Source of the DNA: Rubricoccus marinus
Lineage (GTDB): Bacteria; Bacteroidota; Rhodothermia; Rhodothermales; Rubricoccaceae
DNA length: 64,000 bases
NCBI RefSeq assembly: GCF_002257665.1
Contig: NZ_MQWB01000001.1
Location: 3,014,619 to 3,078,618 of the forward strand
Reading direction: 5' to 3'
Part shown: positions 1 through 64,000 of the stretch, one piece after another
How the letters are laid out: every line of letters starts with the position of its first letter
How positions within the stretch are numbered: the stretch's first letter is position 1
Translations under genes and position numbers: made by a program
Notes under the pieces: model-generated
Databases searched by the model: none
Told to the model about the DNA's origin: nothing
Seen by the model: only the letters and a program-made list of their open reading frames with translations

Positions 1-455
1 GTGACCCGCATCTCGATGCGCTCGATAACGGTCATGTAGCGCTCGGAGAGGATCTTGGGCACGTTGTAGTCCGCGAGCAAGCCCTCTGGGAAGGCGTCGA
101 GGCCGTCGCCAGAGGCTGCGCGGCCGGGGTCGCCATCGGCGGCCATCCCGAGGGCGCGCTGGCGCTCGGCGATCTGGTCGATGTAGGGATCGAGCGCACC
201 ATAGAGGTCGCCGAGGAGATCGTGGAGGGAGTAGAACTGTGGCCCGACGACGTTCCAGTGGGCCTGGTGGTCGGCGTGCTTGAGGGAGATCAGTTCGTAG
301 AGCGTGGACTGGAGGGCCTCGTTGGAGACGGTGCGCGTGGCCGCGTCGTAAGGGACCATCTGGCCGGCATCGGCGGAGCCGTAGACGGAGAGGTCCTGAG
401 CCGACAGCGGCGCTGCGACGAGCAAGGCGGCCGCGAAGAGAGTGAGACGGGACAT
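1..455 (-). CDS. dps: Dps-like ferritin with a signal peptide (C-terminus cut off by the window edge)
   Basis: Reading leftward from ATG at 455, an open frame of 151 codons runs off the window edge. Residues 1-20 look like a signal peptide (MSRLTLFAAALLVAAPLSAQ), followed by a short linker. The Dps/ferritin helical core then begins with KHADHQAHWNVVGPQF, LHDLLGDLY and IDQIAERQRALG. The His in AHWN, the His and Asp in HDLLGD, and the Asp and Glu in IDQIAER match the inter-subunit ferroxidase ligands of Dps. Family role: Dps 12-mers oxidise Fe(II) with peroxide and store iron; cytoplasmic members also bind DNA. The leader suggests this one works in the periplasm, which is unusual; that is inference. 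It is divergent from lysS. The missing C-terminus prevents a check of the full fold. Confidence 0.85.
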   Translation of the reverse strand, partial: MSRLTLFAAALLVAAPLSAQDLSVYGSADAGQMVPYDAATRTVSNEALQSTLYELISLKHADHQAHWNVVGPQFYSLHDLLGDLYGALDPYIDQIAERQRALGMAADGDPGRAASGDGLDAFPEGLLADYNVPKILSERYMTVIERIEMRV

Positions 456-601
456 GACGAGAGAGGCGTGGTGAGAAAGGGAGCCCGGAGGCGGCCGTAC
501 CCACTCGCGCGCGCCGTCGTCGGTCCGCGCTTCATGCCTCCCTCATGGAGTTCGGGGTTTTGCCCATGCCTTCCCCCGTGCATCCGGTACGCCGCCCTCG
601 C

Positions 602-691
602 GCCTCTGGCGGCAAAGTCCTCTTGCGCCAGAGGCGCGAGGGAAAGCGGAGCGAAAACGGGCCTCTGGCGCGCGCGGCCTTCGCCAGAGGC
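602..691. repeat. Two inverted pairs of the 10-bp GCCTCTGGCG element in the dps/lysS divergent region
   Basis: The element lies at 602-611 and inverted at 626-635 (14-nt spacer), then again at 661-670 and inverted at 682-691 (11-nt spacer). Both pairs could form stem-loops. They fill much of the 267-bp gap between the divergent dps-like gene and lysS. I see no clear promoter here. Confidence 0.85.
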
Positions 692-722
692 GGATCTTGC
701 ACGCTCCATTCCGCCGAGCCGC

Positions 723-2318
723 ATGTCCGCCCGCGATCTCACCGAGCAAGAAGAAGTCCGCCGTCAGCACCTCGCCGCGCTCCGCGAGGCCGGCATCGAG
801 CCGTACCCCGCCGAGGCGTGGACCACGACGCACCACGCGCAAGAGGCGCTGGACCTGTTCGAGGACGCCAAACACGACCCCGAGGCCGAGGGGACGGAGC
901 CCGTCCGCGTGGTCATCGCGGGCCGGATGCAGACCAAGCGCGTGATGGGCAAGGTGGCCTTTTTCCACCTCTCCGACGCCTCTGGCGCGATCCAGATCTA
1001 CGCCCGCCGCGACGACCTGGAGGACGGCTGGTACAACGCCATCTTTAAAAAGCTGCTCGACCCCGGCGACTGGCTGGGCATCGAAGGCACGCTGTTCCGG
1101 ACGCAGAAGGGCGAGGTGAGCGTGCACGCCGACAGGATCGTGCTGCTCTCGAAGAGCCTCAAGCCGCTGCCCGTCGAGAAGACGGTCGTGGACGAGGAGA
1201 CCGGCGAGAGCAAGACCTTCAACGAGGTCACCGATCCCGACTTCCGCTACCGCCAGCGCTACGCCGATCTCGCGCTGCACCCCGAGGTGCGCGACGTGTT
1301 CGTCAAGCGCGCCCGCCTCTTGCGCACCATGCGCGACTTCTTGGACGCCAGAGGCTACGTGGAAGTGGAAACGCCCGCGCTCCAGCCGCTCTATGGCGGC
1401 GCCGCCGCGCGTCCGTTCAAGACGCACGCGAACGCGCTGGACATGCCGCTCTTTCTCCGCATCGCGGACGAGCTGTACCTCAAGCGGCTCCTCGTGGGCG
1501 GCTTCGAGGGCGTGTACGAGATCGCGAAGGACTTCCGCAACGAGGGCCTCTCGCGCTTCCACAACCCCGAGTTCACCATGATGGAGTTGTACGTCGCCTT
1601 CCGCGACTACGACTGGATGATGAAGCTCGTGGAGACGATGCTGGAGGAGATCGCCCAAGCGCTCCACGGCACAAGCGAGGTCACCTGGGGCGAGCACACG
1701 CTGAGCTTCAAGGCGCCCTTTGCGCGCATCCCCATCTTCCAGGCCATCGAGGACAAGACGGGTCACAACCTGCGCGGCAAGACGCGCGACGAGGTCGCGG
1801 ACATCGCCAAGAGCTTGCACATCGCCGTGGACGATAGCATGGGGCTGGGCAAGCTTATCGACGAGGTCTTTGGCGAGACCGTCGAGCCGCACCTTATCCA
1901 GCCGACGTTTATCACGGACTACCCCGTCGAGCTCTCGCCTCTGGCGAAGCGGCACCGGACCGAGGAAGGTCTGGTCGAGCGCTTCGAGCTTATCGCGGGC
2001 GGCAAGGAGCTGTGCAACGCGTTCTCCGAGCTCAACGACCCGCTGGACCAGCGCCAGCGCTTCGAGGACCAGGTCACGCTCGCGACGGCAGGCGACGACG
2101 AGGCCGTCAACACGGTCGACGAGGACTACCTCCGCGCGCTGGAGTACGGCATGCCGCCCGCGGCCGGGCTCGGTATCGGCATCGACCGCCTCACGATGGT
2201 GATGACCAACCAGCCCTCCATCCGCGACGTGCTCCTGTTCCCTCTCCTCCGCCCGGAGGACGGCGAGGAGGTTGCAAGCGGTGACGCGCCAGAGGCCTCT
2301 GGCGAGAACGCGCCGTAG
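723..2318 (+). CDS. lysS: Lysyl-tRNA synthetase, class II
   Basis: Charges tRNA-Lys with lysine in the cytoplasm; 531 residues, the usual length for class II LysRS. An N-terminal OB-fold anticodon-binding domain (about residues 60-170) is followed by the class II catalytic core. Motif 2, FRNEGLSRFHNPEF, sits near residue 272, and motif 3, GLGIGIDRL followed by IRDVLLFP, near residue 482. ATG 723 was chosen because the family N-terminus starts there (LTEQEEVRRQHLAALREAGI). The frame stays open upstream to about 222, but that stretch is low-complexity shadow. No Shine-Dalgarno is visible. The C-terminal tail past motif 3 includes PEASG, encoded by a palindromic dimer of the genome's 10-bp element at 2287-2304. 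Identity is secure. Confidence 0.97.
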   Translation: MSARDLTEQEEVRRQHLAALREAGIEPYPAEAWTTTHHAQEALDLFEDAKHDPEAEGTEPVRVVIAGRMQTKRVMGKVAFFHLSDASGAIQIYARRDDLEDGWYNAIFKKLLDPGDWLGIEGTLFRTQKGEVSVHADRIVLLSKSLKPLPVEKTVVDEETGESKTFNEVTDPDFRYRQRYADLALHPEVRDVFVKRARLLRTMRDFLDARGYVEVETPALQPLYGGAAARPFKTHANALDMPLFLRIADELYLKRLLVGGFEGVYEIAKDFRNEGLSRFHNPEFTMMELYVAFRDYDWMMKLVETMLEEIAQALHGTSEVTWGEHTLSFKAPFARIPIFQAIEDKTGHNLRGKTRDEVADIAKSLHIAVDDSMGLGKLIDEVFGETVEPHLIQPTFITDYPVELSPLAKRHRTEEGLVERFELIAGGKELCNAFSELNDPLDQRQRFEDQVTLATAGDDEAVNTVDEDYLRALEYGMPPAAGLGIGIDRLTMVMTNQPSIRDVLLFPLLRPEDGEEVASGDAPEASGENAP

Positions 2319-2690
2319 GGCACTGCCTCTGCTGCCAAAAGCGGTTGTGCCCCACGCTTCCCTCGTTGTCATCCTGAGCGCACGCGATCCCGAAAGGACG
2401 GCGCAGCCCAGGATCCCAGCGCCAGAGGCCTGTCCTGCCGCTACCTCCGGCCCTGTGTCATCCCGAGCCGTAGGCCAGCGAAGCTCACGGACGTGAGGGG
2501 GCTAGCCACGTGCGGCTCCGCTGCCGCGTCAGGCCACGGGACTTCTGGCGAGTTAACCCCTTGCCCTCGGGGTGGAAAGGCTGTCGCGTCCCCCAGGACG
2601 ACGTGCTGGGGAGTCCGTGTCGACCTCGTCGAGCACGGCAGCGTAGGCCTAGAACTCGCACCACAGCGCGAACCGGGTTCTAGCAGACGC
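2319..2690. other. Non-coding region with two degenerate GTCATCC-type interspersed repeats
   Basis: No convincing gene lies in this ~370-bp gap between the convergent lysS and coiled-coil genes. It holds GTCATCCTGAGCG at 2368-2380 followed by AGGATCC at 2410-2416, and a second related start, GTCATCCCGAGC, at 2457-2468. They resemble the GTCATCCTGAGCG...AGGATC intergenic repeat that I recognise from many bacterial genomes. A single CGCCAGAGGC copy lies near 2421. Confidence 0.5.
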
Positions 2691-2708
2691 GCCTCTGGCG
2701 CCAGAGGC
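2691..2708. repeat. 18-bp palindrome GCCTCTGGCGCCAGAGGC at a convergent gene end
   Basis: Perfect palindrome made of two head-to-head copies of the 10-bp element. Its last base is the first base of the stop codon (reverse strand) of the coiled-coil gene, so it sits right at that gene's 3' end and could act as a terminator hairpin. Confidence 0.9.
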
Positions 2709-2905
2709 TACGCGCCGGCCTGCTCCTTGAGCTTCGCGATCTCGCGAATGCTGCCCGTCAGGTGCGCGCGCAGGTTCTCGTGCTCCTCGCGGAGCGCGGC
2801 GAGGTCGGCGCGCAGGCGGTCACGCTCGGCCTGGAGATCGTCGATCTCCTGCTTGACCTCGCGGAGGCGGGCCTTGGGAACGCGGATCGTATCGGTGTCG
2901 CTCAT
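2708..2905 (-). CDS. Small coiled-coil protein (65 aa), unknown function
   Basis: ATG at 2905 gives MSDTDTIRVPKARLREVKQE and continues as an uninterrupted run of charged heptads (Leu, Ile and Val spaced 3-4 residues apart, rich in Glu, Arg and Lys) to the C-terminus. It is therefore almost entirely a predicted coiled coil with no signal peptide or membrane segment. An upstream in-frame start at 2956 adds a proline-rich stretch typical of out-of-frame high-GC sequence and was rejected. It stands alone and convergent with lysS. I do not recognise a family; a small oligomerising or scaffold protein is possible. Confidence 0.6.
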   Translation of the reverse strand: MSDTDTIRVPKARLREVKQEIDDLQAERDRLRADLAALREEHENLRAHLTGSIREIAKLKEQAGA

Positions 2906-3023
2906 GGGTGAGAAGCGGGGCGGGCGAAGGTAGCCGGGAAACGGCGTCCGGGGCAACGTCCGGCGCCAGAGGCTGCGGGTGGCCTCTGGCGCCGAGCGCC
3001 TGGCAGCGCCAGAGGCGCGTGGT

Positions 3024-4655
3024 CTAGGGGCGCTGGTTGCGGAGCGGCTGCGGCTGATACTCTTGGTTGCCGTCCTGGCCGGTAGACCGGGGCGCCTCGC
3101 GCGGCGTGTCGATGCCCGGCATGCGGGGGATGTCGGCGGCGCGCGGGGCCTCGGTCTTCTCCATCGAGATCTGGAACGGGCCAGAGGCCTCGCCGCTGCT
3201 CACGACGACGCGGTAGGTCCCGGCCGTCGCGAGCGTCTCGTTGACGCTGGCGCGCTCGTTGGTCGTTGTGCCCGGCATGCGGCGGCCGTCGGGGCCGACG
3301 AGGACGATGGAGGGCGCGAACCCGAGGGCGCGCGTGTCCACGCGGACGCGGTCGCCGACCTGGCCGGTAAAGGTGTAGGTCACCTGCTCGCCTGCCCGGA
3401 CGGAATCGCGCGCGGGGGCGGCGTTCGGAATCAGGCCACGGACGCGGGGCGCCTCTACGGCGGGCTCCTCCACCTTGGGACCGGCCTTCAGATTAACCGT
3501 GTAGGCGCCACGCTTGCCCTTCTCGCGCGAGGTCACGACCAGGCGGTAGCGGCCGTCCTCCTCTGGCGTGAACACGAAGCCGCCGTTCTGAGGCGCGATC
3601 TTGGTCGTCCCCCGCGTCAGCGTCGGCACGATCTCGAAGGCGGTTGACGCGAGCGCGAGCGTGTACTCGCGGTCGGCCTCGGCGCGGAACTCGTAGGTAT
3701 CGCGGTAGAACCCGTCCACGACTTCGCTGCGCTGGCCGAGGACGGCATTGACCGTCTGGTTGTTGGCGGAAAGCGTCCGGATGGGGGTCTCCTGCCGGAT
3801 GCGGAGCGTGTAGGCACCCTCACCGCCGGGCTCGCGCGAGGTCACGAGGAGTTGGAAGCGGCCCGGCCCGCGCAGGTTGTCGATGCGCACGCTCTCGCCC
3901 TCTCCGCCAGAGGCCTCGGCCTCGTAGCGCTGGCCGTCGGGTCCCACCACGACGAGGTCGGGCCGGAAGTCGCCAGAGGCGAGCGCGAAGGTGAGCACGC
4001 GGCCGGAGGAATCGGCGACAAACGTGAAGCGGTCCTCGTAGCGGCCGTTGACCTCCACGTCGCCCTCCCCGAGCGTGCCCTCGATCTCGCCCGCGGCGAT
4101 CGCGACGGCCTCTGGCGAGGAGTCCTCCACGATCTCCTCCACGACTGGGGCAGGCTCGGGGTCGTCGGCGAGCTGGCTCACGACGAGGAACGCGACCACG
4201 AGCAACAGCGCCACGCCGATCACGGACAGCAGCGGGATCAGCCACGAGCGGCCCTTTTCCGGCTCGGGCTCCGCCGGCGGCGGCATGTACCCACGGGGCG
4301 CCTTGGGAACCGCCGGCTTGACGACGGGCGGCCGCACGGGTGCGCTCGGCGGCACCGTCGCGCCAGAGGCCCCGGCGCTCGCCGCGGCGGCAGCCGCGCC
4401 GATGCCGGCGCCCAGAACAGGCGGCCGGGCTGCAGCTCCGTCGCCAGAGGCGCCTTCCCAGGCCCGCGTCTCGCTGGAGCCGCCGTAGCTCTCGCCCAGC
4501 GCCTCCCACGTCTCGCGCAGGAGCACGGTCCCATCGGCCGCTTGCACGACGACGTTGGTGGGCCGGAAGGCCACGCCGGTAAACGGGTCGGTCTCGCCTC
4601 GGGCGAGGAAGTCGCGGTCGGCCTCGGCGTCGAGGCGGTGGAAGTGCTGCGTCAC
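3024..4655 (-). CDS. Single-pass membrane protein with three pre-peptidase C-terminal (PPC)-like beta domains
   Basis: 543 residues from GTG 4655, a start chosen because it lies just downstream of the preceding gene's stop at 4678. A short cytoplasmic region (FHRLDAEADRDFLARG..., about 1-70) leads to an Ala/Pro-rich linker and one transmembrane helix near residue 190 (LIPLLSVIGVALLLVVAFLV). The exported remainder holds three repeats of a PPC-like pattern, each with a 'YxDxFxF/YEF' strand, a 'GPDG' or similar turn and a final 'G.Y.L.V/I' strand. PPC domains are extracytoplasmic beta sandwiches, often attached to secreted enzymes; no enzyme domain is seen here. It forms a likely operon with its upstream paralogue (22-bp gap). 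Function unknown. Confidence 0.8.
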   Translation of the reverse strand: MTQHFHRLDAEADRDFLARGETDPFTGVAFRPTNVVVQAADGTVLLRETWEALGESYGGSSETRAWEGASGDGAAARPPVLGAGIGAAAAAASAGASGATVPPSAPVRPPVVKPAVPKAPRGYMPPPAEPEPEKGRSWLIPLLSVIGVALLLVVAFLVVSQLADDPEPAPVVEEIVEDSSPEAVAIAAGEIEGTLGEGDVEVNGRYEDRFTFVADSSGRVLTFALASGDFRPDLVVVGPDGQRYEAEASGGEGESVRIDNLRGPGRFQLLVTSREPGGEGAYTLRIRQETPIRTLSANNQTVNAVLGQRSEVVDGFYRDTYEFRAEADREYTLALASTAFEIVPTLTRGTTKIAPQNGGFVFTPEEDGRYRLVVTSREKGKRGAYTVNLKAGPKVEEPAVEAPRVRGLIPNAAPARDSVRAGEQVTYTFTGQVGDRVRVDTRALGFAPSIVLVGPDGRRMPGTTTNERASVNETLATAGTYRVVVSSGEASGPFQISMEKTEAPRAADIPRMPGIDTPREAPRSTGQDGNQEYQPQPLRNQRP

Positions 4656-4677
4656 GGGACTGGGCGCCAGAGGCGCA

Positions 4678-6462
4678 TCAACGAGGGATGTCGAGAACGA
4701 TGGGGACGGACGTGCCGCCGCCGAGGGGCGCGGAGAACACGAGGCGCCCCTGATCGGTGCGGACGCCGTCGGCGTAGAAGACGAGGCGGCCGCGGCGCTC
4801 ACTACCGGGCTCGGCGATGGTGCCTGTTCCGGCGCTCTCGGCCGGGGCCGGCTGGTACTGCCGGCCTCTGGCGTCCATGAGGGCGCCCTGGCTGGCAAAG
4901 CTGCGCCACGGCGCCCACGGGCCGGAGTAATCCACCGAGCGGACGGTGACGCCGAGCTGTATACGGGTGCGGTCGCCGCGGGGATACGAGATGGAGACGG
5001 CGTTGACCGAAATCACGAACGTGTCGCCGTCTGGCGAGCGGCCCGTGGCCGAGCCGCCGATGGCGCCGGTCCACCCGCGTGGTGCGTCGGGGTCGGAGGG
5101 GTCGAAGCGGACGGGCTCGGGGCGCTCGGAGGCCACCGTGAGCGCGTAGCGCCCCGAGGGGTACGCTCCGCCCTCCCCCACCTTCGCGCTCATGATTTCG
5201 AGGACGTACGTGCCGGGCTCGAAATCGGATTTCTCCGCCGTGACGCCGGCGCGCTCGGCGCGGTTGAGCTCCGAGAGCGCGTCTTTTACGCCTCGGGTCT
5301 CCTCGCGCCAGAGATGGAAGGCGGGCGCGAAGTCCTGGCTCTGCACGTCGATCTTGAGGTCGTCGCCATCGCTGACGCGGAAGCGGTAGGCGTCCACGTA
5401 GCGGCCGTCCCGGAGCCAGCTGTCCTTGCCCAGCTCGCCGGAGACGGGGCGGCCGTCGCCCGCAAGAGGCTTGACGTCGATGGTGCGCATTTCGAGCGCG
5501 AACGGGCCTGTGGCCTCACGCTCGTCGCTGGAGATGAGCACGGTGTACGGGAGGTCCCACCCGGGCCGGAAGCGCAGCACGGCGCCAAAGAGGCTGTCGC
5601 CAGAGACGCCCCGCTCCAGCGTGCGCTGCTGGCGGATCTCGCCAGCGGGGCCGAGAAGCGTGATGCGCGGCGTGAACGCGGACGAGACGACCTCAAGGAT
5701 CACCGGGCGGTCCGGCTCAGCAAGCAGCGCGTAGCCGACCTCGAACCGGCCGGCAAGCGCCCGTCCGCTACCGAGCGTGTCGGCGCGGAGCGCGTCGCCG
5801 GCGCGGAGGGTGTCCCGAGCGGTCCCGTTGCCGACGAGCACCTGGTAGGCGCCAGAGGCCCCTTGCGAGGCCGTGGTCAGCGTGATATCGAAGCGGCCCG
5901 GCCCCTGCAAGCCGACGACCTCGGCGCGAGAGGACGTTCCGAGCAGGACCGACGCCGCGAGGCGGCGACCGTCGGGCGTGCGCACCGACAGGTCCGGCGT
6001 AAACGCCTCCGACGTGGCGACCACCGTGAAGGCCGTGCTATCGGACGTGGTGTAGGAGAGGAAGTCGACGTATTTGCCCGCGGCCGTCTCGGCGTCGCCG
6101 GGCTCTAGGGCGCCGCTGGCGAAGGCGGAGCCGTCCGGCTCGGCTGCCAGCGGCGTCGGTGCCTGGCGTTGTGCGGCGGCCCACGCGGTCCGTGCGATCG
6201 CGGCGTTGCGGGCCGCTTCGCCTTCGTCTAACGGGGTCTCGGCCACGTCCCACATGCCCCAGACCGCGAGCGCGAGGAAGCCGGCCAGCACGGCGCCAGA
6301 GGCCCACCGAGCCCGCGGGGGCACTCCGGCCCAACGCGCTTTGAGCCAGCCGACGAGCGCCGGCTCGGCGTCGCGCCGCCACGCCACGCCGCTGCGGCGC
6401 GCAGCGCGCTCCGATCCCTCGCGGGTGGGGCTTTCAGGGGGGAGTTCAGCGGGAACCGACAC
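4678..6462 (-). CDS. Single-pass membrane protein with PPC-like repeats, paralogue of its downstream neighbour
   Basis: 594 residues from GTG 6462 (MSVPAELPPESPTREG). A basic cytoplasmic segment is followed by one transmembrane helix near residues 55-72 (GAVLAGFLALAVWGMW). The exported part has three PPC-like repeats (for example AGKYVDFLSYTT, DGRYVDAYRFRVSDGDD, and 'GPGRFDITL' and 'PGTYVLEI' closing strands). The C-terminal ~130 residues form another beta-rich domain (ISVNAVSISYPRGDRTRIQ...), similar in style to DUF4352; that assignment is tentative. It sits 22 bp ahead of the paralogous gene on the same strand, so the two were probably duplicated in tandem and are co-transcribed. No catalytic motif is visible; a role in envelope binding or sensing is a guess. 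Confidence 0.8.
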   Translation of the reverse strand: MSVPAELPPESPTREGSERAARRSGVAWRRDAEPALVGWLKARWAGVPPRARWASGAVLAGFLALAVWGMWDVAETPLDEGEAARNAAIARTAWAAAQRQAPTPLAAEPDGSAFASGALEPGDAETAAGKYVDFLSYTTSDSTAFTVVATSEAFTPDLSVRTPDGRRLAASVLLGTSSRAEVVGLQGPGRFDITLTTASQGASGAYQVLVGNGTARDTLRAGDALRADTLGSGRALAGRFEVGYALLAEPDRPVILEVVSSAFTPRITLLGPAGEIRQQRTLERGVSGDSLFGAVLRFRPGWDLPYTVLISSDEREATGPFALEMRTIDVKPLAGDGRPVSGELGKDSWLRDGRYVDAYRFRVSDGDDLKIDVQSQDFAPAFHLWREETRGVKDALSELNRAERAGVTAEKSDFEPGTYVLEIMSAKVGEGGAYPSGRYALTVASERPEPVRFDPSDPDAPRGWTGAIGGSATGRSPDGDTFVISVNAVSISYPRGDRTRIQLGVTVRSVDYSGPWAPWRSFASQGALMDARGRQYQPAPAESAGTGTIAEPGSERRGRLVFYADGVRTDQGRLVFSAPLGGGTSVPIVLDIPR

Positions 6463-6535
6463 GGCTCAGAAGGGGGTCACGCAAGGTAACGACCGCTTCT
6501 GCCAGCCTCGTGCTCCCTGCGCGAGAGAGACGAAA

Positions 6536-6553
6536 GCCTCTGGCGCCAGAGGC
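6536..6553. repeat. 18-bp palindrome GCCTCTGGCGCCAGAGGC between same-strand genes
   Basis: Perfect head-to-head dimer of the 10-bp element, just beyond the 3' end of the membrane protein gene that stops at 6558 and upstream of the PPC-repeat gene at 6462. It is placed like a terminator for the membrane protein gene. Confidence 0.9.
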
Positions 6554-6557
6554 GGCC

Positions 6558-7253
6558 CTATACCAGCAGGATGACGAGCGCGATAAGCCCGCCGACGATG
6601 ACCGCGGCGTTGAGCGCGAAAAGCCCCAGCGTGCCCAGCACGAACGGCAGCTTCGCCAAGCGGACCACGCGCGCCGCCGTCGCGGCCTTGGCCCAGGCGC
6701 CTTTGGATTCCAGCACGAACCCGCGCGCGGCCCAGATCGCGCGGATCACGCCCGTGATGCGCCCCCCCGCCTCTGGCGATGCGGCCAGGGCCTCTCGCGA
6801 CTGCGACGCCGCAGCGATGGCGCCGCCACGCAGCCGCTCGGGCAGCGTCAGGATGTCGTTAAGCGTCAGGCCGAGCAGCCACGCCGAGGCTGCGGGCAGG
6901 AGCAACACCCCGAGAACCACGATCGCCACCAGCCAGGACGCGCCGCCCACTCCCAGCACGACCGGGCTCACCAGCGCCCACCACAAAATGAGTGCGCAGA
7001 CCGCGCTTACTGCACCCGTGCGGTTGGCGAACCGCACCAGTCCAGAGAGCCGCGGCAGCCACCGCCCAAGGCGCCGTAGCGCTCCCGCCTGCTCGGCGTC
7101 CGAGAGGGCCTCCAAGGCCTCTGGCGCCGGCGCGTCTGCCACGCGTGCGGGTCCGCGGTCCGCCGCCAGAGGCCCGGCGTCGCGTTCGGGGAGAGCATCC
7201 CCCGGTGCCGGTGGCGAGGGCGCCGGTCGGCGCGGGCGAGAATCCAGAGGCAT
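6558..7253 (-). CDS. Membrane protein of unknown function (231 aa)
   Basis: ATG 7253 (MPLDSRPRRPAPSPP) starts a Pro/Ala-rich cytoplasmic region of ~90 residues. Two close hydrophobic segments follow (SAVCALILWWALVSPVVLGV; WLVAIVVLGVLLLPAASAWL), then an amphipathic loop and a C-terminal hydrophobic stretch of about 45 residues (LPFVLGTLGLFALNAAVIVG...). No family is recognised. A longer in-frame start at 7337 would overlap the divergent CoA-binding gene and was rejected. The 42 bp between the two start codons must hold or overlap both promoters. Confidence 0.7.
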   Translation of the reverse strand: MPLDSRPRRPAPSPPAPGDALPERDAGPLAADRGPARVADAPAPEALEALSDAEQAGALRRLGRWLPRLSGLVRFANRTGAVSAVCALILWWALVSPVVLGVGGASWLVAIVVLGVLLLPAASAWLLGLTLNDILTLPERLRGGAIAAASQSREALAASPEAGGRITGVIRAIWAARGFVLESKGAWAKAATAARVVRLAKLPFVLGTLGLFALNAAVIVGGLIALVILLV

Positions 7254-7295
7254 AGCGGCAGCGTTGTGAGGGCTTCGTCTACGCCGATCCAGCCT

Positions 7296-7718
7296 ATGCA
7301 GTCCCCAGACCTCGCCGATTCCCTCGCCTCCGCCCACACCATCGCCGTCGTGGGCTGCTCACCTCGCGCGTACCAGACGAGTCACCGGATCGCGCAGTAC
7401 CTCCTCGACGCGGGTTACCGGGTGGTCCCGATCAACCCCTTCCACGACGAGATCCTGGGCCAGACAGCGTACCCGGATCTCCAGTCGATTCCCGAGGAGG
7501 TCGAGATCGATATCGTAAACGTGTTCCGCCGCTCGGAGCACACAGAGGGCGTGGTACACGATGCCGCCGCACGCGCTGCGGCCACAGGCCGGCACCCGCT
7601 GGTCTGGACGCAACTCGGCGTCCACTCGCCAGAGGCCCAGGCCGCGGCCGAGGCTGCGGATCTCCCCTACGTCGCGGAGCGGTGCATTATGGTAGATCAC
7701 CGCCGGTTCTTGGGATAG
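7296..7718 (+). CDS. CoA-binding domain protein (YccU-like)
   Basis: 140-residue single-domain protein with a Rossmann-type CoA_binding fold: HTIAVVGCSP near residue 15, LLDAGYRVVPINPFHDEILG, then VEIDIVNVFRR and LVWTQLGVHSPEA, ending in ERCIMVDHRR. These match the stand-alone CoA-binding family related to the N-terminal domain of succinyl-CoA synthetase alpha; the in vivo ligand and role are not established. Start ATG 7296 (MQSPDLADSL) is preferred over the in-frame ATG 30 bp upstream because the family begins near here. It shares the CCTATG context seen at several starts in this window. Confidence 0.9.
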   Translation: MQSPDLADSLASAHTIAVVGCSPRAYQTSHRIAQYLLDAGYRVVPINPFHDEILGQTAYPDLQSIPEEVEIDIVNVFRRSEHTEGVVHDAAARAAATGRHPLVWTQLGVHSPEAQAAAEAADLPYVAERCIMVDHRRFLG

Positions 7719-7971
7719 CCGCCCCAAATCAGCTCCGCCGGGCAGACCCTCCGTTTCCTCGTACGGGAAGCGAGGGAAGGGCCCAGGCAGGATGAGTCGG
7801 GCCTTCTGCCCTGACGAAGCCGTACCTCCCACCGCCGGGGGTGCAGGCCGTTCCTGCGTAGGCGTCTGCGCTGGCATCTTTGCCGACCTCTAGGGTTTAC
7901 CCCTAGCCCTAGCCTGGGGCTTCACGGTCCTCGCTGAGCCTCTGGCGCCGGGGAGGACGGGGGCGGTGCGG

Positions 7972-7979
7972 TAGATTTG
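7972..7979 (+). promoter_or_regulatory. Bacteroidota-type -7 element TAGATTTG upstream of the AbgT gene
   Basis: TAGATTTG matches the -7 consensus TAnnTTTG used by the Bacteroidota primary sigma factor and ends 22 bp before ATG 8002. No good -33 TTG element is seen at the expected distance, so only half of the promoter is supported. Confidence 0.4.
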
Positions 7980-8001
7980 GGCTTTCCCCATCGTTCTCGT
8001 C

Positions 8002-9555
8002 ATGACGCCATCCCCTGCGACAGAGCCCTCCGGTCGGATCAGCCGCCTGCTCGGCCACATTGAGCGCCTCGGAAACAAGCTCCCGGATCCGGCGATGCTG
8101 TTCCTGCTCTCGCTGATCCTCGTCTGGGTGCTGAGCGCCCTGCTCGCCGGCGTGGAGTTCAACGCCGTCAACCCGCGCGATGGCGAGCCGCTCCGCGTGC
8201 TGAACCTGCTGACGCCAGAGGCCCTCACGAGCTTTCTGACGAACATGGTGACCATCTTTACGTCCTTCGCGCCGCTGGGCGTGGTGCTCGTGGCGATGCT
8301 GGGCGTGGGCGTGGCGGACGCAGCCGGGTTTTTCAACACGAGCATCAAGCTCCTTCTCGGCCGGACGAGCACGGCGTTGCTTACGCCCGTCGTCGTCCTC
8401 GTGGGCCTGATCAGTCACAGCGCGGTGGACGCGGGGTACGTTCTCGTGATTCCGCTGGGCGGGATCATCTTCTACGCCGCCGGTCGGCATCCTCTGGCGG
8501 GCATCGCCGCGGCGTTTGCGGGCGTCTCGGGCGGCTTTAGTGCCAACCCCGTCCCCTCCGCCATCGACCCTTTGCTGCAGGGATTCACGCTGCCCGCAGC
8601 GCAGATCGTAGACGCGACGATCCAGGTCAACCCGCTCAACAACTACTACTTCACCGCCGCCTCCAGCCTGCTCATCATCGGCTTGGGCTGGATCATCACG
8701 GACCGCATCATTGAGCCACGGCTCAACGCGACCGCGCCCGTTGACGCCGACGCGGAGGAAGCGCCGGACATGGCCTCGTTCTCGCCGCGCGAGAAGCGCG
8801 CGTTCTGGGCGGCCTCTGGCGCGCTGGTGCTTGGCTTGGTGTTGCTCACGCTCACGCTGATCCCCGAAGGCTCGGCGTTCCGCGATCCCGAGACCGGCTC
8901 GCTGAACTCGTTCTCGGCGCCGATCATGCAGTCCATCGTGCCGCTGATCTTCCTGCTGTTCCTGATCCCCGGCGTGGTCTACGGGTTCGTAGCAGGCACG
9001 TTCAAGAACAGCAAGGACGTGGTGGACGCGATGACGAAGGCGATGCAGGGCATGAGCTACTACATCGTGATGGCGTTCTTCTGCTCGCTGTTCATCTACG
9101 CCTTCAGCACGTCCAACCTGGGCACGCTGCTGGCGGTCAAGGGCGCGGCGGGGCTGCAGGCGCTGAACCTGCCGGGCGGCGTCACCATCGTCGGCATCAT
9201 CTTCCTGACGGCGTTCGTCAACCTCTTCGTGGGGTCGGCCAGCGCGAAATGGGCGCTGCTCGCGCCGATCTTCGTGCCGGTCCTGATGCAGGTCGGCATC
9301 TCGCCGGACCTCACCCAGGCGGCCTACCGCGTGGGCGACTCGTCGTCCAACATCATCACGCCGTTGATGCCGTACTTCCCGCTCGTCGTCGTGTACTGCC
9401 AGCGCTACGTCAAGAGCACCGGCATCGGCACGCTGACCTCGATCATGCTGCCGTACTCGGTCGCGTTCCTGGTCGCGTGGAGCGCGTTCCTGCTGCTCTA
9501 CTGGGCGTTCGGGATCCCGCTCGGGCTGGGCGCCTCGTTCAGCTACGGCGGCTAG
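8002..9555 (+). CDS. AbgT-family transporter
   Basis: 517 residues with about a dozen hydrophobic segments. It matches the AbgT family (p-aminobenzoyl-glutamate transporter AbgT, sulfonamide exporter MtrF/YdaH): N-terminal LGHIERLGNKLPDPAMLFLL, VADAAGFFNTSIKLLL, SHSAVDAGYVLVIPLGGIIF, AGVSGGFSANPVPSAIDPLL, and the late VGSASAKWALLAPIFVPVLM plus RVGDSSSNIITPLMPYFPLV. Family members move p-aminobenzoyl-glutamate or export antifolates using the proton gradient; the substrate here cannot be read from sequence. It is convergent with rho, with the element dimer at 9558-9575 immediately after its stop. Confidence 0.93.
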   Translation: MTPSPATEPSGRISRLLGHIERLGNKLPDPAMLFLLSLILVWVLSALLAGVEFNAVNPRDGEPLRVLNLLTPEALTSFLTNMVTIFTSFAPLGVVLVAMLGVGVADAAGFFNTSIKLLLGRTSTALLTPVVVLVGLISHSAVDAGYVLVIPLGGIIFYAAGRHPLAGIAAAFAGVSGGFSANPVPSAIDPLLQGFTLPAAQIVDATIQVNPLNNYYFTAASSLLIIGLGWIITDRIIEPRLNATAPVDADAEEAPDMASFSPREKRAFWAASGALVLGLVLLTLTLIPEGSAFRDPETGSLNSFSAPIMQSIVPLIFLLFLIPGVVYGFVAGTFKNSKDVVDAMTKAMQGMSYYIVMAFFCSLFIYAFSTSNLGTLLAVKGAAGLQALNLPGGVTIVGIIFLTAFVNLFVGSASAKWALLAPIFVPVLMQVGISPDLTQAAYRVGDSSSNIITPLMPYFPLVVVYCQRYVKSTGIGTLTSIMLPYSVAFLVAWSAFLLLYWAFGIPLGLGASFSYGG

Positions 9556-9557
9556 TC

Positions 9558-9575
9558 CGCCAGAGGCCTCTGGCG
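9558..9575. repeat. 18-bp palindrome CGCCAGAGGCCTCTGGCG after the AbgT gene
   Basis: Two 10-bp elements in the second head-to-head arrangement (sharing GC at the centre), starting 3 bp after the transporter's stop codon. It lies in the AbgT/rho convergent gap and probably acts as a terminator hairpin. Confidence 0.9.
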
Positions 9576-9672
9576 CGAGCGCGAGGGCGAGACGCCTGGC
9601 AGAGCCTTGCTACTCCCACGCCTGCTTAGCCCACGCCGTTCATAGGCGCGCATGACGCCAGAGGCCTACACG

Positions 9673-9701
9673 AAACGAGGGGCGCCCGAAGACGCCCCTC
9701 G
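9673..9701 (-). terminator. Intrinsic terminator of rho
   Basis: Nine-bp perfect stem, CGAGGGGCG (9676-9684) with CGCCCCTCG (9693-9701), and an 8-nt loop. Read on the minus strand it is followed by TTTCGTG, a short U tract. It sits about 50 bp beyond the rho stop codon at 9753. Confidence 0.75.
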
Positions 9702-9752
9702 CGAGGATGCGGCGCCAGAGGCGCCTGTCCTGCCTGGCCTCTGGCGAGGCGC

Positions 9753-11600
9753 TTATGCGGACTCAGGGATGAGCTCGTTGAGCAGGTGCTCGTTGCTCGG
9801 GCTGAGCTGGATCTGCTTGAGCAGCGCCTGCATCGCCTCCACGGGGTGGCGCGAGTTGAGCGCCCGCAAGAGGAGGTTCCGCTGCGCGGTGTGTTCCTCT
9901 GGGACAAGCCGCTCTTCGTTGCGCGTGCCGCTGCGGCGGATGTTGATCGCCGGGTAGACCCGCTTTTCTGAGAGCTCGCGGTCGAGCACGATCTCGGCGT
10001 TGCCGGTGCCCTTGAACTCCTCGAAGATCACGTCGTCCATGCGGCTGCCGGTCTCGACCAGCGCCGTGGCGATGATCGTGAGCGAGCCGCCGTTCTCGAT
10101 GTTGCGGGCCGAGCTGAAGATCTTGCGCGGCATGAGCAGCGCGCGAGCGTCCAGACCGCCCGACATCGTGCGGCCGGAGTTGCCTCCGAAGAGGTTGAAC
10201 GTGCGGCCGAGGCGCGTGAGCGAGTCCAGCAGCACGACGACGTCGTGCCCCTGCTCCACCATGCGTCGGCTGTACTCAAAGGCGAGCGTTGCCACGCGCA
10301 CGTGGTTGTCCTCCCCGTAATCGTTGGAGGACGCGAACACCGTGGCCTCCGTGTTACGGCGGAAGTCCGTCACCTCCTCCGGGCGCTCGTCGATGAGCAG
10401 CGCGATCATCTTGATGCCGGGGTGGTTCTTCGCGAGCCCCTCCGCCATCTTCTTGAGCAGGATCGTCTTGCCCGCGCGGGGCGGCGCCACGATCAGCGCG
10501 CGCTGGCCCTTGCCAAGCGGCGTCACGAGGTCCACGACGCGCATCGACGAATCCGACGGGCTGGAGATGAGGTTGAGCTTCTCCTCGGGGTAGATCACCA
10601 TCCCCTTCTCGAAGTCCTCCGTTCCCTCCCAGTCCTCCACGGGTCCATCCATGATGGAATCCACGCGGGTGACCTGCCACGCGCCCTTGCGGCCGGGCTT
10701 GATGATGCCGGTCAGCTTGACGCCGTCGCGGAGATCGTGCTTCTGGATCAGCGGTGGCGGCATAAAGGGGTCGTTGTCGCCCTTTTTCAGCGAGGTCGTG
10801 AACTCGCGGATGAAGCCGAACTTCTTGTCGCCGATCAGCTCCAGCACGCCCTCGAACTCCTGCCCGGGGTGGCCACTGTTCTGGTCCTGGCCTCCGCCCC
10901 CGCCTTTCTTCTTGTTGCGGTTACGGTTGCGGCGCCGTCCTCCACCTTCCTGGTCCTGGTTGCCGCCGCGGTTGTCGTTGCGGTTGCCCCGGCTGCGGCG
11001 GTCGTCGCCGTCGTTCTGCTGCCCCTGCGAGGAGTCGTCGCTGCGGCTTTCCGGCTCGTCGCCAGTGGCCTCGGCCACCTTGGGGTCATCGCTGGAGGCG
11101 ACGGGCTCGGCGTCTACCTTGCGGCGGGTGCGCTTGCGCTTCGGCTTCTCGTCGGCCTCGCCAGAGGCCTCTGGCGCTGGCGCGTCGTCGCTGGACGCTT
11201 CGGGCTCAGCCTTCTTGCGCGAGCGGCGCTTGGGCTTCTCGTCCGCCTCTGGCGCGTCGGCGTCCTTGGCGGCGGCCTTTTTGCGAGGGGCGCGCTTTTT
11301 CGGCGTCTCCTCGGCGGCGTCCGCTTCGGGATCCGTCTTTTTCTTGCGTGGGGCGCGCTTGGGCTTCTCGGCCTCTGGCGCATCGTCGTCGGCCTTTTTG
11401 CGAGAGCGCGGCGCAGGCTTCTCGGCCTTGGCGCTGCTCGTCAGGTCGACGGTGGTAACGCGCGAGCGCGTCTTTTTGGGTTTAGGGGTTTCAGCGTCGG
11501 TGGCGTTCCCTTTGGCCTTGCCCTTGGGCGAGGTGGAAGCCTCCTGATCGACGGTGACCTTCGATTCGCGGCCGTCTTCGGCCTGCGTGTCGTCTGCCAT
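9753..11600 (-). CDS. rho: Transcription termination factor Rho with a long disordered basic N-terminus
   Basis: 615 residues; Rho hexamers are RNA-dependent ATPases that terminate transcription. The C-terminal ~370 residues are the conserved core: a cold-shock-type RNA-binding domain (FEGVLELIGDKKFGFIRE), Walker A PPRAGKT near residue 375, Walker B VVVLLDSLTRLGR, Q-loop LFGGNSGRTMSGG and R-loop region KGTGNAEIVLDREL. The first ~250 residues are low-complexity: Lys/Arg-rich blocks (KPKRAPRKKK, KPKRRSRKK, KPKRKRTRRK) separated by acidic Ala/Pro/Glu linkers, then an Arg/Asn/Gly-rich stretch. Such an extension is known from Bacteroidota Rho, where it is disordered and can drive condensate formation. 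Several linkers (PEASG) are encoded by the 10-bp element, including a dimer at 11159-11176. Divergent from rnhB. Confidence 0.97.
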   Translation of the reverse strand: MADDTQAEDGRESKVTVDQEASTSPKGKAKGNATDAETPKPKKTRSRVTTVDLTSSAKAEKPAPRSRKKADDDAPEAEKPKRAPRKKKTDPEADAAEETPKKRAPRKKAAAKDADAPEADEKPKRRSRKKAEPEASSDDAPAPEASGEADEKPKRKRTRRKVDAEPVASSDDPKVAEATGDEPESRSDDSSQGQQNDGDDRRSRGNRNDNRGGNQDQEGGGRRRNRNRNKKKGGGGGQDQNSGHPGQEFEGVLELIGDKKFGFIREFTTSLKKGDNDPFMPPPLIQKHDLRDGVKLTGIIKPGRKGAWQVTRVDSIMDGPVEDWEGTEDFEKGMVIYPEEKLNLISSPSDSSMRVVDLVTPLGKGQRALIVAPPRAGKTILLKKMAEGLAKNHPGIKMIALLIDERPEEVTDFRRNTEATVFASSNDYGEDNHVRVATLAFEYSRRMVEQGHDVVVLLDSLTRLGRTFNLFGGNSGRTMSGGLDARALLMPRKIFSSARNIENGGSLTIIATALVETGSRMDDVIFEEFKGTGNAEIVLDRELSEKRVYPAINIRRSGTRNEERLVPEEHTAQRNLLLRALNSRHPVEAMQALLKQIQLSPSNEHLLNELIPESA

Positions 11601-11988
11601 GTATAGGATGGCTATGCGGTACAGTATGAAGTGCCACTGCTCGCCAGAGGCCCCTGCGGGGGAGACACCGGCGGTGCAGCGTGTTCGCGGCGGGAAGCTC
11701 CCGCGCGGGAAGAGGATGAGAGCGCCGGCGTGGACCTTCCCCGTGGGAAAAGACGGCCGGTAGCTGTCACGGTGCAGACCACGCCCTGGGGCGAGAGCTC
11801 TGCGACGGGGCCACGTCGTTCGTTCCGGTATGCCTCGCTCCGCGCGATGGCGTCGGTGTGACCCCGGCCCCGCCTCCTCGTCGATGGGCGGGGCGATCTT
11901 CTAGACGGTGGCCAAGATAGATGGTTTCGGCCCGTGCAACAACTCAGGGCGCCGATGCGCCTTCCTTCCCCTCCCCAGACGAACGCCT
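11601..11988. other. Divergent intergenic region between rho and rnhB, no gene seen
   Basis: About 390 bp with no credible ORF. It probably carries the 5' regions of rho and rnhB. I see short GC-rich inverted stretches (around CCCGCGCGGGAAG near 11700 and TTCCCCGTGGGAA near 11740), a possible hairpin in the rho leader, and one CGCCAGAGGC element near 11643. No -33/-7 pair could be assigned with confidence. Confidence 0.4.
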
Positions 11989-12630
11989 GTGCCTGATTTC
12001 TCTCTTGAACGCCTCCACTGGGCCGCAGGGCGCGAGCGCGTGGCCGGCGTGGACGAAGCCGGCCGCGGCTGCCTAGCAGGCCCCGTCGTGGCTGCGGCCG
12101 TGATCCTCCCACACGATGCCCGCCTCCCCGGCCTGGACGATTCCAAGGCGCTTTCCGCAGCGCAGCGCCAGAGGCTCCTCCCGCTGATCCGCGAGCAAGC
12201 CCTCGCGGTAGGCGTCGGCGCGTGCTCGCCGCAAGAGGTGGACGCCCTCAACGTGCTCTGGGCCGCGATGGAAGCCATGCGCCGCGCCCTCGCGGACCTC
12301 GCCGTGACCCCGGACGCGGTGCTGATCGACGGCAACCGCGTCCCGCCAGCGGCACAAACCGCCGGGGCCGAACCGCCAGAGGCCTCTGGCGCCGTGCCTT
12401 CGGCGCACGTGGAGGCTATCGTAAAGGGCGACGCGAAAAGCCTGAGCATCGCGGCGGCTTCGGTCGTGGCCAAGGTCACGCGCGACGAGGCAATGGTGGC
12501 GCTAGGCGGCGAGTTCGGCGCCTACGGCTTCGCGCAGCACAAGGGCTACCCCACCGCGCAACACTACGCCGCCCTGGCCGAACACGGGCCAACGATCCAC
12601 CACCGCCGGAGCTTCCGGCTGACCCGCTAA
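11989..12630 (+). CDS. rnhB: Ribonuclease HII
   Basis: 213 residues from GTG 11989 (VPDFSLERLHWAAGRERV); removes ribonucleotides from RNA:DNA hybrids in the cytoplasm. The signature VAGVDEAGRGCLAGP carries the first catalytic Asp-Glu pair, DSKAL follows, VLIDGNRVP carries another Asp, and KGDAKSLSIAAASVVAKVTRD is the family's long central motif with the final acidic residue. The C-terminus HKGYPTAQHYAALAEHGPT is typical. An in-frame start 81 bp upstream adds unrelated residues and was rejected. A palindromic element dimer at 12374-12391 encodes PEASG inside a loop between conserved blocks, an insertion compared with short RNase HII. Five bp separate it from the next gene, so the two are probably co-transcribed. 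Confidence 0.95.
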   Translation: MPDFSLERLHWAAGRERVAGVDEAGRGCLAGPVVAAAVILPHDARLPGLDDSKALSAAQRQRLLPLIREQALAVGVGACSPQEVDALNVLWAAMEAMRRALADLAVTPDAVLIDGNRVPPAAQTAGAEPPEASGAVPSAHVEAIVKGDAKSLSIAAASVVAKVTRDEAMVALGGEFGAYGFAQHKGYPTAQHYAALAEHGPTIHHRRSFRLTR

Positions 12631-12635
12631 GACCT

Positions 12636-13529
12636 ATGACGTCCCGACATTCGATTCTCGCCGCCCTCCTCGCGCTTACGCCTCTGGCGCCCGCCCTCGC
12701 GCAAGAGGCCGCAGCCCCAGACGCGCAGGCCGCCGAGGCCTCTGGCGAGGTCTCGCCCGTTCTCTACCTCATGGAGGATGAGGACAGCCGCGTGTACCTC
12801 CTCGGCTCCGTCCACGTGTTGGACGAGGGTTCGTACCCGCTCCCCGCGAACGTGGAGGAGGCCTACGCTGATGCCGAGGCCGTCGCCTTCGAGATCGACA
12901 TGAGCGACATGGCAGCCATCCAGAGCGCCGTGATGACGCGGGCGCAGTACGCGGATGGCCGCACGCTCCAGGACGCGATGGGCGAGAGCTTCGCCGCGCT
13001 AGAAGCACGCGTCGGCCCCGCCGCCACGCAGCTCTCCGGGTTTGAGCCGTGGGCCGTGCAGCTCACCCTCGTGCCTCTGGCGCTCCAGGGGACCGGGTAC
13101 ACCGCCACCAGCGGCGTGGACCAGCACTTCCTCGGCCGCGCCACCGCCGACGCCAAGGAGCGCCTCGCGCTGGAGACCGCCGACAGCCAGATGGCCATCT
13201 TCGACGGCATCCCCGAGGAGACGCAGGTGGAGATGCTTCTCGAGACGCTGAACGAGTGGGATGCGATGAGCGGTGAGATCGAGGGCCTGATCGCGGCCTG
13301 GAAGTCGGGCGAGGACGAGGCCATGGAGCCGTACTTCAACGACATCCCGGACTCCATCCGCCCGGCGCTGCTGCGCGACCGCAACGCGGCCTGGGTGCCG
13401 CAGATCGAAGCGATGCTGGCGCGCGAGGGCGAGGACGTACTGGTCGTCGTCGGCGCGGGGCACTTGGTGGGCGCAGACAGCGTGATCATGATGCTGCGCG
13501 AGAAGGGCTACACCCTTACGCGGCTCTAG
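12636..13529 (+). CDS. Exported TraB/GumN (PrgY)-family protein
   Basis: 297 residues with a signal peptide (MTSRHSILAALLALTPLAPALAQ). The mature part matches the TraB/PrgY/GumN family: YLMEDEDSRVYLLGSVHVLD near the start, AVAFEIDM with its conserved Glu, and C-terminal VLVVVGAGHLVGADSV. The conserved GSxH and GxGH histidines and the acidic residue are proposed metal or catalytic sites in this superfamily (related to erythromycin esterase and Tiki proteases); the substrate is unknown. It starts 5 bp after rnhB within GACCTATG. An element copy near 12680 encodes PLA inside the signal peptide. Confidence 0.85.
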   Translation: MTSRHSILAALLALTPLAPALAQEAAAPDAQAAEASGEVSPVLYLMEDEDSRVYLLGSVHVLDEGSYPLPANVEEAYADAEAVAFEIDMSDMAAIQSAVMTRAQYADGRTLQDAMGESFAALEARVGPAATQLSGFEPWAVQLTLVPLALQGTGYTATSGVDQHFLGRATADAKERLALETADSQMAIFDGIPEETQVEMLLETLNEWDAMSGEIEGLIAAWKSGEDEAMEPYFNDIPDSIRPALLRDRNAAWVPQIEAMLAREGEDVLVVVGAGHLVGADSVIMMLREKGYTLTRL

Positions 13530-13553
13530 CTCCCGGCCGTCGGCTGACCCCTA

Positions 13554-13581
13554 GGGCCTCTGGCGACGCCGCCAGAGGCCC
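13554..13581. terminator. Inverted pair of the 10-bp element between convergent genes (bidirectional terminator candidate)
   Basis: GCCTCTGGCG at 13556-13565 pairs with CGCCAGAGGC at 13570-13579. Flanking GG/CC extends the stem to 12 bp with a 4-nt loop. It lies between the convergent TraB/GumN and aroK stops. Confidence 0.7.
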
Positions 13582-13623
13582 GATCTGTTCATGGCGTGGC
13601 GGCTTCCGCGCCAAGCGGGCTCC

Positions 13624-14154
13624 TCAGAGCGCGCGCACGGCTTCTACGACGGCTCGCGCGACGGCCTCTGGCGACGCGTCGGCGTCTACCGTGAGGTCGG
13701 CGTGGGCGTAGGAGGGCTCGCGCTCATTCATCAGCTCGCGGATCCTCTGGCGCAGCGGCGCGCCCGCCAGAGGCCGCCCGTCGTCGCCCCACAGCATCGG
13801 CCGGTCGCCGGCGGAGCCGACGCGGCGCGCGACGGTCTCGGGCGAGGTGCGCAGCCACACGACGGTCCCAGCACCCTTCGCGAGGTCCATGGCGCCCGGT
13901 TGCACGAGGGAGCCGCCGCCAGAGGCGATCACGTGGCTCTCCCCGCGCGTGGTCTCCTCCAGCGCTTGGGCCTCTGCTTTTCGGAACGCTTCCGCGCCGC
14001 CCTCGGCGAAGATCTCCGGGATGGACTTTCCTGTCCGCACCACGACGAGCCAGTCGAGGTCGAGAAAGCGGTAACCCAACGCGTCCGCCACCAGCGGGCC
14101 GACGGTGCTCTTGCCGGAGGCCATAAAGCCAGTGAGGTAGACGCGAGGGGTCAT
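13624..14154 (-). CDS. aroK: Shikimate kinase
   Basis: Phosphorylates shikimate at the 3-position with ATP, step five of chorismate synthesis, in the cytoplasm. 176 residues, normal for AroK. Walker A GFMASGKST spans residues 9-17; FLDLDW carries the magnesium and shikimate-binding acidic residues; the shikimate-binding Arg lies in EAFRKAEAQAL; the glycine motif IASGGGSLV follows; the lid arginine lies in GDRPMLWG. It is divergent from truA with 235 bp between them and convergent with the TraB/GumN gene. No other aromatic-pathway gene is nearby. Confidence 0.95.
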   Translation of the reverse strand: MTPRVYLTGFMASGKSTVGPLVADALGYRFLDLDWLVVVRTGKSIPEIFAEGGAEAFRKAEAQALEETTRGESHVIASGGGSLVQPGAMDLAKGAGTVVWLRTSPETVARRVGSAGDRPMLWGDDGRPLAGAPLRQRIRELMNEREPSYAHADLTVDADASPEAVARAVVEAVRAL

Positions 14155-14301
14155 GCGGGGGACGGGGAAGGTGGACAGAAGATCGCGGTTGGGCGGGCCT
14201 CTGGCGCTCTGGGGGTGATGCGTACTGCGTGATGCGTAAGGGGTGGCCGCGAGGGGTTCTGCCGGCCGAGGCCAAATTCTGAGCCGTTCGGCGCCCCGGA
14301 G

Positions 14302-14319
14302 GCCTCTGGCGCCAGAGGC
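14302..14319. repeat. 18-bp palindrome GCCTCTGGCGCCAGAGGC in the aroK/truA divergent region
   Basis: Perfect head-to-head dimer of the 10-bp element, in a divergent rather than convergent gap. It is therefore not a terminator for either flanking gene. Confidence 0.9.
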
Positions 14320-14351
14320 GGTCGGAACTTTTCAAGGGCCGCGGAGCCTTA

Positions 14352-14384
<33 letters not shown>

Positions 14385-14389
14385 AGCCT

Positions 14390-15154
14390 GTGGCCCGCAC
14401 CCGCCTCTTGATCGAATACGACGGCACCGAGTTTTCCGGGTGGCAGACGCAGCCCGGAGCGCGGACCGTCCAGGGGGAGATCGAGCGCGCGCTGACCGTC
14501 ATCATGGGAAGCACGCCCCCGTTTATGGGGTCCGGGAGGACCGACGCCGGGGTTCACGCCAGAGGCCAGGTCGCGCACGTCGACACGCCTGAGCCGGTCG
14601 ACGCGTTTCGCTTACGGGGCAGCCTGAACGGCCTGCTCCCGGAGTCCGTCGCTGTGCTCGGCGTGGAGCCCGCGCCAGAGGACTTCCACGCGCGGTACAG
14701 CGCGCGGCAGCGCACGTACCACTACCACGTCGCAACGGCGCCCCGGGCCCTGGATCGCCTCTGGCGCACAACCCTCCGCTCCACACCCGACGTGGAGACC
14801 ATGAACGAGGCCGCTCAGGCGCTTCTGGGCACGCACGAATTCTCCTCCTTCTGCCGCACCCGCTCGGAGACGACCAACCGCGTGTGTACCGTTCACCATG
14901 CCCAGTGGGTGCCCGAGGCGCGAGAGGGCGATTGGCGCTTCGAGATCCAAGCCAACCGGTACGTGCACGGCATGGTGCGCGCGATCGTCGGGACGCTGCT
15001 GGAGATCGGGCGCGGCCGCCGAGAGGCCGATAGCATTCCCGACCTTCTCGCCTCTGGCGACCGCCGCCTCGCGGGTCCCGCGGCGCCCGCTCACGGCCTC
15101 GTGCTGCACCGCGTCGAGTACGACGCGCCCGTCTTTACCCCTACGTTCGCATGA
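14390..15154 (+). CDS. truA: tRNA pseudouridine(38-40) synthase
   Basis: Converts uridines 38-40 in the tRNA anticodon arm to pseudouridine. 254 residues from GTG 14390. The N-terminal LLIEYDGTEFSGWQ and the catalytic motif GSGRTDAGVHA (Asp52) are diagnostic, followed by LNGLLPESVAVL, DFHARYSARQRTYHY and FCRTRSETTNRVC. RYVHGMVRAIVGTLLEIGRG near the C-terminus completes the family pattern. Start chosen because the family begins with this strand and only a tandem repeat array lies upstream. Its stop overlaps the start of the Kelch lipoprotein gene by 4 bp (ATGA), implying coupled translation. Confidence 0.96.
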   Translation: MARTRLLIEYDGTEFSGWQTQPGARTVQGEIERALTVIMGSTPPFMGSGRTDAGVHARGQVAHVDTPEPVDAFRLRGSLNGLLPESVAVLGVEPAPEDFHARYSARQRTYHYHVATAPRALDRLWRTTLRSTPDVETMNEAAQALLGTHEFSSFCRTRSETTNRVCTVHHAQWVPEAREGDWRFEIQANRYVHGMVRAIVGTLLEIGRGRREADSIPDLLASGDRRLAGPAAPAHGLVLHRVEYDAPVFTPTFA

Positions 15155-16494
15155 TCCGATTCTCGCCAGAGGCCTGCGTCTCGCTTCTCGCCCTCTTGCT
15201 CCTCGCGGGCTGCGACCGGCCCATCGTCGGCTCCATCGCGCCTGAGATCGAAGTGGTCTCGCCGAGCCTGACCGAGGTGCAGACGGGCACGCGTGTGCTG
15301 CTCCAGCTTTCCGTAGAGTCCATCTCCGGCGTTGACGACGTGCGCGTCAACGGCGCTGAGGCCACGCAGAACGACGTGACGGGGCTATGGGAGATCGAGG
15401 TCGACCTCCTCTCGGGCGCCAACACGTTTTTGCTGGAAGCGTTCTCGAACGAACAGACGGCCTCTCGCGAGGTCGACCTGATCCGGGCCAGCGTCGGGGT
15501 GCGCGCCGCGGGCGTGGTCCTATTCGAGCCGCGTGCGGACCATACCGCGACCGCTCTCACCAGCGGCGTGCTTCTCGCGGGAGGAATCGGATCTAGCGGA
15601 GACGTGCTCTCGACCGCGCAAGTGATCCGCGAGTCCGGGCCGCTCACCTTCGCGCTCAGCGATCCAGCCGCTCTCCAGTCGCCGCGCACCGGCCACACCG
15701 CCACCGCCCTCCCCGACGGACGCGTGCTGCTCCTCGGCGGTACGTCTACGCCAGAGGCCTCTGGCGTGGACTCGTTCGTCGGCACGCCAGAGATCTACGA
15801 CCCGGAGACGGACACCACGAGCCCCGTGTTTACCCGCCGCACTCAGAGCCGCCGGAGCGGGCACACCACGGTGCTGCTCACGCGCGAGGGCCGCGTGTTC
15901 CTGTACGCCCTCGGGGGCCAGGCGCCGACGGGCTCTACCACGAACCCCGTCGCGGCGAGCAATACGCTGGACGTGCTAGAGCTCAAGACCACCTCCACCG
16001 CCGATACGCTGGTGACGCTCACCCCGGGAGGCGGCGCCGGCGGCGGCGCGCGGTACGCCGACGCCACCCAGCTCGTGCTCACGACGACCGCCACACAGGT
16101 CGTTACCATCGCGACCGGGTTCGACGCCACGTCCGAGCCGCCCTCCGCTTCTGCGACCCGTTTTTTCTACACCGCTCCCGGCTCCCAATACCCGTTCGAT
16201 GTCAACGTGGGCTCGGTGGGTCTACCGCTCGAACCCCGCACCTCGGCCGCTGGCATCAGCCTGGGCAACTCGCTCGCGTTGCTCGCGGGCGGCCGTGACG
16301 CCGCCGGTGCGCCTCTGGCGTCGCTGGAGGTCTTCGCGGACCGCTCTGGCCGGTTCCTCTCCGTCCCCGCTGCACTCGTGACGCCTCGCTACAGCCACAC
16401 TGTAACCCGCGCGCCGAGCGGCCGTATCCTCGTGATCGGAGGCCGCAACGCCAGCGGCCAGGCCCTCTCCACCGTGGAGGTGCTCACGCTCTAA
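15151..16494 (+). CDS. Kelch-repeat lipoprotein
   Basis: 447 residues. A type II signal peptide ends in LLLLAGC (lipobox Cys near residue 22). The early region IEVVSPSLTEVQTGTRVLLQ looks like an immunoglobulin-like beta domain. From about residue 120, Kelch/galactose-oxidase-type repeats follow, each with an 'R.GHT.T.L..G.VL..GG' pattern: RADHTATAL, PRTGHTATALPDGRVLLLGG, RRSGHTTVLL and PRYSHTVTRAPSGRILVIGG. This suggests a beta propeller on the outer membrane or in the periplasm, probably for binding; no catalytic residues are assigned. A palindromic element dimer at 15749-15766 encodes PEASG in one loop. Overlaps truA by 4 bp. Confidence 0.85.
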   Translation: MIRFSPEACVSLLALLLLAGCDRPIVGSIAPEIEVVSPSLTEVQTGTRVLLQLSVESISGVDDVRVNGAEATQNDVTGLWEIEVDLLSGANTFLLEAFSNEQTASREVDLIRASVGVRAAGVVLFEPRADHTATALTSGVLLAGGIGSSGDVLSTAQVIRESGPLTFALSDPAALQSPRTGHTATALPDGRVLLLGGTSTPEASGVDSFVGTPEIYDPETDTTSPVFTRRTQSRRSGHTTVLLTREGRVFLYALGGQAPTGSTTNPVAASNTLDVLELKTTSTADTLVTLTPGGGAGGGARYADATQLVLTTTATQVVTIATGFDATSEPPSASATRFFYTAPGSQYPFDVNVGSVGLPLEPRTSAAGISLGNSLALLAGGRDAAGAPLASLEVFADRSGRFLSVPAALVTPRYSHTVTRAPSGRILVIGGRNASGQALSTVEVLTL

Positions 16495-16505
16495 CCCGTC
16501 CGTTC

Positions 16506-16694
16506 ATGCTGATCCAGCGCCTGCTCCAACTCCTGCTGATCGCCATCGTGGTGATGGTGGCCCTCGCCCTGTTGGGCGTCGTGCTCAAGGTGAGCGTGGC
16601 GCTGATCAAGCTCGCGTTGCCCGTCTTGGTGGTGCTGCTCGTGGTGGCGGCGCTGCTGCGGTTCGTGGAGTTGCTCCAGAAGAAGAGGCGGTAG
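16506..16694 (+). CDS. Small hydrophobic membrane protein (62 aa)
   Basis: MLIQRLLQLLLIAIVVMVAL begins an almost wholly hydrophobic protein with two predicted membrane helices (about residues 6-28 and 33-53) and a basic tail QKKRR. It starts 12 bp after the Kelch lipoprotein stop on the same strand. No family is recognised. The hydrophobic pattern, tight spacing and complete start-to-stop frame support a real gene, but shortness keeps confidence moderate. Confidence 0.55.
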   Translation: MLIQRLLQLLLIAIVVMVALALLGVVLKVSVALIKLALPVLVVLLVVAALLRFVELLQKKRR

Positions 16695-16732
16695 AGGCCT
16701 CTGGCGTGGCCCAGGAGAACAGACCCGCGAGG

Positions 16733-16740
16733 TAGCTTGG
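16733..16740 (+). promoter_or_regulatory. Putative -7 element TAGCTTGG upstream of arcA
   Basis: TAGCTTGG matches TAnnTTTG at 7 of 8 positions and lies 23 bp before the GTG at 16764. It contains the upstream in-frame TTG (16737), which argues that the TTG is promoter sequence and not the start codon. No -33 element is evident. Confidence 0.3.
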
Positions 16741-16763
16741 AAGCCCTTCCAGCCCCGTGTCTC

Positions 16764-17990
16764 GTGTCCGATCTCCCGCTCCACATCACCTCCGAAGTCG
16801 CCCCGCTCCGCCAGGTGCTCGTCCACATCCCGGGCGACGAGATGGCGCTCGTCTCGCCGGAGAACCGCGACGAGCTCTTGTTCGACGACATCCTGTTCGC
16901 CGAGGAGGCCCGCCAGGAGCACGAGGTCATGACCACGCTGTTCCGCCGCTTGGTCGGCCACGACGACGCGGTGTTGGAGCTGTCCGACTTGGTGCTGGAG
17001 GCGTTCGAGACGCCAGAGGCCCGCACGAACTACGTCGAGGAGCTGATCGGGCTCGTGCCGGAGCGCAACTTCGAGGCGTACCAGTCCGAGCTCGCGGACC
17101 TCGACGCGGCGGCGCTGCACCGCTTCGCCTTTACCGGACAGGCGCCGTTTCCGGTTAGCGCGCATCCGCTCCCAAACCTGCTGTTCACGCGCGATCTCGC
17201 GGCGGTCGTCGGCGACCACGTGGTTCTCAGCACGGCGGCGCGCTCAGCGCGGCGCCCAGAGAGTGCGCTCATCCGGACGGTCTTCAACTTCCACCCGCGC
17301 TTTGAGGCCTCGCGCCAGAGGCTGATCGAGCTCCCGGAAGAGGTCTCGTTCGAAGGCGGCGACCTGCTCGTGGTCTCGGACAAGGTGGTGCTGATCGGGC
17401 AGAGCGAGCGGACCAGCCTCGGCGGCGCCGTACAGGTGGCGCGGGAGCTTCTGGCGCGGACCGCCATTGAGCACGTTATGGTGGTGAACCTGCCGAAGCG
17501 GCGCTCGTGCATGCACCTCGATACGGTGTTCACCTTCGCGGACGAGGCCACCTTTGTCGTCTTCCCGCCCATCATCGAGGGCTACACGGACAACGTCTAC
17601 GACCTGTCCTCTGGCGACCGCGACGGAGAGTTCACCATGCGCGTCCACACCAGTCTGCACGCCGCGCTGGAGGAGGTCATGGACCGAGAGGTCACATTCA
17701 TCCCTTGTGGCGACGACCCGATCAGCCAGCAGCGGGAGCAGTGGACCGACGGCGCCAACCTCTTCGCGATCCGCCCCGGGCTCGTCGTGGGCTACACGCG
17801 CAACCGCGAGACGTACGCCAAAATGAAGGAGCACGGCTTCCGCATCGTGGACGCCGAGAGCTTCCTGAAATACCACGGCGATGGCGATCTGCCCCAAAAC
17901 GACAAGATCGCGATCCGCCTGGAGGGCAACGAGCTCTCGCGCGGCCGTGGCGGCCCTCGTTGCATGACGATGCCGCTCGTCCGCGCCTAG
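16764..17990 (+). CDS. arcA: Arginine deiminase
   Basis: Hydrolyses arginine to citrulline and ammonia. 408 residues from GTG 16764, the usual length. Family blocks in order: SEVAPLRQVLVHIPGDEM; PLPNLLFTRDLA with the substrate-binding Asp; FEGGDLLVVS; RRSCMHLDTVFTFAD with catalytic His and Asp; and GNELSRGRGGPRCMTMPL with nucleophile Cys400. No arcB, arcC or arginine/ornithine antiporter gene is nearby, so the usual ATP-yielding pathway is not encoded in an operon here. Ammonia or citrulline production, or acid tolerance, are possible roles. The start rests on the family N-terminus and the promoter-like TAGCTTGG just upstream. Confidence 0.95.
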   Translation: MSDLPLHITSEVAPLRQVLVHIPGDEMALVSPENRDELLFDDILFAEEARQEHEVMTTLFRRLVGHDDAVLELSDLVLEAFETPEARTNYVEELIGLVPERNFEAYQSELADLDAAALHRFAFTGQAPFPVSAHPLPNLLFTRDLAAVVGDHVVLSTAARSARRPESALIRTVFNFHPRFEASRQRLIELPEEVSFEGGDLLVVSDKVVLIGQSERTSLGGAVQVARELLARTAIEHVMVVNLPKRRSCMHLDTVFTFADEATFVVFPPIIEGYTDNVYDLSSGDRDGEFTMRVHTSLHAALEEVMDREVTFIPCGDDPISQQREQWTDGANLFAIRPGLVVGYTRNRETYAKMKEHGFRIVDAESFLKYHGDGDLPQNDKIAIRLEGNELSRGRGGPRCMTMPLVRA

Positions 17991-17991
17991 C

Positions 17992-18009
17992 CGCCAGAGG
18001 CCTCTGGCG
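17992..18009. repeat. 18-bp palindrome CGCCAGAGGCCTCTGGCG after arcA
   Basis: Head-to-head dimer of the 10-bp element starting 2 bp after the arcA stop and followed by TAAAA. It is placed as a terminator between arcA and tadA, which share a strand. Confidence 0.9.
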
Positions 18010-18090
18010 TAAAAGGCGGACTTGTGTTTCGTGAGAGGCGGACCCGAGCGGCCTCTGGCGCCGTTGGGCACCCGCACGCCTGATCTCACT

Positions 18091-18582
18091 ATGTCGCTCC
18101 GATCCCTTCTCGACCCCGACCGCCGCTGGATGCGCCTCGCCCTGAGCGAGGCCGAACGCGCCGCCGAAGCGGGCGAGGTGCCCATCGGCGCGGTCGTCGT
18201 CAAAGGCAGCACGATCGTGGGGCGCGGCCACAACCAGGTGGAGACGCTGGGCGACCCGACAGCGCACGCTGAGATGCTTGCTATCGGCGCCGCGTGCCAG
18301 ACCGTGGGGAGCAAGTTCCTGGACGGTTGCACGCTGTACGTGACGCTGGAGCCCTGCCCGATGTGCGCGGGCGCGCTCGTGTGGTCACGCCTGGAGCGCC
18401 TCGTCTACGGCGCATTCGACGAGAAAGCCGGCGCCGCTTCCACGCTGTACGACATTCCGCAGGACCCGCGCCTGAACCATCGCGTGGAGACCGTCACCGG
18501 CGTGATGGCCGAGGAATCCGCAGACCTGCTCCGGCGCTTTTTCGCCGCCCGCCGCCCGGGGGCCTCTGGCGACGGCGTGTAG
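18091..18582 (+). CDS. tadA: tRNA-specific adenosine deaminase
   Basis: Deaminates A34 of tRNA-Arg(ACG) to inosine. 163 residues from ATG 18091. Zinc ligands and proton shuttle: HAEML (His59, Glu61) and EPCPMCAGAL (Cys89, Cys92). GEVPIGAVVV and GRGHNQVETLGDPTAHAE are typical of TadA and separate it from guanine or cytosine deaminases. The C-terminal tail GASGDGV is partly encoded by a GCCTCTGGCG element. The stop is followed 2 bp later by a heptamer tandem array. An in-frame start 69 bp upstream was rejected because the family begins near MRLALSEAERAAEAGEVP. Confidence 0.95.
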   Translation: MSLRSLLDPDRRWMRLALSEAERAAEAGEVPIGAVVVKGSTIVGRGHNQVETLGDPTAHAEMLAIGAACQTVGSKFLDGCTLYVTLEPCPMCAGALVWSRLERLVYGAFDEKAGAASTLYDIPQDPRLNHRVETVTGVMAEESADLLRRFFAARRPGASGDGV

Positions 18583-18583
18583 C

Positions 18584-18618
18584 GGGGACTGGGGACTGGG
18601 GACTGGGGACTGGGGACT
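18584..18618. repeat. Heptanucleotide tandem repeat (GGGGACT)5
   Basis: Five exact 7-bp units begin 2 bp after the tadA stop codon. The reverse complement is a rotation of CCCCAGT, the unit of a short tandem repeat class described in heterocystous cyanobacteria. Slippage could change copy number without affecting tadA. Confidence 0.9.
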
Positions 18619-18710
18619 GAAGCTGCGTATCCACGCCTCTGGCGCCAGAAGCACCCTCGCTTTTCGAGGTCCCTTGGCAACGCAGGCGCGGCTACGGCGT
18701 AGATCCGAGT

Positions 18711-19721
18711 ATGCAAATCCAAGACTCGCCAGAGGCCGTCGACCTTCTCGCCGTGGGCGCTGGGCCCATCGGGCTCGCGTGTGCCCTCGCGGCCAAGCGG
18801 GCCGGCCTCACCGCCCGCGTCGTTGAGAAAGGCGCGATCGTCAACTCTCTCGTGGGCTACCCCACGCAGATGGAGTTCTTCTCCACGCCCGAGCTGCTGG
18901 AGATCGGGGGGCATCCTCTGGCGACGACATTGTACAAGCCGCGCCGCGAGGAGACCATCGACTACTACCGCACGGTCGCGCAGCGCGAGAGGCTCGACAT
19001 CCGGTTGGGCGAGCGCGTGCTGGGCGTAGACGGAGAAGCCGGTGACTTCACCGTCCGCACCAGCAAAGGCGAACACCGCGCACGCGCTGTCGTCGTCGCC
19101 AGTGGCTTTTTCGACCAGCCCAACCTGCTCGGCGTCGAAGGCGAGGACCTGCCTCACGTCACGCACTATTACAAAGAGCCGTACCCGTACAGCGGGCGGA
19201 ACGTCGTCGTGATCGGTGCCAAGAACTCCGCCGCCAAAGCCGCGCTGGAGTGCAACCGCCACGGCGCGAACGTCACGCTCGTCATCCGCGGCGAGGACGT
19301 CGGCCCAACGGTGAAGTACTGGATCCGCCCCGACCTCGTCAACCGCATCACGGACGGCGCCATCGCGGCGTACATGCGCACAACCGTCGAGCGCATCACG
19401 CCAGAGGCCGTCCACGTCACCACGCCCGACGGGCCTCTGGCGATCCCGGCCGACGCCGTCCTCGCGCTCACGGGCTACCACCCGGACTTCTCGTTCCTGC
19501 GCGATCTCGGGATCGAGTTGGAGGGCGAGGCGCTCGTTCCCCACGTCGACGAGTCCACGATGGAGAGCAACCGCCCTGGCATCTACCTCGCTGGAACCGT
19601 GTGCGGGGGGTACAACACCAGCCGGTGGTTTATCGAGAACGGCCGCATCCACGCCGCGCGCATCGCCGCCCACCTCTCGGGTCAGCCGGCTCCCGAGTTG
19701 GAAGAGAGAGGGCAGCCGTAG
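18711..19721 (+). CDS. ypdA: YpdA-family FAD/NAD(P)-dependent reductase (putative bacillithiol disulfide reductase)
   Basis: 336 residues of a two-dinucleotide-binding-domain flavoprotein. The FAD-binding motif is GAGPIGLACA (from residue 16), followed by VVEKGAIVNSLVGYPTQMEF and FSTPELLEIGGHPL, which are characteristic of YpdA. The NADPH motif is NVVVIGAKNSAAKAALECNRHGA near residue 165. ADAVLALTGYHPDFSFL and GIYLAGTVCGGYNTSRWFIENG close the fold. Unlike thioredoxin reductase it lacks a CxxC pair, as is usual in YpdA, which reduces bacillithiol disulfide. This implies bacillithiol as the cell's low-molecular-weight thiol, as in many Bacteroidota, but no bacillithiol synthesis gene is in the window. 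Confidence 0.88.
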   Translation: MQIQDSPEAVDLLAVGAGPIGLACALAAKRAGLTARVVEKGAIVNSLVGYPTQMEFFSTPELLEIGGHPLATTLYKPRREETIDYYRTVAQRERLDIRLGERVLGVDGEAGDFTVRTSKGEHRARAVVVASGFFDQPNLLGVEGEDLPHVTHYYKEPYPYSGRNVVVIGAKNSAAKAALECNRHGANVTLVIRGEDVGPTVKYWIRPDLVNRITDGAIAAYMRTTVERITPEAVHVTTPDGPLAIPADAVLALTGYHPDFSFLRDLGIELEGEALVPHVDESTMESNRPGIYLAGTVCGGYNTSRWFIENGRIHAARIAAHLSGQPAPELEERGQP

Positions 19722-19722
19722 C

Positions 19723-19748
19723 GCCTCTGGCGCCAGAGGCCTCTGGCG
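19723..19748. terminator. Three overlapping 10-bp elements between convergent genes
   Basis: GCCTCTGGCG, CGCCAGAGGC and GCCTCTGGCG overlap to give both palindrome types (19723-19740 and 19731-19748). They fill the whole 27-bp gap between the YpdA stop (19721) and the cytochrome stop (19749). Bidirectional terminator is the likely role. Confidence 0.75.
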
Positions 19749-21797
19749 TCAGCGGATTCCGTTCTGTTGCAGGATGCCGAGCACTTGCTGCGCGGTCTGC
19801 TGCTGCGGGTTGATCTGCAGCGCCGTCCGCGCGCTTTGTAGAGCGCCCTGCGCGTCGTTCTCGTTGAGGAGGTAGAGCGCGAGGTTCGCCTGTGCGTTCG
19901 CGTTACGGGGGTCCGCCTGCACGGCCCGTCGGAACAGAGCCGCAGCCTCCCCGGTCTGGCCCTGCTGCGCCAGAAGCACCGCGAGGTTCGTCAGGGCGTC
20001 TGCCTGCCGGGGCTCCAGCTTGATCGCCTCGCGAAGCGCCTGCGCTGCGCCCTGGACATCGCCCGCTTTCGCGAGCGCGCCACCCAGAAGCGTGTGCGCC
20101 TCCACCTGCCACGGCTCCTCCTGGATCGCCGCGCGGTACTGCGCGATGCCGTCTGGAATCCGCCCCTGCGCTTCCAACAGGCGCCCAAGGTTGGTGCGGA
20201 TGTCGGACGCAGCCGGCTGGATGTCGAGCGCCTGCCGGTACAGCTTCTCCGCCTCGCTGGCGCTCCCGCCAGAGACCTCCAGCGCTTGCGCAAGCGTGTT
20301 GAGCCGCTCCGGATTGGCCTGGAGTTCGATCGCCGCACGGAGCGGCTGAATCGCGCCTCTGGCGTCCCCTGTCTGAAGCCGCGCGAACCCGAGCAAGAAC
20401 TGAGCTTCGCCCGCTCCCGTCGGCTCATCCAACGCGCTCTCCAGCATCGCGAGCCCACGGCGGAACGCGGGCGATCCACCGCTCTGCCGTGCGAATACGA
20501 TGTACGCGATGCCGCGCAAGGCCTCATCGCCCTCGTCCCGCTCGTAGTACGGCACCAGTTCGGACTCCGCGCCAGAGGCCACGCCCGAAATCGCGTCATC
20601 GCGCACCACGCGGATCTTGTGGTCGGTAAACGATGCGTGCGGCGCGTCCTTTGCCGTCACCTTCGGCATGTGGCACGAAAAGCAGTTGGCCTCTGGCGCG
20701 TGCTGCTCCTTCAACTCGCCCGAGGCCATCTGGCCCTGAAGCGCATCAGGCGCGTGGCACGTCTGGCATGTGGAGTTGAAGTACTCCGGCCCTTTGTCTT
20801 GGAACCCCTCGTGTGGATTGTGACACGTCACGCAGTCCATCGATACGGACTCCTGGAAGCAGGCGCTCTCTTTCATCCGGTCGGAATGAGAGATCACGCT
20901 GACCTCGTTCGGGTCGGTGTTCGTCAGCGAGAAGATGGCGCGGTGCGCCGCCAGAGGCATTCCTGGCCGGTAGCTCGTCGCGGTTTGCCCCTCACGGATG
21001 ACCGAGACCTCGCCGCTCAGGTGGCACTGCTGGCACACATCAAGCCGGAGATCCGTGCTGAGCCACTTCGGGTTCACGATGGTGACATCCATCGAGTCGG
21101 GCGCCTCCTCTTCTGCCGTCCGGGCCTCTACGTGCAACTCGCCCGGCCCGTGGCACTGCTCGCACCCGATCCCGCTGGCGAGCGACGCGTACTTCCCGTC
21201 GGTGTACGGCACGTACTCGCTCGTGCCGTTGTGGCACGCCATGCACCGATCTGGAATGGCTCGCGAGAAGCGCGCGTTGTTCTGGTCGTACCCGGGGCTC
21301 AGTGCCCACACGCCAGAGGCGCCCCCACTGTCGTCGCGTGTGTACCACGTCAGCGGCAACTCGTACAGCCTTCCGTTCTCCTCGGAGAGGTACGTCCGGG
21401 CAGCAGATCCGCTCCCCACCACGTAATCCATCGTCCGCGTCAGTTGGTGCGAAACGCTCCCATCCGGTTCCACGCGGCGCTCCTCCTGCACAAATCGCCC
21501 TCCCTCTCGTTTCGCCACGTACTCAAACCCCGATGCGGCGTGCCGAACCACGACGCCGGAAAAGTCCTCGACCGCGTTGTCCTCCGCCAGAGGATAGAAC
21601 GACTGCGCCATGCCGTGCGTGGCGTAGCTCGCGTATAGCTCCTCGTGGCACGTTCCACACGTCTCGTTGCCTACGTACTGGACCTCTGGCGCGAGGTTGA
21701 GAAACTCCTGGCCCGCATCTACTCCTTTCGGATTCAGACACGCTGCCAACCCGAAGACGAGTACGATGAAAGCGAGTCCGAGCGCGAGCGGGCGCAT
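19749..21797 (-). CDS. Seven-haem c-type cytochrome lipoprotein with C-terminal TPR repeats
   Basis: 682 residues. A lipoprotein signal peptide ends at Cys20 (VFGLAAC). Seven CxxCH haem-binding motifs follow: CGTCH, CMACH, CEQCH, CQQCH, CVTCH, CQTCH and CFSCH, all within about residues 45-345. The C-terminal ~270 residues are tetratricopeptide repeats (for example GDARGAIQPLRAAIELQANP, GEAAALFRRAVQADPRNANA). This architecture, cytochrome c554-like haem packing plus TPRs, is seen in multihaem cytochromes of unknown partner. Location would be the periplasmic face or the outer membrane. A role in electron transfer to or from an unidentified redox protein is inferred. An upstream promoter is not obvious. 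Confidence 0.88.
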   Translation of the reverse strand: MRPLALGLAFIVLVFGLAACLNPKGVDAGQEFLNLAPEVQYVGNETCGTCHEELYASYATHGMAQSFYPLAEDNAVEDFSGVVVRHAASGFEYVAKREGGRFVQEERRVEPDGSVSHQLTRTMDYVVGSGSAARTYLSEENGRLYELPLTWYTRDDSGGASGVWALSPGYDQNNARFSRAIPDRCMACHNGTSEYVPYTDGKYASLASGIGCEQCHGPGELHVEARTAEEEAPDSMDVTIVNPKWLSTDLRLDVCQQCHLSGEVSVIREGQTATSYRPGMPLAAHRAIFSLTNTDPNEVSVISHSDRMKESACFQESVSMDCVTCHNPHEGFQDKGPEYFNSTCQTCHAPDALQGQMASGELKEQHAPEANCFSCHMPKVTAKDAPHASFTDHKIRVVRDDAISGVASGAESELVPYYERDEGDEALRGIAYIVFARQSGGSPAFRRGLAMLESALDEPTGAGEAQFLLGFARLQTGDARGAIQPLRAAIELQANPERLNTLAQALEVSGGSASEAEKLYRQALDIQPAASDIRTNLGRLLEAQGRIPDGIAQYRAAIQEEPWQVEAHTLLGGALAKAGDVQGAAQALREAIKLEPRQADALTNLAVLLAQQGQTGEAAALFRRAVQADPRNANAQANLALYLLNENDAQGALQSARTALQINPQQQTAQQVLGILQQNGIR

Positions 21798-21846
21798 ATG
21801 TGCGTGGGGCGTGTGAGGCCTCTCCTCACGAGGCCCATCAAACTAC

Positions 21847-21880
21847 AAAAGGCGGCCCCGGCATGAACCGGGGCCGCCCT
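21847..21880 (-). terminator. Intrinsic terminator of the surface-protein operon
   Basis: Eleven-bp stem GGCGGCCCCGG (21851-21861) with CCGGGGCCGCC (21868-21878) and a 6-nt loop. Read on the minus strand it is followed by TTTTGTAGTT. It lies 24 bp beyond the stop of the PorV-like gene, so it ends that transcript. It does not use the genome's 10-bp element, unlike most gene ends here. Confidence 0.85.
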
Positions 21881-21903
21881 TGAATGCTCGATCAGCTGTC
21901 AGG

Positions 21904-22944
21904 CTAGATGCCGACAGAGACAGAGAACATGTTCACGTCGCCGAACACGTCCGAAGGACGGTAGGCGTAGTCAACCTTGAGGGACGTGGTCTGAACGTCG
22001 AGGTTCAGGCCAGCACCCACGTTCCATCCGCGCCAGAAGTCCTGGTCGTTGTCCGCGGTGATGTTGAAACCACCACGGGCGTACACCAGGCTCGCATAGC
22101 CGAGCTCGAGGCCCGCGCTGTACTGGTCCTGGTCGTAGGAGATCGAACGGAAGTTCGCCATTCCGGACACGGACACGTCACCAGCGAACTGGCGGGTGTA
22201 CGCAGCGCCGAAGTTCAGCACCGATGGAAGCTGTGCCGGGAGATCGTCGATCTCGCCTGCAATCGTTCCGGGTCCGTTGGGACCGTTGTTCGGCGTGCTA
22301 CGGCGGAGGCCGTCACCACCGAAGGTCATCTCCTGACCCAGGTTCTTCAGGCTGACTCCGAAGCGGAGACCTGACTCCGGCACCACGTAAGTGATGCCGG
22401 CGTCGAAGGCCAGTCCGTTTGAGTTGACGTTGTCAATCGTACGTCCGAGAGCCTTCAGCGTCGCGCCCGCACCGATGCGGTCCGTGAACTGACGGCTGTA
22501 CGTAGCGCCGAATGAGTACGTCGACGCGTCGTACGTCTCGAGAGCGTTCGGGTTGGTGTCCGGCCGCTCCTCCGAGGTACGGGCGATATCGCCGTAGTCC
22601 CAAGAGGTGAGCGTCAGAGCAACGCTGTTCGCGCCAAACTTCTGAGCGACTCCGAAATAGTTGATGCCGATGTCCTCGACGTAATCCATCCGGCTGAACA
22701 TGACGCTCGTGCCGTTGGATGCGAGGATAGCAGCAGGGTTGCTTTGAGCGGCTTCGACACCTGAAAGGTTGTCGAGTCCACTCGTGAGGGTATTGCCGAG
22801 AGCAACCGTGCGGGGTGTAACAGGGACGAGGAGTTCCTCCATCGCCTGTGTACCTGCCCGGTCGTCCTGCGCGGAAGCACCCGGAGCAAAGAGCCCTGTA
22901 AGGCCCAGCCCAGCGGCGCAGAGTGCAAGGATTCTGGTTTTCAT
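21904..22944 (-). CDS. PorV/PorQ-family outer-membrane beta-barrel protein
   Basis: 346 residues with a signal peptide (MKTRILALCAAGLGLTGLFAPGASA). The mature protein has the PorV/PorQ pattern: an early MEELLVPVTPRTVALGNTLT, then VEAAQSNPAAILAS, then alternating beta strands with 'GVSLKNLGQEM' and a C-terminal DYAYRPSDVFGDVNMFSVSV. In the type IX system, PorV shuttles secreted cargo at the outer membrane and PorQ aids attachment. It is the last gene of an apparent three-gene unit with a TonB receptor and a large T9SS-type protein (39-bp gap), so it may serve that cargo. Its codon use is less GC-biased than the surroundings and it has no copy of the 10-bp element. Confidence 0.85.
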   Translation of the reverse strand: MKTRILALCAAGLGLTGLFAPGASAQDDRAGTQAMEELLVPVTPRTVALGNTLTSGLDNLSGVEAAQSNPAAILASNGTSVMFSRMDYVEDIGINYFGVAQKFGANSVALTLTSWDYGDIARTSEERPDTNPNALETYDASTYSFGATYSRQFTDRIGAGATLKALGRTIDNVNSNGLAFDAGITYVVPESGLRFGVSLKNLGQEMTFGGDGLRRSTPNNGPNGPGTIAGEIDDLPAQLPSVLNFGAAYTRQFAGDVSVSGMANFRSISYDQDQYSAGLELGYASLVYARGGFNITADNDQDFWRGWNVGAGLNLDVQTTSLKVDYAYRPSDVFGDVNMFSVSVGI

Positions 22945-22983
22945 GGTCTGATGTGTGCGTTGAGGTCAGTAAGCGACCGGGCT

Positions 22984-25900
22984 CTAGAAAACGGTGATCT
23001 GGGTCCGGCGCTGTACGACTCCGAGCTTGAGCGTCCGCTCACCAACTCCTTCCACGTCAACGTGGATGAGGTACATGCCACTCGCGACCGGCAGGTTGTT
23101 CTCCGTTTCGAGGTTCCAGTCGAGGGACCTGCTCGAACCCTCCTTGCGGAGCGTCTTCACCAGCGTTCCTGCGACCGTAAAGACGCGAATCGTCGAGGCC
23201 TGCTCCGGGAGGTTCGTGAAGCGAACCACGCGGCTCAGGTTACCCGTCTCGTAGGTCGAAGCACCCAGGTACGGGTTAGGAACCACCTGGATGTTTTCGA
23301 GCGCTGCAACAGCGTCCTCTGCAGATCCAGCGAGAAGCTGGTTGCCGGAGGTGTCGAGCGTGAAGACATCACCGGGCTGGTTCGGCTTCGACGTCGAGAG
23401 GCGGAAGATTGTGCCTTCCTCCGGGAACGCGAACTGATCGAACGCACCAGCAACCTCGGTGTCGCCACCGTTCCACCACACGAGTGCGGAACGCAGCAGA
23501 GAAGCTCTTCCGTTGTCAACCAACGGAGCAGCTGCAGCTGGGTCCGACTGAATAGCGGCTACGATCGCGTTGTATCCGCTCTCGCCTGGCGTACGGTCCT
23601 GAGGAATGATCCAGGTGATTCCGTCCGTGTACGGGTCGTTCGTCAGGCTAGACATCTGGCTATCGCCAGAGCAGCAACCAAACGTTCCCTGGATACCAGG
23701 GGTGTTGATGAAGCTGAATGCCTGACCACCTGGCGCAACGCTGAAGTCCAAGTCGAAGATCGTCGGGAAGTACCGGACGTCATCGCTCGTGTCATCTGGG
23801 GTTGCAATGCCCGTGTTCCAGAGCTCGAACGGCACCTCGATCAGGATCGGAGGCCCAAACGTTGTACCGCTGTAAATCGCAGCGTAGTTGGTCTCGCCCG
23901 TGAAGCGGATCTCCCAGTCGAACGGGACAACGCTGTCCTCACGAGAGGTTCCGATTCCACCGACGTTCTCGTTGAACTCGTCGAGTGTGTGCCCCGTGAG
24001 AGCCTCGGCAGGCCCCACGAAGTACCGACGGTTGTTCGTCGACTGCTGCGTTCCCGCAACAGGGTCGATACCACCAGGAGTGGGATACCCGGCGAACGCA
24101 GGAGCGGCTGGGTGCAGCAATGGACCGGCTGCGTTCTGGATCGTCGCGAAGTTCGTGAACTCCGGCGCAGGTCCCTGAACGCTGAAAGACAGACCGTCGA
24201 TCACGGCAATGTTGCGCCCCTGGGGGACGGCCGTGCTATCGCGGTCGTAGTACTCCCGTCCGTCCAGCGCAACACGTCCAGTCGTCGCGTTGATGATGCT
24301 GTAGGTGGTGCTGCCGTCGTCCTCGTTCGTAAAGAACTCGACACGGTAGGTGTCACCCGTTACAGCAGTTGGGTCAACGATGGTTGCGGAGACCGTTCCC
24401 TCACCAACCTGCTGAACCGCCACGCCCTGAAGCTCATCGGCGAACTGGGACTGAGTCCGGTTGCCGCTGGTGAGAGCAGACGGACGAGCCGTGATCTGCG
24501 TCGGCGAGCTCTCGATCACCTTCGGCGTGGACTCCTCGTTGAAGGAGTACGCTGAGACGCCATAGTAGTAATCCGTGTAGTTCGTGACGTTCTGGATCCG
24601 GTACGAGTACTGGATGCCGGAGTCCGTTCCACGAGCGACAACCTTGGGAGCGAGATCGCCGAGATCGCCGTCGAAGACGAGGTCGATCACGCGGGTCACG
24701 CCGTTGACGATATCGTACGTGGCGACCAACTCGCGAGCGGACTCGTCGAAGTCGGACGTTGGGTAGCGATAGATGTTGAAGCCTTCGAAGTTGTACGTGT
24801 TGTCGTCAACCTCCTCGGGGTCGAGGAGAACGTCCACTGCTTCAAAGCGGGCGAGGTAGTTCGCGTTGTTCGAGGGGTATCCCCACACGAGCGTCGTTTC
24901 ACCATCCTGGCTGATTGCCTCGAGGCAGTTGCCCGATCCGGGCGCGAGAACGTCGCTTCCGGGCTGGCACCTAGGGGGTGCTGGAGGCGGTGGAGCGAGC
25001 TTGAAGTCGTTGTCGTAAGCCGTTTGCGCGAGGCGGTCAGCCGAACGCAGTGCCGTGATCGAGCTGAAGCGGTCAGCTCCCTGTGCGAACACGATTCCGA
25101 ACACGATGTCCTGGGGATCGTTGCGCTCGAGCGTGAACGGACCCGTGTGGATCACCAAGCGACGGTCACCCGCAGGGTTCGACGTGCCATTTCCATCGAT
25201 GTTGACCTCGCTCCAAGTCTGCCCCGTTACAGGGTCGCCTGGGAAGGCAAACTTCGTGATCGGGAACGTCGTCGGCTGCTGGTATCCCGTGCCATTGGCA
25301 CGCATTGGAGAGCCATCACCCCACAGTCCCTGCATGTAGAAGTACATCTGCTGTCCCGTGACGGGGTCACCGGTCGTCGTTGGAGACGATCCGTTGATGA
25401 AGTACGAGAACGCAGTAGCATCGAGAGTATCCGTTCCAACGATCGGACCCTGGAAGAAGTCATAGCCTGCAGCCGGGGGGGCTTCGCCATAGACCTGATC
25501 TGCAGGGTTGGAGTTGTACACGTAACCCAAGCCCAACTCCTGATCGTAAGAGACGTAGTCATCACCTGCGTCGCCGAGGTCCGGGTCGGAGAAGACCGAG
25601 ATGTACGTCTCTTCAATCGGAGTTGCCCCCTTGTTGATGATCCGGTAGCGGTAGAACGTCGTCTCTCCCAGCGCGTCAGCGCGGGAGAAAGAGAACGCCA
25701 ACACCTGGACCTCAATTCCGAGGGGGTCCGTGGCCTGCACCGAGTGCTCGTTGCCCACGTCGTTCATGACCCAGAAGATGCCCTGGTCACCGATGATCTC
25801 GGGGCGGTCTCCACCCGCGAGGTTGTAGTTGCCCTCGATACCATCTCCGTCAATGACGGGTGCACCGATCTCAAACGGCCAATCCTCGAGATCACCCGTC

Positions 25901-26334
25901 TCAGCGAGACCTGCTTCGTAGTTCGCGATGTTGGTGCGCGTTACGCTGTAGATCTCGTCATATGCACTACAGTTGTTCGGGTTGACGGGACGGCCGTCGT
26001 TGCCGAGCGGTCCAGGCCAGAAGTTGAAGTTGCTGTAGCGAGATCCGGCAACACGAAGGTCACCGTTGATCTTGCCACCCACCCAGATGCCAGACGCGAA
26101 GATCGGAGAGTTCTCCGATGCCTTCGGGGCCAAGTATCCGTCTCCGTTTGTGGTGGTGTTTCCGAAGAAGAGGCTACCCGTGTTAAAGACACGAGCAAAA
26201 ATGTTGTTGATGTCGAGATCGGCTTCAGCCGTTCCCAACGTGCAGTTCCCAGGAGTCTGAGCTGCTGTTGTAGGCGCCAGCACTCCTGCTAGAAGCAAGA
26301 GGAGGAGCGTGGTCGCGTGTCGAGTGCGAACCAT
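22984..26334 (-). CDS. Large secreted surface protein with a T9SS type A-like C-terminal sorting domain
   Basis: 1116 residues with a signal peptide (MVRTRHATTLLLLLLAGVLA, cleavage after TTAAQ). The long beta-rich body includes GIWVGGKINGDLRVAGSRY and PVIDGDGIEGNYNLAGGDRP, blocks shared with the smaller protein at 57533-59209. Near residue 1010, VPNPYLGASTYE opens a C-terminal FlgD-like/T9SS domain, with IRVFTVAGTLVKTL and LPVASGMYLIHVDVEGVGE. This predicts export by the type IX system and attachment to the cell surface. Between the TonB receptor and the PorV-like gene, with short gaps. No enzymatic motif is seen. The coding region lacks the 10-bp element entirely. Function unknown; adhesion or polymer binding is possible. 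Confidence 0.85.
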   Translation of the reverse strand: MVRTRHATTLLLLLLAGVLAPTTAAQTPGNCTLGTAEADLDINNIFARVFNTGSLFFGNTTTNGDGYLAPKASENSPIFASGIWVGGKINGDLRVAGSRYSNFNFWPGPLGNDGRPVNPNNCSAYDEIYSVTRTNIANYEAGLAETGDLEDWPFEIGAPVIDGDGIEGNYNLAGGDRPEIIGDQGIFWVMNDVGNEHSVQATDPLGIEVQVLAFSFSRADALGETTFYRYRIINKGATPIEETYISVFSDPDLGDAGDDYVSYDQELGLGYVYNSNPADQVYGEAPPAAGYDFFQGPIVGTDTLDATAFSYFINGSSPTTTGDPVTGQQMYFYMQGLWGDGSPMRANGTGYQQPTTFPITKFAFPGDPVTGQTWSEVNIDGNGTSNPAGDRRLVIHTGPFTLERNDPQDIVFGIVFAQGADRFSSITALRSADRLAQTAYDNDFKLAPPPPAPPRCQPGSDVLAPGSGNCLEAISQDGETTLVWGYPSNNANYLARFEAVDVLLDPEEVDDNTYNFEGFNIYRYPTSDFDESARELVATYDIVNGVTRVIDLVFDGDLGDLAPKVVARGTDSGIQYSYRIQNVTNYTDYYYGVSAYSFNEESTPKVIESSPTQITARPSALTSGNRTQSQFADELQGVAVQQVGEGTVSATIVDPTAVTGDTYRVEFFTNEDDGSTTYSIINATTGRVALDGREYYDRDSTAVPQGRNIAVIDGLSFSVQGPAPEFTNFATIQNAAGPLLHPAAPAFAGYPTPGGIDPVAGTQQSTNNRRYFVGPAEALTGHTLDEFNENVGGIGTSREDSVVPFDWEIRFTGETNYAAIYSGTTFGPPILIEVPFELWNTGIATPDDTSDDVRYFPTIFDLDFSVAPGGQAFSFINTPGIQGTFGCCSGDSQMSSLTNDPYTDGITWIIPQDRTPGESGYNAIVAAIQSDPAAAAPLVDNGRASLLRSALVWWNGGDTEVAGAFDQFAFPEEGTIFRLSTSKPNQPGDVFTLDTSGNQLLAGSAEDAVAALENIQVVPNPYLGASTYETGNLSRVVRFTNLPEQASTIRVFTVAGTLVKTLRKEGSSRSLDWNLETENNLPVASGMYLIHVDVEGVGERTLKLGVVQRRTQITVF

Positions 26335-26370
26335 AGGATCAGTTTTCGTAGGTAATGACGACGGCGAGAA

Positions 26371-26399
26371 CTGGCCTGAGCGTTGGATGCTCAGGCCAG
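26371..26399 (-). terminator. Hairpin between the TonB receptor and T9SS-protein genes
   Basis: Eleven-bp stem CTGGCCTGAGC (26371-26381) with GCTCAGGCCAG (26389-26399), 7-nt loop. On the minus strand only TTCTCG follows, a weak U tract, so partial termination or mRNA processing could set different levels for the receptor and downstream genes. Confidence 0.6.
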
Positions 26400-26415
26400 T
26401 TTGTTCGCGTGCTGT

Positions 26416-29400
26416 CTAGAAGTCGAAGAGGAGACCGAGACGGATCTGCCGCGGTGAGCCGTAGAAACGGCCGGCACCGGAGGACTGCTGTCCTCCAACG
26501 TTGACAGGACCACCCGTGTAGGCCTGGTAGTTGAACAGACGTCCCGGCGTGTCCAGCTGGCTTCTGCCAGCGGCCGTGTTGACGAAGCCATCTTCGTTCG
26601 GCAGGCCAGTAGACCGGTACACAGCGAGGACGTTCTTCGTGTCCAACAGGTTGATCACGGAGACGTACGCCCGGACTCTCGAATCGCTGAACCCGAGGTT
26701 GAACGCGCGGTCCACCCGGAGGTCGAGGCGAGTCGTTGCGGGCAGCTCTGCACCGTTGATGGTGCCATCTACGTTCTCGGTGAACGAGTCACCCACGTTG
26801 AAGCGAGTGTTCCTCTGCAGGCGGGTGTAGCGAAGGCCACTTCCGAACTGACCGATGAGGTTGACTCCGAAGTTCTCGAGAGCGCGAACGCCACCGAGCA
26901 TTGGGCCTTCACCTGCGCCGAAGCGGTAGTCCAGGCTCACGTTTGCCGTGTGACGCTGATCGAAGTCAGACGGGCTGATGAACTGCGGGAAGTAATCTCC
27001 ACGCCATGCAGCCGTACCGGTCGAGTTCGCGTCCGAACCCGTTCCCTGTGCGAAGGAAAGCGTGTAGTTCGCGTTGATCGACAGGTTGTTCGTCCGGCGC
27101 AGATCGAAGTTGAGCTCTGCACCCTGCGTCGTCGTGAAGTCCGCGTTGAAGTAGGTGGAGTAGGCGGGGAAGCCACCCGTCACCTGACGCACGGAGATCT
27201 TGTTGTCCTGCGTACGGTAGAAACCGGACATGCTTAAGGCAGCACGCTCACCGATACGCTGGCGGAAGCCGAGCTCGTACTGCGTTGTCCGCTCTGGCTC
27301 CAGCGTCGGGTTCGACGTGCGCTGCTGGCCGTCGAGCTCTTCGAAGGATGCGAGCGTGGCGAACGCGGCCTCGGTTGGGCGCTGCGACGTCACGTTGTAG
27401 CTCGCGAAGAAGAGCGCCCGGTCGGTTACCGGGAAGCTGACTCCAACGCGGGGCATGAACGTTGCCTGTGGCGTGTACTCCTCGAACACCGTCGAACGCG
27501 GAGCGTCGATGGAGCGGACCTGACCACGGTTTGTCGTGATGATCTGGTCTGCAACGACGTTCGTGCCTTCGGCATCGTAGAAGTTGCCGTCGGTGTCGCG
27601 GTATCCAACGACGTTGTCGCCGTTGTAGTAGACAGCGAAGTCACTCTCAATACCTGCGGGAGCCGTCATGTCACCCACGCGCTGGATTGGCGTCGGTGCG
27701 TAGATGTCCTTGAGCTGCAGCGTGTTGTTGTCGAACACGTCAGCGCGGAAACCGAGCTGAATGATCAAGTCCTGGAATTCGATCTTGTCCTGGATGTAGC
27801 CAGCGTAGTAGCGCGGGCGGTACGCGTCCAGGTTTGTGTTGCTGCGGTTGCCGTCAGCGTCCGGGAAGTATCCGTCCACGCTCTGATCGTTGACCTCCTC
27901 CGTACCGTTGAAGTTGAATCCGTAGTAGGAGACACGGTTGCGGAGGGTGCTGTACGGGATCTGATCGTAGCTGGTGATTCCGTCTGGGAAGCCCTCGATG
28001 GTCTGCTCTGGACCGTCGTCGTCGTTCACGAACCGGGAGAGGCTGTAGCCACCGATGCTGAAGAAGCGCCGGGTGTCCTGCTGGTACTCACCACCGAACT
28101 CGAGCTGGTGGACGCCCACCTGCGTGGTCGCGTTACCGGAGAAGCGGTAGCGCTGGTTGTGCGACTTGGAGTACCCCGTGTTCGTTACGCGGCCTGGAAG
28201 GCTGAACGTGTAGCCGAACAGCGAGCCAGGGCGGCCTCCGCCGTCCTCGTCAAACTGCTGGACGTAAACGGGTTCCTCCGTACCGGGCTCGTTGCGGAAC
28301 ACGTAGTACCGCTGCGCAACCTGGTTTGCCGGAGAGTTGAGATCGCCGTACTGCAGAACATCGTTGATGTCTGAAGAGAAGCCATCTGGGTATGAAACGC
28401 CCTGGTTGTCCTGGAACTCGCCCTGAATCTGGTAGAACGCGGAGTTCGACAGACGCTGAAGGAAGGTTCCGTAGAGGCGGTAGCTATCCGTTTCGTTACG
28501 CTGGAACGTCTCCCGGTTGTAGAGGGAGTTGGTGAAGCTGAACGGCTCGCTGCGCGACGTTGCAAGACCACCGCCCAGGCGGAGGTTGACAGCACCCAGG
28601 TCGAAGTTCAGGTTTCCGTTCAGCGTGACGTTCGTGTTCGGATCACGCTTGCCACGAACGAGGTCGAAGTCGCTCGCGGTAAAGTTCTCGACGCGGTTGA
28701 CGGGGCTGCCGTTTGCGATCGTCGAGCCTTCGCCGATGATGTTGTTCGCGAGCAGGAGCGCCTGAAGGGAGTCCTGACCGATCGGTCCGTCGAGGCTGCG
28801 GATCAGCTCGATGGGGAAGTTGACAAGCTCCTCCTCTCCCTGTGCGTTCGTGATGCGCAGAGCCTGAGGGGTCGCCTGGATGCTCTCGTAGAGATCATCT
28901 TTGAGGCGGTACGTGTCGATTCCGTATGGGCTGTTGTCCTCGGTGTAGCCGTACTCCCCAGAAAGGAAGAAGCCAACACGGCCCGGAGCGATAGGACCGC
29001 CCAGGGAGAGAGACGCAAGGTTGTCGCCGAAGGAATCAAGGCCCTGGCTCGTCACGACCTCGGCGGAGCCGAAGAAGTCGGAACGGCCCGTCTTGGTCGT
29101 GATCGAGATCACGCCAGACTGGACATCGCCGTACCGGGCAGGGATCGTTCCGATGAGAACCTCCTGCTCCTGAATGGCCTGCTGGTTGACACCGAGAAGG
29201 CCCGTCACGCGAACACCGTCCACGTAGTAGGCGACCTCTTCTCCACGACCACCGCGGATGTTGAGCGTGCTCGTGTTGTCTGCAGAGACGACACCGCCCT
29301 GGAGGGCCGTGACGCCAGCCACGCTACGAATCGGGAGGTTTTCAAGGTCCTCTCCTGAAACGACGCGAGGAACGCCGATGGCGTCCTGCTGGATGATCGG

Positions 29401-29757
29401 CCGCTCGTAAATGACTTCGACCGTTCCGAGCTCGCTGCCTCCGAGTTCGAAGCTGACTTCTCGGGTCGCTCCGCTGTTGATGTCGACACCTTCAAGCGTG
29501 AGCTCCTGGTATCCAGCGAAAGACGCGGTGACGTTGTAAGTGCCGACGGGGACACCGATGATGCGGAATTCGCCGTCGAGGTTGGTTGCGGCGCCAAGTG
29601 TCGTGCCTTGAACGACGACGTTGGCTCCAGGAAGAGTATCCCCGGTCTGGGCGTCAGTGACGCGACCAGCGAGGGTGCCTGAGTTCTGTGCCAGGGCTAC
29701 TCCGGGGAGCAGACCTACCAGCAGAAGGAGTACGAGTGTACTCGGTGAACGGAACAT
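26416..29757 (-). CDS. TonB-dependent receptor with N-terminal carboxypeptidase-like regulatory domain
   Basis: 1113 residues from ATG 29757, preceded by GGAGG. After the signal peptide (MFRSPSTLVLLLLVGLLPGV), a CarboxypepD_reg-like domain spans about residues 25-110 (GTLAGRVTDAQTGDTLPGAN, GTYNVTASFAGYQ). The plug domain follows (LENLPIRSVAGVTALQGGVV, LNIRGGRGEEVAYYVDGVRV, IPARYGDVQSGVISITTKTG). The remainder is a 22-strand-type barrel ending in the outer-membrane signature GLLFDF with terminal Phe. Such receptors import siderophores, vitamins, glycans or peptides using TonB energy; the ligand is not readable. It heads a unit with a large T9SS-type surface protein and a PorV-like protein, suggesting a cell-surface capture system. 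A sigma70-like promoter lies ~300 bp upstream. No copy of the 10-bp element occurs in it. Confidence 0.92.
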   Translation of the reverse strand: MFRSPSTLVLLLLVGLLPGVALAQNSGTLAGRVTDAQTGDTLPGANVVVQGTTLGAATNLDGEFRIIGVPVGTYNVTASFAGYQELTLEGVDINSGATREVSFELGGSELGTVEVIYERPIIQQDAIGVPRVVSGEDLENLPIRSVAGVTALQGGVVSADNTSTLNIRGGRGEEVAYYVDGVRVTGLLGVNQQAIQEQEVLIGTIPARYGDVQSGVISITTKTGRSDFFGSAEVVTSQGLDSFGDNLASLSLGGPIAPGRVGFFLSGEYGYTEDNSPYGIDTYRLKDDLYESIQATPQALRITNAQGEEELVNFPIELIRSLDGPIGQDSLQALLLANNIIGEGSTIANGSPVNRVENFTASDFDLVRGKRDPNTNVTLNGNLNFDLGAVNLRLGGGLATSRSEPFSFTNSLYNRETFQRNETDSYRLYGTFLQRLSNSAFYQIQGEFQDNQGVSYPDGFSSDINDVLQYGDLNSPANQVAQRYYVFRNEPGTEEPVYVQQFDEDGGGRPGSLFGYTFSLPGRVTNTGYSKSHNQRYRFSGNATTQVGVHQLEFGGEYQQDTRRFFSIGGYSLSRFVNDDDGPEQTIEGFPDGITSYDQIPYSTLRNRVSYYGFNFNGTEEVNDQSVDGYFPDADGNRSNTNLDAYRPRYYAGYIQDKIEFQDLIIQLGFRADVFDNNTLQLKDIYAPTPIQRVGDMTAPAGIESDFAVYYNGDNVVGYRDTDGNFYDAEGTNVVADQIITTNRGQVRSIDAPRSTVFEEYTPQATFMPRVGVSFPVTDRALFFASYNVTSQRPTEAAFATLASFEELDGQQRTSNPTLEPERTTQYELGFRQRIGERAALSMSGFYRTQDNKISVRQVTGGFPAYSTYFNADFTTTQGAELNFDLRRTNNLSINANYTLSFAQGTGSDANSTGTAAWRGDYFPQFISPSDFDQRHTANVSLDYRFGAGEGPMLGGVRALENFGVNLIGQFGSGLRYTRLQRNTRFNVGDSFTENVDGTINGAELPATTRLDLRVDRAFNLGFSDSRVRAYVSVINLLDTKNVLAVYRSTGLPNEDGFVNTAAGRSQLDTPGRLFNYQAYTGGPVNVGGQQSSGAGRFYGSPRQIRLGLLFDF

Positions 29758-29762
29758 TGCTA

Positions 29763-29767
29763 CCTCC
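29763..29767 (-). promoter_or_regulatory. Shine-Dalgarno GGAGG of the TonB receptor gene
   Basis: GGAGG lies 5 nt before ATG 29757 and fixes this start over the longer upstream frame. Most other genes in the window have no such sequence, so it marks this transcript as unusually well suited to ribosome binding. Confidence 0.7.
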
Positions 29768-30055
29768 GAGTTGGTGGTGTGAAGAGCCCGAGCGAGCGCG
29801 GGTGTGTGGTGCGCGGCCCGAGGTGGATGGTGCGTCTTAGGGACGCCGGCCTTGTGGGTGTACAGACCGGGGACGGACCGGCCACTTCGGCCGGGAACCG
29901 TGATCCTGCCCGTGTTGGGCAAGCGGCCCACGCCGCAACCCTCGTGGGATCAGTGCCTCTCCGCTTCGGGCAAGCCCGAGCGCGTGTGTGTGAGAAGAAG
30001 GCTGTAACAACCTCGTGGCGCAGATCGGTTGAGGAGGGATGAAGCGACAGTCGCG

Positions 30056-30085
30056 AATATAGCCGGGCCGTTAAGCCAGGGTCAA
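30056..30085 (-). promoter_or_regulatory. Sigma70-like promoter for the TonB receptor operon
   Basis: On the minus strand TTGACC (30080-30085) and TATATT (30056-30061) are separated by 18 bp. They match the classical -35 TTGACA and -10 TATAAT at 5 of 6 positions each. Transcription would start near 30049, leaving a ~290-nt leader. It lies in locally A+T-richer sequence. Confidence 0.6.
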
Positions 30086-30697
30086 GGCACGCTGAAGTGC
30101 ATGCCTCCCGTAACGGGCCTTTCGGAACCGCTCAGCGTGTCCGCGTCTGACCTACAAGGTACACTCCCAGCCGGAAATCGCCTCTGGCGTGTCAGGCGAG
30201 GCCTCACGAGGGTGAAGCTAACGGGGCATGGCAAGACCCGCGCGTTCTGCGTGGGGCACACAGGAGTGCCCTCTTCCCCGTTGCGAGTCTAGACGCCTTC
30301 GGTGGGATGCCCGAGCGCCCTATCGGCGCAGAAACAGCCCGCATTTGCTCTGAGCACCAGCAACCGACCCATGGCCGGGCCGAGACCCAGAGCCCTCGCG
30401 TGACGACTTCGCAGGCGAAAGGGGTACCCACGCCTCTGGCGTTCCAACCAGTGCACGCCGAGACTCTAGAGCAGAGAACACATGCGACCCGGCCTCTGGC
30501 GAGGGCGCTCCGCCAGAGGCCGGGGTGGTTCGCGACATGTGCCGCAGCACACCTGAGACAGCAAGCAACCTCGCGGTGCCACGTCGAGTGGTTGGGACGG
30601 TTCGCGCCCGATCCACCCCTAGAGAACCGGACGCGCGCGGGAGGGTCCTAGCCTCCCACTCACCCGCCTCGCCCGAGCCACTTTGCAGGCTGCGCTG

Positions 30698-30715
30698 GCC
30701 TCTGGCGCCAGAGGC
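30698..30715. repeat. 18-bp palindrome GCCTCTGGCGCCAGAGGC upstream of the rhodanese gene
   Basis: Perfect head-to-head dimer of the 10-bp element, 55 bp before the sulfurtransferase start. A TACCTTAG at 30736-30743, between it and the ATG, resembles the -7 element TAnnTTTG. Confidence 0.85.
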
Positions 30716-30770
30716 GTTGCCCCCTACCAGATCGGTACCTTAGCCACTCCCTGGTTGCCCTCCCATCTCC

Positions 30771-31634
30771 ATGTCTGACTACGCACATCCTGACGTCCTC
30801 GTCTCCACAGATTGGGTTTCCCACCACCTTGCCGACACCGCCAACGTCCGGGTGATCGAGTCGAACGAGGACATCCTTTTGTACGCGACGGGGCACCTGC
30901 ACAACGCGGTCCACGTGGATTGGACGAACGACCTTCAAGACCCGGATGTGCGGGACTACATCTCCACGAAACAGTTCGAGCGGCTGTGCTCCCGGCTCGG
31001 CATCCATGAGGACACGACCGTCGTGTTCTACGGTGACAAGTCCAACTGGTGGGCGTGCTACGCCTTCTGGACGTTCAAGATGTTCGGGCACAAGGACTGC
31101 CGCATTATGGACGGTGGCCGGGCCAAATGGGTGGCCGAAGGCCGTGTGATGACGACCGACGTGCCTACGTTCGAGAGCGCCGACTACGACGCGAGTGAGC
31201 CCGACACCTCGATCCGCGCGTTCCGGGACGACGTGATGAACCACATGAAGGACGGGGGCCAGATGGTGGACGTGCGCAGCCCGCAGGAGTACATCGGGGA
31301 GGTGACGCACATGGCCGGCTACCCGCAAGAGGGCGCACTCCGCGGCGGCCACATCCCTGGCGCGAGCAATGTGCCGTGGAGCCGGGCCGCTGGGGAGGAC
31401 GGCACGTTCAAGAGCCGAGACGAGCTGGAAGCGATCTACCTGGAGGAGCAGGGCCTCAACCCGAAGGAGGACATGATCGCGTACTGCCGTATCGGCGAGC
31501 GCTCTAGCCACACGTGGTTCGTGCTGAAGTACCTGCTCGGCTTCGAGAACGTCCGCAACTACGACGGCTCGTGGACGGAATGGGGCAACCTCGTCGGCGC
31601 GCCCATCGAAAAGGGCGAGCCCGACGAGAACTAG
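30771..31634 (+). CDS. Thiosulfate/3-mercaptopyruvate-type sulfurtransferase (two-domain rhodanese)
   Basis: 287 residues with two rhodanese domains. The N-terminal, inactive one ([20 protein letters not shown] ... [14 protein letters not shown]) is followed by the C-terminal catalytic one ([14 protein letters not shown] ... [14 protein letters not shown]). The active-site loop [16 protein letters not shown] carries nucleophile Cys239. CRxGxRS resembles thiosulfate sulfurtransferases more than the CGxGVTA of mercaptopyruvate enzymes. It moves sulfane sulfur to cyanide or protein acceptors in the cytoplasm. It lies 66 bp upstream of sufE, consistent with sulfur supply to Fe-S assembly, although that link is inferred from position. 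Confidence 0.92.
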
Positions 31635-31676
31635 ACGCGCCTCTGGCGCGCCGCGCCTAACCCACCAACCGCTTTT

Positions 31677-31694
31677 GCCTCTGGCGCCAGAGGC
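31677..31694. repeat. 18-bp palindrome GCCTCTGGCGCCAGAGGC in the sufE translation start region
   Basis: The perfect dimer ends 6 nt before the sufE ATG (31701), exactly where a ribosome would bind. If transcribed it could fold next to the start codon and affect sufE translation, or end the upstream rhodanese transcript. Confidence 0.9.
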
Positions 31695-31700
31695 TGACCT

Positions 31701-32123
31701 ATGACCGACCGTCTGCGAGAGATCATCGACGAGTTCCAGAGCGCACCGGACGAGTTCCGCGTCGAGATGCTGCTGGAACGCGCACGCCAGTTCCCGCCCC
31801 TTCCGGAGAAGTACCGGGCCCTCCGCGAAAAGGGGTTGGGGCGCGTGCATGAGTGTATGGCCGAGGTCTACTTCTTCCCCGAGGTCAAGGACGGGGCGGT
31901 CCGCATCCACTCCGACATTCCCGGCGAGGCGCCCACGCAGCGCGCGCTCGTCGGCATCCTGATGGAGGCGTACGACGGCGCCTCGCCAGAGGCCGTCGCA
32001 CAGATCCCGCCGGACCTCTTGCGTCAGTTGGGCATCGCGCCCCTGTTGGGCGTGCAGCGCCAACAGGGCTTCTCAGGCATCGTGTCTCGCCTTCAGCACA
32101 GCATCGCCGAGGCCTCCTCATGA
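31701..32123 (+). CDS. sufE: SufE-family Fe-S cluster assembly sulfur acceptor
   Basis: 140 residues, normal length. SufE accepts persulfide from the cysteine desulfurase SufS and hands it to the SufBCD scaffold. The acceptor Cys52 sits in VHECMAEVYFF, aligned with the GCQSQVW loop of E. coli SufE; FQSAPDEFRVEMLLERARQF and PPLPEKYRALREKG precede it as expected, and GILMEAYDGASPEAVAQIPP follows. No sufS or sufBCD is in the window. Its stop overlaps the GDPD lipoprotein start by 4 bp (ATGA). Confidence 0.92.
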   Translation: MTDRLREIIDEFQSAPDEFRVEMLLERARQFPPLPEKYRALREKGLGRVHECMAEVYFFPEVKDGAVRIHSDIPGEAPTQRALVGILMEAYDGASPEAVAQIPPDLLRQLGIAPLLGVQRQQGFSGIVSRLQHSIAEASS

Positions 32124-33082
32124 CCCCGACCTACGCGCGCCTCTGGCGCCAGAGGCTGCTGCCGCTCGCGGCATCGCTCATCGTTCTCGCAGGATGCGGG
32201 AGTCCGCGACCGGTGGGGCCCGAAGTGGCGCCCGTTCGCGCACCAGAGATCGCGCGGCCCACGTCCAGCCTTCACTACCGCGCTTACGCCGACGCGGACG
32301 CGCTGGCGGCGGCGTTCCGCTGGTCGCCAGAGGCCAGGCCGATGGTGAGCGCGCACCGCGGCGGCCCAACGCCGGGCTACCCGGAGAACGCCATCGAGAC
32401 GTTTGAGAACGTGCTCAACTTTGCACCGGCGCTGATCGAGATGGACGTGCGGCAGACCGCCGACGGCCACCTCGTCCTCATGCACGACGCGACCGTGGAC
32501 CGGACGACGACGGGCACGGGACGCGTGGACGAGCTGACGTTCGCCGAGATCCGGGCGCTGCGACTGCTCAACGACGCCGGCACGATCACGTCCTACCGCG
32601 TGCCGACGTTCGCAGAAACGCTCGCGTGGTCCGAGGGCCGCGCCGTGCTCATGCTGGACGTCAAGAACGTGCCGTTCCGCACGATCGTAGAGGCCGTGCG
32701 CCTCTGGCGAGCGGAGAACCGCGTCGCCATCATCGTTTACTCTCTAGAGGACGCGCTTGAAGTGGCGCGACTTGCGCCAGAGGTCATGATCTCGGTCTCG
32801 ACCGATACGCCCGAGGGCGCGCGCGAGCACCTCGCCGCGCTCGATCCCGACCGGCTGATCGCATTCATCGGCGTCGGCGTGCCGGACCCGGAGACGGCTC
32901 GGGTCTTCCACGAAGCGGGCGTGATGACGCAGGCGGGGACGTTTGGTGCGCCGGACGTGGCCGCGACGATGCCCGGCGGCTGGGAGGCGTACGCGCCGTT
33001 CCTGGACGCCGGGGCCGATGTCCTCGCGACAGACAACGTGCCGGCCGCAGCCATCGCGATCCAGCGAGGCGTTATTCGTTGA
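32120..33082 (+). CDS. Glycerophosphodiester phosphodiesterase lipoprotein
   Basis: 320 residues; hydrolyses glycerophosphodiesters to glycerol-3-phosphate and an alcohol, at the envelope. Lipoprotein signal peptide with lipobox LIVLAGC (Cys26). GDPD core: SAHRGGPTPGYPENAIETF carries the catalytic His-Arg and Glu, EMDVRQTADGHLVLMHD carries the metal-binding Glu/Asp and second catalytic His, and MLDVKN, a later acidic strand and GADVLATDNV finish the barrel. A palindromic element dimer at 32139-32156 falls inside the signal-peptide coding region (RLWRQRL), giving an unusually arginine-rich n-region. Overlaps sufE by 4 bp; its 3' end overlaps the convergent TPR gene by 11 bp. Confidence 0.9.
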   Translation: MTPTYARLWRQRLLPLAASLIVLAGCGSPRPVGPEVAPVRAPEIARPTSSLHYRAYADADALAAAFRWSPEARPMVSAHRGGPTPGYPENAIETFENVLNFAPALIEMDVRQTADGHLVLMHDATVDRTTTGTGRVDELTFAEIRALRLLNDAGTITSYRVPTFAETLAWSEGRAVLMLDVKNVPFRTIVEAVRLWRAENRVAIIVYSLEDALEVARLAPEVMISVSTDTPEGAREHLAALDPDRLIAFIGVGVPDPETARVFHEAGVMTQAGTFGAPDVAATMPGGWEAYAPFLDAGADVLATDNVPAAAIAIQRGVIR

Positions 33083-34340
33083 GGCGCCGCCGCAAGGCGT
33101 CGCGGACGCGCCTCTGGCGGGCCTCTTCAAAGCGCGCATCCATGAGTTCGATCATCTCGATCCGGCTCTCGACCAACTCGCGGAAGTTGGCCTGCGCTTC
33201 CGGAATCTGCGCGAGCGCCGCTTGATACGCCGCGAGCGCCTCGGCGCGCTTTCCGGTTTGCTGCAGGATGATGGCGCGGTTGACGGCAATCGCGGCGTCC
33301 TCTGGCGCGAGGGCGTGCGCGAGCGAGAGGTTGTCCAACGCCACGCTGTCCTGCAGGTCCTCGCTGTAGATCCGCCCGATGCGCTCGTAGAGGCTCGCCA
33401 GAGGCTCGCGGCCCATCGCGTCTGACGCCTTGGCGAGCAGGCGAAGCGCGAGCGCGGTCTGGCCGTTCTCGCTCGCGGCGAAGCCGTACACGCGGAGCGT
33501 GGTGTCGTCTGTGCTGTCTCGCTCGAACGAGGACCGGAGCACGTCGAAAGCCTCTGGGACGTCGCCGAGGTAGTAGAGCGCGACGCCGAGATCGCGGAGG
33601 CGCGCGGCCGTGGAGTCGTCGTGGACGAGAGCGCTGCGGTAGGCGTTCACGGCGCGAGCCGTCTCACCGGCGCGCATGGCCGCGCCGCCCCGCAGCCGCC
33701 ACAGTTCGGACGAGCGCGGGAGAACCGTCAGCGCGGTATCGAGGTGCGCGGTCTGCGCGTCGAGATCGTCCTCCAACGTCTCGGCCAGAGAGATCGCGAC
33801 CGCCTCGCCCCTTGGGTAGAGCGCGTAGGCCCGCCCTAGAGCCTCTTGCGCCAGAGGCAGGGAATCCAGGCGCGCGTACACGCGGCCCAGAGCACCGAGA
33901 ACGACCGGGTTCAGGGTGTCCTGCGACGCCAGAAGCCGGTAGAGCGGCAACGCAGCATCGGGCCGGCGCGATTCTAGAAGCACGGCGAGGTCTGCCGTCG
34001 CCTCGCCACCGGGACGGAGGCGGTGTGCGTGCCTCAACGCCGTTTCCGCACCTCTGGCGTCGCCCAGCGCGCGGAGCGCGAGGCCTAGGAGAAGCTGCGC
34101 GTCGGCATCGCTTGTGTCGGCGGTGGCGAGCGTTTGTGCGGCGAGAAGCGGCCGAGATCGCTCTAACGCCAAGCGCGCGGCAAGCCGACGGGCCTCTGGC
34201 GAGAGATCGTCGGCACCCAGGAGCAAGTCGAGCGCCGCCGTGGCGTCGCCGCTGAGCGCGAGCCGACGGGCGTCGGCTTCGGGTTGGGCCGCGGCGCCAG
34301 AGGCCACTGCGAGGAACAGGAGGACGAAAAGGGAGCGCAT
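33072..34340 (-). CDS. Exported TPR-repeat protein
   Basis: 422 residues with a signal peptide (MRSLFVLLFLAVASGAAA). Almost the whole mature protein is tetratricopeptide repeats, with the consensus visible in LGLALRALGDARGAETALRH, LGRVYARLDSLPLAQEALGR, LGVALYYLGDVPEAFDVLRS and ILQQTGKRAEALAAYQAALA. The function is probably protein-protein contact in the periplasm. It starts 29 bp after the McrC-like gene on the same strand and could be co-transcribed with it. Its export signal argues against a role in that cytoplasmic defence pair. It is the only convergent neighbour pair in the window with no intergenic room or element dimer. Confidence 0.8.
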   Translation of the reverse strand: MRSLFVLLFLAVASGAAAQPEADARRLALSGDATAALDLLLGADDLSPEARRLAARLALERSRPLLAAQTLATADTSDADAQLLLGLALRALGDARGAETALRHAHRLRPGGEATADLAVLLESRRPDAALPLYRLLASQDTLNPVVLGALGRVYARLDSLPLAQEALGRAYALYPRGEAVAISLAETLEDDLDAQTAHLDTALTVLPRSSELWRLRGGAAMRAGETARAVNAYRSALVHDDSTAARLRDLGVALYYLGDVPEAFDVLRSSFERDSTDDTTLRVYGFAASENGQTALALRLLAKASDAMGREPLASLYERIGRIYSEDLQDSVALDNLSLAHALAPEDAAIAVNRAIILQQTGKRAEALAAYQAALAQIPEAQANFRELVESRIEMIELMDARFEEARQRRVRDALRRRLNE

Positions 34341-34369
34341 GACCGAATGATACGATTCGGATCGTAGGA

Positions 34370-36073
34370 CTACGAGCGCCGCCCATCGTTGCTCAGCCAC
34401 GTCAGAATCCACCGCCTCAGCCACTCATCCTCACCGGGCACAAGCGGGACCGCGCCGATGCCGACCGTCGCGTGCGCCCGCCAGAGGCGGCTGTTCTCGA
34501 ACGTCGGCGTCGCATGGAACGGGAAAAGCGCTGCGGCGGCCTCCACGAGAGGCTCGCCCTCTTTGTTTACGATGGCGTCCCGGTACCGGTGCAGGTCTCC
34601 GAGTGCCGCCTCTGGCGGACCCGCGGCGCCGTGGCGCATGGCGTACGCAGTGGAATCGTCGCGGCGGTACTTCGCGTCGAGCACGGCGCGGCGTACCGGC
34701 TGACCGGGAGCACGCAGCGTGAGGAGCACGTCGGGCCGCTGCGCCAGAAGCCCGGGCGGTCCTGGGAAACGCGGCTCATAAGCAATGTCAACGCGGACTC
34801 CGTTGCCGTCCAGCCTGATCGCATTCCGCGTGCCGCGACCGATGCGGACGCGAGCGCCAGAGGCCGCGAGTCCAAACGGCTCTTCTGGAGCAGGCGCGCC
34901 CAGAACATCGGCGAGAACCTGCACCACGCGGAGCACGGCCCACGACTCGTACAGCCGACCGGTTCCCAGCCACGCTGTCGCCACCTCCCCCGCGCCAACA
35001 TCCAAGCCTCGCTCTAGGGCCTGAAGCGCGTCGAATACCTCCCGGTACACAGGCCGAGTCCGGAGCACGAGCGGGGCCTTCCGCATAGCTGGTGCTCCCA
35101 CCGCTTCCGCCAGAGGCCTCTGGCGTCGAAACCGGCGAAGGCCAGCGGCGATCTGATCCAGGCTCTCGCGGAGCGCGCGGCGCCTACCGGTCTCTGCGTA
35201 CGGGTGACGAGCTTCCTCACGCGTGATCTGCGCCAACACGCTCAAAGCGAGGTCCAGCCTCTGGCGAATCCAGCGGTGCGCAGCGATGTCCTCGTTTTCG
35301 CCGAGCACGCGGACCGGCATCCGACTCTGTACCGGCACTCCCCGGACGTGCGTCCATTCACCTCTCCCCTTCGACCGCCGGATCGCGCGAACGCTCTCGG
35401 CGTCGCCGCGCAACCGCGCCGCCGGACGGACGTGCTCCCGCCGCGACAGCTCAAACGCCGGGCGGCGCTCGATGCTCGCCAGAGGCCCTTCAAGCTGATG
35501 GACGGCGTAGCGGAGCACGGTGACCCAGGCAGGAATCGACGGCTCATTGTGTAACCCGCTCTGCTCATCGGCTGCGCCCCACCCGGCGAGCGCGGCACCC
35601 CGCCACGCGGCCTCTACGCCCCCACGCATCGCGGCAACGTCGGCGCTGCTCACCTTCGCGGGAACAACCCGGAGCACGACCTCAGCCTCTGGCGTCCCGC
35701 CGACCGTAAACGCGAACACGCTCAGCCCCGCTTCATCGCGGACGCGGACGGAGCCGTGGACGGTTCGCCCTCCATTTGCTGAAACGAGGCCCGAGACTTG
35801 GCCAGGATCTCGATGTAGCACGGCCACGGGTTCGCCTGTCCGGCTCTCCACCAAAAGAGACAGGATGCGCTCTTCGGGCACCGCCACAGGAATTGTCACC
35901 TCTCGCGTCGCGGAATACTTCTCACCAGCGGCCCACACCGTTCCACTTCCGCGGAGCACACGAACGTGGCTCTCCCCTGCCTCTGGCGAGGTACCGCTCC
36001 ACGTGATCCGGATCCGCGTCGTTTCAACGACGAGGGTCCCGGTTTCGGGAGCACGAGCATCAGCGCCTCTCAC
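34370..36073 (-). CDS. McrC-like protein: DUF2357 region with PD-(D/E)xK nuclease domain
   Basis: 567 residues from GTG 36073, which begins 2 bp after the McrB stop; the frame continues upstream inside mcrB, but that part looks like shadow sequence. The N-terminal half (about 1-300) is beta-rich with DUF2357-like character. The C-terminal part carries the nuclease fold: RLYESWAVLRVVQVLADVLG, RPDVLLTLRAPG with catalytic Asp, and AVLDAKYRRDDSTA with the D-x-K pair, then LGDLHRYRDAI. McrC proteins pair with McrB GTPases to cut modified or foreign DNA. Together with the EVE-McrB gene it makes a two-gene type IV restriction-like system. Assignment rests on domain pattern and gene pairing; the target is unknown. 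Confidence 0.8.
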   Translation of the reverse strand: MRGADARAPETGTLVVETTRIRITWSGTSPEAGESHVRVLRGSGTVWAAGEKYSATREVTIPVAVPEERILSLLVESRTGEPVAVLHRDPGQVSGLVSANGGRTVHGSVRVRDEAGLSVFAFTVGGTPEAEVVLRVVPAKVSSADVAAMRGGVEAAWRGAALAGWGAADEQSGLHNEPSIPAWVTVLRYAVHQLEGPLASIERRPAFELSRREHVRPAARLRGDAESVRAIRRSKGRGEWTHVRGVPVQSRMPVRVLGENEDIAAHRWIRQRLDLALSVLAQITREEARHPYAETGRRRALRESLDQIAAGLRRFRRQRPLAEAVGAPAMRKAPLVLRTRPVYREVFDALQALERGLDVGAGEVATAWLGTGRLYESWAVLRVVQVLADVLGAPAPEEPFGLAASGARVRIGRGTRNAIRLDGNGVRVDIAYEPRFPGPPGLLAQRPDVLLTLRAPGQPVRRAVLDAKYRRDDSTAYAMRHGAAGPPEAALGDLHRYRDAIVNKEGEPLVEAAAALFPFHATPTFENSRLWRAHATVGIGAVPLVPGEDEWLRRWILTWLSNDGRRS

Positions 36074-36075
36074 CG

Positions 36076-37794
36076 CTACGCCCAGAACGAGGCAACACCA
36101 TCGGCCAGCACACCCTCCGCGATCCGCGCGAGGCGAGCCGCCGTCCTCGGGAACCGCGCAGACGGGAGCACGGCCGGTCTCCCCTCGGACTCCCATGCCT
36201 CAACCTGCACTACAGCAGACCTCTCGCGATCCTGCTCGCTCTCGCCAGAGGCCCACGCGAGAAGGAGGAGCACCGCCGAACGCGCCGCCGCTCCGGCGCC
36301 CTCAATTCTCGGGAGCACCTTCATCAGGAGGGCAAGGTCCAGCGGGTCTACAGACTCACCGTCGCGCGTCCGGAACGCCTCTGGCGCTTGCATCGCATGG
36401 AGCACGAACAGCGCGACCTCGTCCCGCGTCCGGTAGCCGATGCCCAACCCTGCCGGCGAGAGGATCGCATCGGCCTCGGTGACGGCCTGTACTGCGCGAC
36501 CAATGGCCTCCCGTTGCTCATCACGGATGTCCGTGAGAGCAGAGAGCCGGAGCGCCAGAGGTTGCCACGCGGAGACAGGCCACCGTGACGCCTCCGGGAC
36601 CTGCTCAGAGATGTCAGAGGTGGTCCAGACGTGAAGGTTGGGCGCATCGAGTTCGAGCGTGAACGCCCGGTCCAGCACTTTACGGCTGAACGCATGCGCG
36701 CTCTCGTCCACGTTTACCGTCCCGACGAGACCGAGGTTGGGCCCCATCCGCACTGCCTGCCACACGGCATCCTCTGGCGCAAGCGACTCGCTCACTAGAG
36801 GAGGGGATTCAGCGCCGCCAGAGGCCTGCGCCGCGGCTGGCGTCCGCAACTCCATGCGGCTCAGGACTTCGGCTAGGTAGTGCTCCGGTCGCGCGAGGTT
36901 CATCTCGTCCAAGATCAGAACGTGCTGCCGCTCTGGGTCTTCGCCAGAGGCCCGGGCCGCCCGGAGCACGCCACCCGCCTGGAAGCGGCCATCGAGTCCT
37001 CGGTAGCCCAACGTCTCGGACGGATCGGTCCAGTCAGGACGCACCGGGAGCACGTCGGCACGTGCTCCCGTAGCCTCGGCCACGAGCAGCGGCAGCCGCG
37101 TTTTCCCGACGCCCGTCACACCCGCTAGGAGAACAAACGGCCGGGTCCGCAACGCGACCACGAACGCCGCCAGTTGCCACGGTGCGTACACGAACCCGCG
37201 CGCCTCCACATGCGCGATCACGTGCTCCATCGCCTGGGCGCGGTCCCAGCTCGTATACATCGCAAGAGGCTCCGCGACGGCCGGCTTCGCGACGGGCCGA
37301 GGCCTCTGGCGCGTCTCGCGGACCGCCTCCACCATCTGCATCAGCGCCTCTGGGTTCTCGCCCGCTCGCGCAGCGATCAGGAACTCCAAGACCTTTCCGT
37401 CCACCGCCGGGAGCGCATGGAGCACGCGCTGCGCCACGCGGCGGAACTGCCGGTCGAGCGTGGGCTCGTCCGGGTACTGATCCAGCACGCTGAGGTGCGG
37501 CGCGAACCCCTCGTACGGTACCCAGGCTTCTTGCGGGAGCACCGTCAGGGTCCGCACGCGGACGCGGTGCGGCAGGTGTTTGCCCAGCACGAGCGAAGTG
37601 CTGTCCTCGAACGCCACGCCAGAGGCCTCGACGAGCGCCGCCAGCGTGCGGCTACCCGGGATGTACGCGAAAATGCGGTCCCCCGGACGCACCTCCTGAA
37701 GCGCCTTCCGCCCCTGCATGCGGAGCGCGAACGTCTCGGCGCGGGCAAAGGCCGCGAGCGCGTCGGGGGGAACGGACCAGAGCCAGTACTGCAT
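36076..37794 (-). CDS. McrB-like AAA+ GTPase with N-terminal EVE domain
   Basis: 572 residues from ATG 37794. The N-terminal ~110 residues match an EVE domain (MQYWLWSVPPDALAAF ... VRPGDRIFAYIPGSRTLAAL ... FEDST), a PUA-like fold that reads modified bases. After a linker, the AAA+ module has Walker A GVTGVGKT (225-232), the McrB-type Walker B ILDEMNLARPEHYLAEVLSR (about 300) and sensor GTVNVDESAHAFSRKVLDRAF (about 363). NxxD in the last motif is the GTP-specific signature. McrB forms GTP-driven rings that activate McrC. Divergent from uvrB, and followed immediately by the McrC-like gene. The longer in-frame start at 37893 was rejected because EVE begins at MQYWLW. Confidence 0.85.
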   Translation of the reverse strand: MQYWLWSVPPDALAAFARAETFALRMQGRKALQEVRPGDRIFAYIPGSRTLAALVEASGVAFEDSTSLVLGKHLPHRVRVRTLTVLPQEAWVPYEGFAPHLSVLDQYPDEPTLDRQFRRVAQRVLHALPAVDGKVLEFLIAARAGENPEALMQMVEAVRETRQRPRPVAKPAVAEPLAMYTSWDRAQAMEHVIAHVEARGFVYAPWQLAAFVVALRTRPFVLLAGVTGVGKTRLPLLVAEATGARADVLPVRPDWTDPSETLGYRGLDGRFQAGGVLRAARASGEDPERQHVLILDEMNLARPEHYLAEVLSRMELRTPAAAQASGGAESPPLVSESLAPEDAVWQAVRMGPNLGLVGTVNVDESAHAFSRKVLDRAFTLELDAPNLHVWTTSDISEQVPEASRWPVSAWQPLALRLSALTDIRDEQREAIGRAVQAVTEADAILSPAGLGIGYRTRDEVALFVLHAMQAPEAFRTRDGESVDPLDLALLMKVLPRIEGAGAAARSAVLLLLAWASGESEQDRERSAVVQVEAWESEGRPAVLPSARFPRTAARLARIAEGVLADGVASFWA

Positions 37795-37845
37795 CGGCGC
37801 GAGGATACGCCAGAGGCCAGTGCACGGTCCGCCGGCAACAGGGCC

Positions 37846-37874
37846 GCCTCTGGCGCGAACCCCACGCCAGAGGC
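37846..37874. repeat. Inverted pair of the 10-bp element between mcrB-like gene and uvrB
   Basis: GCCTCTGGCG at 37846-37855 and CGCCAGAGGC at 37865-37874, 9-nt spacer, with a further single copy near 37808. The gap is divergent, so promoters of both genes must lie among these copies. Confidence 0.85.
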
Positions 37875-37961
37875 GGGGTACACACGGCCGCACCCCGCTG
37901 ACGCACCGTTGTCAGCACGGAGTGCTACGCTTCCCGGCTGCCCAACTGCGACCCCGACGAC

Positions 37962-40037
37962 ATGGCGACGATTGCCCGCATCGACTCTCCTTTCAAGCTG
38001 GACACCCCGTTCCGGCCCACCGGCGACCAGCCGCGCGCCATCGCGGAGATGACCGAGGGGCTGTTCCGAGGCGACCAGTACCAGACGCTTCTGGGGGCCA
38101 CAGGTACCGGCAAGACGTTCTCGCTCGCCAACGTCATCCAGAAGACGGGCAAGCCGACGCTCGTCTTCTCGCACAACAAGACCCTCGCGGCGCAGCTCTT
38201 CGCTGAGTTCCGGACGTTCTTCCCGAACAACGCCACGGAGTTCTTTATCTCCTACTACGACTACTACCAGCCCGAGGCCTACATCGTCTCCTCGGACACG
38301 TACATCGAGAAGGACATGGCGATCAACGAGGAGATCGACCGGCTGCGGCTTCGCGCCACGTCGGCCCTCGTGAGTGGCCGGCGCGATATCGTGATCGTGG
38401 CCAGCGTGAGCTGCATCTATGGGCTCGGCAACCCGGAGGAGTACAAGGCCCGCGTGATCCAAGTCAAGCCCGGCGAGACCGTGGACCGCGACGAGCTTCT
38501 GCTCAAGCTGGTCAACGTCTTCTACACCCGCAACGACATCGACTTCGCGCCCGGCACGTTCCGCGTCCGCGGCGACCAAGTGGAAGTCTTCCCGGCCTAC
38601 TTCGAGGACCAAGCTTACCGCATCACGTTCTGGGGCGACGAGGTCGAAAAGGTCTCGCGCATCGACCCGGTGACCGGGAAAGAGATCGCGAGCGAGGGCG
38701 ACCTCCTGACGATCTACCCCGCCAAGCACTTCGTGACGCCGCAGGACCAACTCGACCGCGCGCTTGCCGGCATCGAAGAGGAGCTCCGCTGGCGCCTCGC
38801 GATCCTCCGCAACGAGGGCAAGCTGGTGGAGGCGCAACGCCTGGAGCAGCGGACGCTGTTCGACCTGGAGATGATCAAAGAGATCGGCTACTGCTCCGGC
38901 ATCGAGAACTACTCGCGCCACATGGACGGCCGCGAGCCCGGTACTCGCCCCTCCACGCTGCTGGATTACTTCCAGATGAGCTACGGCGACGACTGGCTTC
39001 TGGCGGTGGACGAGAGCCACGTCAGCATTCCGCAGGTGCGCGGGATGTACAACGGCGACCGTGCGCGCAAACTCAGCCTGGTAGAGCACGGCTTCCGTCT
39101 GCCAAGCGCGATGGACAATCGCCCGCTCACCTATGAGGAGTTCGAGCGCTTCCACCATCAGGTCCTCTTCGTCAGCGCCACGCCCGCCGACTACGAGCTC
39201 GAGAAGTCCGACGGCGTCGTCGTGGAGCAGATCATTCGCCCGACAGGCATCCTCGACCCCGAAGTGGAGGTCCGCCCCGTCGAAGGCCAGATCGACGACT
39301 TGCTCGGCGAGATCCGCCTGCGCGTCAAGGCCGGCGGGCGCGTGCTCGTCACCACGCTCACCAAGCGCATGGCCGAGGACCTCACCGACTACCTCGACTC
39401 CTTCGGCGTGCGCGTGCGGTACCTCCACTCCGACATCGACGCGCTGGAACGCGTCGACATCCTGCGCGACCTGCGCCTGGGCGCGTTCGACGTGCTCGTC
39501 GGCATTAACCTCTTGCGCGAAGGCCTCGACCTCCCCGAGGTCAACCTCGTCGCCATCCTCGACGCCGACAAAGAGGGCTTCTTGCGCTCCGAGCGCTCGC
39601 TGATCCAGACCGCGGGCCGCGCCGCGCGCAACGCGGACAGCGTGGTCATCCTCTACGCCGACCGCATCACGGACTCCATGGCACGCATGATGGAGGAGAC
39701 GAACCGCCGCCGCGAGATCCAAGCCGAGTACAACCGCGAGCATGGCATCACGCCGACGACGGTCACCAAGTCCATCGACGAGATCCGCAAGGGCACGCTC
39801 GTGGCGGACCACAAGCCGGAGCCCGAGGAGAACCCGACGCCGACGTACTACTCCGGCCCAAGCCAGCTCCCCAAGGTGGCCGACCCCGTGGTGAAGTACC
39901 TCACCGACGACCAGAAGCTGGACCTCGTGGCGCAGCTCACCCGCGAGATGGACGCGGCCTCGATGAACCTGGAGTTCGAGAAGGCCGCCGAACTCCGCGA
40001 CAGCATCGCCCAGATCGAAGCCACGCTCGCCGCCTGA
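37962..40037 (+). CDS. uvrB: UvrABC excinuclease subunit B
   Basis: 691 residues; UvrB receives lesions from UvrA and recruits UvrC in nucleotide excision repair. N-terminal [11 protein letters not shown], Walker A GATGTGKT (45-52), the damage-probing beta hairpin [20 protein letters not shown], Walker B DESH near residue 350, and helicase motif QTAGRAARN near 548 appear in order. The C-terminal UVR motif ([20 protein letters not shown]) binds UvrC. ATG 37962 matches the family N-terminus. The coding region contains no full copy of the 10-bp element, only a near match (CTTCTGGCGG near 38998), and uses strictly GC-ending codons, suggesting tight constraint. Confidence 0.98.
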
Positions 40038-40078
40038 GCCTCTGGCGAGACAGGGTGACAGGGACGAGACCCGCCGCG

Positions 40079-40096
40079 GCCTCTGGCGCCAGAGGC
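40079..40096. repeat. 18-bp palindrome GCCTCTGGCGCCAGAGGC after uvrB
   Basis: Perfect dimer 42 bp beyond the uvrB stop, preceded by a single copy at about 40038-40047 that starts right after the stop codon. Terminator-like placement before the next same-strand gene. Confidence 0.9.
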
Positions 40097-40150
40097 CGCG
40101 TGCAGGGCCATCGCGCGTAGACTCCCGCTGCGTCTCTTCCACCCTTCGCG

Positions 40151-41122
40151 ATGACGATCCTCTTTCTAGGCGGCACCGGCACAATCTCGTCGGCCTGCTC
40201 CGCCCTCGCCGTTGAGCGCGGCCACGACCTCACGCTCGTCACCCGCGGGGGCGCCGACGCCCGCGCGCCAGAGGCCGCCGAGATCCTCCACGCCGACGCG
40301 CGCGACCCCAAAGCCCTCGCCGAGGCGCTGGGCGACCGGACGTTCGATGCCGTCGTGGACTGGGTGGCGTTCGCACCCGAGCACGTGGAGGACGACGTGC
40401 GCCTGTTCCGCGGACGGACCGGCCAGTACGTGTTCATCTCCTCCGCCTCGGCGTACCAGACGCCGCCGCAGTCGCTTCCCGTCACGGAGCAGACACCGCT
40501 GGACAACCCGTTCTGGGCGTACTCGCAGGCCAAGATCGAGTGCGAGAAACGCGTTTGGGTTGCGCGCGACGCTGGGATGCCAGTCACCATCGTGCGGCCG
40601 TCCCACACGTACGCGCCGTGGCGCCCTCCCGTCTACGGCCGCTACACCGTCATCGACCGGTTGCGGCGCGGGGCGCCCGTCTTGGTGCACGGCGATGGGC
40701 TCTCGCTGTGGACGCTCACGCACCACCGGGATTTCGCCAGAGGCTTTGTCGGCCTGCTGGGCAACGAGAACGCACTCGGCCGCGCGGTCCACATCACGTC
40801 GGACGAGATCCTGACGTGGGACGCCATCGTCGGCGCGCTGGCGGAAGCCTCTGGCGTCGAAGCACGAATCGTCCACGTGCCGTCGGATCAGATCGCGAAG
40901 GCGGACGGCGAGTGGGGCCAGAGCCTGCTCGGCGACAAGGCGCACACGCGCGTGTTCGACAACAGCCTGATCAAAGCTCTCGTCCCGGACTTCGACGCTC
41001 CCACCTCCTGGGCCGCTGGCGCTCGCGAGATGACCGCGTGGTTCGACGCCGACCCGGCGCGGCGCACGGTCGATGCCGAGGTCAACGCCACCATCGACCG
41101 CCTCGTGGCGCCGTACCTCTAG
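40151..41122 (+). CDS. NAD-dependent epimerase/dehydratase-family protein (extended SDR)
   Basis: 323 residues. The N-terminal nucleotide-binding motif is ILFLGGTGTISSACSALAVE; the DVVDWVAF-like strand and YVFISSASAYQTPP carry the catalytic Ser. A YSQAK-type active-site motif (WAYSQAKIECE) supplies Tyr and Lys. TIVRPSHTYAPW and HITSDEILTWD resemble nucleotide-sugar or isoflavone-reductase-like extended short-chain dehydrogenases. The substrate cannot be read; no sugar cluster is nearby. The stop TAG forms the left edge of a palindrome shared with the convergent FecA-like gene. Confidence 0.85.
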   Translation: MTILFLGGTGTISSACSALAVERGHDLTLVTRGGADARAPEAAEILHADARDPKALAEALGDRTFDAVVDWVAFAPEHVEDDVRLFRGRTGQYVFISSASAYQTPPQSLPVTEQTPLDNPFWAYSQAKIECEKRVWVARDAGMPVTIVRPSHTYAPWRPPVYGRYTVIDRLRRGAPVLVHGDGLSLWTLTHHRDFARGFVGLLGNENALGRAVHITSDEILTWDAIVGALAEASGVEARIVHVPSDQIAKADGEWGQSLLGDKAHTRVFDNSLIKALVPDFDAPTSWAAGAREMTAWFDADPARRTVDAEVNATIDRLVAPYL

Positions 41123-41143
41123 CCTCTGGCGCCAGAGGCTAGA
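41118..41143. terminator. 26-bp perfect palindrome containing both stop codons of a convergent pair
   Basis: The 18-bp element dimer (41122-41139) is extended symmetrically on both sides to 26 bp. The epimerase stop TAG (41120-41122) and the reverse-strand stop TAG of the FecA-like gene (41139-41141) are mirror images inside it. The intergenic sequence is nothing but the palindrome, so a bidirectional terminator is strongly suggested. Confidence 0.8.
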
Positions 41144-43787
41144 ACCGCAGCGCGAGGTCGAGCGTGGGGAGCACGCCCACGTCGTAAATGTCCAGCGGGA
41201 CGGCAAGCAGGCGCGGCTCGTCGGTAGGCCGGCCCAGGCGGACCACGTTGGTGGCCTCTCGCGTGAACGCGTTGTCGCGGTCGAGCACGTTGCGGACGGC
41301 GAGCGAGAGCGTGGCGACGGCGCGGCCAATGCGCTGCTCGGCGGTGACCCGGAGGTCCACGCGCGAGAGCCCCGGCAGCCTCTCCTCTTCCCCGGCCTCT
41401 GGCGCCAGGGGGTTGGGCGCGCCAGAGGCGAGCGTCCATGATGCCGCCACGCGAACGCCGGGAAGAACGGGCCCATCTGCCAGGATCGCGAATTGAACCG
41501 GGCGGTCCCACTCAGCGGGGAATGCCTCCCCCCCTTCGAGCTCCGGGTGCTGGAACGTGGCCCGCGCAAGCGCGCCAGAGGCCCCAAGGCTCCACGCACC
41601 GACAGGCACGCGGACCAGCGTTTCCACGCCTCTGGCGCCAGAGGCCACGCCTGTCAGCCAGGGGCGCTGCAACACGGTCCCGCGCGCGAGGCCGCGGACC
41701 GAGCGGTCCTCGGTGTGGAGCCACAGCCCGCGCGTGCGCTTGGCGTAGGCCGTGAGCTGCACCGAGACGCCTCTGGCAGAGAGGTCTGCGGAGACCTCCG
41801 CGAGGTCGGCTTCGGTCACGGTCTGCTCCGAGTCGGTAAGCACCCAGGCGGCGGCTCCGGCGACGTTCGCGAGCGTGAGGCGGTGGGCGAACTGCGTGCT
41901 CCGGCCCAGCGACGCAGACAGCGCGAAGCCCGGCGCGGCGTCTACGCGAGCCCGGACGCGAGGACTCAGGCGAAGCGCCGAGCCTTCGGAGTACATGTGC
42001 GCGCGGAGCCCGGCGTCGAGGTGGAGCGCGCGCGTGGCAGTGCCCTCCCAGGCGGCGTGGACATCCAAGCGCGTCGCCGTCTGGTCCGTGACGAAGGCAG
42101 CGCGGCGCGCGGCGGTCTCCTCGTACCTCTGGCGATAGAGGTGCAGGCTGTATCCGCCAGAGGCCACGCCGCCGCCAAGCGCGGCCTCCACGCGTTGCTC
42201 GGCGATGGCTTCCTGAAAGTGATTGTCGTAGCCCAGCGTGTCCACCAACACGAGGCTCCCTAGGCCGGGCTGGGAGCGAAACGCGAAGTCGTCCTGCGCG
42301 AAGCGCGCGCTGTAGGTGCTCGCGCCGACGCGCGAGGTCAGCATCCACCGCGCGGAGAGGATGCGCTGATCCGTCAGGCTCGCGGCGCTGCTGCCCCACC
42401 GGTTTCGCGCGGCAACGGGCCGCTCCACACGCCGAATCCGATCGTCGTCATCGCGCTCCAGGTAGAGCCGCGCGCCCGCCACCTCCGTTTCGTCGCCTCC
42501 TGTGTAAGCCGTCAGCGCGGTCCGGCCGCCAGAGGCCCGCTGGTCCGCCGCGCCGAGATGGAGGTCCCAGTAGGACGCGCGCGTGCTGCTCACGTCCACC
42601 AGCCGCGAGAGCGCGTCGGCGGTCCCGCTCGGGAGGTCGCTCGTGCGCGTCGCGACCCCGAGGCCCTGCTCCACGAGTGCGTCGGCGGTCCCGGGCGAAG
42701 CGCCCAGCGCGGACGTGCGGCCGCCCACCAAGAGCGTGGTCCGGCCCGGGCGGACCGGGACCGAGGCCGAGCCTCTGGCGGCGAGGCTGGAGACGCCGAG
42801 CGTCGCCAGAGGCCGCGTGGGGGCGCCGGTCGCGGTGACGTAGTCCAACGCGCCGCCGGGCGCGACGGCGACCTGCGCGGGCGCCACGCCGAGGTGCAGC
42901 GCGACGGCGCGGAGCGCGTCCGCGTTGAAGGCGTCGACGAGGCCGAAGAGGTGGCGAGGGTTGTACACCGGCACGCCGTCCAGCCGCACCTCGAAGGCGT
43001 CGGACGGACTCCCGCGCACGATGAGTCCGTCCGAGAACGCCGCTGCGGGCGCGACCGAGGGGAGCACTTCCAGCGCGCGGAGCCCGCCGCCTTCGCCCAG
43101 CGCGTCGTACCGCCCGGGTTGGATGCGCGCGGCCCAGGCCGTGTCCAGCGGGGCGGTAAACGCCCGCGCATCCACCACGACGGTCGGGACGCCACCCGCC
43201 TCTGGCGCCAGCCGGAACGTGATAGCGGAGCCTCTCGGCGTGGCCGTCTGGGCGCCGTAGCCCACGAACGAGGCCGTGAGCGCCGTCGCGCCAGAGGCCA
43301 TCTCACCGCGGAGCGTGAGCACGAAGCCGCCCCGGTCATCGGCCACGACGCCGCGGCGCCCGCCGTCCCACACCACCGTCGCGAAGGGCAGGCCCTCGCC
43401 GGTCTCGCTGTCCAAGACACGTCCGCGCACGACTCGCTCGGCCGTCTCGCGGGGTGCCGGCGCGGCCTCTGGCGCCAGAGGCGTCCGTTTCGGCGCCGGG
43501 ACGAGAAGGATGCGGCGCCTCTGGCGGTCGGCGTCCACGCCGATGCCGAGCGGGGCGAGCGCGCGCGAGAGGGCGTCCGGCAGGCCATCGGTATCGGTGC
43601 TCAGGCTGACGCGCTTGCCCGCGACGAGGGCATCCGAGTAGAGAAAGCGCCACGTCGTCTCGCGCTCCACGCGCTCGATCACGTCGCGCAGCGGCTCGTT
43701 TTGCGCGCGCAGCGCCTGGGCCTGCACGGCGCCAGAGGCCAGGACGAGCCCCGCCAGAACGACGAGGCGCCAGAGACCGTCGCTCAC
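41139..43787 (-). CDS. FecA-like TonB-dependent receptor with N-terminal signalling (STN) domain
   Basis: 882 residues from GTG 43787, overlapping the FecR stop by 4 bp. After a signal peptide (LVVLAGLVLASGAVQA), a secretin/TonB short N-terminal domain (about 28-95: LRDVIERVERETTWRFLYSD, LPDALSRALAPLGIGVDADR) is the part that contacts FecR in transducing receptors. A carboxypeptidase-like domain (VRGRVLDSETGEGLPFATVV) and the plug (GLIVRGSPSDAFEVRLDGVP, YNPRHLFGLVDAF) follow, then the barrel ending in LDLALRF with a terminal Phe. It should sense or import a substrate and signal to the ECF sigma factor encoded upstream. Palindromic element dimers lie inside the gene at 41628-41645 and 43465-43482. 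Confidence 0.9.
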   Translation of the reverse strand: MSDGLWRLVVLAGLVLASGAVQAQALRAQNEPLRDVIERVERETTWRFLYSDALVAGKRVSLSTDTDGLPDALSRALAPLGIGVDADRQRRRILLVPAPKRTPLAPEAAPAPRETAERVVRGRVLDSETGEGLPFATVVWDGGRRGVVADDRGGFVLTLRGEMASGATALTASFVGYGAQTATPRGSAITFRLAPEAGGVPTVVVDARAFTAPLDTAWAARIQPGRYDALGEGGGLRALEVLPSVAPAAAFSDGLIVRGSPSDAFEVRLDGVPVYNPRHLFGLVDAFNADALRAVALHLGVAPAQVAVAPGGALDYVTATGAPTRPLATLGVSSLAARGSASVPVRPGRTTLLVGGRTSALGASPGTADALVEQGLGVATRTSDLPSGTADALSRLVDVSSTRASYWDLHLGAADQRASGGRTALTAYTGGDETEVAGARLYLERDDDDRIRRVERPVAARNRWGSSAASLTDQRILSARWMLTSRVGASTYSARFAQDDFAFRSQPGLGSLVLVDTLGYDNHFQEAIAEQRVEAALGGGVASGGYSLHLYRQRYEETAARRAAFVTDQTATRLDVHAAWEGTATRALHLDAGLRAHMYSEGSALRLSPRVRARVDAAPGFALSASLGRSTQFAHRLTLANVAGAAAWVLTDSEQTVTEADLAEVSADLSARGVSVQLTAYAKRTRGLWLHTEDRSVRGLARGTVLQRPWLTGVASGARGVETLVRVPVGAWSLGASGALARATFQHPELEGGEAFPAEWDRPVQFAILADGPVLPGVRVAASWTLASGAPNPLAPEAGEEERLPGLSRVDLRVTAEQRIGRAVATLSLAVRNVLDRDNAFTREATNVVRLGRPTDEPRLLAVPLDIYDVGVLPTLDLALRF

Positions 43788-44752
43788 GGTCGGGCAAAGC
43801 GGTAGGCGCCGCCCTCACGCTGGAACGTGCCGCCGAGGATGCGGCCGAGTTGCTCCAGCGCCTGGGGCGCCGAATCCAGCGCGATCACGCCCGAGACGGT
43901 CTCGCGCCCCACGCCCGGCGGGAGGCGGACGACGACCGCGAAGTGGTGCTCGATCTCGCTCGCGACGCGTTGGACGCTCTCGCGCGAGAAGACGGCCTCC
44001 CCGCGCTGCCAGTCCAGGAACGTCTCGGCCTCTGGCGACCGGAGGCGTTCGGCGCTGGCCCCCAGCAAAACCCCGCCCTCGCCCGCGTTCAGGACGAGTG
44101 CATTGGACCGGCTCGAGACCTCGACGCGCCCTTCTTCCACGTATACGTGCGTCTCGCCGCCCCACGTGCTGACGTTGAACCGAGTGCCGAGCACGCGCAC
44201 GTCGCCAGCGGCGGTCTCGATGGTAAACGGGCGGCTGGGATCGCTCTCGACGTCGAAAAACGCCTCGCCCGTGAGCGCGTACGTCCGCTCGTCGCCCTGC
44301 CGCACCAGCTGGCTCTGCGGGCGTAGCGCGACCGTGGATCCGTCCGGCCCGGTCCACGTCTCGATCTCGCCAGAGGCGGATGCGACGACGGCTGGCGTGC
44401 TTCTCTCAACCCATTGCAGCGCTGCCCACGACCCCACGCCCAACACGAGAAGCGCCGCCGCCACGGCTCCCACCCATCGCGGGACACGTGTCGGCACGCC
44501 TCGTGCAGGGGCCCGGTCCGGCGCCCTCGCGGGCCGGGAGACGCCGGCCTCTGGCGCGAGCCCCGTTTGCGCCGCGATGGCCTCCCATATCCGCGCCGAC
44601 GCCTCTGGCGCCACGTCGGGCGCCAGAGGCTGGAGGGAATCGAGCGCCGCGTGGAGCGGGTCCGCTGCGTCGGGAGCCTGCCTGGCGTCGAGGCGCCGGG
44701 CGAGGTCCAGGTCGCGAGGGGACAGGCCGCGGGGGTCGGGAGCGTCAGGCAC
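43784..44752 (-). CDS. FecR-family anti-sigma/sigma regulator
   Basis: 322 residues from GTG 44752. The cytoplasmic N-terminal ~100 residues would bind the sigma factor, although no clear tryptophan-rich FecR_N motif is seen. One transmembrane helix lies near residues 95-115 (VGAVAAALLVLGVGSWAALQ). The periplasmic FecR domain follows: TWTGPDGSTVALRPQSQLV, YALTGEAFFDVESDPSRPF, GDVRVLGTRFNVSTW and VYVEEGRVEV. The C-terminal region (VVRLPPGVGRETVSGVIALD) resembles the STN-like DUF4974 domain seen in Bacteroidota FecR. It would link the FecA-like receptor to the ECF sigma factor. Coupled to the receptor gene by a 4-bp overlap. Confidence 0.9.
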   Translation of the reverse strand: MPDAPDPRGLSPRDLDLARRLDARQAPDAADPLHAALDSLQPLAPDVAPEASARIWEAIAAQTGLAPEAGVSRPARAPDRAPARGVPTRVPRWVGAVAAALLVLGVGSWAALQWVERSTPAVVASASGEIETWTGPDGSTVALRPQSQLVRQGDERTYALTGEAFFDVESDPSRPFTIETAAGDVRVLGTRFNVSTWGGETHVYVEEGRVEVSSRSNALVLNAGEGGVLLGASAERLRSPEAETFLDWQRGEAVFSRESVQRVASEIEHHFAVVVRLPPGVGRETVSGVIALDSAPQALEQLGRILGGTFQREGGAYRFARP

Positions 44753-44767
44753 GTGAGGGAGAGAACC

Positions 44768-44795
44768 GCGCCCGGGCCTCTGGCGGCCCGGGCGC
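44768..44795 (-). terminator. GC hairpin between the lipoprotein and FecR genes (attenuator candidate)
   Basis: Eleven-bp stem GCGCCCGGGCC (44768-44778) with GGCCCGGGCGC (44785-44795), 6-nt loop TCTGGC taken from a 10-bp element copy. On the minus strand GGTTCTCTC follows, so the U tract is poor. It sits in the 50-bp gap and may lower expression of fecR and the receptor relative to the lipoprotein. Confidence 0.55.
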
Positions 44796-44802
44796 GAGGG
44801 GA

Positions 44803-45693
44803 TTAGGTGCGGCTCGTGGCGCCGTCGCCGAGCGAGATCCGGTAGGCGCCGCGCAGGCCGAGAATGCGCAAGAGGCCGCGCTCCGTTCCGTCGAGCGTGA
44901 TGGTGCCTTCCACCTCGCGCTCAACCGTCCGGTCTCCGCGTACCACCTCCATGGTGAGCGTGTAGCTCAGCTCGCCAGAGGCCGCGTAGCCCGTGCCGTC
45001 GGCGGCAGGGACGAGCTCGATGCCTGTGCCGGTAAGCGTGATGTCGAACTCGCGGGAGCCGTCGCCGCGTGGGCCCGTGCGGGTGCTGGTGCCGCTGCGC
45101 TGCTGCTCCACGCTGAAGACCGCGGGCGAGGCGGCGTCGCCCAGGCCCGTGAGCGACCAGTCGCTGGACTGCTCGAACGTGGAGGCGGCGGAGAACTCGC
45201 CGCGGCTCATGGAGACGGAGCCCTCGCGCTCGCCGTCGAAGCCGACCGAGGCGACGCTCTCCCAGTTGGCGTCGGGACGCGCGACGAAGCCGCCGCTGGC
45301 GTCGCGGAACTGGTAGAGAAGCGTAGCGGCGTAGCTGCGCTCACCGACGGGGTTGGACTGCGAGCACGCGTAGGTCACGGTGTGCGTGCCGGTCCCGGCG
45401 TCGTAGGAGACGGACTGATCGCCGCCGCGGCAGGCGACCGCGCGGCGGTTGCCGCGCACGGAGCGTGGGCCTTCGCTCAGGCCGTTCGGAGAAACGGAGG
45501 CGGTGAGGTCGGAGGCAGAGGCGAGCAGGCCGCCGGTGTCCTCGGCCAGCGCGTCGGCCACGAGGTACGCGGCTTCGGTCTGCTCGGTCTCGGTGAGGTC
45601 CGCCGTGGCGTCGTCGATGGAGGCGTCGCAGGCGGTGAGGGTGAGCGCAAAGGCCAGCGCGAGGGCCAGCGAGCGTGTGGAAGCGTAAAGCAT
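44803..45693 (-). CDS. Lipoprotein of unknown function inside the Fec-type locus
   Basis: 296 residues with a lipoprotein signal peptide ending LTLTAC (Cys near residue 22) followed by an acidic spacer (DASIDDATADLTETEQTEAA). The mature part is beta-rich with several Gly/Ser/Thr-rich strands (SVSYDAGTGTHTVTYACSQS, REFDITLTGTGIELVPAADG) and no known domain that I can name. One Cys pair in CRGG and YACS could form a disulfide. It lies between the ECF sigma gene and fecR in the same orientation, so it is probably co-regulated and might be a ligand-binding partner or a sensor. That is inference from position. Confidence 0.75.
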   Translation of the reverse strand: MLYASTRSLALALAFALTLTACDASIDDATADLTETEQTEAAYLVADALAEDTGGLLASASDLTASVSPNGLSEGPRSVRGNRRAVACRGGDQSVSYDAGTGTHTVTYACSQSNPVGERSYAATLLYQFRDASGGFVARPDANWESVASVGFDGEREGSVSMSRGEFSAASTFEQSSDWSLTGLGDAASPAVFSVEQQRSGTSTRTGPRGDGSREFDITLTGTGIELVPAADGTGYAASGELSYTLTMEVVRGDRTVEREVEGTITLDGTERGLLRILGLRGAYRISLGDGATSRT

Positions 45694-45739
45694 GGGAGTC
45701 TGGAAAGATGGGGGACTGACGGGGCGTCCGTCGTGTGGC

Positions 45740-46372
45740 CTACACGCCAGGCGTGGGGGTCCCCCTATTCGAGCGCGGATTTTTTCCGGGTGTCTCCAGA
45801 AACGGCGCGAGCCTCTGGCGGATCGCCGCGAGCGCGGCGGCCATCTGGTGCTCCACGGTTTTAGGGCTCACGCCCATCACCTCCGCCGCCTCGCGGTGCG
45901 TGAGCCCGTCGGTAAAGCAGAGCGTGAACGTCTGCCGGCGCCGCTCGGGCAGCGCCGCCACGGCCTCGGCGAGCCTCTGGCGAAGGTCCGCGATCTCGGC
46001 CGGGTCGCCAGAGGCGAGAGGGTCGGGCAAGAGATCCTCCGGGCGGCGATCCGCCAGCGGCTCCGTCCGCGCACCATCGCGCAAGGCGTTGAGCCCGCGC
46101 GAGAAGCCGATGCGGAAGAGGAGGCCGCGGAGCGAGCGAGCCGGATCGATCTCCGCGCGGTGCTCCCAGATCCACACGTACGCCTGCTGCGCCACGTCCT
46201 CGGCCTCTGGCGCGTCCAGCCCGCGGCGGCGCAGCGAGCCGAGAAGGCCGGCGTGCGTGGCGTCAAAGAAGCGGCGGAAGGCCTGACCGTCGCCGTCGCG
46301 GATGCGCGCGGCGGTCTCGCCAGAGGCGGCATCGTGGGCCTCTGGCGCGGGGCCGCGGCCCGCGTTCGCCAT
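45740..46372 (-). CDS. ECF-type RNA polymerase sigma factor (FecI-like)
   Basis: 210 residues from ATG 46372 (MANAGRGPAPEA); an in-frame start 48 bp upstream adds a hydrophobic stretch unlike sigma factors and was rejected. Region 2: ATHAGLLGSLRRRGLDAPEA then EDVAQQAYVWIWEHRAEID with the core-binding and -10 helices; region 4: LPERRRQTFTLCFTDGLTHR and EAAEVMGVSPKTVEHQMAAA as the helix-turn-helix. The order sigma, lipoprotein, fecR, fecA-like receptor on one strand is the Fec-type surface-signalling layout. Divergent from two small lipoprotein genes. Confidence 0.92.
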   Translation of the reverse strand: MANAGRGPAPEAHDAASGETAARIRDGDGQAFRRFFDATHAGLLGSLRRRGLDAPEAEDVAQQAYVWIWEHRAEIDPARSLRGLLFRIGFSRGLNALRDGARTEPLADRRPEDLLPDPLASGDPAEIADLRQRLAEAVAALPERRRQTFTLCFTDGLTHREAAEVMGVSPKTVEHQMAAALAAIRQRLAPFLETPGKNPRSNRGTPTPGV

Positions 46373-46484
46373 CAAGACGGCGAACCAGGCGGCGAGAGCG
46401 AGGGGAACGGTGGCGGTCACGGCGCGAAGATATCCGAGACGCGCGCAGCGTTTTGAGCCCGCGCTCCGTAGCGGCTGGGCACAC

Positions 46485-46523
46485 GCCTCTGGCGCGATCC
46501 CAGCGCCTCCCGTCGCCAGAGGC
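46485..46523. repeat. Inverted pair of the 10-bp element upstream of the ECF sigma gene
   Basis: GCCTCTGGCG at 46485-46494 and CGCCAGAGGC at 46514-46523, 19-nt spacer, in the 179-bp divergent gap between the sigma gene and the lipoprotein at 46552. No promoter could be assigned here. Confidence 0.8.
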
Positions 46524-46551
46524 CCGTCGCCGTTCCTGCCGCCGCCTCCCG

Positions 46552-46923
46552 ATGCTCCGCTTCGCCCCGGTTCTGCTCCTCGCTGCTGCCGCCTGCTCCT
46601 ATTTCGATGGCTCCGCCTCGCTCCCGATCGGCGCCGACGGGCGGGTGGCGAACCAGACCGCGGAGGCCATCCACGTGTTCGCCGTCGATGCCGAGACGGC
46701 CACGCTGATCGACATCGCGCCGGAGTTCGACATCACGGACCAGCGCGTGGTCCCCCCCGGCGAGACGGCGCCGTTCGATATCGACGGCTACGAGCGCGGC
46801 GAGGACATCGTGGTGTTCGTGTACCGCGTGACGGACGGGCATGCGACGTACGCCACCACGCTCGCAGCCTCCGCTCGCGGGTTCGAGCAGAACGGCGAGA
46901 CCGTCACCGTCCGCTCACTCTAG
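46552..46923 (+). CDS. Small lipoprotein (123 aa), first of a tandem paralogous pair
   Basis: ATG 46552 gives MLRFAPVLLLAAAACSYFDG with a lipobox (AAAC, Cys15). The mature ~108 residues are beta-rich: GRVANQTAEAIHVFAVDAET, QRVVPPGETAPFDIDGYERG and EDIVVFVYRVTDG. The pattern 'V..N.T...I.V.A.D...' and 'V.PGE.AP..I' is shared with the next gene, so the two arose by duplication. The fold could be a small immunoglobulin-like sandwich. Function unknown. Confidence 0.75.
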   Translation: MLRFAPVLLLAAAACSYFDGSASLPIGADGRVANQTAEAIHVFAVDAETATLIDIAPEFDITDQRVVPPGETAPFDIDGYERGEDIVVFVYRVTDGHATYATTLAASARGFEQNGETVTVRSL

Positions 46924-46955
46924 CCTCTGGCGCTAGAGACCACCCTCCGTTCCCG

Positions 46956-47390
46956 ATGATCCGACGCCTCTTCCTCTCTGCGCTGCTCGCCTTCCTGCCT
47001 CTGGCGGGATGCTCCTTTACAGATCCGAGCGAGGCCGAACTCGACGCGATGATCGAGGCCGCACGCTCGCCAGAGGCCGAGGGCGTCATCGTCAACCTCA
47101 CATCGTCCGACATCGTTGTGACTGCGCTTGACGTGTCCTTCGCGGCCACGATCAGCATCGAGTTCGGAGTCGGTCCTGTCGCAGAGGAGACCATCGTGCG
47201 CCGTGGTGAAGCGGCGCCGTTGCACATCGAACTTTATCGGCCCGGGGCAGATTCCGGGTTCTACCAGATGCGGGTTCGAGATCGGCGCACCGTCCCGCCC
47301 GTCTCCGCGTTTACCGCAGTCGACGCTCGCGAGTTCGAGGCCAACGGCCGCGTCGTCATCCTGCGCGAGTTCAACCGTTCGAACCTGTAG
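46956..47390 (+). CDS. Small lipoprotein (144 aa), second of a tandem paralogous pair
   Basis: ATG 46956 gives MIRRLFLSALLAFLPLAGCS with lipobox LAGC (Cys19). The mature domain parallels the upstream gene: VIVNLTSSDIVVTALDVSFA, then IVRRGEAAPLHIELYRPGAD, then FYQMRVRDRRTVPP and a closing FEANGRVVILREF. The 32-bp gap suggests one transcript. Its stop codon abuts the inverted element pair at 47390-47412. Function unknown. Confidence 0.75.
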   Translation: MIRRLFLSALLAFLPLAGCSFTDPSEAELDAMIEAARSPEAEGVIVNLTSSDIVVTALDVSFAATISIEFGVGPVAEETIVRRGEAAPLHIELYRPGADSGFYQMRVRDRRTVPPVSAFTAVDAREFEANGRVVILREFNRSNL

Positions 47391-47412
47391 CCTCTGGCGT
47401 CGCGCCAGAGGC
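47390..47412. terminator. Inverted pair of 10-bp elements between convergent genes
   Basis: GCCTCTGGCG (47390-47399) and CGCCAGAGGC (47403-47412) with a 3-nt loop. The first base is the last base of the lipoprotein's stop codon; the convergent EEP-family gene stops at 47426. A 10-bp stem serving both transcripts is likely. Confidence 0.75.
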
Positions 47413-47425
47413 CCAGCGGTCTGTT

Positions 47426-48427
47426 TTAGCGGTCCCGCGCGATGAGCGTGAGCACGACCGGGAGGTGATCCGAGAGCCGCTGGGGCGAGGCGATGGGCGC
47501 CATCACCTCCGCACTTACGGCCTCTGGCGCCGCGCCCGCACTCACGAGCACGTGATCCAAGCGGCGCTGCGGATCGTCCGACGGGTGCGAGAGCTGCCCG
47601 GTCCCTGCCAGAGGGTCTTGGAGCCGCACCGGCCCGAGCGCGCCCTCGGCGTTGAGCAACGCCCCGAAGGAGGCGGTGCCGGGGATCGAGTTGAGGTCGC
47701 CCGCGAGGAGCACGTTGGCCTGGGCCGCCCGCGCGCCGTACCGCTGGCCCAGCCACGCGTGGAGCAGCGCCGCACTCGCCGAGCGCCAAGCCTCGTTGCG
47801 CTCGCCACCGCCCGCCTTCAGGTGAGCCGCCGCCAGCGTAAAGCTGTAGTCCGGCCGCGCGTACACCTCGACCGCGAACAGCCGGTGGTTGACCATGTCC
47901 GTCGCCTCCGGGCGGTTCTCATCGTCGGTGGAGCCTGGGATGGGCGTGACGGCGTCGGCGAACGTCGTGAGCGGGCCGAGCGGGAGGCGGCTGATGACGA
48001 CCACGTTCTGGTACCAGTCGGCGTCATCCGCCGAGGCGACAAAGCGATAGCCCATCTCCGGGACGAGGCTGTCCACGAGCGAGCGGATCAGCCCCTCGCC
48101 CTCCACTTCCTGCAGCGCGATCACGTCGGCGTCCATCGCGCGGAGCGCGTCGGCGAAAAGGCCGTGCCTCTGGCGCAGGGCCGCGGCGTCGGGCGCGTCC
48201 TCGCGGGCGTTGCGGATGTACGGGTTGTCGTAGAGGTCGACGAAGTGCTCCAGGTTGAACGTCGCGACGCGGACCGTATCGCCAGTGGGATAGGCGTAGC
48301 CGGGGAGCAGCGCCTGCGCCGCGCGCACAGGATCGGCGCCAGAGGCCGGAGCGGGCTGCGCCTCTAGAGGGGCGGTAGAGGAGCAGCCCGCGAGGACGAG
48401 GACGAGCGAGAGAACGGCGAGACGCAT
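47426..48427 (-). CDS. Endonuclease/exonuclease/phosphatase (EEP)-family lipoprotein
   Basis: 333 residues from ATG 48427. Lipoprotein signal peptide MRLAVLSLVLVLAGCSS (Cys15). EEP fold: VRVATFNLEHFVDLYDN, DVIALQEVEGEGLIRSLVDS with catalytic Glu, YQNVVVISRLPLGPL, the AAHLKAGGG metal-site His, VLLAGDLNSIPGTASFGAL with catalytic Asp-Asn, and C-terminal QRLSDHLPVVLTL with the Asp-His pair. Substrates in this superfamily include DNA, phospholipids and inositol phosphates; an exported lipoprotein form suggests extracellular DNA or phosphoesters, perhaps for phosphate or nucleotide scavenging. Same strand as the Tricorn protease upstream. Confidence 0.9.
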   Translation of the reverse strand: MRLAVLSLVLVLAGCSSTAPLEAQPAPASGADPVRAAQALLPGYAYPTGDTVRVATFNLEHFVDLYDNPYIRNAREDAPDAAALRQRHGLFADALRAMDADVIALQEVEGEGLIRSLVDSLVPEMGYRFVASADDADWYQNVVVISRLPLGPLTTFADAVTPIPGSTDDENRPEATDMVNHRLFAVEVYARPDYSFTLAAAHLKAGGGERNEAWRSASAALLHAWLGQRYGARAAQANVLLAGDLNSIPGTASFGALLNAEGALGPVRLQDPLAGTGQLSHPSDDPQRRLDHVLVSAGAAPEAVSAEVMAPIASPQRLSDHLPVVLTLIARDR

Positions 48428-48540
48428 GAGAGGTCGGAGAGGGGTCTGCAGGGTACCCGGACCGCGGGCGCGCTGCCGTTGTGCGTGTGTAAACCCGGCC
48501 TCTGGCGCGAGAGCGATCCGTACGAGGGCGTGTGCGGCAT

Positions 48541-48561
48541 GGGGCGTATGCGATACGCCCC
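48541..48561. repeat. Hairpin repeat GGGGCGTATGCGATACGCCCC
   Basis: A 9-bp perfect stem with a 3-nt loop (48541-48549 with 48553-48561), followed by TACGG, in the ~200-bp gap between the Tricorn gene and the EEP lipoprotein. It resembles the GGGGCGTAT...ATACGCCCC interspersed hairpin found in unrelated prokaryotic genomes. It may also end the Tricorn transcript. Confidence 0.7.
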
Positions 48562-48624
48562 TACGGTGCTGGGTATGGCAGGACGAAGGGGGCGCGGCGG
48601 GCTTCCCGCCAGAGGCCGGCGCGC

Positions 48625-51600
48625 CTACCGTCTGCGGGGCTGGCGCGCGGGCGTGGAGTACGTGGGCGGGACCACCTCTGGCGTGCCTTCCTCCTCCAAC
48701 AGGCGCAGCGCTTCCTGCACCGCGCGCTCCAGCTGCGGGTCGCCGCCAGAGGCCACCGAGCGGGCGTCCAGGCGCACCTCGATGTCGGGCGCGATGCCCT
48801 CGTTCTCGCCGATCCACGCGTTGTTGATCGGGTCGAAAACGGCGTTGTCCGGCGCCGTCAGCGCGCCGCCGTCGACCAGCGCGTAGTGGACCGAGGACTT
48901 GACGAGCCCGCCCCACGTCCGCGTGCCGATCAGCGGCCCGGCGTTCTGCTGGCGGAACACCCACGGGAAGAAGTCGCCGCCGGAGCCTGCGAGTTCGTTG
49001 ATGAGCAGGACTTTCGGCCCGAGGATGCCCGCCGGGAGGCGCAGGTGCGCGCCGCCAGGGGCCTCGTTGGTGACAGCCGCGCGGAGCCGCCGCGTCATGA
49101 GGTCCACCATGTAATCGTCCAGGAGCCCGCCGCCGTTGAAGCGCTCGTCGATGACGGCGCCCTGCTTGTCCTGCTGCGCGAAGTAGTAGCGGTTGAACGA
49201 GACGAAGCCGGGGCCGCCGGTGTTGGGCACCCAGACGTAGCCCAGCTTGCCGCCGGAGAGTTCGTCCACGCGGCGGCGGTTGTCCTCCACCCACGCCCTC
49301 TGGCGGAGCCCGTTCTCGCTGCGGACCGGCGTGACGGTCTCGCGCCACGCGCCCTCCATCGTGGGCTCACTGTTGACGTGCAGGACCGTCTGGACGCCAG
49401 AGGTGCCGTCCAAGAAGCGGTACGGGTCGTCCGCCGCCGTTATCTCGCGCCCGTTGACGCCGACGAGGAAGTGGCCCTCTTCGATCTCCAGGCCAGAGCG
49501 GTCCAGCGGCGCGTCCAGGCCGGGGTTCCAGCTTTCGGTCGTGTAGATGCGCGCGATGCGCCAGCGGCCTCTGGCGGGCTCCAAGTCGGCGCCGAGGAGC
49601 CCCACGCGGGGCTGGTCGGTCTCGGGCATGTCGCCACCGAAGACGAAGCTGTGGCCGACCGAGAGCTCGCCGTTCATCTGGTCCAGCACGTAGTTGAGGT
49701 CGGCGCGGTGGCGGATGTGCGGTACGAGCGGCGCGTAGCGCGCGTAGACCTCGTCCCAATCGCGACCGTGCATGTTGTCGTCGTAGAAATAGTCGCGCTG
49801 GTAGCGCCACGCCTCGTCGAACATCTGCTTCCACTCGGCCTGGCGGTCGAGCTCGGTCTGGAGCTGCGGCGAGAAGCTCTCGCCCCCGCCCGCCGACGGG
49901 CCGCCCGTGCCGACGACCTTCCAGCCGCCCGTGTTGAGCACCATCTTCTGCGCATCGGCGGAGATGGCGACCTGCCGCACCCCGCTGACGAACTCGGTCG
50001 CCTCGCGCTCCTTGAGGTCGAACTTGTGCAGCGTGAGGCCTCGGCCCTCGGGCGGGAACGCGCCGATAAAGACCGTGCCCTCCGGACCCGCGAGCGTGAG
50101 CGCGTAGCTCGCCTCGGGCATCGGCAGCGCGACCGTCCGGCGGCCGATGCGCTCGATGTCGATCAGGACTTCCATCTCATCCTCTGGCGCCTCGTCTTCG
50201 CCGGAGGCGTCATCGTCGGCCTCTGGCGCGTCGTCCTCGGCGGCCTCTTCTTCAGCGTCCTCCTCGGGCTCCGGCTCCTCGTCGCTCTGGGGGAAGAACG
50301 GCGTCGGGTCGTCGGCGCGGAGCACGATGACGTAGGCGGCGTACTCGGCGTCGGAGGTGATGGCGCTGGTGTTGGCCCAGCCGGAGCCCAGCGCCAGGTC
50401 CGTGCTTGCGAGGAAGTACAGGTGCCGCCCGCTGCGGTCCCACGCGGGGGCGTACGCGTCCGCCAGGGGGTCGGTAAGCGTTAGCGTCTCGCCAGAGGCC
50501 GCGCTCCACGCCATGATGCTGCGGAAGTTGTTGGCGCCGCTCTTGGAGTAGGCCAGCCAGTTGGAGTCCGGCGACCACGTGAGGCCCATCTCGCCGCGCT
50601 CGATGTTGGTCCCACCCACACCGACGGTGCGGACGTCCCCGCTTTCCACATGGACCATGCGGACGTGCGTCTTGTCGTCCGCGAACGCGATGTGCTCGCC
50701 GTCGGGCGACCACGTAGGCTCCCACGCCATCGCGCTCTCGCCGATCTCGATGCGGCGCGGCGTGCCCAGCCCATCCTGCCCGCCGATCATCAGCGCGTAC
50801 CCTGCGCCGCCTCTGGCGGTGCGGGCGCCAGAGGCCGTGTCGGAGAACCACGCGATCTGCGTGCCGTCCGGCGACCAGATCGGCGCGCGGTCCGCGTCGC
50901 CCGAGGAGCGCGTGAGGTTGCGCGCGTCGCCGTTCTCGACCGGAATGGTGAACACGTCGCCTCTGGCGCTCGCGAGCACGCGCTGGCCCGTGGCGGAGAG
51001 CGACACGTCCTCGATGTCGTCGCTCACGTCCTCCCAGCGCGTCGCCGCCCACGGCATGTCGCCTCTGGCGGAGATGCGGAGCGTGGTCACGTCGCCAGAG
51101 GCGGGGTCGACGGTGTGGAGACGGCCGTCGCGCTCGATGATGAGCGCGTCGGGGCCAGCGCCCATCGTTTTGACATCGGAGCCCGTAAAGCGCGTGACCT
51201 GGCGGATCGCGCCAGAGGCAGGCGTGTAGGCCCACACGTTGCTGGTCCAGTCGCGGTCGGAGAGGAAGTAGATCGTGTCGCCCATCCAGACCGGCTGGAT
51301 ATCGGTCGTGCGCTCGGTGTTGGGGATCTCGGACTCGGCCAGGGTCCCCAGGTCGAGGATCGTCAGTGGCGTGTTCTGCCCGCCGCGGTAGGCGCGCCAC
51401 TCGCTGTCCCACCGCGCCACGCGGTCCACGATCACGCGCTCGCCATCGGGGGCGTAGCTGCCGTCCGTTCCCCACGGCGCGGGGAGAACGGTGGAGGGTC
51501 CGCCAGAGGCGGCAACGGTCCACAGCCGGTCGTAGCCGGTTGGCGCGGTTTCGCGTGAGGACGCATAAAGCACGCGCTGCCCGTCGCGGGTCCAGCCTCT

Positions 51601-51945
51601 GGCGCCAGAGGAGGCGGGGTACCACGTAAGGCGCGTCGGGTCGCCGCCAGAGGCCGGCACGGTATAGACGGCGTCCACGCCCGAGCGGTTGGACGTAAAC
51701 GCGAGGGTTTGCCCGTCGGGCGAGAAGTGCGGGTCGGCCTCGACGGCGGGCGTGCTCGTCAGCCGCCGCGCATCACCGCCGGCGCGGTCCACGATCCACA
51801 GGTCGCCGCCATGTGCGAAGGCCACGTGCGTGGCGCTCATCGTGGGCTGTCGGAGCAGGAGCGTTTCCTGGGCGCTCGCGCCGGAGGCGAGAACCAGGCA
51901 GAGGGCGGCCAGCAGGAGAGGCAGACGGAAGGCGAGGCGCGGCAT
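48625..51945 (-). CDS. Tricorn-like S41 serine protease with N-terminal beta-propellers
   Basis: 1106 residues from ATG 51945, with a signal peptide (PLLLAALCLVLASGASAQ). Residues ~30-560 are WD40/PD40-like propeller repeats (VEADPHFSPDGQTLAFTSNR, LTWSPDSNWLAYSK). An acidic linker (EEPEPEEDAEEEAAEDDAPE and on) spans about 560-600. The C-terminal half has the Tricorn core, a PDZ domain (IEEGHFLVGVNGREITAADD) and the S41 catalytic region: VGHSF carries the putative catalytic His and NELAGSGGDFFPW the Ser nucleophile; PLIGTRTWGGLVK follows. Tricorn proteases degrade peptides; the leader suggests a periplasmic or secreted bacterial form. An alternative start at 51975 adds 10 residues ahead of the signal peptide. 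Divergent from the TIGR02587 gene. Confidence 0.92.
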   Translation of the reverse strand: MPRLAFRLPLLLAALCLVLASGASAQETLLLRQPTMSATHVAFAHGGDLWIVDRAGGDARRLTSTPAVEADPHFSPDGQTLAFTSNRSGVDAVYTVPASGGDPTRLTWYPASSGARGWTRDGQRVLYASSRETAPTGYDRLWTVAASGGPSTVLPAPWGTDGSYAPDGERVIVDRVARWDSEWRAYRGGQNTPLTILDLGTLAESEIPNTERTTDIQPVWMGDTIYFLSDRDWTSNVWAYTPASGAIRQVTRFTGSDVKTMGAGPDALIIERDGRLHTVDPASGDVTTLRISARGDMPWAATRWEDVSDDIEDVSLSATGQRVLASARGDVFTIPVENGDARNLTRSSGDADRAPIWSPDGTQIAWFSDTASGARTARGGAGYALMIGGQDGLGTPRRIEIGESAMAWEPTWSPDGEHIAFADDKTHVRMVHVESGDVRTVGVGGTNIERGEMGLTWSPDSNWLAYSKSGANNFRSIMAWSAASGETLTLTDPLADAYAPAWDRSGRHLYFLASTDLALGSGWANTSAITSDAEYAAYVIVLRADDPTPFFPQSDEEPEPEEDAEEEAAEDDAPEADDDASGEDEAPEDEMEVLIDIERIGRRTVALPMPEASYALTLAGPEGTVFIGAFPPEGRGLTLHKFDLKEREATEFVSGVRQVAISADAQKMVLNTGGWKVVGTGGPSAGGGESFSPQLQTELDRQAEWKQMFDEAWRYQRDYFYDDNMHGRDWDEVYARYAPLVPHIRHRADLNYVLDQMNGELSVGHSFVFGGDMPETDQPRVGLLGADLEPARGRWRIARIYTTESWNPGLDAPLDRSGLEIEEGHFLVGVNGREITAADDPYRFLDGTSGVQTVLHVNSEPTMEGAWRETVTPVRSENGLRQRAWVEDNRRRVDELSGGKLGYVWVPNTGGPGFVSFNRYYFAQQDKQGAVIDERFNGGGLLDDYMVDLMTRRLRAAVTNEAPGGAHLRLPAGILGPKVLLINELAGSGGDFFPWVFRQQNAGPLIGTRTWGGLVKSSVHYALVDGGALTAPDNAVFDPINNAWIGENEGIAPDIEVRLDARSVASGGDPQLERAVQEALRLLEEEGTPEVVPPTYSTPARQPRRR

Positions 51946-51999
51946 TCGAACCGGGGCAAGTAGAGACCCGAACATACCCGCACGCGCCTAGATGCGCGG

Positions 52000-52017
52000 C
52001 GCCAGAGGCCTCTGGCG
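52000..52017. repeat. 18-bp palindrome CGCCAGAGGCCTCTGGCG in the Tricorn/TIGR02587 divergent gap
   Basis: Perfect dimer of the 10-bp element in the 165-bp divergent gap, 55 bp from the Tricorn start codon. Not positioned as a terminator. Confidence 0.9.
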
Positions 52018-52110
52018 AGGCCCGCCTCCACGGAGGGAGTGGGGCGCCACCGCGCGGCAGGCGTATTCTCGGCGCGTGGCCCAGGTCGGGTCCCGCCCCG
52101 CCCGCGCCCC

Positions 52111-52935
52111 ATGCCGTCCGCCTCTGTCCGCCCCGTCTCCAACACCCTCATGCAGTACGGGCGCTCCGTCGCGGGCGGGCTGCTGTTCGCCGTAGCGGCG
52201 ATGTACACGATGGAGATCTGGTGGCAGGGCTACTCCACGCCCGCGCACGTCATCGTGACCACGTTTGTGGCGATGCTCGGCCTGCTGATGGCGTACGCGC
52301 ACTACGACGGCTTCGAGGACAGCAATTCGGTCGGGGACAACGCCTTCGAGGCGATGGAGTCGATCGCGCTCGGCTTCTCGCTCTCCGCGCTCGTGCTCTT
52401 CCTGGTCGGGCAGCTTCCGCCAGGGGCCTCCGTGTTCGAGATCGTCGCGCGGATCACGATGGTGGGCGTCCACGCGTCCATCGGCGTGGCCGTGGGTGCG
52501 GCGCAACTCGGCGAGGCCTCTGGCGACGAGGAGGAGGACGCGAGCGAGAAGAGCGGCATCGTGCACGACGTGGCGCTGTCCGTTCTCGGAGCCGTGCTGA
52601 TCGGCTCCAGCGTGGCCCCGACGGAAGAGATCGTGATGGTGTCGGTGGAGGCGCAGGCGTGGCAGGTGCTCGCGGTCGCGGTCTTCTCGCTTCTCGTCAC
52701 GCTTGGCATCGTGAGCTACGTCGGCTTCCGCGGGTCGAGCGGAGACTCGGCTTTCGTCGGGGGGCCGCTCGGCGGCGCCTGCGCGACCTACGGCCTCGCG
52801 CTGCTCGCTGCGGCCGGCCTCCTGTGGTCCGGCGGCCGGTACGACGCCCTCGGCTTCGCCGCCTCCATCGACGCCATCGTCATCCTGGGCCTCCCTTGCG
52901 CTCTCGGCGCCTCTGCCGGGCGGATGCTGCTGTAA
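52111..52935 (+). CDS. TIGR02587-family (DUF2391) integral membrane protein
   Basis: 274 residues from ATG 52111 (MPSASVRPVSNTLMQYGRSV). About seven membrane helices: SVAGGLLFAVAAMYTMEIWW, VIVTTFVAMLGLLMAYAHYD, IALGFSLSALVLFLVGQLP and later ones, with an acidic cytoplasmic loop (EASGDEEEDASEKSG). The GGLLFA...YTMEIWWQG opening and SVAPTEEIVM motif are what I know from the TIGR02587 family, and the next gene matches its usual partner TIGR02588. Function of the pair is unknown. Start chosen ahead of the conserved helix; an upstream in-frame start at 52039 was rejected. Confidence 0.8.
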   Translation: MPSASVRPVSNTLMQYGRSVAGGLLFAVAAMYTMEIWWQGYSTPAHVIVTTFVAMLGLLMAYAHYDGFEDSNSVGDNAFEAMESIALGFSLSALVLFLVGQLPPGASVFEIVARITMVGVHASIGVAVGAAQLGEASGDEEEDASEKSGIVHDVALSVLGAVLIGSSVAPTEEIVMVSVEAQAWQVLAVAVFSLLVTLGIVSYVGFRGSSGDSAFVGGPLGGACATYGLALLAAAGLLWSGGRYDALGFAASIDAIVILGLPCALGASAGRMLL

Positions 52936-53002
52936 GGCGGCGCCGTACCGCCTCCTTCCGCTGCCCGACCTCTCGCTTTTTCTGTCCACGCCTACCGATC
53001 TC

Positions 53003-53431
53003 ATGTCCGACGCCACGCCTTCCTCCGACGCCTCCAGCGACGCCTCTGGCGACGAGGACTCGGGCAAGACGCAGCGCACCAACTGGCTGGAGTGGTCGGT
53101 CTTCGCGCTCGGCGTCCTCATCACGGCCGGCGTGGTCGGGTACCTCGGCTACCAGATGATCTGGGGCTCGGACGAGCCCGCGGAACTGAAGGTCACGCTC
53201 CAGGAACCGAAGACGGTCGGTGAGACCGTTTTCATTCCGCTGGAGGTCGAGAACATGGGCGACCGCGTGGCGGAGGAGGCCGTGATCGAGGTCTGCGCAG
53301 GCGAGGAGGCGTGCAGCATGGTGACGTTCACGTTTATCCCGAAGGGCTCGGCGCGGACGGGCACCGTTGGGCTGGACGGGCCTCTGGCGGAAACGCCCGA
53401 CTCCCGCGTGGTCTCGTACCGGACGCTGTGA
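53003..53431 (+). CDS. TIGR02588-family single-pass membrane protein
   Basis: 142 residues. A Ser/Asp-rich cytoplasmic start (MSDATPSSDASSDASGDEDS) includes an element-encoded ASG. NWLEWSVFALGVLITAGVVG is the single transmembrane helix and a periplasmic beta domain follows (AELKVTLQEPKTVGETVFIP, LEVENMGDRVAEEAVIEVCA, FTFIPKGSARTGTVGL). Two cysteines (VCAGEEACS) could form a disulfide. The EW(S/I)xFxLG start and 'P..V.N.G...A..V.V' pattern match TIGR02588, whose genes lie next to TIGR02587 genes. It is probably co-transcribed with the preceding gene (67-bp gap). Function unknown. Confidence 0.78.
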   Translation: MSDATPSSDASSDASGDEDSGKTQRTNWLEWSVFALGVLITAGVVGYLGYQMIWGSDEPAELKVTLQEPKTVGETVFIPLEVENMGDRVAEEAVIEVCAGEEACSMVTFTFIPKGSARTGTVGLDGPLAETPDSRVVSYRTL

Positions 53432-53579
53432 TCTAGCCCGCCGGCTCCCTCGGCGCGGAGCGGCCCAACCTCGCGCTCGCGCGTGAGCGCTGTGGGGGCG
53501 GCGCCCCTGGCGCCAGAGGCCGGGCGCCGGACCCCGCCGGGCCGGGCGGCGTTGACCCCGCGCACCTCCCCCATTCTAG

Positions 53580-55202
53580 ATGCCCACGCCGGACGCCGTC
53601 CCCTCCCCCGCCACCGACCCGCTCCCCGACGACCCCGCCACGGGCTCCGTAGACGAGCGCCCGGCCGACCCCGACGCCGCCTCGCGCGTGGATCCCCACG
53701 CCTCTGGCGGGCCTGCGGCCCACGCGGAAGGGGCCACGCGCCCGGCGCCAGAGGCCGAGGGCTTCGGCGCTGCCTTCGGGCTGGTCGGGCTGGGCACGAT
53801 GGGGCGCAACCTCGCGCTCAACGCCGCCGACGAGGGCATCGCCGTCGCGGGCTACGACCTGGGGCAACCGGCCGTGGACGCGATCCTGGCCGAGGCCTCT
53901 GGCGAGCAGCGCGTGTTCGCGACGACGAGCCTGGACGACTTCCTCACGGCGCTGCCCACGCCGCGCGCCATCCTCGTGATGGTGCCCTCCGGCCCGGCCG
54001 TCGACGCCGTGATCACGTCGCTCAAGCCGCACCTCACCGGCGGCGACCTGCTCATCGACGGCGGCAACTCGCACTACACCGATACGGCCCGGCGCCAGGC
54101 CGAACTGGAAGCCGAAGGCCTGCACTTTATGGGCATGGGCGTGAGCGGCGGCGAGGAGGGCGCCCGCCACGGCCCCAGCCTGATGCCCGGCGGCCCCAAA
54201 GACGCCTACGAGCGCGTCCGCCCCACGCTCGAAGCCATCGCGGCCAAGGTGGACGGCGATCCGTGCGTGACGCACCTGGGCCCAGGCGGCAGCGGCCACT
54301 ACGTCAAGATGGTCCACAACGGCATCGAGTACGGGCTGATGCAGCTCCTGGCGGAGGCCTACGACGTGCTCCACCGAGGCGTCGGCTTGGACGACGACGC
54401 GCTAGCCGCCCGCTTCTCGACCTGGAATGACGGCCCGCTCCAGTCCTTCCTTGTCGAGATCAGCGCCGCCATCCTGCGCCAGAAGGACGACCTCCCCGCG
54501 CCAGAGGCGCCCGAAAACGCCGCGCCCGCCGAGGGCCGCCTGATCGACAGGATCTTGGACAAGGCCAAGCAGAAAGGCACGGGCAAGTGGACAAGCCAGG
54601 ACGCGCTCGACCTCGGCGTGCCCATCCCCACCATCGACGCCGCCGTGGCGGCGCGCTACGTCTCCGCGCAGAAAGCCACACGCGAGCGGATCGCGGACAC
54701 GCTTGCCGATCCCGACCTCGCTCTCGACCCCGGCCTCGAAGACCGGCTCGAAGACGCGCTTCTGGCGGCCTTTCTCGTCACCTACGCGCAAGGCTTCTCC
54801 ATGCTCGCCGAGGCCTCTCGCGAGTACGAATGGGACCTCGTGCCCAATGACGTGGCGCGCATCTGGCGCGGCGGCTGCATCATCCGCGCCGCCATGCTGG
54901 AACCCTTCCGCAGCGCCTTTGAAGCCGACCCCGATCTCCCGACGCTGCTCTTGGCGCCAGAGGTCTCGGACCAGCTTTCGGCCACGCGTGAGGCGCTCGG
55001 CGAAGTGGTCGCGGCCGCCGCTCGCGCGGGCATCCCCGTCCCGGCGCTCTCGGCCTCGCTGGCGTACCTGGACTCCATGCGCAGCGCGCGCGTCTCGGCC
55101 AACATGATCCAGGCGCAGCGCGACTTTTTCGGCGCGCACACCTACGAGCGCACCGACCGCGAGGGCACGTTCCACACCGAGTGGGATGAAACCGTCCGCT
55201 AA
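53580..55202 (+). CDS. gnd: 6-phosphogluconate dehydrogenase (decarboxylating), with N-terminal extension
   Basis: 540 residues; oxidises 6-phosphogluconate to ribulose-5-phosphate, yielding CO2 and NADPH (oxidative pentose-phosphate pathway). Rossmann motif GLVGLGTMGRNLALNAAD begins near residue 66. LLIDGGNSHYTDTARR, GMGVSGGEEGARHGPSLMPG, and GSGHYVKMVHNGIEYGLMQL carry the substrate and catalytic residues (Lys and Glu of YVKMVHNGIEY); GTGKWTSQDALDLGVPIPTI and the C-terminal NMIQAQRDFFGAHTYERTD complete the family. The first ~62 residues are a low-complexity Pro/Ala/Asp-rich extension rich in element-encoded ASG and PEA; the true start could lie closer to residue 60. With zwf and a lipoprotein it forms a likely operon. 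Confidence 0.96.
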   Translation: MPTPDAVPSPATDPLPDDPATGSVDERPADPDAASRVDPHASGGPAAHAEGATRPAPEAEGFGAAFGLVGLGTMGRNLALNAADEGIAVAGYDLGQPAVDAILAEASGEQRVFATTSLDDFLTALPTPRAILVMVPSGPAVDAVITSLKPHLTGGDLLIDGGNSHYTDTARRQAELEAEGLHFMGMGVSGGEEGARHGPSLMPGGPKDAYERVRPTLEAIAAKVDGDPCVTHLGPGGSGHYVKMVHNGIEYGLMQLLAEAYDVLHRGVGLDDDALAARFSTWNDGPLQSFLVEISAAILRQKDDLPAPEAPENAAPAEGRLIDRILDKAKQKGTGKWTSQDALDLGVPIPTIDAAVAARYVSAQKATRERIADTLADPDLALDPGLEDRLEDALLAAFLVTYAQGFSMLAEASREYEWDLVPNDVARIWRGGCIIRAAMLEPFRSAFEADPDLPTLLLAPEVSDQLSATREALGEVVAAAARAGIPVPALSASLAYLDSMRSARVSANMIQAQRDFFGAHTYERTDREGTFHTEWDETVR

Positions 55203-55860
55203 AGGCGCCGCCTCTGGCGCCAGAGGCCTGCGCGGGATCGGGGCCGTTCTCGTGGCGCTCTGCCTATTGAGCGGGTGCGCCTCGCTGGACGTGCCCGAGA
55301 GGCCCGGGCGCGTGCGCCTGGACCAAACGGGGGCCGCCGCGCTGGAAGGCCTCTACGCCTACGAGGGCAGCGCGTGCGGCGCCGCCGAGGCCGACTCCCT
55401 CGCGCGCGGCCACTACCGGGCGCGGTGCCAGGTCGGCTTTGGGGACGTGCTCGGCGTGGACGACCGCATCCTGTACGCCATCCCCCCCGAGCGGTGGGTC
55501 AACCTCAGCGACCTCGGCGCGACCGTCCGCCTGGACGCCCTCGGGCGGGACCGGCTCCGCGCGACGCTGACCAGCGCGGGCGGTAAAACCTGGCAGGAGG
55601 AGATCCGCCTCTCGCTCCGCCCCGACGGCTACGCGCGCCTCCGCACCCGCTCCGGGCTCGCGGGCTTTCCGCCCCTCGTCTGGGCCCTCCGCGACGTGAA
55701 AGCCCAGATCGGGCTCAACGCCGACGGCGACCTCACGTTTGACCGGGCCGCTGGCGGCATGGCGTTTTTCACGCTGATCCCCATCTTTTTCGACGGCGAG
55801 CCGCCCGGCCCCGTCACCTTCCGGCGCCTCGCCCCCGCGGCGCCCGACTCCCTCCGCTGA
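55186..55860 (+). CDS. Lipoprotein of unknown function between gnd and zwf
   Basis: 224 residues from ATG 55186, overlapping the 3' end of gnd by 17 bp. Signal peptide with lipobox LLSGCAS (Cys near residue 31); its n-region KGAASGARGLRG is encoded by a palindromic element dimer (55210-55227). The mature part is beta-rich: LEGLYAYEGSACGAAEADSL, VLGVDDRILYAIPPERWVNL and TFDRAAGGMAFFTLIPIFFD near the C-terminus. No family recognised. Its position between the two oxidative pentose-phosphate genes suggests co-transcription, not necessarily a related function. Confidence 0.75.
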   Translation: MKPSAKGAASGARGLRGIGAVLVALCLLSGCASLDVPERPGRVRLDQTGAAALEGLYAYEGSACGAAEADSLARGHYRARCQVGFGDVLGVDDRILYAIPPERWVNLSDLGATVRLDALGRDRLRATLTSAGGKTWQEEIRLSLRPDGYARLRTRSGLAGFPPLVWALRDVKAQIGLNADGDLTFDRAAGGMAFFTLIPIFFDGEPPGPVTFRRLAPAAPDSLR

Positions 55861-55867
55861 CCGCCCT

Positions 55868-55885
55868 CGCCAGAGGCCTCTGGCG
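55868..55885. repeat. 18-bp palindrome CGCCAGAGGCCTCTGGCG between lipoprotein gene and zwf
   Basis: Perfect dimer filling most of the 38-bp gap between the lipoprotein stop and zwf ATG, ending 13 nt before the zwf start. It might terminate part of the upstream transcription or affect zwf translation. Confidence 0.9.
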
Positions 55886-55898
55886 ACGCCCCCTTTCT

Positions 55899-57434
55899 AT
55901 GCCCTCCTCTACCGCCCCGGTCCAACTCGTCCTTTTCGGCGCCGCGGGCGACCTCGCCCACCGCAAGCTGATCCCGGCGCTCTACGACCTCTACCGCGAA
56001 GGGCACCTTCCGGACCACGTCCAGATCATCGGCGCCGACCGCAAGGAGATGGACGACGAGGGCTTCCGCGAGTTCGCCTGCGGCGCCGCGGACACGCTCG
56101 GGCGGTTCTATCCCAAAACGGCGGACGCGGAAAGCTGGGGCTCGTTCGCGAAGCGCCTCGCGTACGTGCAGGGCGACGTGACCGACGGGGAGACGTTCGA
56201 CCGCCTGGCAGAAAAGCTGGACGCCTTCGCGCCGAAGGGCAGCAAGCCCGAGCGCGTGTTCTACCTCTCGGTCGCGCCCTTTCTCGTGGAGCCTATCGGG
56301 GCCGGGCTGGCGAACGCGCGCCTCTTGCGCGACGCGAAGCGGAGCCGGATCGTCGTCGAGAAGCCGTTCGGCTGGGACCTCGCGAGCGCGCGCGACCTGG
56401 ACAAGATGCTGCTCAAGACGGCCGACGAGAGCCAGATCTACCGCATCGACCACTACCTGGGCAAGGAGACCGTCCAGAACATCCTCGCCTTCCGCTTCGC
56501 GAACGCCCTTTTCGAGCCCGTCTGGGACCGCCGCTACATCGACCACGTGCAGATCACCGTCGCGGAGACGGTCGGCGTGGAGCACCGCGGCGGGTACTAC
56601 GAGCAGGCGGGCGCACTCCGGGACATGGTGCAGAACCACCTGCTCCAGCTCCTCTGCCTCGTCGCGATGGAGCCGCCGGTCTCGTTCAACGCCGACGAGG
56701 TCCGCAACAAGAAGGTGGAGGTGCTGCGCGCGGTCCGGCCCATCACGCCAGAGGCCGTATCGGACGTGGCCGTGCGCGGGCAGTACGGCGCGGGCTACGT
56801 GGAAGGCACCGCCGTGCCCACTTACCGGACCGAGCCCAACGTGGACCCGCACTCCACGACGGAGACCTACGCCGCGCTCAAGCTGGAGGTCGACAACTGG
56901 CGCTGGCACGGCGTCCCGTTCTACCTCCGCACGGGCAAGCGGATGCCGCGCCGCGTAAGCGAGATCTCGATCCAGTTCCGGCCCGTCCCGCACCGCGCCT
57001 TCCCCGCTGGCGCCGACGAGGCGTGGCGACCCAACCGGCTCGTCCTCCGCATCCAACCCGATGAGGGCATCGTGCTCAAGTTCCAGGCCAAGCGCCCCGG
57101 CCCGAACATGCTCCTGCACCCCGTCGCGATGCGCTTCGAGTACGACGAGGCCTACGGCGAAGCATCACCGGACGCCTACGAAACGCTCCTCCTCGACGCC
57201 ATCAAGGGCGACGCCACGCTGTTCATGCGCGCCGATCAGGTGGAGGCCGCGTGGAAGCTGGTCCAGCCCGTCCTGGATGCGTGGGGCGGGACGATCCCGC
57301 CGGAGTTTCCCAACTACACGTCGGGCACCTGGGGCCCCGCCGCCGCCGAGCGGCTTCTGGCGCAGGACGGCCGCTCGTGGATCGAGCCTCTGGCGCCCGA
57401 CCCGGCGGACCCGGTGCCGCCGCCAGCGGCCTGA
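55899..57434 (+). CDS. zwf: Glucose-6-phosphate 1-dehydrogenase
   Basis: 511 residues, the standard length; oxidises glucose-6-phosphate to 6-phosphogluconolactone with NAD(P)+. The dinucleotide fold starts LVLFGAAGDLAHRKLIPALY. The substrate site EKPFGWDLASARDL and the signature YRIDHYLGKETVQN (catalytic His) follow near residues 165-195. Later conserved blocks include FANALFEPVWDRRYIDHVQI, GALRDMVQNHLLQLL and FYLRTGKRM. It follows gnd and a lipoprotein on the same strand; no pgl (lactonase) gene is seen between them. The array of GAGTTCC heptamers begins at its stop codon. Confidence 0.97.
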   Translation: MPSSTAPVQLVLFGAAGDLAHRKLIPALYDLYREGHLPDHVQIIGADRKEMDDEGFREFACGAADTLGRFYPKTADAESWGSFAKRLAYVQGDVTDGETFDRLAEKLDAFAPKGSKPERVFYLSVAPFLVEPIGAGLANARLLRDAKRSRIVVEKPFGWDLASARDLDKMLLKTADESQIYRIDHYLGKETVQNILAFRFANALFEPVWDRRYIDHVQITVAETVGVEHRGGYYEQAGALRDMVQNHLLQLLCLVAMEPPVSFNADEVRNKKVEVLRAVRPITPEAVSDVAVRGQYGAGYVEGTAVPTYRTEPNVDPHSTTETYAALKLEVDNWRWHGVPFYLRTGKRMPRRVSEISIQFRPVPHRAFPAGADEAWRPNRLVLRIQPDEGIVLKFQAKRPGPNMLLHPVAMRFEYDEAYGEASPDAYETLLLDAIKGDATLFMRADQVEAAWKLVQPVLDAWGGTIPPEFPNYTSGTWGPAAAERLLAQDGRSWIEPLAPDPADPVPPPAA

Positions 57435-57484
57435 GGTCCGAGTTCCGAGTTCCGAGTTCCGAGTTCCGAGTTCCGAGTTCCGAG
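57433..57484. repeat. Heptanucleotide tandem repeat (GAGTTCC)6 with a variant first unit
   Basis: One GAGGTCC unit (57433-57439) then six exact GAGTTCC units (57440-57481) and a trailing GAG. It overlaps the last two bases of the zwf stop codon TGA (57432-57434). It is the third 7-bp array in the window. Confidence 0.9.
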
Positions 57485-57502
57485 TAAAGCTGCATCCAGC
57501 AT

Positions 57503-57520
57503 GCCTCTGGCGCCAGAGGC
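57503..57520. repeat. 18-bp palindrome GCCTCTGGCGCCAGAGGC between convergent zwf and T9SS-cargo genes
   Basis: Perfect dimer of the 10-bp element 12 bp from the stop of the convergent T9SS-cargo gene (57533) and 69 bp after zwf. Probable bidirectional terminator. Confidence 0.9.
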
Positions 57521-57532
57521 GTGGGGCGCCCG

Positions 57533-59209
57533 CTATCGCGTCTTGACGACGGTAAACGTCTCCGCGAACGCCCGCCCTTCCACGCGCACCACGTACACGC
57601 CCGAGGCCAGCTCCGCGCCGATCTCAACGCGGGCCTCTGGCGCCGAGGTCTCGGTCATAGAGAGGCGCCGCCCGAGCACGTCGTAGACGCTCACGCGGAC
57701 CGGCGTATCCACGGCGCCCTGGAGTTGGATCGCGGTCGTTCCGCTGAAGGGATTGGGGCGCGGGCGGCGTATCGCCAGAAGCTGCTCGGGCGGAGCCGAG
57801 CCTGCGACGGGAGTGGCTTCGAAGGCGCCAGAGGCGTGGGCGACGTGGACGCCCCGGGCCTGACCGCGAAGGCGACGGACAGAGCTGAAGCGGTCTCCCC
57901 CCTGCGCGAAGAGATAGGCGAACGTGGCCGTCGTCGAGCTCTGGGGCTGGAGGGTAACGGGGCCGCTGGCGAGCGAGTACATGTCTACGCGCGGCCCGAG
58001 ACGTGTCCCCATCCCATCGATGTTTTCGGGGCTCCAGAACTCTCCCGCTACTGGGTCCCCGGGGTAGAGAAAGGGAGTGGTCGGGACATCCTCTGGCGCT
58101 CCGTCGCTATAGCCTGCCCCGAAGGCGTACAGCGGCACGCAGTCGTTTCGCAACCCCTGGAGCCGGCAGTAGAGCTCCTCTTCGTTGATCACGATGGAGA
58201 GCGGGCCTCCACCGTTAAACTCGGGGATGCTGGAAATGAGACCTAACCACTCCCCTGTCTCGTCTATTTGCCCATCGCCGTCGTCGTCGCGCCTGTTGGC
58301 CTCTGGCGCCAGAGGCCCGTCCAGAACGGCGACGCCGAGTGCGGGCGGCACGCCGTACACGGGATCGCTCTCGTACATGCCGTACGTAAACACCATGTGG
58401 TTCGTCGTATCCGTCGCCGCGTAGTCGTCGGTGGGTTCTCCCAGGTCCACGTCCACAAACAGGCCGACGTAGGCGCTGTCGATGGGGACGCGGTTGCGGT
58501 TTGTGACGGTGAGGCGGTAGAAGGTGTGCTGCGCGAAAAGTGTCTGCCGGAACGCGAAGGCCTCTACGGTTACGTCCACGCCCAGCGGCAGTCCGAGTGG
58601 GTTGGGGCCGGGCGCGGTATCGGTCATGGCCCAGAAAGCGGTCACATCGCCACGGATGGCGGGCTGATCGCCCGCTTCGAGGTCGTAGTTGCCCTCGATA
58701 CCATCGCCGTCTAACACCGGGGCGCCGAGATGAACGGGCCACTCGGCGAGGTCCGCCTCTGGCGCGTTGCCGTCGAGGTAGCTCGCGACGTCCTCGCGCG
58801 AGACCACCCACACCCGGTCGGCTCCGGCGCAGGCCTCTGGCGTCGGCGGGGTGAAGTCGTCGCCGGTACGCCCCGGATGCAGCGTGCCGGGGCTCGTCGA
58901 GCGAGCAGCACCCACGCGCACTTCGCCCGCCACCTTGCCCCCGACCCAGATGTCGGAGAAGAAGACGGCGGATTTTCCCGCGTCCTCGCCACTCATCGGG
59001 ACGAGGTACCCATTGCCGACGCTCTCCTGGTTGCCCAGAAACAGGACACCGTTCGTGAACAACAGGGCCTGTACGTCGGCGCCGCGGAGCACACCCTCGG
59101 CTGTCCCATAGAGACACGGGTCGGCCGGCAGACCAAACTGCGCCGAGGCCGACGAGATGGCAAACCACGCCAGAGGCAGGAATAGGACGAGACGGGTGAC
59201 CACGCGCAT
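57533..59209 (-). CDS. Secreted protein with T9SS type A sorting domain
   Basis: 558 residues from ATG 59209 with a signal peptide (MRVVTRLVLFLPLAWFAISS, cleavage after SASAQ). The body shares blocks with the large protein at 22984-26334: DIWVGGKVAGEVRVGAARS, PVLDGDGIEGNYDLEAGDQP and the paired 'FWAM.DT' motif. A Ca2+-binding-like DDDGDGQIDETGEW stretch occurs near residue 315. The C-terminal ~80 residues are a clear T9SS type A domain: RPNPFSGTTAIQLQ, VSVYDVLGRRLSM, LASGVYVVRVEGRAFAETFT and final VVKTR. Predicted to be exported by the type IX system and surface attached. Function unknown. A palindromic element dimer lies in the coding region at 58299-58316. Confidence 0.85.
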   Translation of the reverse strand: MRVVTRLVLFLPLAWFAISSASAQFGLPADPCLYGTAEGVLRGADVQALLFTNGVLFLGNQESVGNGYLVPMSGEDAGKSAVFFSDIWVGGKVAGEVRVGAARSTSPGTLHPGRTGDDFTPPTPEACAGADRVWVVSREDVASYLDGNAPEADLAEWPVHLGAPVLDGDGIEGNYDLEAGDQPAIRGDVTAFWAMTDTAPGPNPLGLPLGVDVTVEAFAFRQTLFAQHTFYRLTVTNRNRVPIDSAYVGLFVDVDLGEPTDDYAATDTTNHMVFTYGMYESDPVYGVPPALGVAVLDGPLAPEANRRDDDGDGQIDETGEWLGLISSIPEFNGGGPLSIVINEEELYCRLQGLRNDCVPLYAFGAGYSDGAPEDVPTTPFLYPGDPVAGEFWSPENIDGMGTRLGPRVDMYSLASGPVTLQPQSSTTATFAYLFAQGGDRFSSVRRLRGQARGVHVAHASGAFEATPVAGSAPPEQLLAIRRPRPNPFSGTTAIQLQGAVDTPVRVSVYDVLGRRLSMTETSAPEARVEIGAELASGVYVVRVEGRAFAETFTVVKTR

Positions 59210-59371
59210 ACGTCGGGGCAAAGGGGTGGCGCCGAACGTACGCGAAAAGGGCCGCAGATGGACCCGCCCACACCGTCAGAAGCCTCTGGCGCGTGCCGAG
59301 CCGTCGCCAGGGGTCAGCGGACGCTTGGGGAGCCCCGCCAGAGGCTACAGCCGTGTGCGGCCTCTGGCGCC

Positions 59372-60559
59372 CTAGGACTCCTCGGTAAGGAAGAGCACGC
59401 CGCGCACGATGTCGCGGCTGTCCGAGCGGCCGCCGAGCGAGCCGGCGAGCACGCCCATCGCGGCGAGAAACAGGCTGAGCTTGACGTGGTCCATCGTCCG
59501 GTTCGCGGCGTCCACCGAGAGCCAGAGGTCGATCAGGCGCTTGGGGAAAACCGTCACCACGCCGACGTACATCAGCGCCGCGAACGCGCCGAACAGCACG
59601 ACGACCGTGAGTCCCAGGCTCGCGACCGTCGCCGCGACCGTGACGACGGTGGACTCCGCCAGAAGCCCGTCGCGGCCGGAGAGCGACTCGAACGCGAACG
59701 CGCGGTACAGCACGAACGCCGCCGCGGCCACGGAGAAGCTGGAGAACAGAGCGGCCTCGTAGATCGAGACCGCGCTCGCCACCTCCCAGGTCTCGGATCC
59801 AAACATGAGCGCGATCACGACCGAGAGCCCCGCCGCGATCATCGTCGGCATCCGCGTGGCGAGGCGGAACGGGTTGGCGCGTACGATGGCCCGCAGGATG
59901 CTGCCCGCATCCGCCACCAGGACGCGGAGCACGAATGCCCACCGCGCCAGAAAGCCGCGAGAGCCCGCGAAGGTGTCGTGGCTCTCGCGCGGGAGCGTGC
60001 GAAGCAGCCTCTGGCGCTGCGCCTCCGAGAGCGCGCCGACGGTGTCCAGATCCTCCACGCTCTCCACCGGAAACATCGCGTTGGCGGGGTCCTCGTCGTG
60101 GCGGAGGTTGAGAAGGTGGCCGAACGTGTGCAGCATAAGCGCCGCGAGCCGCTGCGACGCCATGCCAGCGTCGGGACGGTCGCCCCAGAAGCCGGGGTCC
60201 AGCCGCTTGGTAGAGACCACGCCGATGTTGGTTAGTTGGCTCGGCAACGCCAGCGTGTACGCCAGCGACGACGAGGACAGGTCCACCTCGGTCACGATGA
60301 GCAAAAACGGCAGCTTGCGCTCCAGCTTTTCCGCAATCCCGATCTGCAAAAAGTCCAGCGGCGCATAGGCGCCCGCGCCCGGCGTGAGGTGCGGCCCCTC
60401 GAACGCGAAAGGCTCCACGCGCAGCCCCAGCCGGTCCAGCGCGCGCTCGAACAGCGCCACGCCGCGGTCCACCACGTCCCGGAACGCCTCCGAGTTCTTC
60501 CCCTCCACGTCCATCGTCATAATGCCGACGGCGTATTCGTCTGGCGATGGAGCGGGCAT
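59372..60559 (-). CDS. Membrane protein with metzincin-like metal-binding motif lacking the catalytic Glu
   Basis: 395 residues. The soluble N-terminal ~200 residues hold a metzincin-like segment: LHTFGHLLNLRHD at residues 143-155 followed by NAMFP (160-164), a possible Met-turn. Against HExxHxxGxxH, the three zinc-binding His (144, 148, 154) are present, but the catalytic Glu is Thr145 and the Gly is Asn151. Four or more hydrophobic helices follow: TMIAAGLSVVIALMFG, EAALFSSFSVAAAAFVLYRA, TVVTVAATVASLGLTVVVLF and a C-terminal one. Archaemetzincin-type proteases are the nearest pattern I can name. It could be a pseudoprotease or a metal-binding sensor. It is the next gene downstream of the APC transporter on the same strand, 93 bp away. 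Confidence 0.65.
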   Translation of the reverse strand: MPAPSPDEYAVGIMTMDVEGKNSEAFRDVVDRGVALFERALDRLGLRVEPFAFEGPHLTPGAGAYAPLDFLQIGIAEKLERKLPFLLIVTEVDLSSSSLAYTLALPSQLTNIGVVSTKRLDPGFWGDRPDAGMASQRLAALMLHTFGHLLNLRHDEDPANAMFPVESVEDLDTVGALSEAQRQRLLRTLPRESHDTFAGSRGFLARWAFVLRVLVADAGSILRAIVRANPFRLATRMPTMIAAGLSVVIALMFGSETWEVASAVSIYEAALFSSFSVAAAAFVLYRAFAFESLSGRDGLLAESTVVTVAATVASLGLTVVVLFGAFAALMYVGVVTVFPKRLIDLWLSVDAANRTMDHVKLSLFLAAMGVLAGSLGGRSDSRDIVRGVLFLTEES

Positions 60560-60583
60560 AAGATCAGGCGGGAGGATGGGAGC

Positions 60584-60601
60584 GCCTCTGGCGCCAGAGG
60601 C
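60584..60601. repeat. 18-bp palindrome GCCTCTGGCGCCAGAGGC between the transporter and metzincin-like genes
   Basis: Perfect dimer in the 93-bp gap, downstream of the APC transporter stop on the minus strand; another single copy lies near 60637. Placed as a terminator for the transporter. Confidence 0.9.
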
Positions 60602-60652
60602 GGGCGGTGCACGCGCAAGAGCGCCGCGCGGGTTCGCCAGAGGCTATTGGGG

Positions 60653-62764
60653 CTAGGCGCCGTACTCCGCGTTCAGCGCTACGATGCCGCTGGCGTCGCC
60701 GATTACGGTCACGCGGTCGCCTTCCTCCAGGACCGTCGAGCCGCTCGGGACCACGATCTGGCCGTCGCGGCGGATCAGCGCCACGAGCGTGCCCGCGGGG
60801 AAACGCACGTCGCGGAGCGGACGCCCGACGAGGCCGGCGGTCGCGCCAGAGGCCTCGACCGCGAGCGAGACGTAGCGGTCGTGCGCGAGCAGCGTTTCTT
60901 TCAGTTCGGGCTCGGTCTCGGCGCCGTTCCAGGCGTCCAGGAAGCCGTCCTCGTCGATGCGGCTCGCGATGTTGGCCAGCGTACGGAGGTGCTGGCCCGG
61001 CGGCTCCTCGGGCGAGATGAGAAAAAAGATGGCGTTCACGACCTCGCCAGAGGCGTGCGCGTTCTCGGGGTCCTCGAAGCGGATCTCGATGCCGGTCTTG
61101 GAGCGCACCATCACGAGGTGCGAGCCGCTGACCGATGCCAGGCGCTGGTGCGGCAGCGCGGCCCCGTGCGAGACCGGCGTGACGCCGTAGCGCGAGCCCG
61201 CTTCGAAGCCTCTGGCGAGAACGTCGTGCGTGACCGGGAGGTGCTGCGCGAGCAGGACGGACGCGAGGCGGACGGTCTCCTCGTAGCTCGTGCCCGCGTC
61301 CACGTCCAGCACGGCTGAGCGCGTGACCAAGCGCTCGAACGAGGTCTCGTCGGCCATGCCCTTGTCCTTCAGGATGGTGCGGAGCTCGCCGTCCAGGCCG
61401 TCATACTGCCGGGCGCCGAGACGGGCGAAGAGGTGGTAGATCGCGCCCTCGCGGATCACGTCGGGGTTGGGCCGCACGTAGTAGTAGTACCACGCCACGC
61501 CCGCGAGGATGAGCAGGCTGCTCAGTCCAATGGCGAGGCCGCCGAGCTGCGCCACGAGAAGGACCGGCGTGATGATGCCGATGATCTGCAGCCACGGGTA
61601 CAGCGGAGAGCGGTAGCCCGGCACGTAGCCCGCGATCCGGCTCTCGCGCATCACGATCACGGCCACGTTGAGCAGCCCGAAGATGAGGAGTTGAAACGCG
61701 CTCGCCAGCTTCGCGATGCCCTCCACGTCGAGCAGGAGGATCACGGCGATCATCAGGCCGGACGTGACCAAGACCGCAGGAACCGGCGTGCCGAACCGGC
61801 CAAGCGTGCCCAGGCGCTTGGTGACGAGGTGGTCCTTCGCCATCGCGTACGGATACCGGCTGGCGGAGAGAATCCCCGCGTTGCCCGTGCTCGCAAACGC
61901 CGCGATCGCCGCGATCACGATGAGCAGCAGCCCCAGGCGCCCCGGCAGCCACGTAAAGAACGCCTCGGCGGCGGTGGCCACAGGCGTGAGATCACTGCGG
62001 AGCTCGCTCGGGTCCAGGACCGCCACCATGATGAACACACCCACAACGTAGATGAACGTCGCCGTCAGCAGCGAGAGGATCATCCCCAGCGGGATGTTGC
62101 GGTCGGGGTTCTGTACCTCCTCGGCCACGCTCGCCACTTTGGTCAGGCCAGCGTAGCTCACGAACACGAGCCCGATGGTGCCGACCAAACCGCTGGTGCC
62201 GAACGGCGCGAACGGCGTGAGTTGTGTCGCCACTTCTTCTCCGCCCAGCCCCGCGACGGCGATGAGCCCCTGGATCACGAAAAAGCCCAGCACGCCCACG
62301 AGGATCGCCACGAAGATGCGCTGGAGCCCCGTCGTCTCCTTCGCGCCAAAGATGTTCAGCGCCGCAAACGCGACCGTGAAGCCCACCGCCAGAGGCTTGA
62401 CCGGGATATCGAGGAAGAACACGAGGTACGCGCCCATGCCGACCAGCGCAAAGGCGCTTTTGAGCACGAGGGCCAGCCACGTGCCCAGCCCGCCCACGGT
62501 CCCCGCCAGAGGCCCGAGGCTGCGGTCCAGGAAGTAGTACGCCCCGCCGGCCTTTGGCATCGCCGTGCTGAGTTCGGCGACGGAGAACATGGCCGGCAGG
62601 ATGAGCACGCCCGCGAGCAAGTACGCGAGGATGGCGGCCGGGCCGGCCTTGGCTGTCGCGAGGCCCGGCAGCAGGAAAAAGCCGGAGCTAAACATGGCCC
62701 CGGTGCTGACGGCGTAGACGTCGAACAGCGTGAGGGTCTTCTTGAGGGATTTCTGCTTCGCCAC
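60653..62764 (-). CDS. APC-superfamily amino-acid permease fused to EIIA-like and RCK_C domains
   Basis: 703 residues from GTG 62764 (MAKQKSLKKTLTLFDVYAVS). The first ~430 residues are a 12-helix APC transporter: TGAMFSSGFFLLPGLATAKA in TM1, SVAELSTAMPKAGGAYYFLD and GLTKVASVAEEVQNPDRNIP are hallmark segments. The cytoplasmic tail holds a PTS EIIA type 2-like domain (about 460-610; VSHGAALPHQRLASVSGSHL with the candidate His) and a C-terminal RCK_C/TrkA_C domain (about 620-700; TAGLVGRPLRDVRFPAGTLV, VPSGSTVLEEGDRVTVIGDA). This fusion suggests transport gated by a cytoplasmic ligand or phosphorylation; substrate unknown. Divergent neighbours are bL31 and a phosphorylase; the zinc ribbon gene lies 71 bp upstream on the same strand. 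Confidence 0.9.
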   Translation of the reverse strand: MAKQKSLKKTLTLFDVYAVSTGAMFSSGFFLLPGLATAKAGPAAILAYLLAGVLILPAMFSVAELSTAMPKAGGAYYFLDRSLGPLAGTVGGLGTWLALVLKSAFALVGMGAYLVFFLDIPVKPLAVGFTVAFAALNIFGAKETTGLQRIFVAILVGVLGFFVIQGLIAVAGLGGEEVATQLTPFAPFGTSGLVGTIGLVFVSYAGLTKVASVAEEVQNPDRNIPLGMILSLLTATFIYVVGVFIMVAVLDPSELRSDLTPVATAAEAFFTWLPGRLGLLLIVIAAIAAFASTGNAGILSASRYPYAMAKDHLVTKRLGTLGRFGTPVPAVLVTSGLMIAVILLLDVEGIAKLASAFQLLIFGLLNVAVIVMRESRIAGYVPGYRSPLYPWLQIIGIITPVLLVAQLGGLAIGLSSLLILAGVAWYYYYVRPNPDVIREGAIYHLFARLGARQYDGLDGELRTILKDKGMADETSFERLVTRSAVLDVDAGTSYEETVRLASVLLAQHLPVTHDVLARGFEAGSRYGVTPVSHGAALPHQRLASVSGSHLVMVRSKTGIEIRFEDPENAHASGEVVNAIFFLISPEEPPGQHLRTLANIASRIDEDGFLDAWNGAETEPELKETLLAHDRYVSLAVEASGATAGLVGRPLRDVRFPAGTLVALIRRDGQIVVPSGSTVLEEGDRVTVIGDASGIVALNAEYGA

Positions 62765-62835
62765 AGAGTCGGGGTGAGGTGTGCGACGACGAACCCGTCG
62801 GACCGCGGAGTGGGGCCTCTGGCGCCAGAGGGCGC

Positions 62836-63078
62836 TCAGGAACCGTAGGCAGGCACCTCGTCGTGGTCGAGGAGAGCGTCTACCGGCGGGAGGTCATGAT
62901 ACCAGTCCACGTGGGGGCTCCACCCGGAGCAGGCCAAGCACTGCGTCTGCTTCCACGTCGTGCGGCACTTCGGGCAGGTGCCGCCGGTCTCGAACGTGTT
63001 CCAGACGTGGCCGCACGAGCACGTCCACCGCGCGGAGGCGCTCGGCTCCCAGGCACACTTCGGGCAGGCGATCTTCAT
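62836..63078 (-). CDS. Small zinc-ribbon protein (80 aa)
   Basis: ATG 63078 gives MKIACPKCAWEPSASARWTC followed by SCGHVWNTFETGGTCPKCRT and QCLACSGWSPHVDWYHDLPP. Cys pairs CPKC, CSC, CPKC and CLAC give up to two zinc ribbon sites. No other domain. Similar short double zinc-ribbon proteins are common and uncharacterised. It starts 71 bp upstream of the APC transporter gene on the same strand and is divergent from bL31. Confidence 0.75.
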   Translation of the reverse strand: MKIACPKCAWEPSASARWTCSCGHVWNTFETGGTCPKCRTTWKQTQCLACSGWSPHVDWYHDLPPVDALLDHDEVPAYGS

Positions 63079-63176
63079 GGCACGCGGTAGAGCGGGGGCC
63101 CGATCCTACAGCGCGTGGCCCGCAGGGTTCGCGCGCCCGGCGCTGTGCAAAGACCGGGGGAACACGCGCCGGGAGG

Positions 63177-63208
63177 ATTGGCGCCGTGCGGGCGGCGCTC
63201 TACCTTTC
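63177..63208 (+). promoter_or_regulatory. Bacteroidota-type promoter for the bL31 gene
   Basis: ATTG at 63177-63180 and TACCTTTC at 63201-63208 (7 of 8 positions of TAnnTTTG) with 20 bp between. Both elements and the spacing fit the Bacteroidota primary-sigma consensus. Transcription would start near 63214, about 58 nt before ATG 63272, placing the palindrome 63238-63255 in the leader. Confidence 0.55.
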
Positions 63209-63237
63209 GCGTCCGCGCAACGCTGCGCCCGATTCCC

Positions 63238-63255
63238 GCCTCTGGCGCCAGAGGC
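63238..63255. repeat. 18-bp palindrome GCCTCTGGCGCCAGAGGC in the bL31 leader
   Basis: Perfect dimer of the 10-bp element, ending 16 nt before the rpmE start codon. Transcribed from the promoter at 63177-63208 it would form a hairpin close to the translation start. Confidence 0.9.
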
Positions 63256-63271
63256 TCCGATCCCGAGACCT

Positions 63272-63559
63272 ATGCAGGCCGACATCCACCCCGACTACTC
63301 GTTCCTCACCGTCAAGCTCGCCGACGGCACCGAGTTCGTGACGCGCTCCACGATGGACCGCGAGCGGCTCAACTCTGAGGTCGACTCCTCGAACCACCCG
63401 TTCTATACGGGCAAGCGCACCATGGTCGACACCGCGGGCCGCGTCGAGAAGTTCCGCCAGCGTTACGGTGACGCGCAGGCCAAGCAGATCGCCGCCGACG
63501 AGGCCGCGAACGCTGCCGAAGAGGCCGAGAAGGCCGCAGCCGAAGGCGCCGAGGCGTAG
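63272..63559 (+). CDS. rpmE: 50S ribosomal protein L31 (zinc-free form) with Ala/Glu-rich tail
   Basis: 95 residues. The bL31 signature is clear: DIHPDY near the start, RSTMDRERLNSEVDSSNHPF and YTGKRTMVDTAGRVEKFRQRYG. The zinc-binding cysteines of the C+ form are absent (LADG where CSCG would be, VDSSNHPF where VCSKCHPF would be), so this is the C- form. The final ~25 residues are Ala/Glu-rich (AADEAANAAEEAEKAAAEGA), a helical tail beyond the usual end. Start ATG 63272 sits in GACCTATG. Followed by an intrinsic terminator. Confidence 0.94.
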   Translation: MQADIHPDYSFLTVKLADGTEFVTRSTMDRERLNSEVDSSNHPFYTGKRTMVDTAGRVEKFRQRYGDAQAKQIAADEAANAAEEAEKAAAEGAEA

Positions 63560-63580
63560 CCTCCCGCCGATCCGACTCTG

Positions 63581-63618
63581 CGAGGCCGCTTCCCGACGGA
63601 GGCGGCCTCGTTCCATTT
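63581..63618 (+). terminator. Intrinsic terminator of rpmE
   Basis: Nine-bp stem CGAGGCCGC (63581-63589) with GCGGCCTCG (63602-63610) and a 12-nt loop, followed by TTCCATTT. It begins 22 bp after the bL31 stop and does not use the 10-bp element. Confidence 0.75.
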
Positions 63619-63713
63619 GCGCCTCTGGCGCCGGCGCCCGACCCGTTCTGCGCCCCGGCACCTCGCCAGAGGCCCCGCGTTCCGACCTTCCGCTCTCCAC
63701 TCCCCGCGTTCCC

Positions 63714-64000
63714 GTGCCAGACCTCGACGTTGTCCGCCTCCTCACCGCCAAGCGCGACGGCGCGCGCCTCTCGCCAGAGGACGTGACCGCCCTCGTCGCC
63801 GCCTACACCTCTGGCGACGTGCCGGACTACCAGATGGCGGCGTTCCTGATGGCGGCGTTTATCCGCGGCTTGGACGAGTCGGAGTCGGCGGCGTACACCC
63901 GCGCGATGCTGCACTCGGGCGAGGTGCTGGACCTCAGCGACCTGCCCGGCACCAAGGTGGACAAGCACTCCACCGGCGGCGTGGGCGACAAGGTCTCGCT
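63714..64000 (+). CDS. Thymidine/pyrimidine-nucleoside phosphorylase (N-terminal part)
   Basis: Ninety-five codons from GTG 63714 run to the window edge. VPDLDVVRLLTAKRDGARLS, LVAAYTSGDVPDYQMAAFLM, AAFIRGLDESESAAYTRAML and VDKHSTGGVGDKVS match the N-terminal domain of thymidine phosphorylase/pyrimidine-nucleoside phosphorylase, where KHSTGGVGDK binds phosphate. It splits pyrimidine nucleosides with phosphate to give the base and (deoxy)ribose-1-phosphate. Thymidine and broad-specificity enzymes cannot be separated from this fragment, so no symbol is given. Two 10-bp element copies lie within 63766-63819. Confidence 0.9.
   Translation, partial: MPDLDVVRLLTAKRDGARLSPEDVTALVAAYTSGDVPDYQMAAFLMAAFIRGLDESESAAYTRAMLHSGEVLDLSDLPGTKVDKHSTGGVGDKVS

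Follow-up and report, generated by a model that had tools for sequence, protein, structure and literature searches.

The absence of a densely iterated 10-mer from almost 9 kb of the Rubricoccus marinus genome (labelled G000) is a real, extreme, yet explicable exclusion of the word from apparently highly expressed, constrained genes. This word desert lies in a window of 64 kb (the whole stretch of DNA that was analyzed, C1:3014619-3078618) of the 4.43-Mb genome, which is assembled in 15 contigs. It is probably due to vertically inherited, very highly expressed and strongly selected genes that exclude the word.

The iterated word and the block that lacks it

The iterated element is the 10-mer GCCTCTGGCG, or CGCCAGAGGC on the opposite strand. 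With 224 copies, it is by far the most strongly over-represented word of the 64-kb window. We found 14,176 copies in the 4.43 Mb of the genome, compared to 61 of the reversed control. The word is not palindromic (GCCTCTGGCG versus CGCCAGAGGC as the reverse complement), and the genome-wide strand split is 7049 versus 7127, without strand polarity in any of the sampled regions (e.g. 514 versus 491). It is also sharply defined: 4484 exact copies were counted versus 34 expected, and its single-mismatch variants each reach at most 467, many of them lying at background. Densities were determined in a sample of 1.29 Mb (29% of the genome), taken as stretches, in which genes were predicted with a simple codon-usage caller of our own that places some starts approximately. 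The word occurs at 3.46/kb overall, at 2.46/kb in genes and at 9.20/kb between genes. In the sampled loci L027-L066 and L113-L132, its density rises to a peak of 30/kb within 20 bases 3' of stop codons, and short spacers between convergent genes hold 46/kb. Of the 4462 neighbour intervals, 475 correspond to overlapping inverted pairs that are perfect and 18 bp long. The placement of the word 3' of stops, in convergent spacers and in inverted pairs is terminator-like.

When coding copies were aligned to relatives, the peptide was kept in 33 of 255 alignments and the rest were mostly gap-free replacements, the word usually replacing about three residues. Since most coding copies thus align gap-free to a different peptide, the alignments indicate that the word arises by substitution in place and not as an inserted element. 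Outside the block described below, 75-93% of word-compatible peptides carry the word. In sampled genes, word copies contain 66% of the AGA codons and 47% of the TCT codons, and across the sampled 1.29 Mb the word reshapes codon use and the peptide content of the proteome (ASG, PLA, PEA, ARG).

The earlier note on this DNA had reported no full copy between about 21.7 and 30.2 kb, which we can confirm. The 10-mer is missing from 21311 to 30180 (8869 bp) and its 8-mer core CCTCTGGC from 21683 to 30181 (8498 bp); the second-longest word gap within the window is 2173 bp. The desert is also the longest word gap in the 1.29-Mb sample, followed by gaps of 5268, 4191 and 3996 bp. Windows of 8 kb contain on average 27.6 copies (sd 7.4), with zero only at the desert and a minimum of 4 elsewhere. 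As had likewise been stated, the gap covers exactly the genes of the TonB receptor, the 1116-residue T9SS-type protein and the PorV-like protein, all on the minus strand (Table 1).

Table 1 Features of the word desert and its flanks (positions in the window)
Feature	Position	Strand	Evidence or remark
Word desert	21312..30179	.	No GCCTCTGGCG/CGCCAGAGGC; 8-mer core CCTCTGGC absent 21684 to 30180
Multihaem cytochrome/TPR protein gene, flanking	19749..21797	-	Word density normal: 5 copies, 2.4/kb
Terminator-like hairpin downstream of PorV-family gene, without word	21851..21878	-	Sequence
PorV/PorQ-family outer-membrane protein, 346 aa	21904..22944	-	NF033709 116.8 bits, cut-off 90
Secreted T9SS-type protein, 1116 aa	22984..26334	-	C-terminal ~120 residues weakly like PorZ C-terminal region
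Terminator-like hairpin between TonB and T9SS-type genes, without word	26370..26400	-	Sequence
TonB-dependent receptor, 1113 aa	26416..29757	-	PF00593 89.9 bits, PF13620, PF07715
Rhodanese-family sulfurtransferase, flanking	30771..31634	+	Conserved neighbour in G004, G006

The PorV-family protein does not reach the NCBIfam equivalog cut-offs of PorV, PorQ or PorV2. The T9SS-type protein (22984-26334) has no Pfam match, and its weak similarity to the PorZ C-terminal region (NF052228, 28.6 bits) lies below the cut-off. The TonB receptor combines N-terminal carboxypeptidase-regulatory-like and plug domains and starts with the ATG at 29757, which is preceded by GGAGG. The Shine-Dalgarno sequence described earlier is therefore present in the TonB gene, but not in the other two block genes; an SD-like motif is found in about 10% of genes. 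The two hairpins, which had been placed at 26371 and 21847, are real (about 26371 and 21850) and contain no word. Upstream of the TonB gene, no RNA family was matched in Rfam within 18-32 kb.

The second-longest gap of the sample (L119, C11:100354-105622; 5268 bp, GC 0.61) likewise encodes a TonB/carboxypeptidase-regulatory-like receptor (998 aa) adjacent to a large secreted protein, and could be an acquired segment, as two-choice codons are less biased there. In a word-free stretch of 2.8 kb with a GC content of 0.60 (L060, C1:1560411-1563250), our gene caller finds no gene. The rRNA operon (L136) lies in a 7.8-kb interval, of which 5 kb are masked as N (L136:8119-13118); the unmasked remainder is word-free.

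Ancestry and codon use of the block

The block genes have the same order and neighbours in G001, G004, G005 and G006, and relatives are also found elsewhere in the order. The conserved syntenic set comprises the gene at 18711, the PorV-family, T9SS-type and TonB genes, as well as the cytochrome/TPR gene in G001 and G005 and the rhodanese gene in G004 and G006. In trees of the three block proteins, G000 pairs with G001 and G004 pairs with G006, and G005, where present, lies between them; a reference tree of 12 concatenated ribosomal proteins gives the same grouping. Identity to G001, which belongs to the same genus, is 79% for the PorV-family protein, 61% for the T9SS-type protein and 78% for the TonB receptor, compared to a genome mean of 73% (sd 18). 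PorV-family orthologues are 60% identical in G005 and 54% in G004 and G006. Overall, gene order and trees indicate that the block is ancestral and vertically inherited and was not recently gained. The comparison of gene tree, reference tree and synteny that had been proposed earlier thus counts against acquisition, not against selection.

We used codon use as a proxy for expression. Ribosomal-protein genes show a signature in which T-ending fourfold codons (GCT, GGT, CGT, GTT) are raised, while two-choice codons keep C/G. In the block genes, T-ending fourfold codons amount to 0.23-0.27 versus about 0.05, which places them at ranks 1-3 of more than 600 genes, directly followed by ribosomal proteins L4 and S3. 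Two-choice codons of the block are C/G-ending at 0.93-0.98. The less GC-skewed codon use noticed earlier is evident in a GC3 of 0.73-0.79 versus a mean of 0.89. The signature is ancestral, since it is high in block orthologues of relatives too: they hold ranks 1-3 of 56 in G001, and it is high in G006 and G005 and partly in G004. Judged by their codons, the block genes are apparently very highly expressed. The EF-Tu gene (L028:8172-9359; C1:2928172-2929359), with a GC3 of 0.99 and 84% GCG for alanine, is opposite to other highly expressed genes; as it is word-free yet lacks the signature, the signature is an imperfect proxy.

Probable selection against the word and alternative readings

Low word density is not confined to the block. 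The earlier note had asked whether other highly expressed genes show normal density, and they do not: coding parts of rpoBC and of the ribosomal protein, EF-G and GroEL genes are equally depleted. We found 0.43 words/kb in coding DNA of ribosomal operon genes, a single word in the 8.3 kb of rpoB and rpoC, and none in the coding DNA of L11, L1, L10, L12, EF-G, EF-Tu, GroEL and GroES. The 30 genes (35 kb) that show the full signature contain 0.48 words/kb, compared to 2.3-2.5/kb in others; without the signature, AT-rich genes have 1.73/kb and C/G-biased genes 2.33/kb. The surface-protein class as such is ruled out as the cause, as 22 other TonB receptors sampled have a normal density of 0.7-6.6 words/kb. 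Avoidance of the rare codons that the word forces (TCT, CCT, CCA, AGA, AGG) was rejected as well; the block uses TCT, CCT and CCA above average.

In a Poisson model of 100 genes with orthologues, both predictors, codon signature (z -4.15) and protein identity (z -2.24), were associated with fewer words. For the coding DNA of the block the model predicts 2.15 words, with a chance of 0.12 of finding none. The expectation of about 30 copies given in the earlier note therefore holds for the genome mean, but drops to about 2 for coding DNA once codon signature and conservation are matched.

Relatives have words of their own. CCGCCAGCG has about 3.9k copies in G001 and G007, and CCGAGGCGG has 4.1k, 3.3k and 2.5k copies in G004, G006 and G008, respectively; in the small portion of sequence read from G002, G003 and G005, no comparable iterated word was seen. 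One word is common to different genera (G001 and G007), and G000 has a word that differs from that of its congener G001. The orthologous block of G004 (8.2 kb) is free of that genome's own word, versus 0.97/kb (p 0.0013), that of G006 contains one copy (p 0.054), and in that of G001 an 8-mer occurs twice within 5.4 kb (p 0.024; not significant for a 9-mer, p 0.59); these tests are individually weak, and the tested words were partly picked on the same data.

These observations fit a mechanism in which the word would spread through the genome by base substitution, usually swapping about three codons when it lands in a gene, and would be subject to molecular drive in the manner of a DNA uptake sequence. 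Within the TonB/T9SS-type/PorV-family cluster, purifying selection would then remove word-creating changes before fixation. We infer here that expression is high, that the word works through uptake, and that selection, rather than inaccessibility, excludes it. As most words that arise in a gene alter the protein, strongly selected genes would be expected to refuse them. With 37-52% identity to G004, conservation of the block proteins is no more than moderate, so that the constraint must act through expression. The selection proposed in the earlier note is supported by the codon signature and by the depletion of other highly expressed genes and of the relatives' blocks. That the word was purged is probably better phrased as never fixed, since the block holds no excess of one-mismatch relics (1 observed, 1.1 expected).

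Selection on coding sequence does not account for the empty spacers of the block. None of the four (39, 82 and 107 bp, and the 420 bp that precede the TonB gene) contains a copy. Among matched spacers, the proportion lacking the word is 49, 23, 10 and 13%, so that the joint chance for the block is about 0.0015. In the ribosomal and rpoBC operons, spacers contain words at normal frequency. The empty spacers leave two readings, an extra exclusion from the block transcript or recombinational replacement from a word-free relative.

According to the latter, the ancestral cluster was recently overwritten, spacers included, by homologous recombination from a word-free close relative or strain. This would explain the word-free spacers together with the 420 bp upstream, the missing surplus of one-mismatch relics, and GC and GC3 values below those of the flanks. 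We nevertheless regard it as unlikely. The identity to G001 (79, 61 and 78%) is ordinary and the trees match the ribosomal tree. Moreover, the codon signature matches native, highly expressed genes and recurs in G001, and the orthologous blocks of G004 and G006 are also poor in their own, different word.

Exclusion from the transcript could act at the RNA level, if hairpin-forming word pairs terminated or destabilized a very highly made mRNA and were hence kept out of it. Such harm would account for the empty spacers, and the common overlapping inverted pairs, the word peak just after stop codons and the word-free terminator-like hairpins of the block itself are in line with it. The normal word frequency in ribosomal and rpoBC operon spacers argues against this reading, which we consider quite improbable.

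Composition alone, that is, a low GC content or a lack of suitable peptides that makes the word improbable by chance, is a very improbable cause. The block does contain just 2 word-compatible peptide sites in 2575 residues, which is background level, and neither is used. However, most compatible peptides elsewhere carry the word, mostly having replaced another peptide, so that their scarcity in the block is a consequence, not the cause. GC3 is not predictive either: genes with a GC3 of 0.75-0.80 have 2.9 words/kb, and the low-GC3 genes at 2631784-2636287 (GC3 0.74-0.79) have about 2 words/kb. The remaining proposal of the earlier note, a recent gain of new genes from a foreign word-free source, can hardly be upheld, for although the block has a GC content of 0.60 versus 0.69 and a differing codon use, it is refuted by the synteny in four family members (G001, G004, G005 and G006), by gene trees that follow the ribosomal-protein tree and by the C/G-ending two-choice codons (0.93-0.98), which AT-rich foreign DNA would have lost.

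Comparison with known word systems

Chi sites are short frequent words tied to recombination. The word resembles them and replication-polar words in being short and frequent, but differs from them in the lack of strand polarity in the sampled regions. In the literature searched, no work on such iterated words in this group was found.

The DNA uptake sequence (DUS) of the Neisseriaceae is a 10-mer whose copy number reaches about 6000 in the 2.4 Mb of Kingella oralis; in Simonsiella, 1294 overlapping dyad pairs occur, and related Neisseriaceae species use different dialects (PMC3630211). The word described here is likewise a 10-mer with very many copies in both orientations, overlapping dyads and different words in relatives. 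In contrast to the DUS, it is found in a Rhodothermales host and, with 3.2 copies/kb genome-wide, is denser than the DUS of K. oralis. The uptake signal sequences (USS) of the Pasteurellaceae arise by point mutation under molecular drive, and they are under-represented in coding sequence that is constrained, in rRNA genes and in segments that were newly acquired (PMC7811141, citing Findlay and Redfield 2009). The present word is likewise scarce in constrained genes. USS occur about once per 1000 bp (PMC7811141), as opposed to about one word per 286 bp here, where coding copies mostly alter the protein. HIP1 of cyanobacteria is a palindrome occurring about once per 1000 nt, is linked to orphan methyltransferases and is replaced by alternative words in some species (PMC4390886). 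Our word has in common with HIP1 that it is short, genome-wide and replaced by other words in relatives, but it is not palindromic.

Like DUS and USS, the word combines thousands of copies, equal strands, dialects in relatives, origin by substitution and rarity in constrained genes. The ComEC family occurs in each of the nine family genomes, also in those that have no iterated word. We see about even chances that the word is a DNA-uptake-like self-marking with species dialects in this Rhodothermales family, which would have rewritten thousands of protein positions, the desert representing the few proteins under selection strong enough to resist. If this self-marking reading is true, word density would be a genome-wide read-out of selection per gene. 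The molecular-drive theory of uptake sequences predicts such deserts, since a word that spreads itself would go on filling the genome up to the point where gene function halts it. The density of the word exceeds the highest DUS count given in PMC3630211 and its copies mostly change proteins, so that density compared gene by gene may measure resistance to change. The word system is of more interest than the desert itself, which marks the ancestral TonB/T9SS-type/PorV-family cluster as a probable dominant surface system of these bacteria.

Follow-up and report, generated by a model that had tools for sequence, protein, structure and literature searches.

What do two adjoining minus-strand open reading frames beside uvrB in Rubricoccus marinus encode? 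They lie in a window of 64,000 nt, which is the whole stretch of DNA analysed. The pair appears to be a chromosomal type IV restriction system of the McrBC kind (probability about 0.7), which, to judge from characterised relatives, would cut modified DNA. Behind this reading stand the domain content, catalytic residues that do not vary, two genes that occur together, concurring trees and the place at the side of uvrB. The parts are of a known kind; the apparent vertical descent, the uvrB-side place and a crowding of the word GGAGCAC in both genes go beyond the initial annotation.

Gene organization

The genes at the locus are as follows.

34370..36073, minus strand: mcrC-like gene, 567 aa, GTG start, DUF2357 and PD-(D/E)xK nuclease (open reading frame, Pfam, fold, alignment)
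36076..37794, minus strand: mcrB-like gene, 572 aa, ATG start, EVE and AAA+ (NxD branch by motif) (open reading frame, Pfam, fold, alignment)
37962..40037, plus strand: uvrB, divergent neighbour of mcrB, context and not a demonstrated part of the system (Pfam UvrB domains)

The initial annotation placed an McrC partner 2 bp after the mcrB-like gene, and this agrees with the frames, which end at 36076 and begin at 36073 on the minus strand with positions 36074-36075 between them. The mcrC start is uncertain since homologues mostly start about 10 residues further in. An alternative ATG at 36196 gives 608 aa and overlaps mcrB.

The EVE-McrB protein

The product of 36076-37794 (minus strand) joins an EVE domain and an McrB-type AAA+ core in one protein.

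37372..37794, minus strand: EVE domain, residues 1-141 (fold match; Pfam EVE under cut-off)
37099..37122, minus strand: Walker A GVTGVGKT, residues 225-232 (G225, G228, G230 and K231 invariant in 23/23 rows)
36898..36918, minus strand: Walker B LILDEMN, residues 293-299 (D296, E297 and N299 invariant in 23/23 rows)
36703..36714, minus strand: NxD signature N361-V-D363-E364 (N361, D363 and E364 invariant in 23/23 rows of A1 and 23 rows of A3)

A Pfam search accepts AAA_5 (26.2 bits, cut-off 22), as it does both McrC domains described below, but the EVE model yields only 15 bits and falls under its cut-off of 23; at L108 the EVE score is 18.6 bits. The EVE assignment therefore rests on fold. Residues 1-141 of the predicted structure superpose on PH1033 with Z = 18.2 (rmsd 1.9–2.0 over 131 residues), on MJECL36 with Z = 17.0 and on the YTH domain of YTHDF2 with Z = 14.8. 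The EVE domain proposed at the outset is thus found as an EVE/PUA fold. In VcaM4I, the aromatic base pocket of the EVE domain comprises P24, W82 and Y130 (PMC7897488).

The AAA+ core superposes on E. coli McrB (6ut6_D) with Z = 17.6. MoxR/NorQ, dynein and MCM proteins score nearly as high (Z = 15–17), so fold alone is insufficient to name the protein McrB. The initial annotation had called it an McrB-type GTPase; an McrB-type core is borne out by its Walker A and B sequences and a signature motif, with the correction that this motif is N-V-D-E, the shortened NxD form, and not N-x-x-D. A 2024 census defines the NxD branch by this shortened motif, after which an E or a D generally comes next (PMC11090510), and by motif the protein is assigned to that branch. 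According to the same census, no NxD-branch McrB had been characterised, GTPase activity included.

The McrC protein

The McrC protein displays DUF2357 (46.6 bits) and PDDEXK_7 (77.4 bits), both above cut-off.

35657..36022, minus strand: possible Ig-like N-terminal sandwich, residues 18-139 (Ig/filamin matches, Z about 5.5–7.5 only)
35030..35755, minus strand: DUF2357, residues 107-348 (Pfam 46.6 bits)
34514..34957, minus strand: PDDEXK_7 nuclease, residues 373-520 (Pfam 77.4 bits)
34730..34735, minus strand: P447-D448 of the nuclease site (invariant in 22/22 and 17/17 rows)
34670..34678, minus strand: D466-A-K468 of the nuclease site (invariant in 22/22 and 17/17 rows)

Both motifs noted earlier are found, PDVLL within an RPDVLL that starts at residue 446 and LDAKYR starting at residue 465, and E376, P447, D448, D466 and K468 are invariant in 22/22 aligned McrC rows. 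With these residues intact, the HEPN or other extra nuclease gene that goes with a missing or dead McrC nuclease in CoCoNuT systems would not be required. The predicted structure superposes on the McrC of T. gammatolerans (6ut7_G) with Z = 11.2 and on that of E. coli (6hz4_M) with Z = 8.5. The model is middling (pLDDT 77.1), the rmsd in the McrC superpositions is 11, and Foldseek gives one match with a TM of 0.17–0.19. The structural match to McrC is less firm than those to EVE proteins and McrB. The modelled N-terminal region is suggestive of an Ig-like sandwich.

Comparison with known systems

A comparison with CoCoNuT systems, raised in the initial annotation, came out negative. The NxD motif is common to both, and some CoCoNuT types have an EVE-superfamily domain. 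However, the coiled coil and the zinc ribbon are lacking here, as are, among the nine neighbours scanned, the partner genes, HEPN included, which rules out a CoCoNuT identity. CoCoNuTs have a long coiled coil on McrB, on McrC or on a separate protein, and several types a zinc ribbon on the McrC homologue. The longest helices in the two models are of 24 and 25 residues. Neither protein contains a cysteine, hence there is no zinc ribbon.

Closer likenesses are found to the NxD McrBC systems outside the CoCoNuTs, which (PMC11090510) have NxD followed by E and a tandem of McrB and McrC with DUF2357 and PD-(D/E)xK; the Ig-like McrC start that the paper also reports for members outside CoCoNuT is a possible further likeness. 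The present pair differs in its EVE reader at the front, its want of a methyltransferase neighbour, its apparent vertical descent, and the GGAGCAC crowding (five genomes). Its McrC is also shorter, at about 550 aa, whereas the nearest tandem relatives beyond the order have about 820–850 aa. The identical domain pair occurs in the EVE-McrB fusions, the commonest EVE architecture in defence (nearly 300 genera) according to passages of PMC7641849; those passages mention neither an NxD motif nor a set position on the chromosome, nor genes that lie apart. The McrBC of E. coli K-12 resembles the pair in the folds of the AAA+ core and McrC but carries a DUF3578 reader and NxxD, in place of EVE and NxD. 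The T. gammatolerans system, like in McrC fold, has a YTH reader, which belongs to the EVE superfamily according to PMC7641849 and is reported to bind 6mA in DNA. Finally, McrB matches PDC-M26A of the PADLOC candidate PDC-M26 at 132.7 bits (best stretch residues 184-318), and McrC barely matches PDC-M26B (11 bits, E-value = 0.017).

Distribution and descent

Full-length EVE-McrB homologues are found in 23/114 genomes of the order and McrC homologues in 24/114, so the pair represents more than chance reading frames. Both genes occur together in the same 23 genomes even where they are unlinked and as far apart as 423 kb. The pair is missing from 90 of the 114 genomes, including two of its own family; seven genomes of that family carry the pair, and a C5-methyltransferase match is also present in five of them. 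In 19/23 genomes mcrB is divergent from uvrB and 0.1–8.1 kb away.

The usual picture of type IV systems is one of defence genes that occur patchily and are exchanged. Here the trees of McrB, McrC and UvrB (17 genomes) concur on families and backbone. Because the McrB and McrC trees concur with each other and with UvrB, the pair is apparently vertically inherited in the order and not a loose cassette, with UvrB, being linked to mcrB, no independent yardstick.

Outside the order, 79 of 80 other examined loci of GTPase-core relatives (76 genomic and 4 viral) hold an McrC. These relatives carry other front domains, such as MrcB_N in 4/7 scanned, and the four distant relatives on viral contigs show no EVE hit. 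None of the literature titles listed dealt with an McrBC pair of this kind in Rhodothermus, Rubrivirga or Rubricoccus or next to uvrB.

Gene neighbourhood

The pair was initially described as standing without a methylase or defence genes nearby, and Pfam finds neither among nine window neighbours scanned. The neighbours are of the housekeeping kind, with no mobile-element gene and no DNA methyltransferase, the mark of the NxD methyltransferase-associated group, among them. PADLOC gives no hits on 10 nearby window open reading frames.

In seven genomes a gap of 0.6–0.9 kb separates mcrB and mcrC, and a GNAT acetyltransferase family is present at the locus in eight genomes among the matches listed. 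One of these genes reaches 28.8 bits by Pfam (cut-off 25.4), and in the three genomes where the gene was placed (G317, G318 and G321) it lies on the strand opposite to mcrB. GNAT is not counted as a third gene of the system, since it is absent between mcrB and mcrC in the window and in G316, where the two genes adjoin.

Function

An AAA+ core of McrB type that has both Walker motifs and NxD, and an McrC with DUF2357 and an intact PD-(D/E)xK site, suggest the following mechanism by analogy with characterised relatives. On foreign DNA, the EVE domain would flip out a modified base. A nucleotide-driven ring would assemble from McrB subunits, with GTP the probable nucleotide. McrC would dock through its DUF2357 part and stimulate hydrolysis, and its PD-(D/E)xK site would then cut the DNA.

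The pair might instead have been co-opted for housekeeping, serving the chromosome, e.g. by clearing abnormal bases with nucleotide excision repair, uvrB being next door. The frequent uvrB-side place, the apparent vertical descent and the joint retention of unlinked mcrB and mcrC all fit such a role, and PMC10602043 offers a precedent in PcdA, an EVE-bearing McrB-family protein co-opted for cell division. However, the pair is absent from most genomes of the order, two of its own family included, and UvrB evolves much more slowly than either protein (0.083 against 0.43 for McrB and 0.86 for McrC on the tree path between the window and G324). As uvrB also runs in the opposite direction, outside the transcript of mcrB, and lies as far as 8 kb away, this role is considered unlikely.

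An RNA-targeting system like the NxD-branch CoCoNuTs, in which the EVE/YTH-like domain reads modified RNA, is a still poorer fit and very unlikely, although the NxD motif is shared, the predicted EVE structure resembles the YTH domain of YTHDF2, an RNA binder, as well, and most type I CoCoNuTs have YTH-like domains according to PMC11090510. Against it stand the want of a coiled coil, with no helix beyond 25 residues in either model, the want of cysteine and hence of a zinc ribbon, the intact McrC nuclease residues, and the fact that no HEPN or other RNase gene is found among the nine neighbours scanned.

Such defence systems are often mobile, and presence in the order is patchy, as would be expected of an ordinary horizontally moving cassette that is here by accident. 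The same place beside uvrB across several families and the concurring trees disfavour this explanation. As the neighbours scanned are of the housekeeping kind and include no mobile-element gene, it is extremely improbable.

Under the preferred reading, a type IV restriction system, an apparently inherited pair makes testable how cells live with a nuclease attacking modified DNA. The NxD class could be tested at the bench because the order includes cultured members.

A repeated word in both genes

34370..37794, no strand assigned: 21 copies of GGAGCAC/GTGCTCC inside both genes (word counts)

These 21 copies fall within 3.4 kb, whereas no 3.4 kb of the 1.11 Mb sampled elsewhere has more than 6; the analysis covered about a quarter of this genome. 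The word crowds both mcrB and mcrC in five genomes of the pair's own family, and the excess exceeds what is predicted from protein sequence and codon use. Mere Val-Leu codon use is a partial explanation, since 43/73 copies read in frame as GTG-CTC-C, but the excess extends to copies outside this frame, for McrC in 5/5 genomes (P ≤ 0.0065) and for McrB in 3/5 (P ≤ 0.0135; P = 0.10 and 0.42 in the others). Such crowding is not a general habit of NxD mcrBC among 69 other loci examined. The strongest word there is GCCAGGC in L111 (9 copies inside, 0 outside, log-likelihood 20.6) and the rest reach at most 16.8. A link to a methyltransferase was rejected as well, as none of PF02384, PF01555, PF20473 and PF00145 tracks the GGAGCAC distribution in nine family genomes; 33 loci from methyltransferase searches display 0–1.29 copies per kb. 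GGAGCAC/GTGCTCC as a gene-bound word was not found in the literature searched, judged by title and abstract.

The crowding would stem from selection or a mutational process, which at the DNA level suggests regulation, self-targeting or some unusual mode of mutation. It is conceivable, if rather improbable, that the crowd is a working part, where the EVE-McrB ring or a GGAGCAC-modifying host enzyme acts on the system's own genes. If so, the appearance of that mark on the chromosome would lead the machinery to shut down or break up the genes that encode it. Such an inbuilt safeguard would allow a modification-dependent nuclease to be kept permanently in the chromosome.

Most other word clusters of the genome lie inside the range of synonymous shuffles, with some exceptions. 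When 382 long open reading frames are ranked, each by the word in greatest excess within it, McrC comes fifth, behind four frames with 5–7 copies each, and the first 22 do not include McrB. The strength of the GGAGCAC case lies in one word filling both genes in five genomes.

Genes, domains and predicted folds

The pair consists of two genes in the R. marinus window:

36076–37794, minus strand, mcrB, EVE-McrB of 572 aa
34370–36073, minus strand, mcrC, McrC of 567 aa from a GTG start

The spacing between the genes is 2 bp. The start of mcrC is uncertain, as most homologues begin approximately 10 residues further in. Pfam matches above cut-off are AAA_5 in McrB and both DUF2357 and PDDEXK_7 in McrC. 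The EVE domain falls below the Pfam cut-off (15 bits vs. 23) and is recognized by fold. In the McrB model (pLDDT 85.8, 23 sequences), residues 1–141 superpose on PH1033 (Z = 18.2 over 131 residues) and MJECL36 (Z = 17.0), both EVE-type proteins, and on the YTHDF2 YTH domain (Z = 14.8). Thus the initial annotation, an EVE domain fused to an McrB-type protein and followed 2 bp later by a DUF2357/PD-(D/E)xK protein, is borne out. McrB also matches the PADLOC candidate family PDC-M26A (132.7 bits); McrC barely matches PDC-M26B (11 bits).

Residues 177–390 of the McrB model match E. coli McrB (6ut6_D, Z = 17.6), but a MoxR-like ATPase (Z = 17.4), NorQ (15.5), and dynein and MCM (about 15) score close, so fold by itself does not identify the protein as McrB. 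The naming rests on the partner gene and the motifs. The McrC model is less sure (pLDDT 77.1, 17 sequences). The only Foldseek match with E < 0.001 is to the YdjA-YdiS model 9a5m (chain A), at a TM of 0.17–0.19. Structural comparison gives T. gammatolerans McrC (6ut7_G, Z = 11.2 over 323 residues, rmsd 11.5), restriction enzyme BsoBI (Z = 9.5) and E. coli McrC (6hz4_M, Z = 8.5, rmsd 11.0). Modelled residues 18–139 show a suggestive resemblance to Ig/filamin domains (Z about 5.5–7.5).

In McrB, the Walker A residues G225, G228, G230 and K231, the Walker B residues D296 and E297, and also N361, D363 and E364 are invariant in 23 aligned sequences of the order Rhodothermales; a second, broader alignment (23 rows) shows the same. 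The McrC alignment holds 22 of the 24 homologues of the order; those omitted are from G306 (truncated where its contig ends) and G313 (locus L083). Here E376, P447, D448, D466 and K468 are invariant, as they are in a wider set of 17, so the catalytic motifs are kept, as had been read from the DNA. Judging from these alignments, the McrC nuclease site is evidently under selection.

Placement among McrBC systems

McrB proteins have been classified by their signature motif, and the NxD branch includes CoCoNuTs and methyltransferase-associated systems; the authors of that classification state that McrB proteins of the NxD type are all uncharacterised, and describe an Ig-like sandwich that begins the non-CoCoNuT McrC proteins of this branch too (PMC11090510). 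McrB of the pair carries the NxD motif (N361, D363), which is common to it and the CoCoNuTs. However, neither protein contains a cysteine, neither model shows a helix longer than 25 residues, and the nine window neighbours scanned include no HEPN or methyltransferase gene. The comparison with CoCoNuT systems put forward in the initial annotation is therefore negative; by its motif, the pair is placed in the NxD branch, outside CoCoNuT.

Distribution and inheritance

Some McrB match is present in 25 of 114 genomes of the order, two being weak and partial, which leaves 23 with a full-length EVE-McrB. McrC is found in the same 23 plus G313, a genome 77% complete, and was not found in the other 90, which include two of nine in the R. 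marinus family (each 88% complete). A phylum-wide draw of 296 genomes gave 23 McrB matches, of which 10 are full length, all in the order, and 12 McrC matches, 10 of them in the order.

The genes adjoin in 9 of the 23 genomes and lie 0.6–0.9 kb apart in seven. The separation is 11.5 kb in G179 and 423 kb, on one contig, in G030. In five (G096, G219, G305, G306, G321) the genes are on different contigs, in G321 possibly because of a break in the assembly. Seventeen genomes supply usable sequences of McrB, McrC and UvrB; the three trees are concordant on families and backbone, with some tips open or differing. UvrB is linked to mcrB and hence is not an independent yardstick; the family labels are independent. 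McrB and McrC evolve much faster than UvrB, the paths from the window to the same-genus genome G324 being 0.43, 0.86 and 0.083, respectively.

A scan of genome contigs gave at least 573 confirmed relatives. Among the best 80, which were kept, only four (L107–L110), all in the order, include the EVE domain in the alignment; in the remaining 76 the alignment starts at residue 96 or beyond. With four viral loci added, 81 of 84 loci show an McrC domain match, the exceptions being L109 and L110 of the order and L126, cut by a contig end. MrcB_N stands in front of four of seven McrB proteins from outside the order (Pfam scan). The reader domain is exchanged on a common engine.

Neighbourhood and proposed role

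In 19 of the 23 genomes mcrB is divergent from uvrB at a distance of 0.1–8.1 kb (2.7 kb in G317); G305, G306, G219 and G096 show no uvrB within the 7–20 kb fetched. The nine window neighbours scanned are a TonB receptor, rhodanese, SufE, GDPD, a TPR protein, UvrB, an epimerase, a CarbopepD_reg_2 protein and FecR. PADLOC gave no match on ten window open reading frames either. Among the genes scanned, which are part of those in the window, no methylase or other defence gene accompanies the pair, in agreement with the first description. At mcrBC loci of the R. marinus family and another family, f53 (L093, L092, L095), a gene for a GNAT acetyltransferase lies between or beside mcrB and mcrC and is read from the other strand; in the window and in G316 it is not between them.

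If the pair works like the McrBC systems already characterised, the EVE domain would flip out a modified base, the McrB ring would consume GTP, and McrC would activate the ring and cut. The characterised EVE reader VcaM4I takes 5mC/5hmC (PMC7897488); for T. gammatolerans McrB, binding of 6mA by its YTH domain has been reported (PMC7641849). Of the seven family genomes that carry the pair, five have a C5-methyltransferase (PF00145) match; plain 5mC, irrespective of context, is therefore unlikely to be a lethal target there. The retention of the pair next to uvrB would also fit a housekeeping role, for which PcdA offers a precedent (PMC10602043); we regard this as improbable beside type IV restriction.

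GGAGCAC in the pair

Of the 42 copies of GGAGCAC or its complement in the window, 21 fall within the pair. The genomic background, from 1.11 Mb (about one quarter of the genome), is 421 copies or 0.38 per kb, with a maximum of 6 per 3.4 kb. It is the most clustered 7-mer in 2,305 windows (1.17 Mb), with a log-likelihood of 38 vs. 22 for the next distinct word. The pair genes of G324, G325, G326 and G327 carry 15, 13, 12 and 12 copies; the G325 background maximum is 5 per 3.4 kb (400 kb). When the five genomes are pooled, 73 copies are inside (49 sense, 24 antisense) and 39 in the fetched surroundings, a 12.3-fold enrichment by length, vs. at most 2.2-fold for single-letter variants. In five genomes the stretch separating mcrB from mcrC was counted as well and holds 0–1 copies.

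Codon use does not fully account for these counts. Synonymous shuffles of the window pair give a mean of 4.93 and a maximum of 10 (300 shuffles), and gene by gene P is ≤0.01 in 10 of 10 genes. Eleven other window open reading frames, not all checked as genes, hold 8 copies vs. 6.8 expected. The case is weakened when 382 open reading frames are ranked one by one by the word most in excess in each: McrC comes 5th and McrB falls outside the 22 listed. Sites common to the window and G324 number 6 of 11 window sites in mcrB and 2 of 10 in mcrC; being only partly common, the copies turn over. Also against the case, no excess is found in the close relative G328 (3 copies vs. 1.7 expected), nor in G321, three f53 genomes, G030, G179, G050 and G155; G008 has 4 vs. 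1.4 expected. Selection or a mutational process may be the cause. Of 69 other loci examined, the one with the strongest crowding, before any correction for codon use, is the mcrBC pair of a Pelotomaculum MAG (L111:9317–13666), with 9 GCCAGGC inside and 0 in the flanks.

Other words and methyltransferases

The R. marinus genome shows no PF00145 or PF01555 match, one MmeI-type match and one N6_Mtase match (contig C15). The window has 224 copies of the 10-mer CGCCAGAGGC, 112 per strand, vs. about 1.5 expected (order-2 Markov); the whole genome (4.43 Mb) carries 14,176, vs. 61 for the reversed control. G324 has 99 (control 101) and seven other family genomes 8–77. Within proteins it is translated as ASGA, PLA/PEA and LWR. 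With a density above one copy per 320 bp, it is an iterated word specific to this species and resembles HIP1 of cyanobacteria, for which a link to methyltransferases has been described (PMC4390886).

A long open reading frame of at least 952 aa at L197:17144–20000 (C1:1217144–1220000 of the R. marinus genome) holds 13 CGTCGAC vs. a synonymous-shuffle mean of 4.85 and maximum of 10 (300 shuffles). It may be a DUF4011 defence helicase. The MmeI-type methyltransferase match lies about 3 kb beyond (C1:1223113–1224000). Local clusters of TAGCCAGTA and AACCCAGAA are found in L032 (C1:3075000–3094000), and of the similar words AACTCCGAA and AACCCCGAA in L089 (G326) and L091 (G328); these are probably repeats inside a gene.
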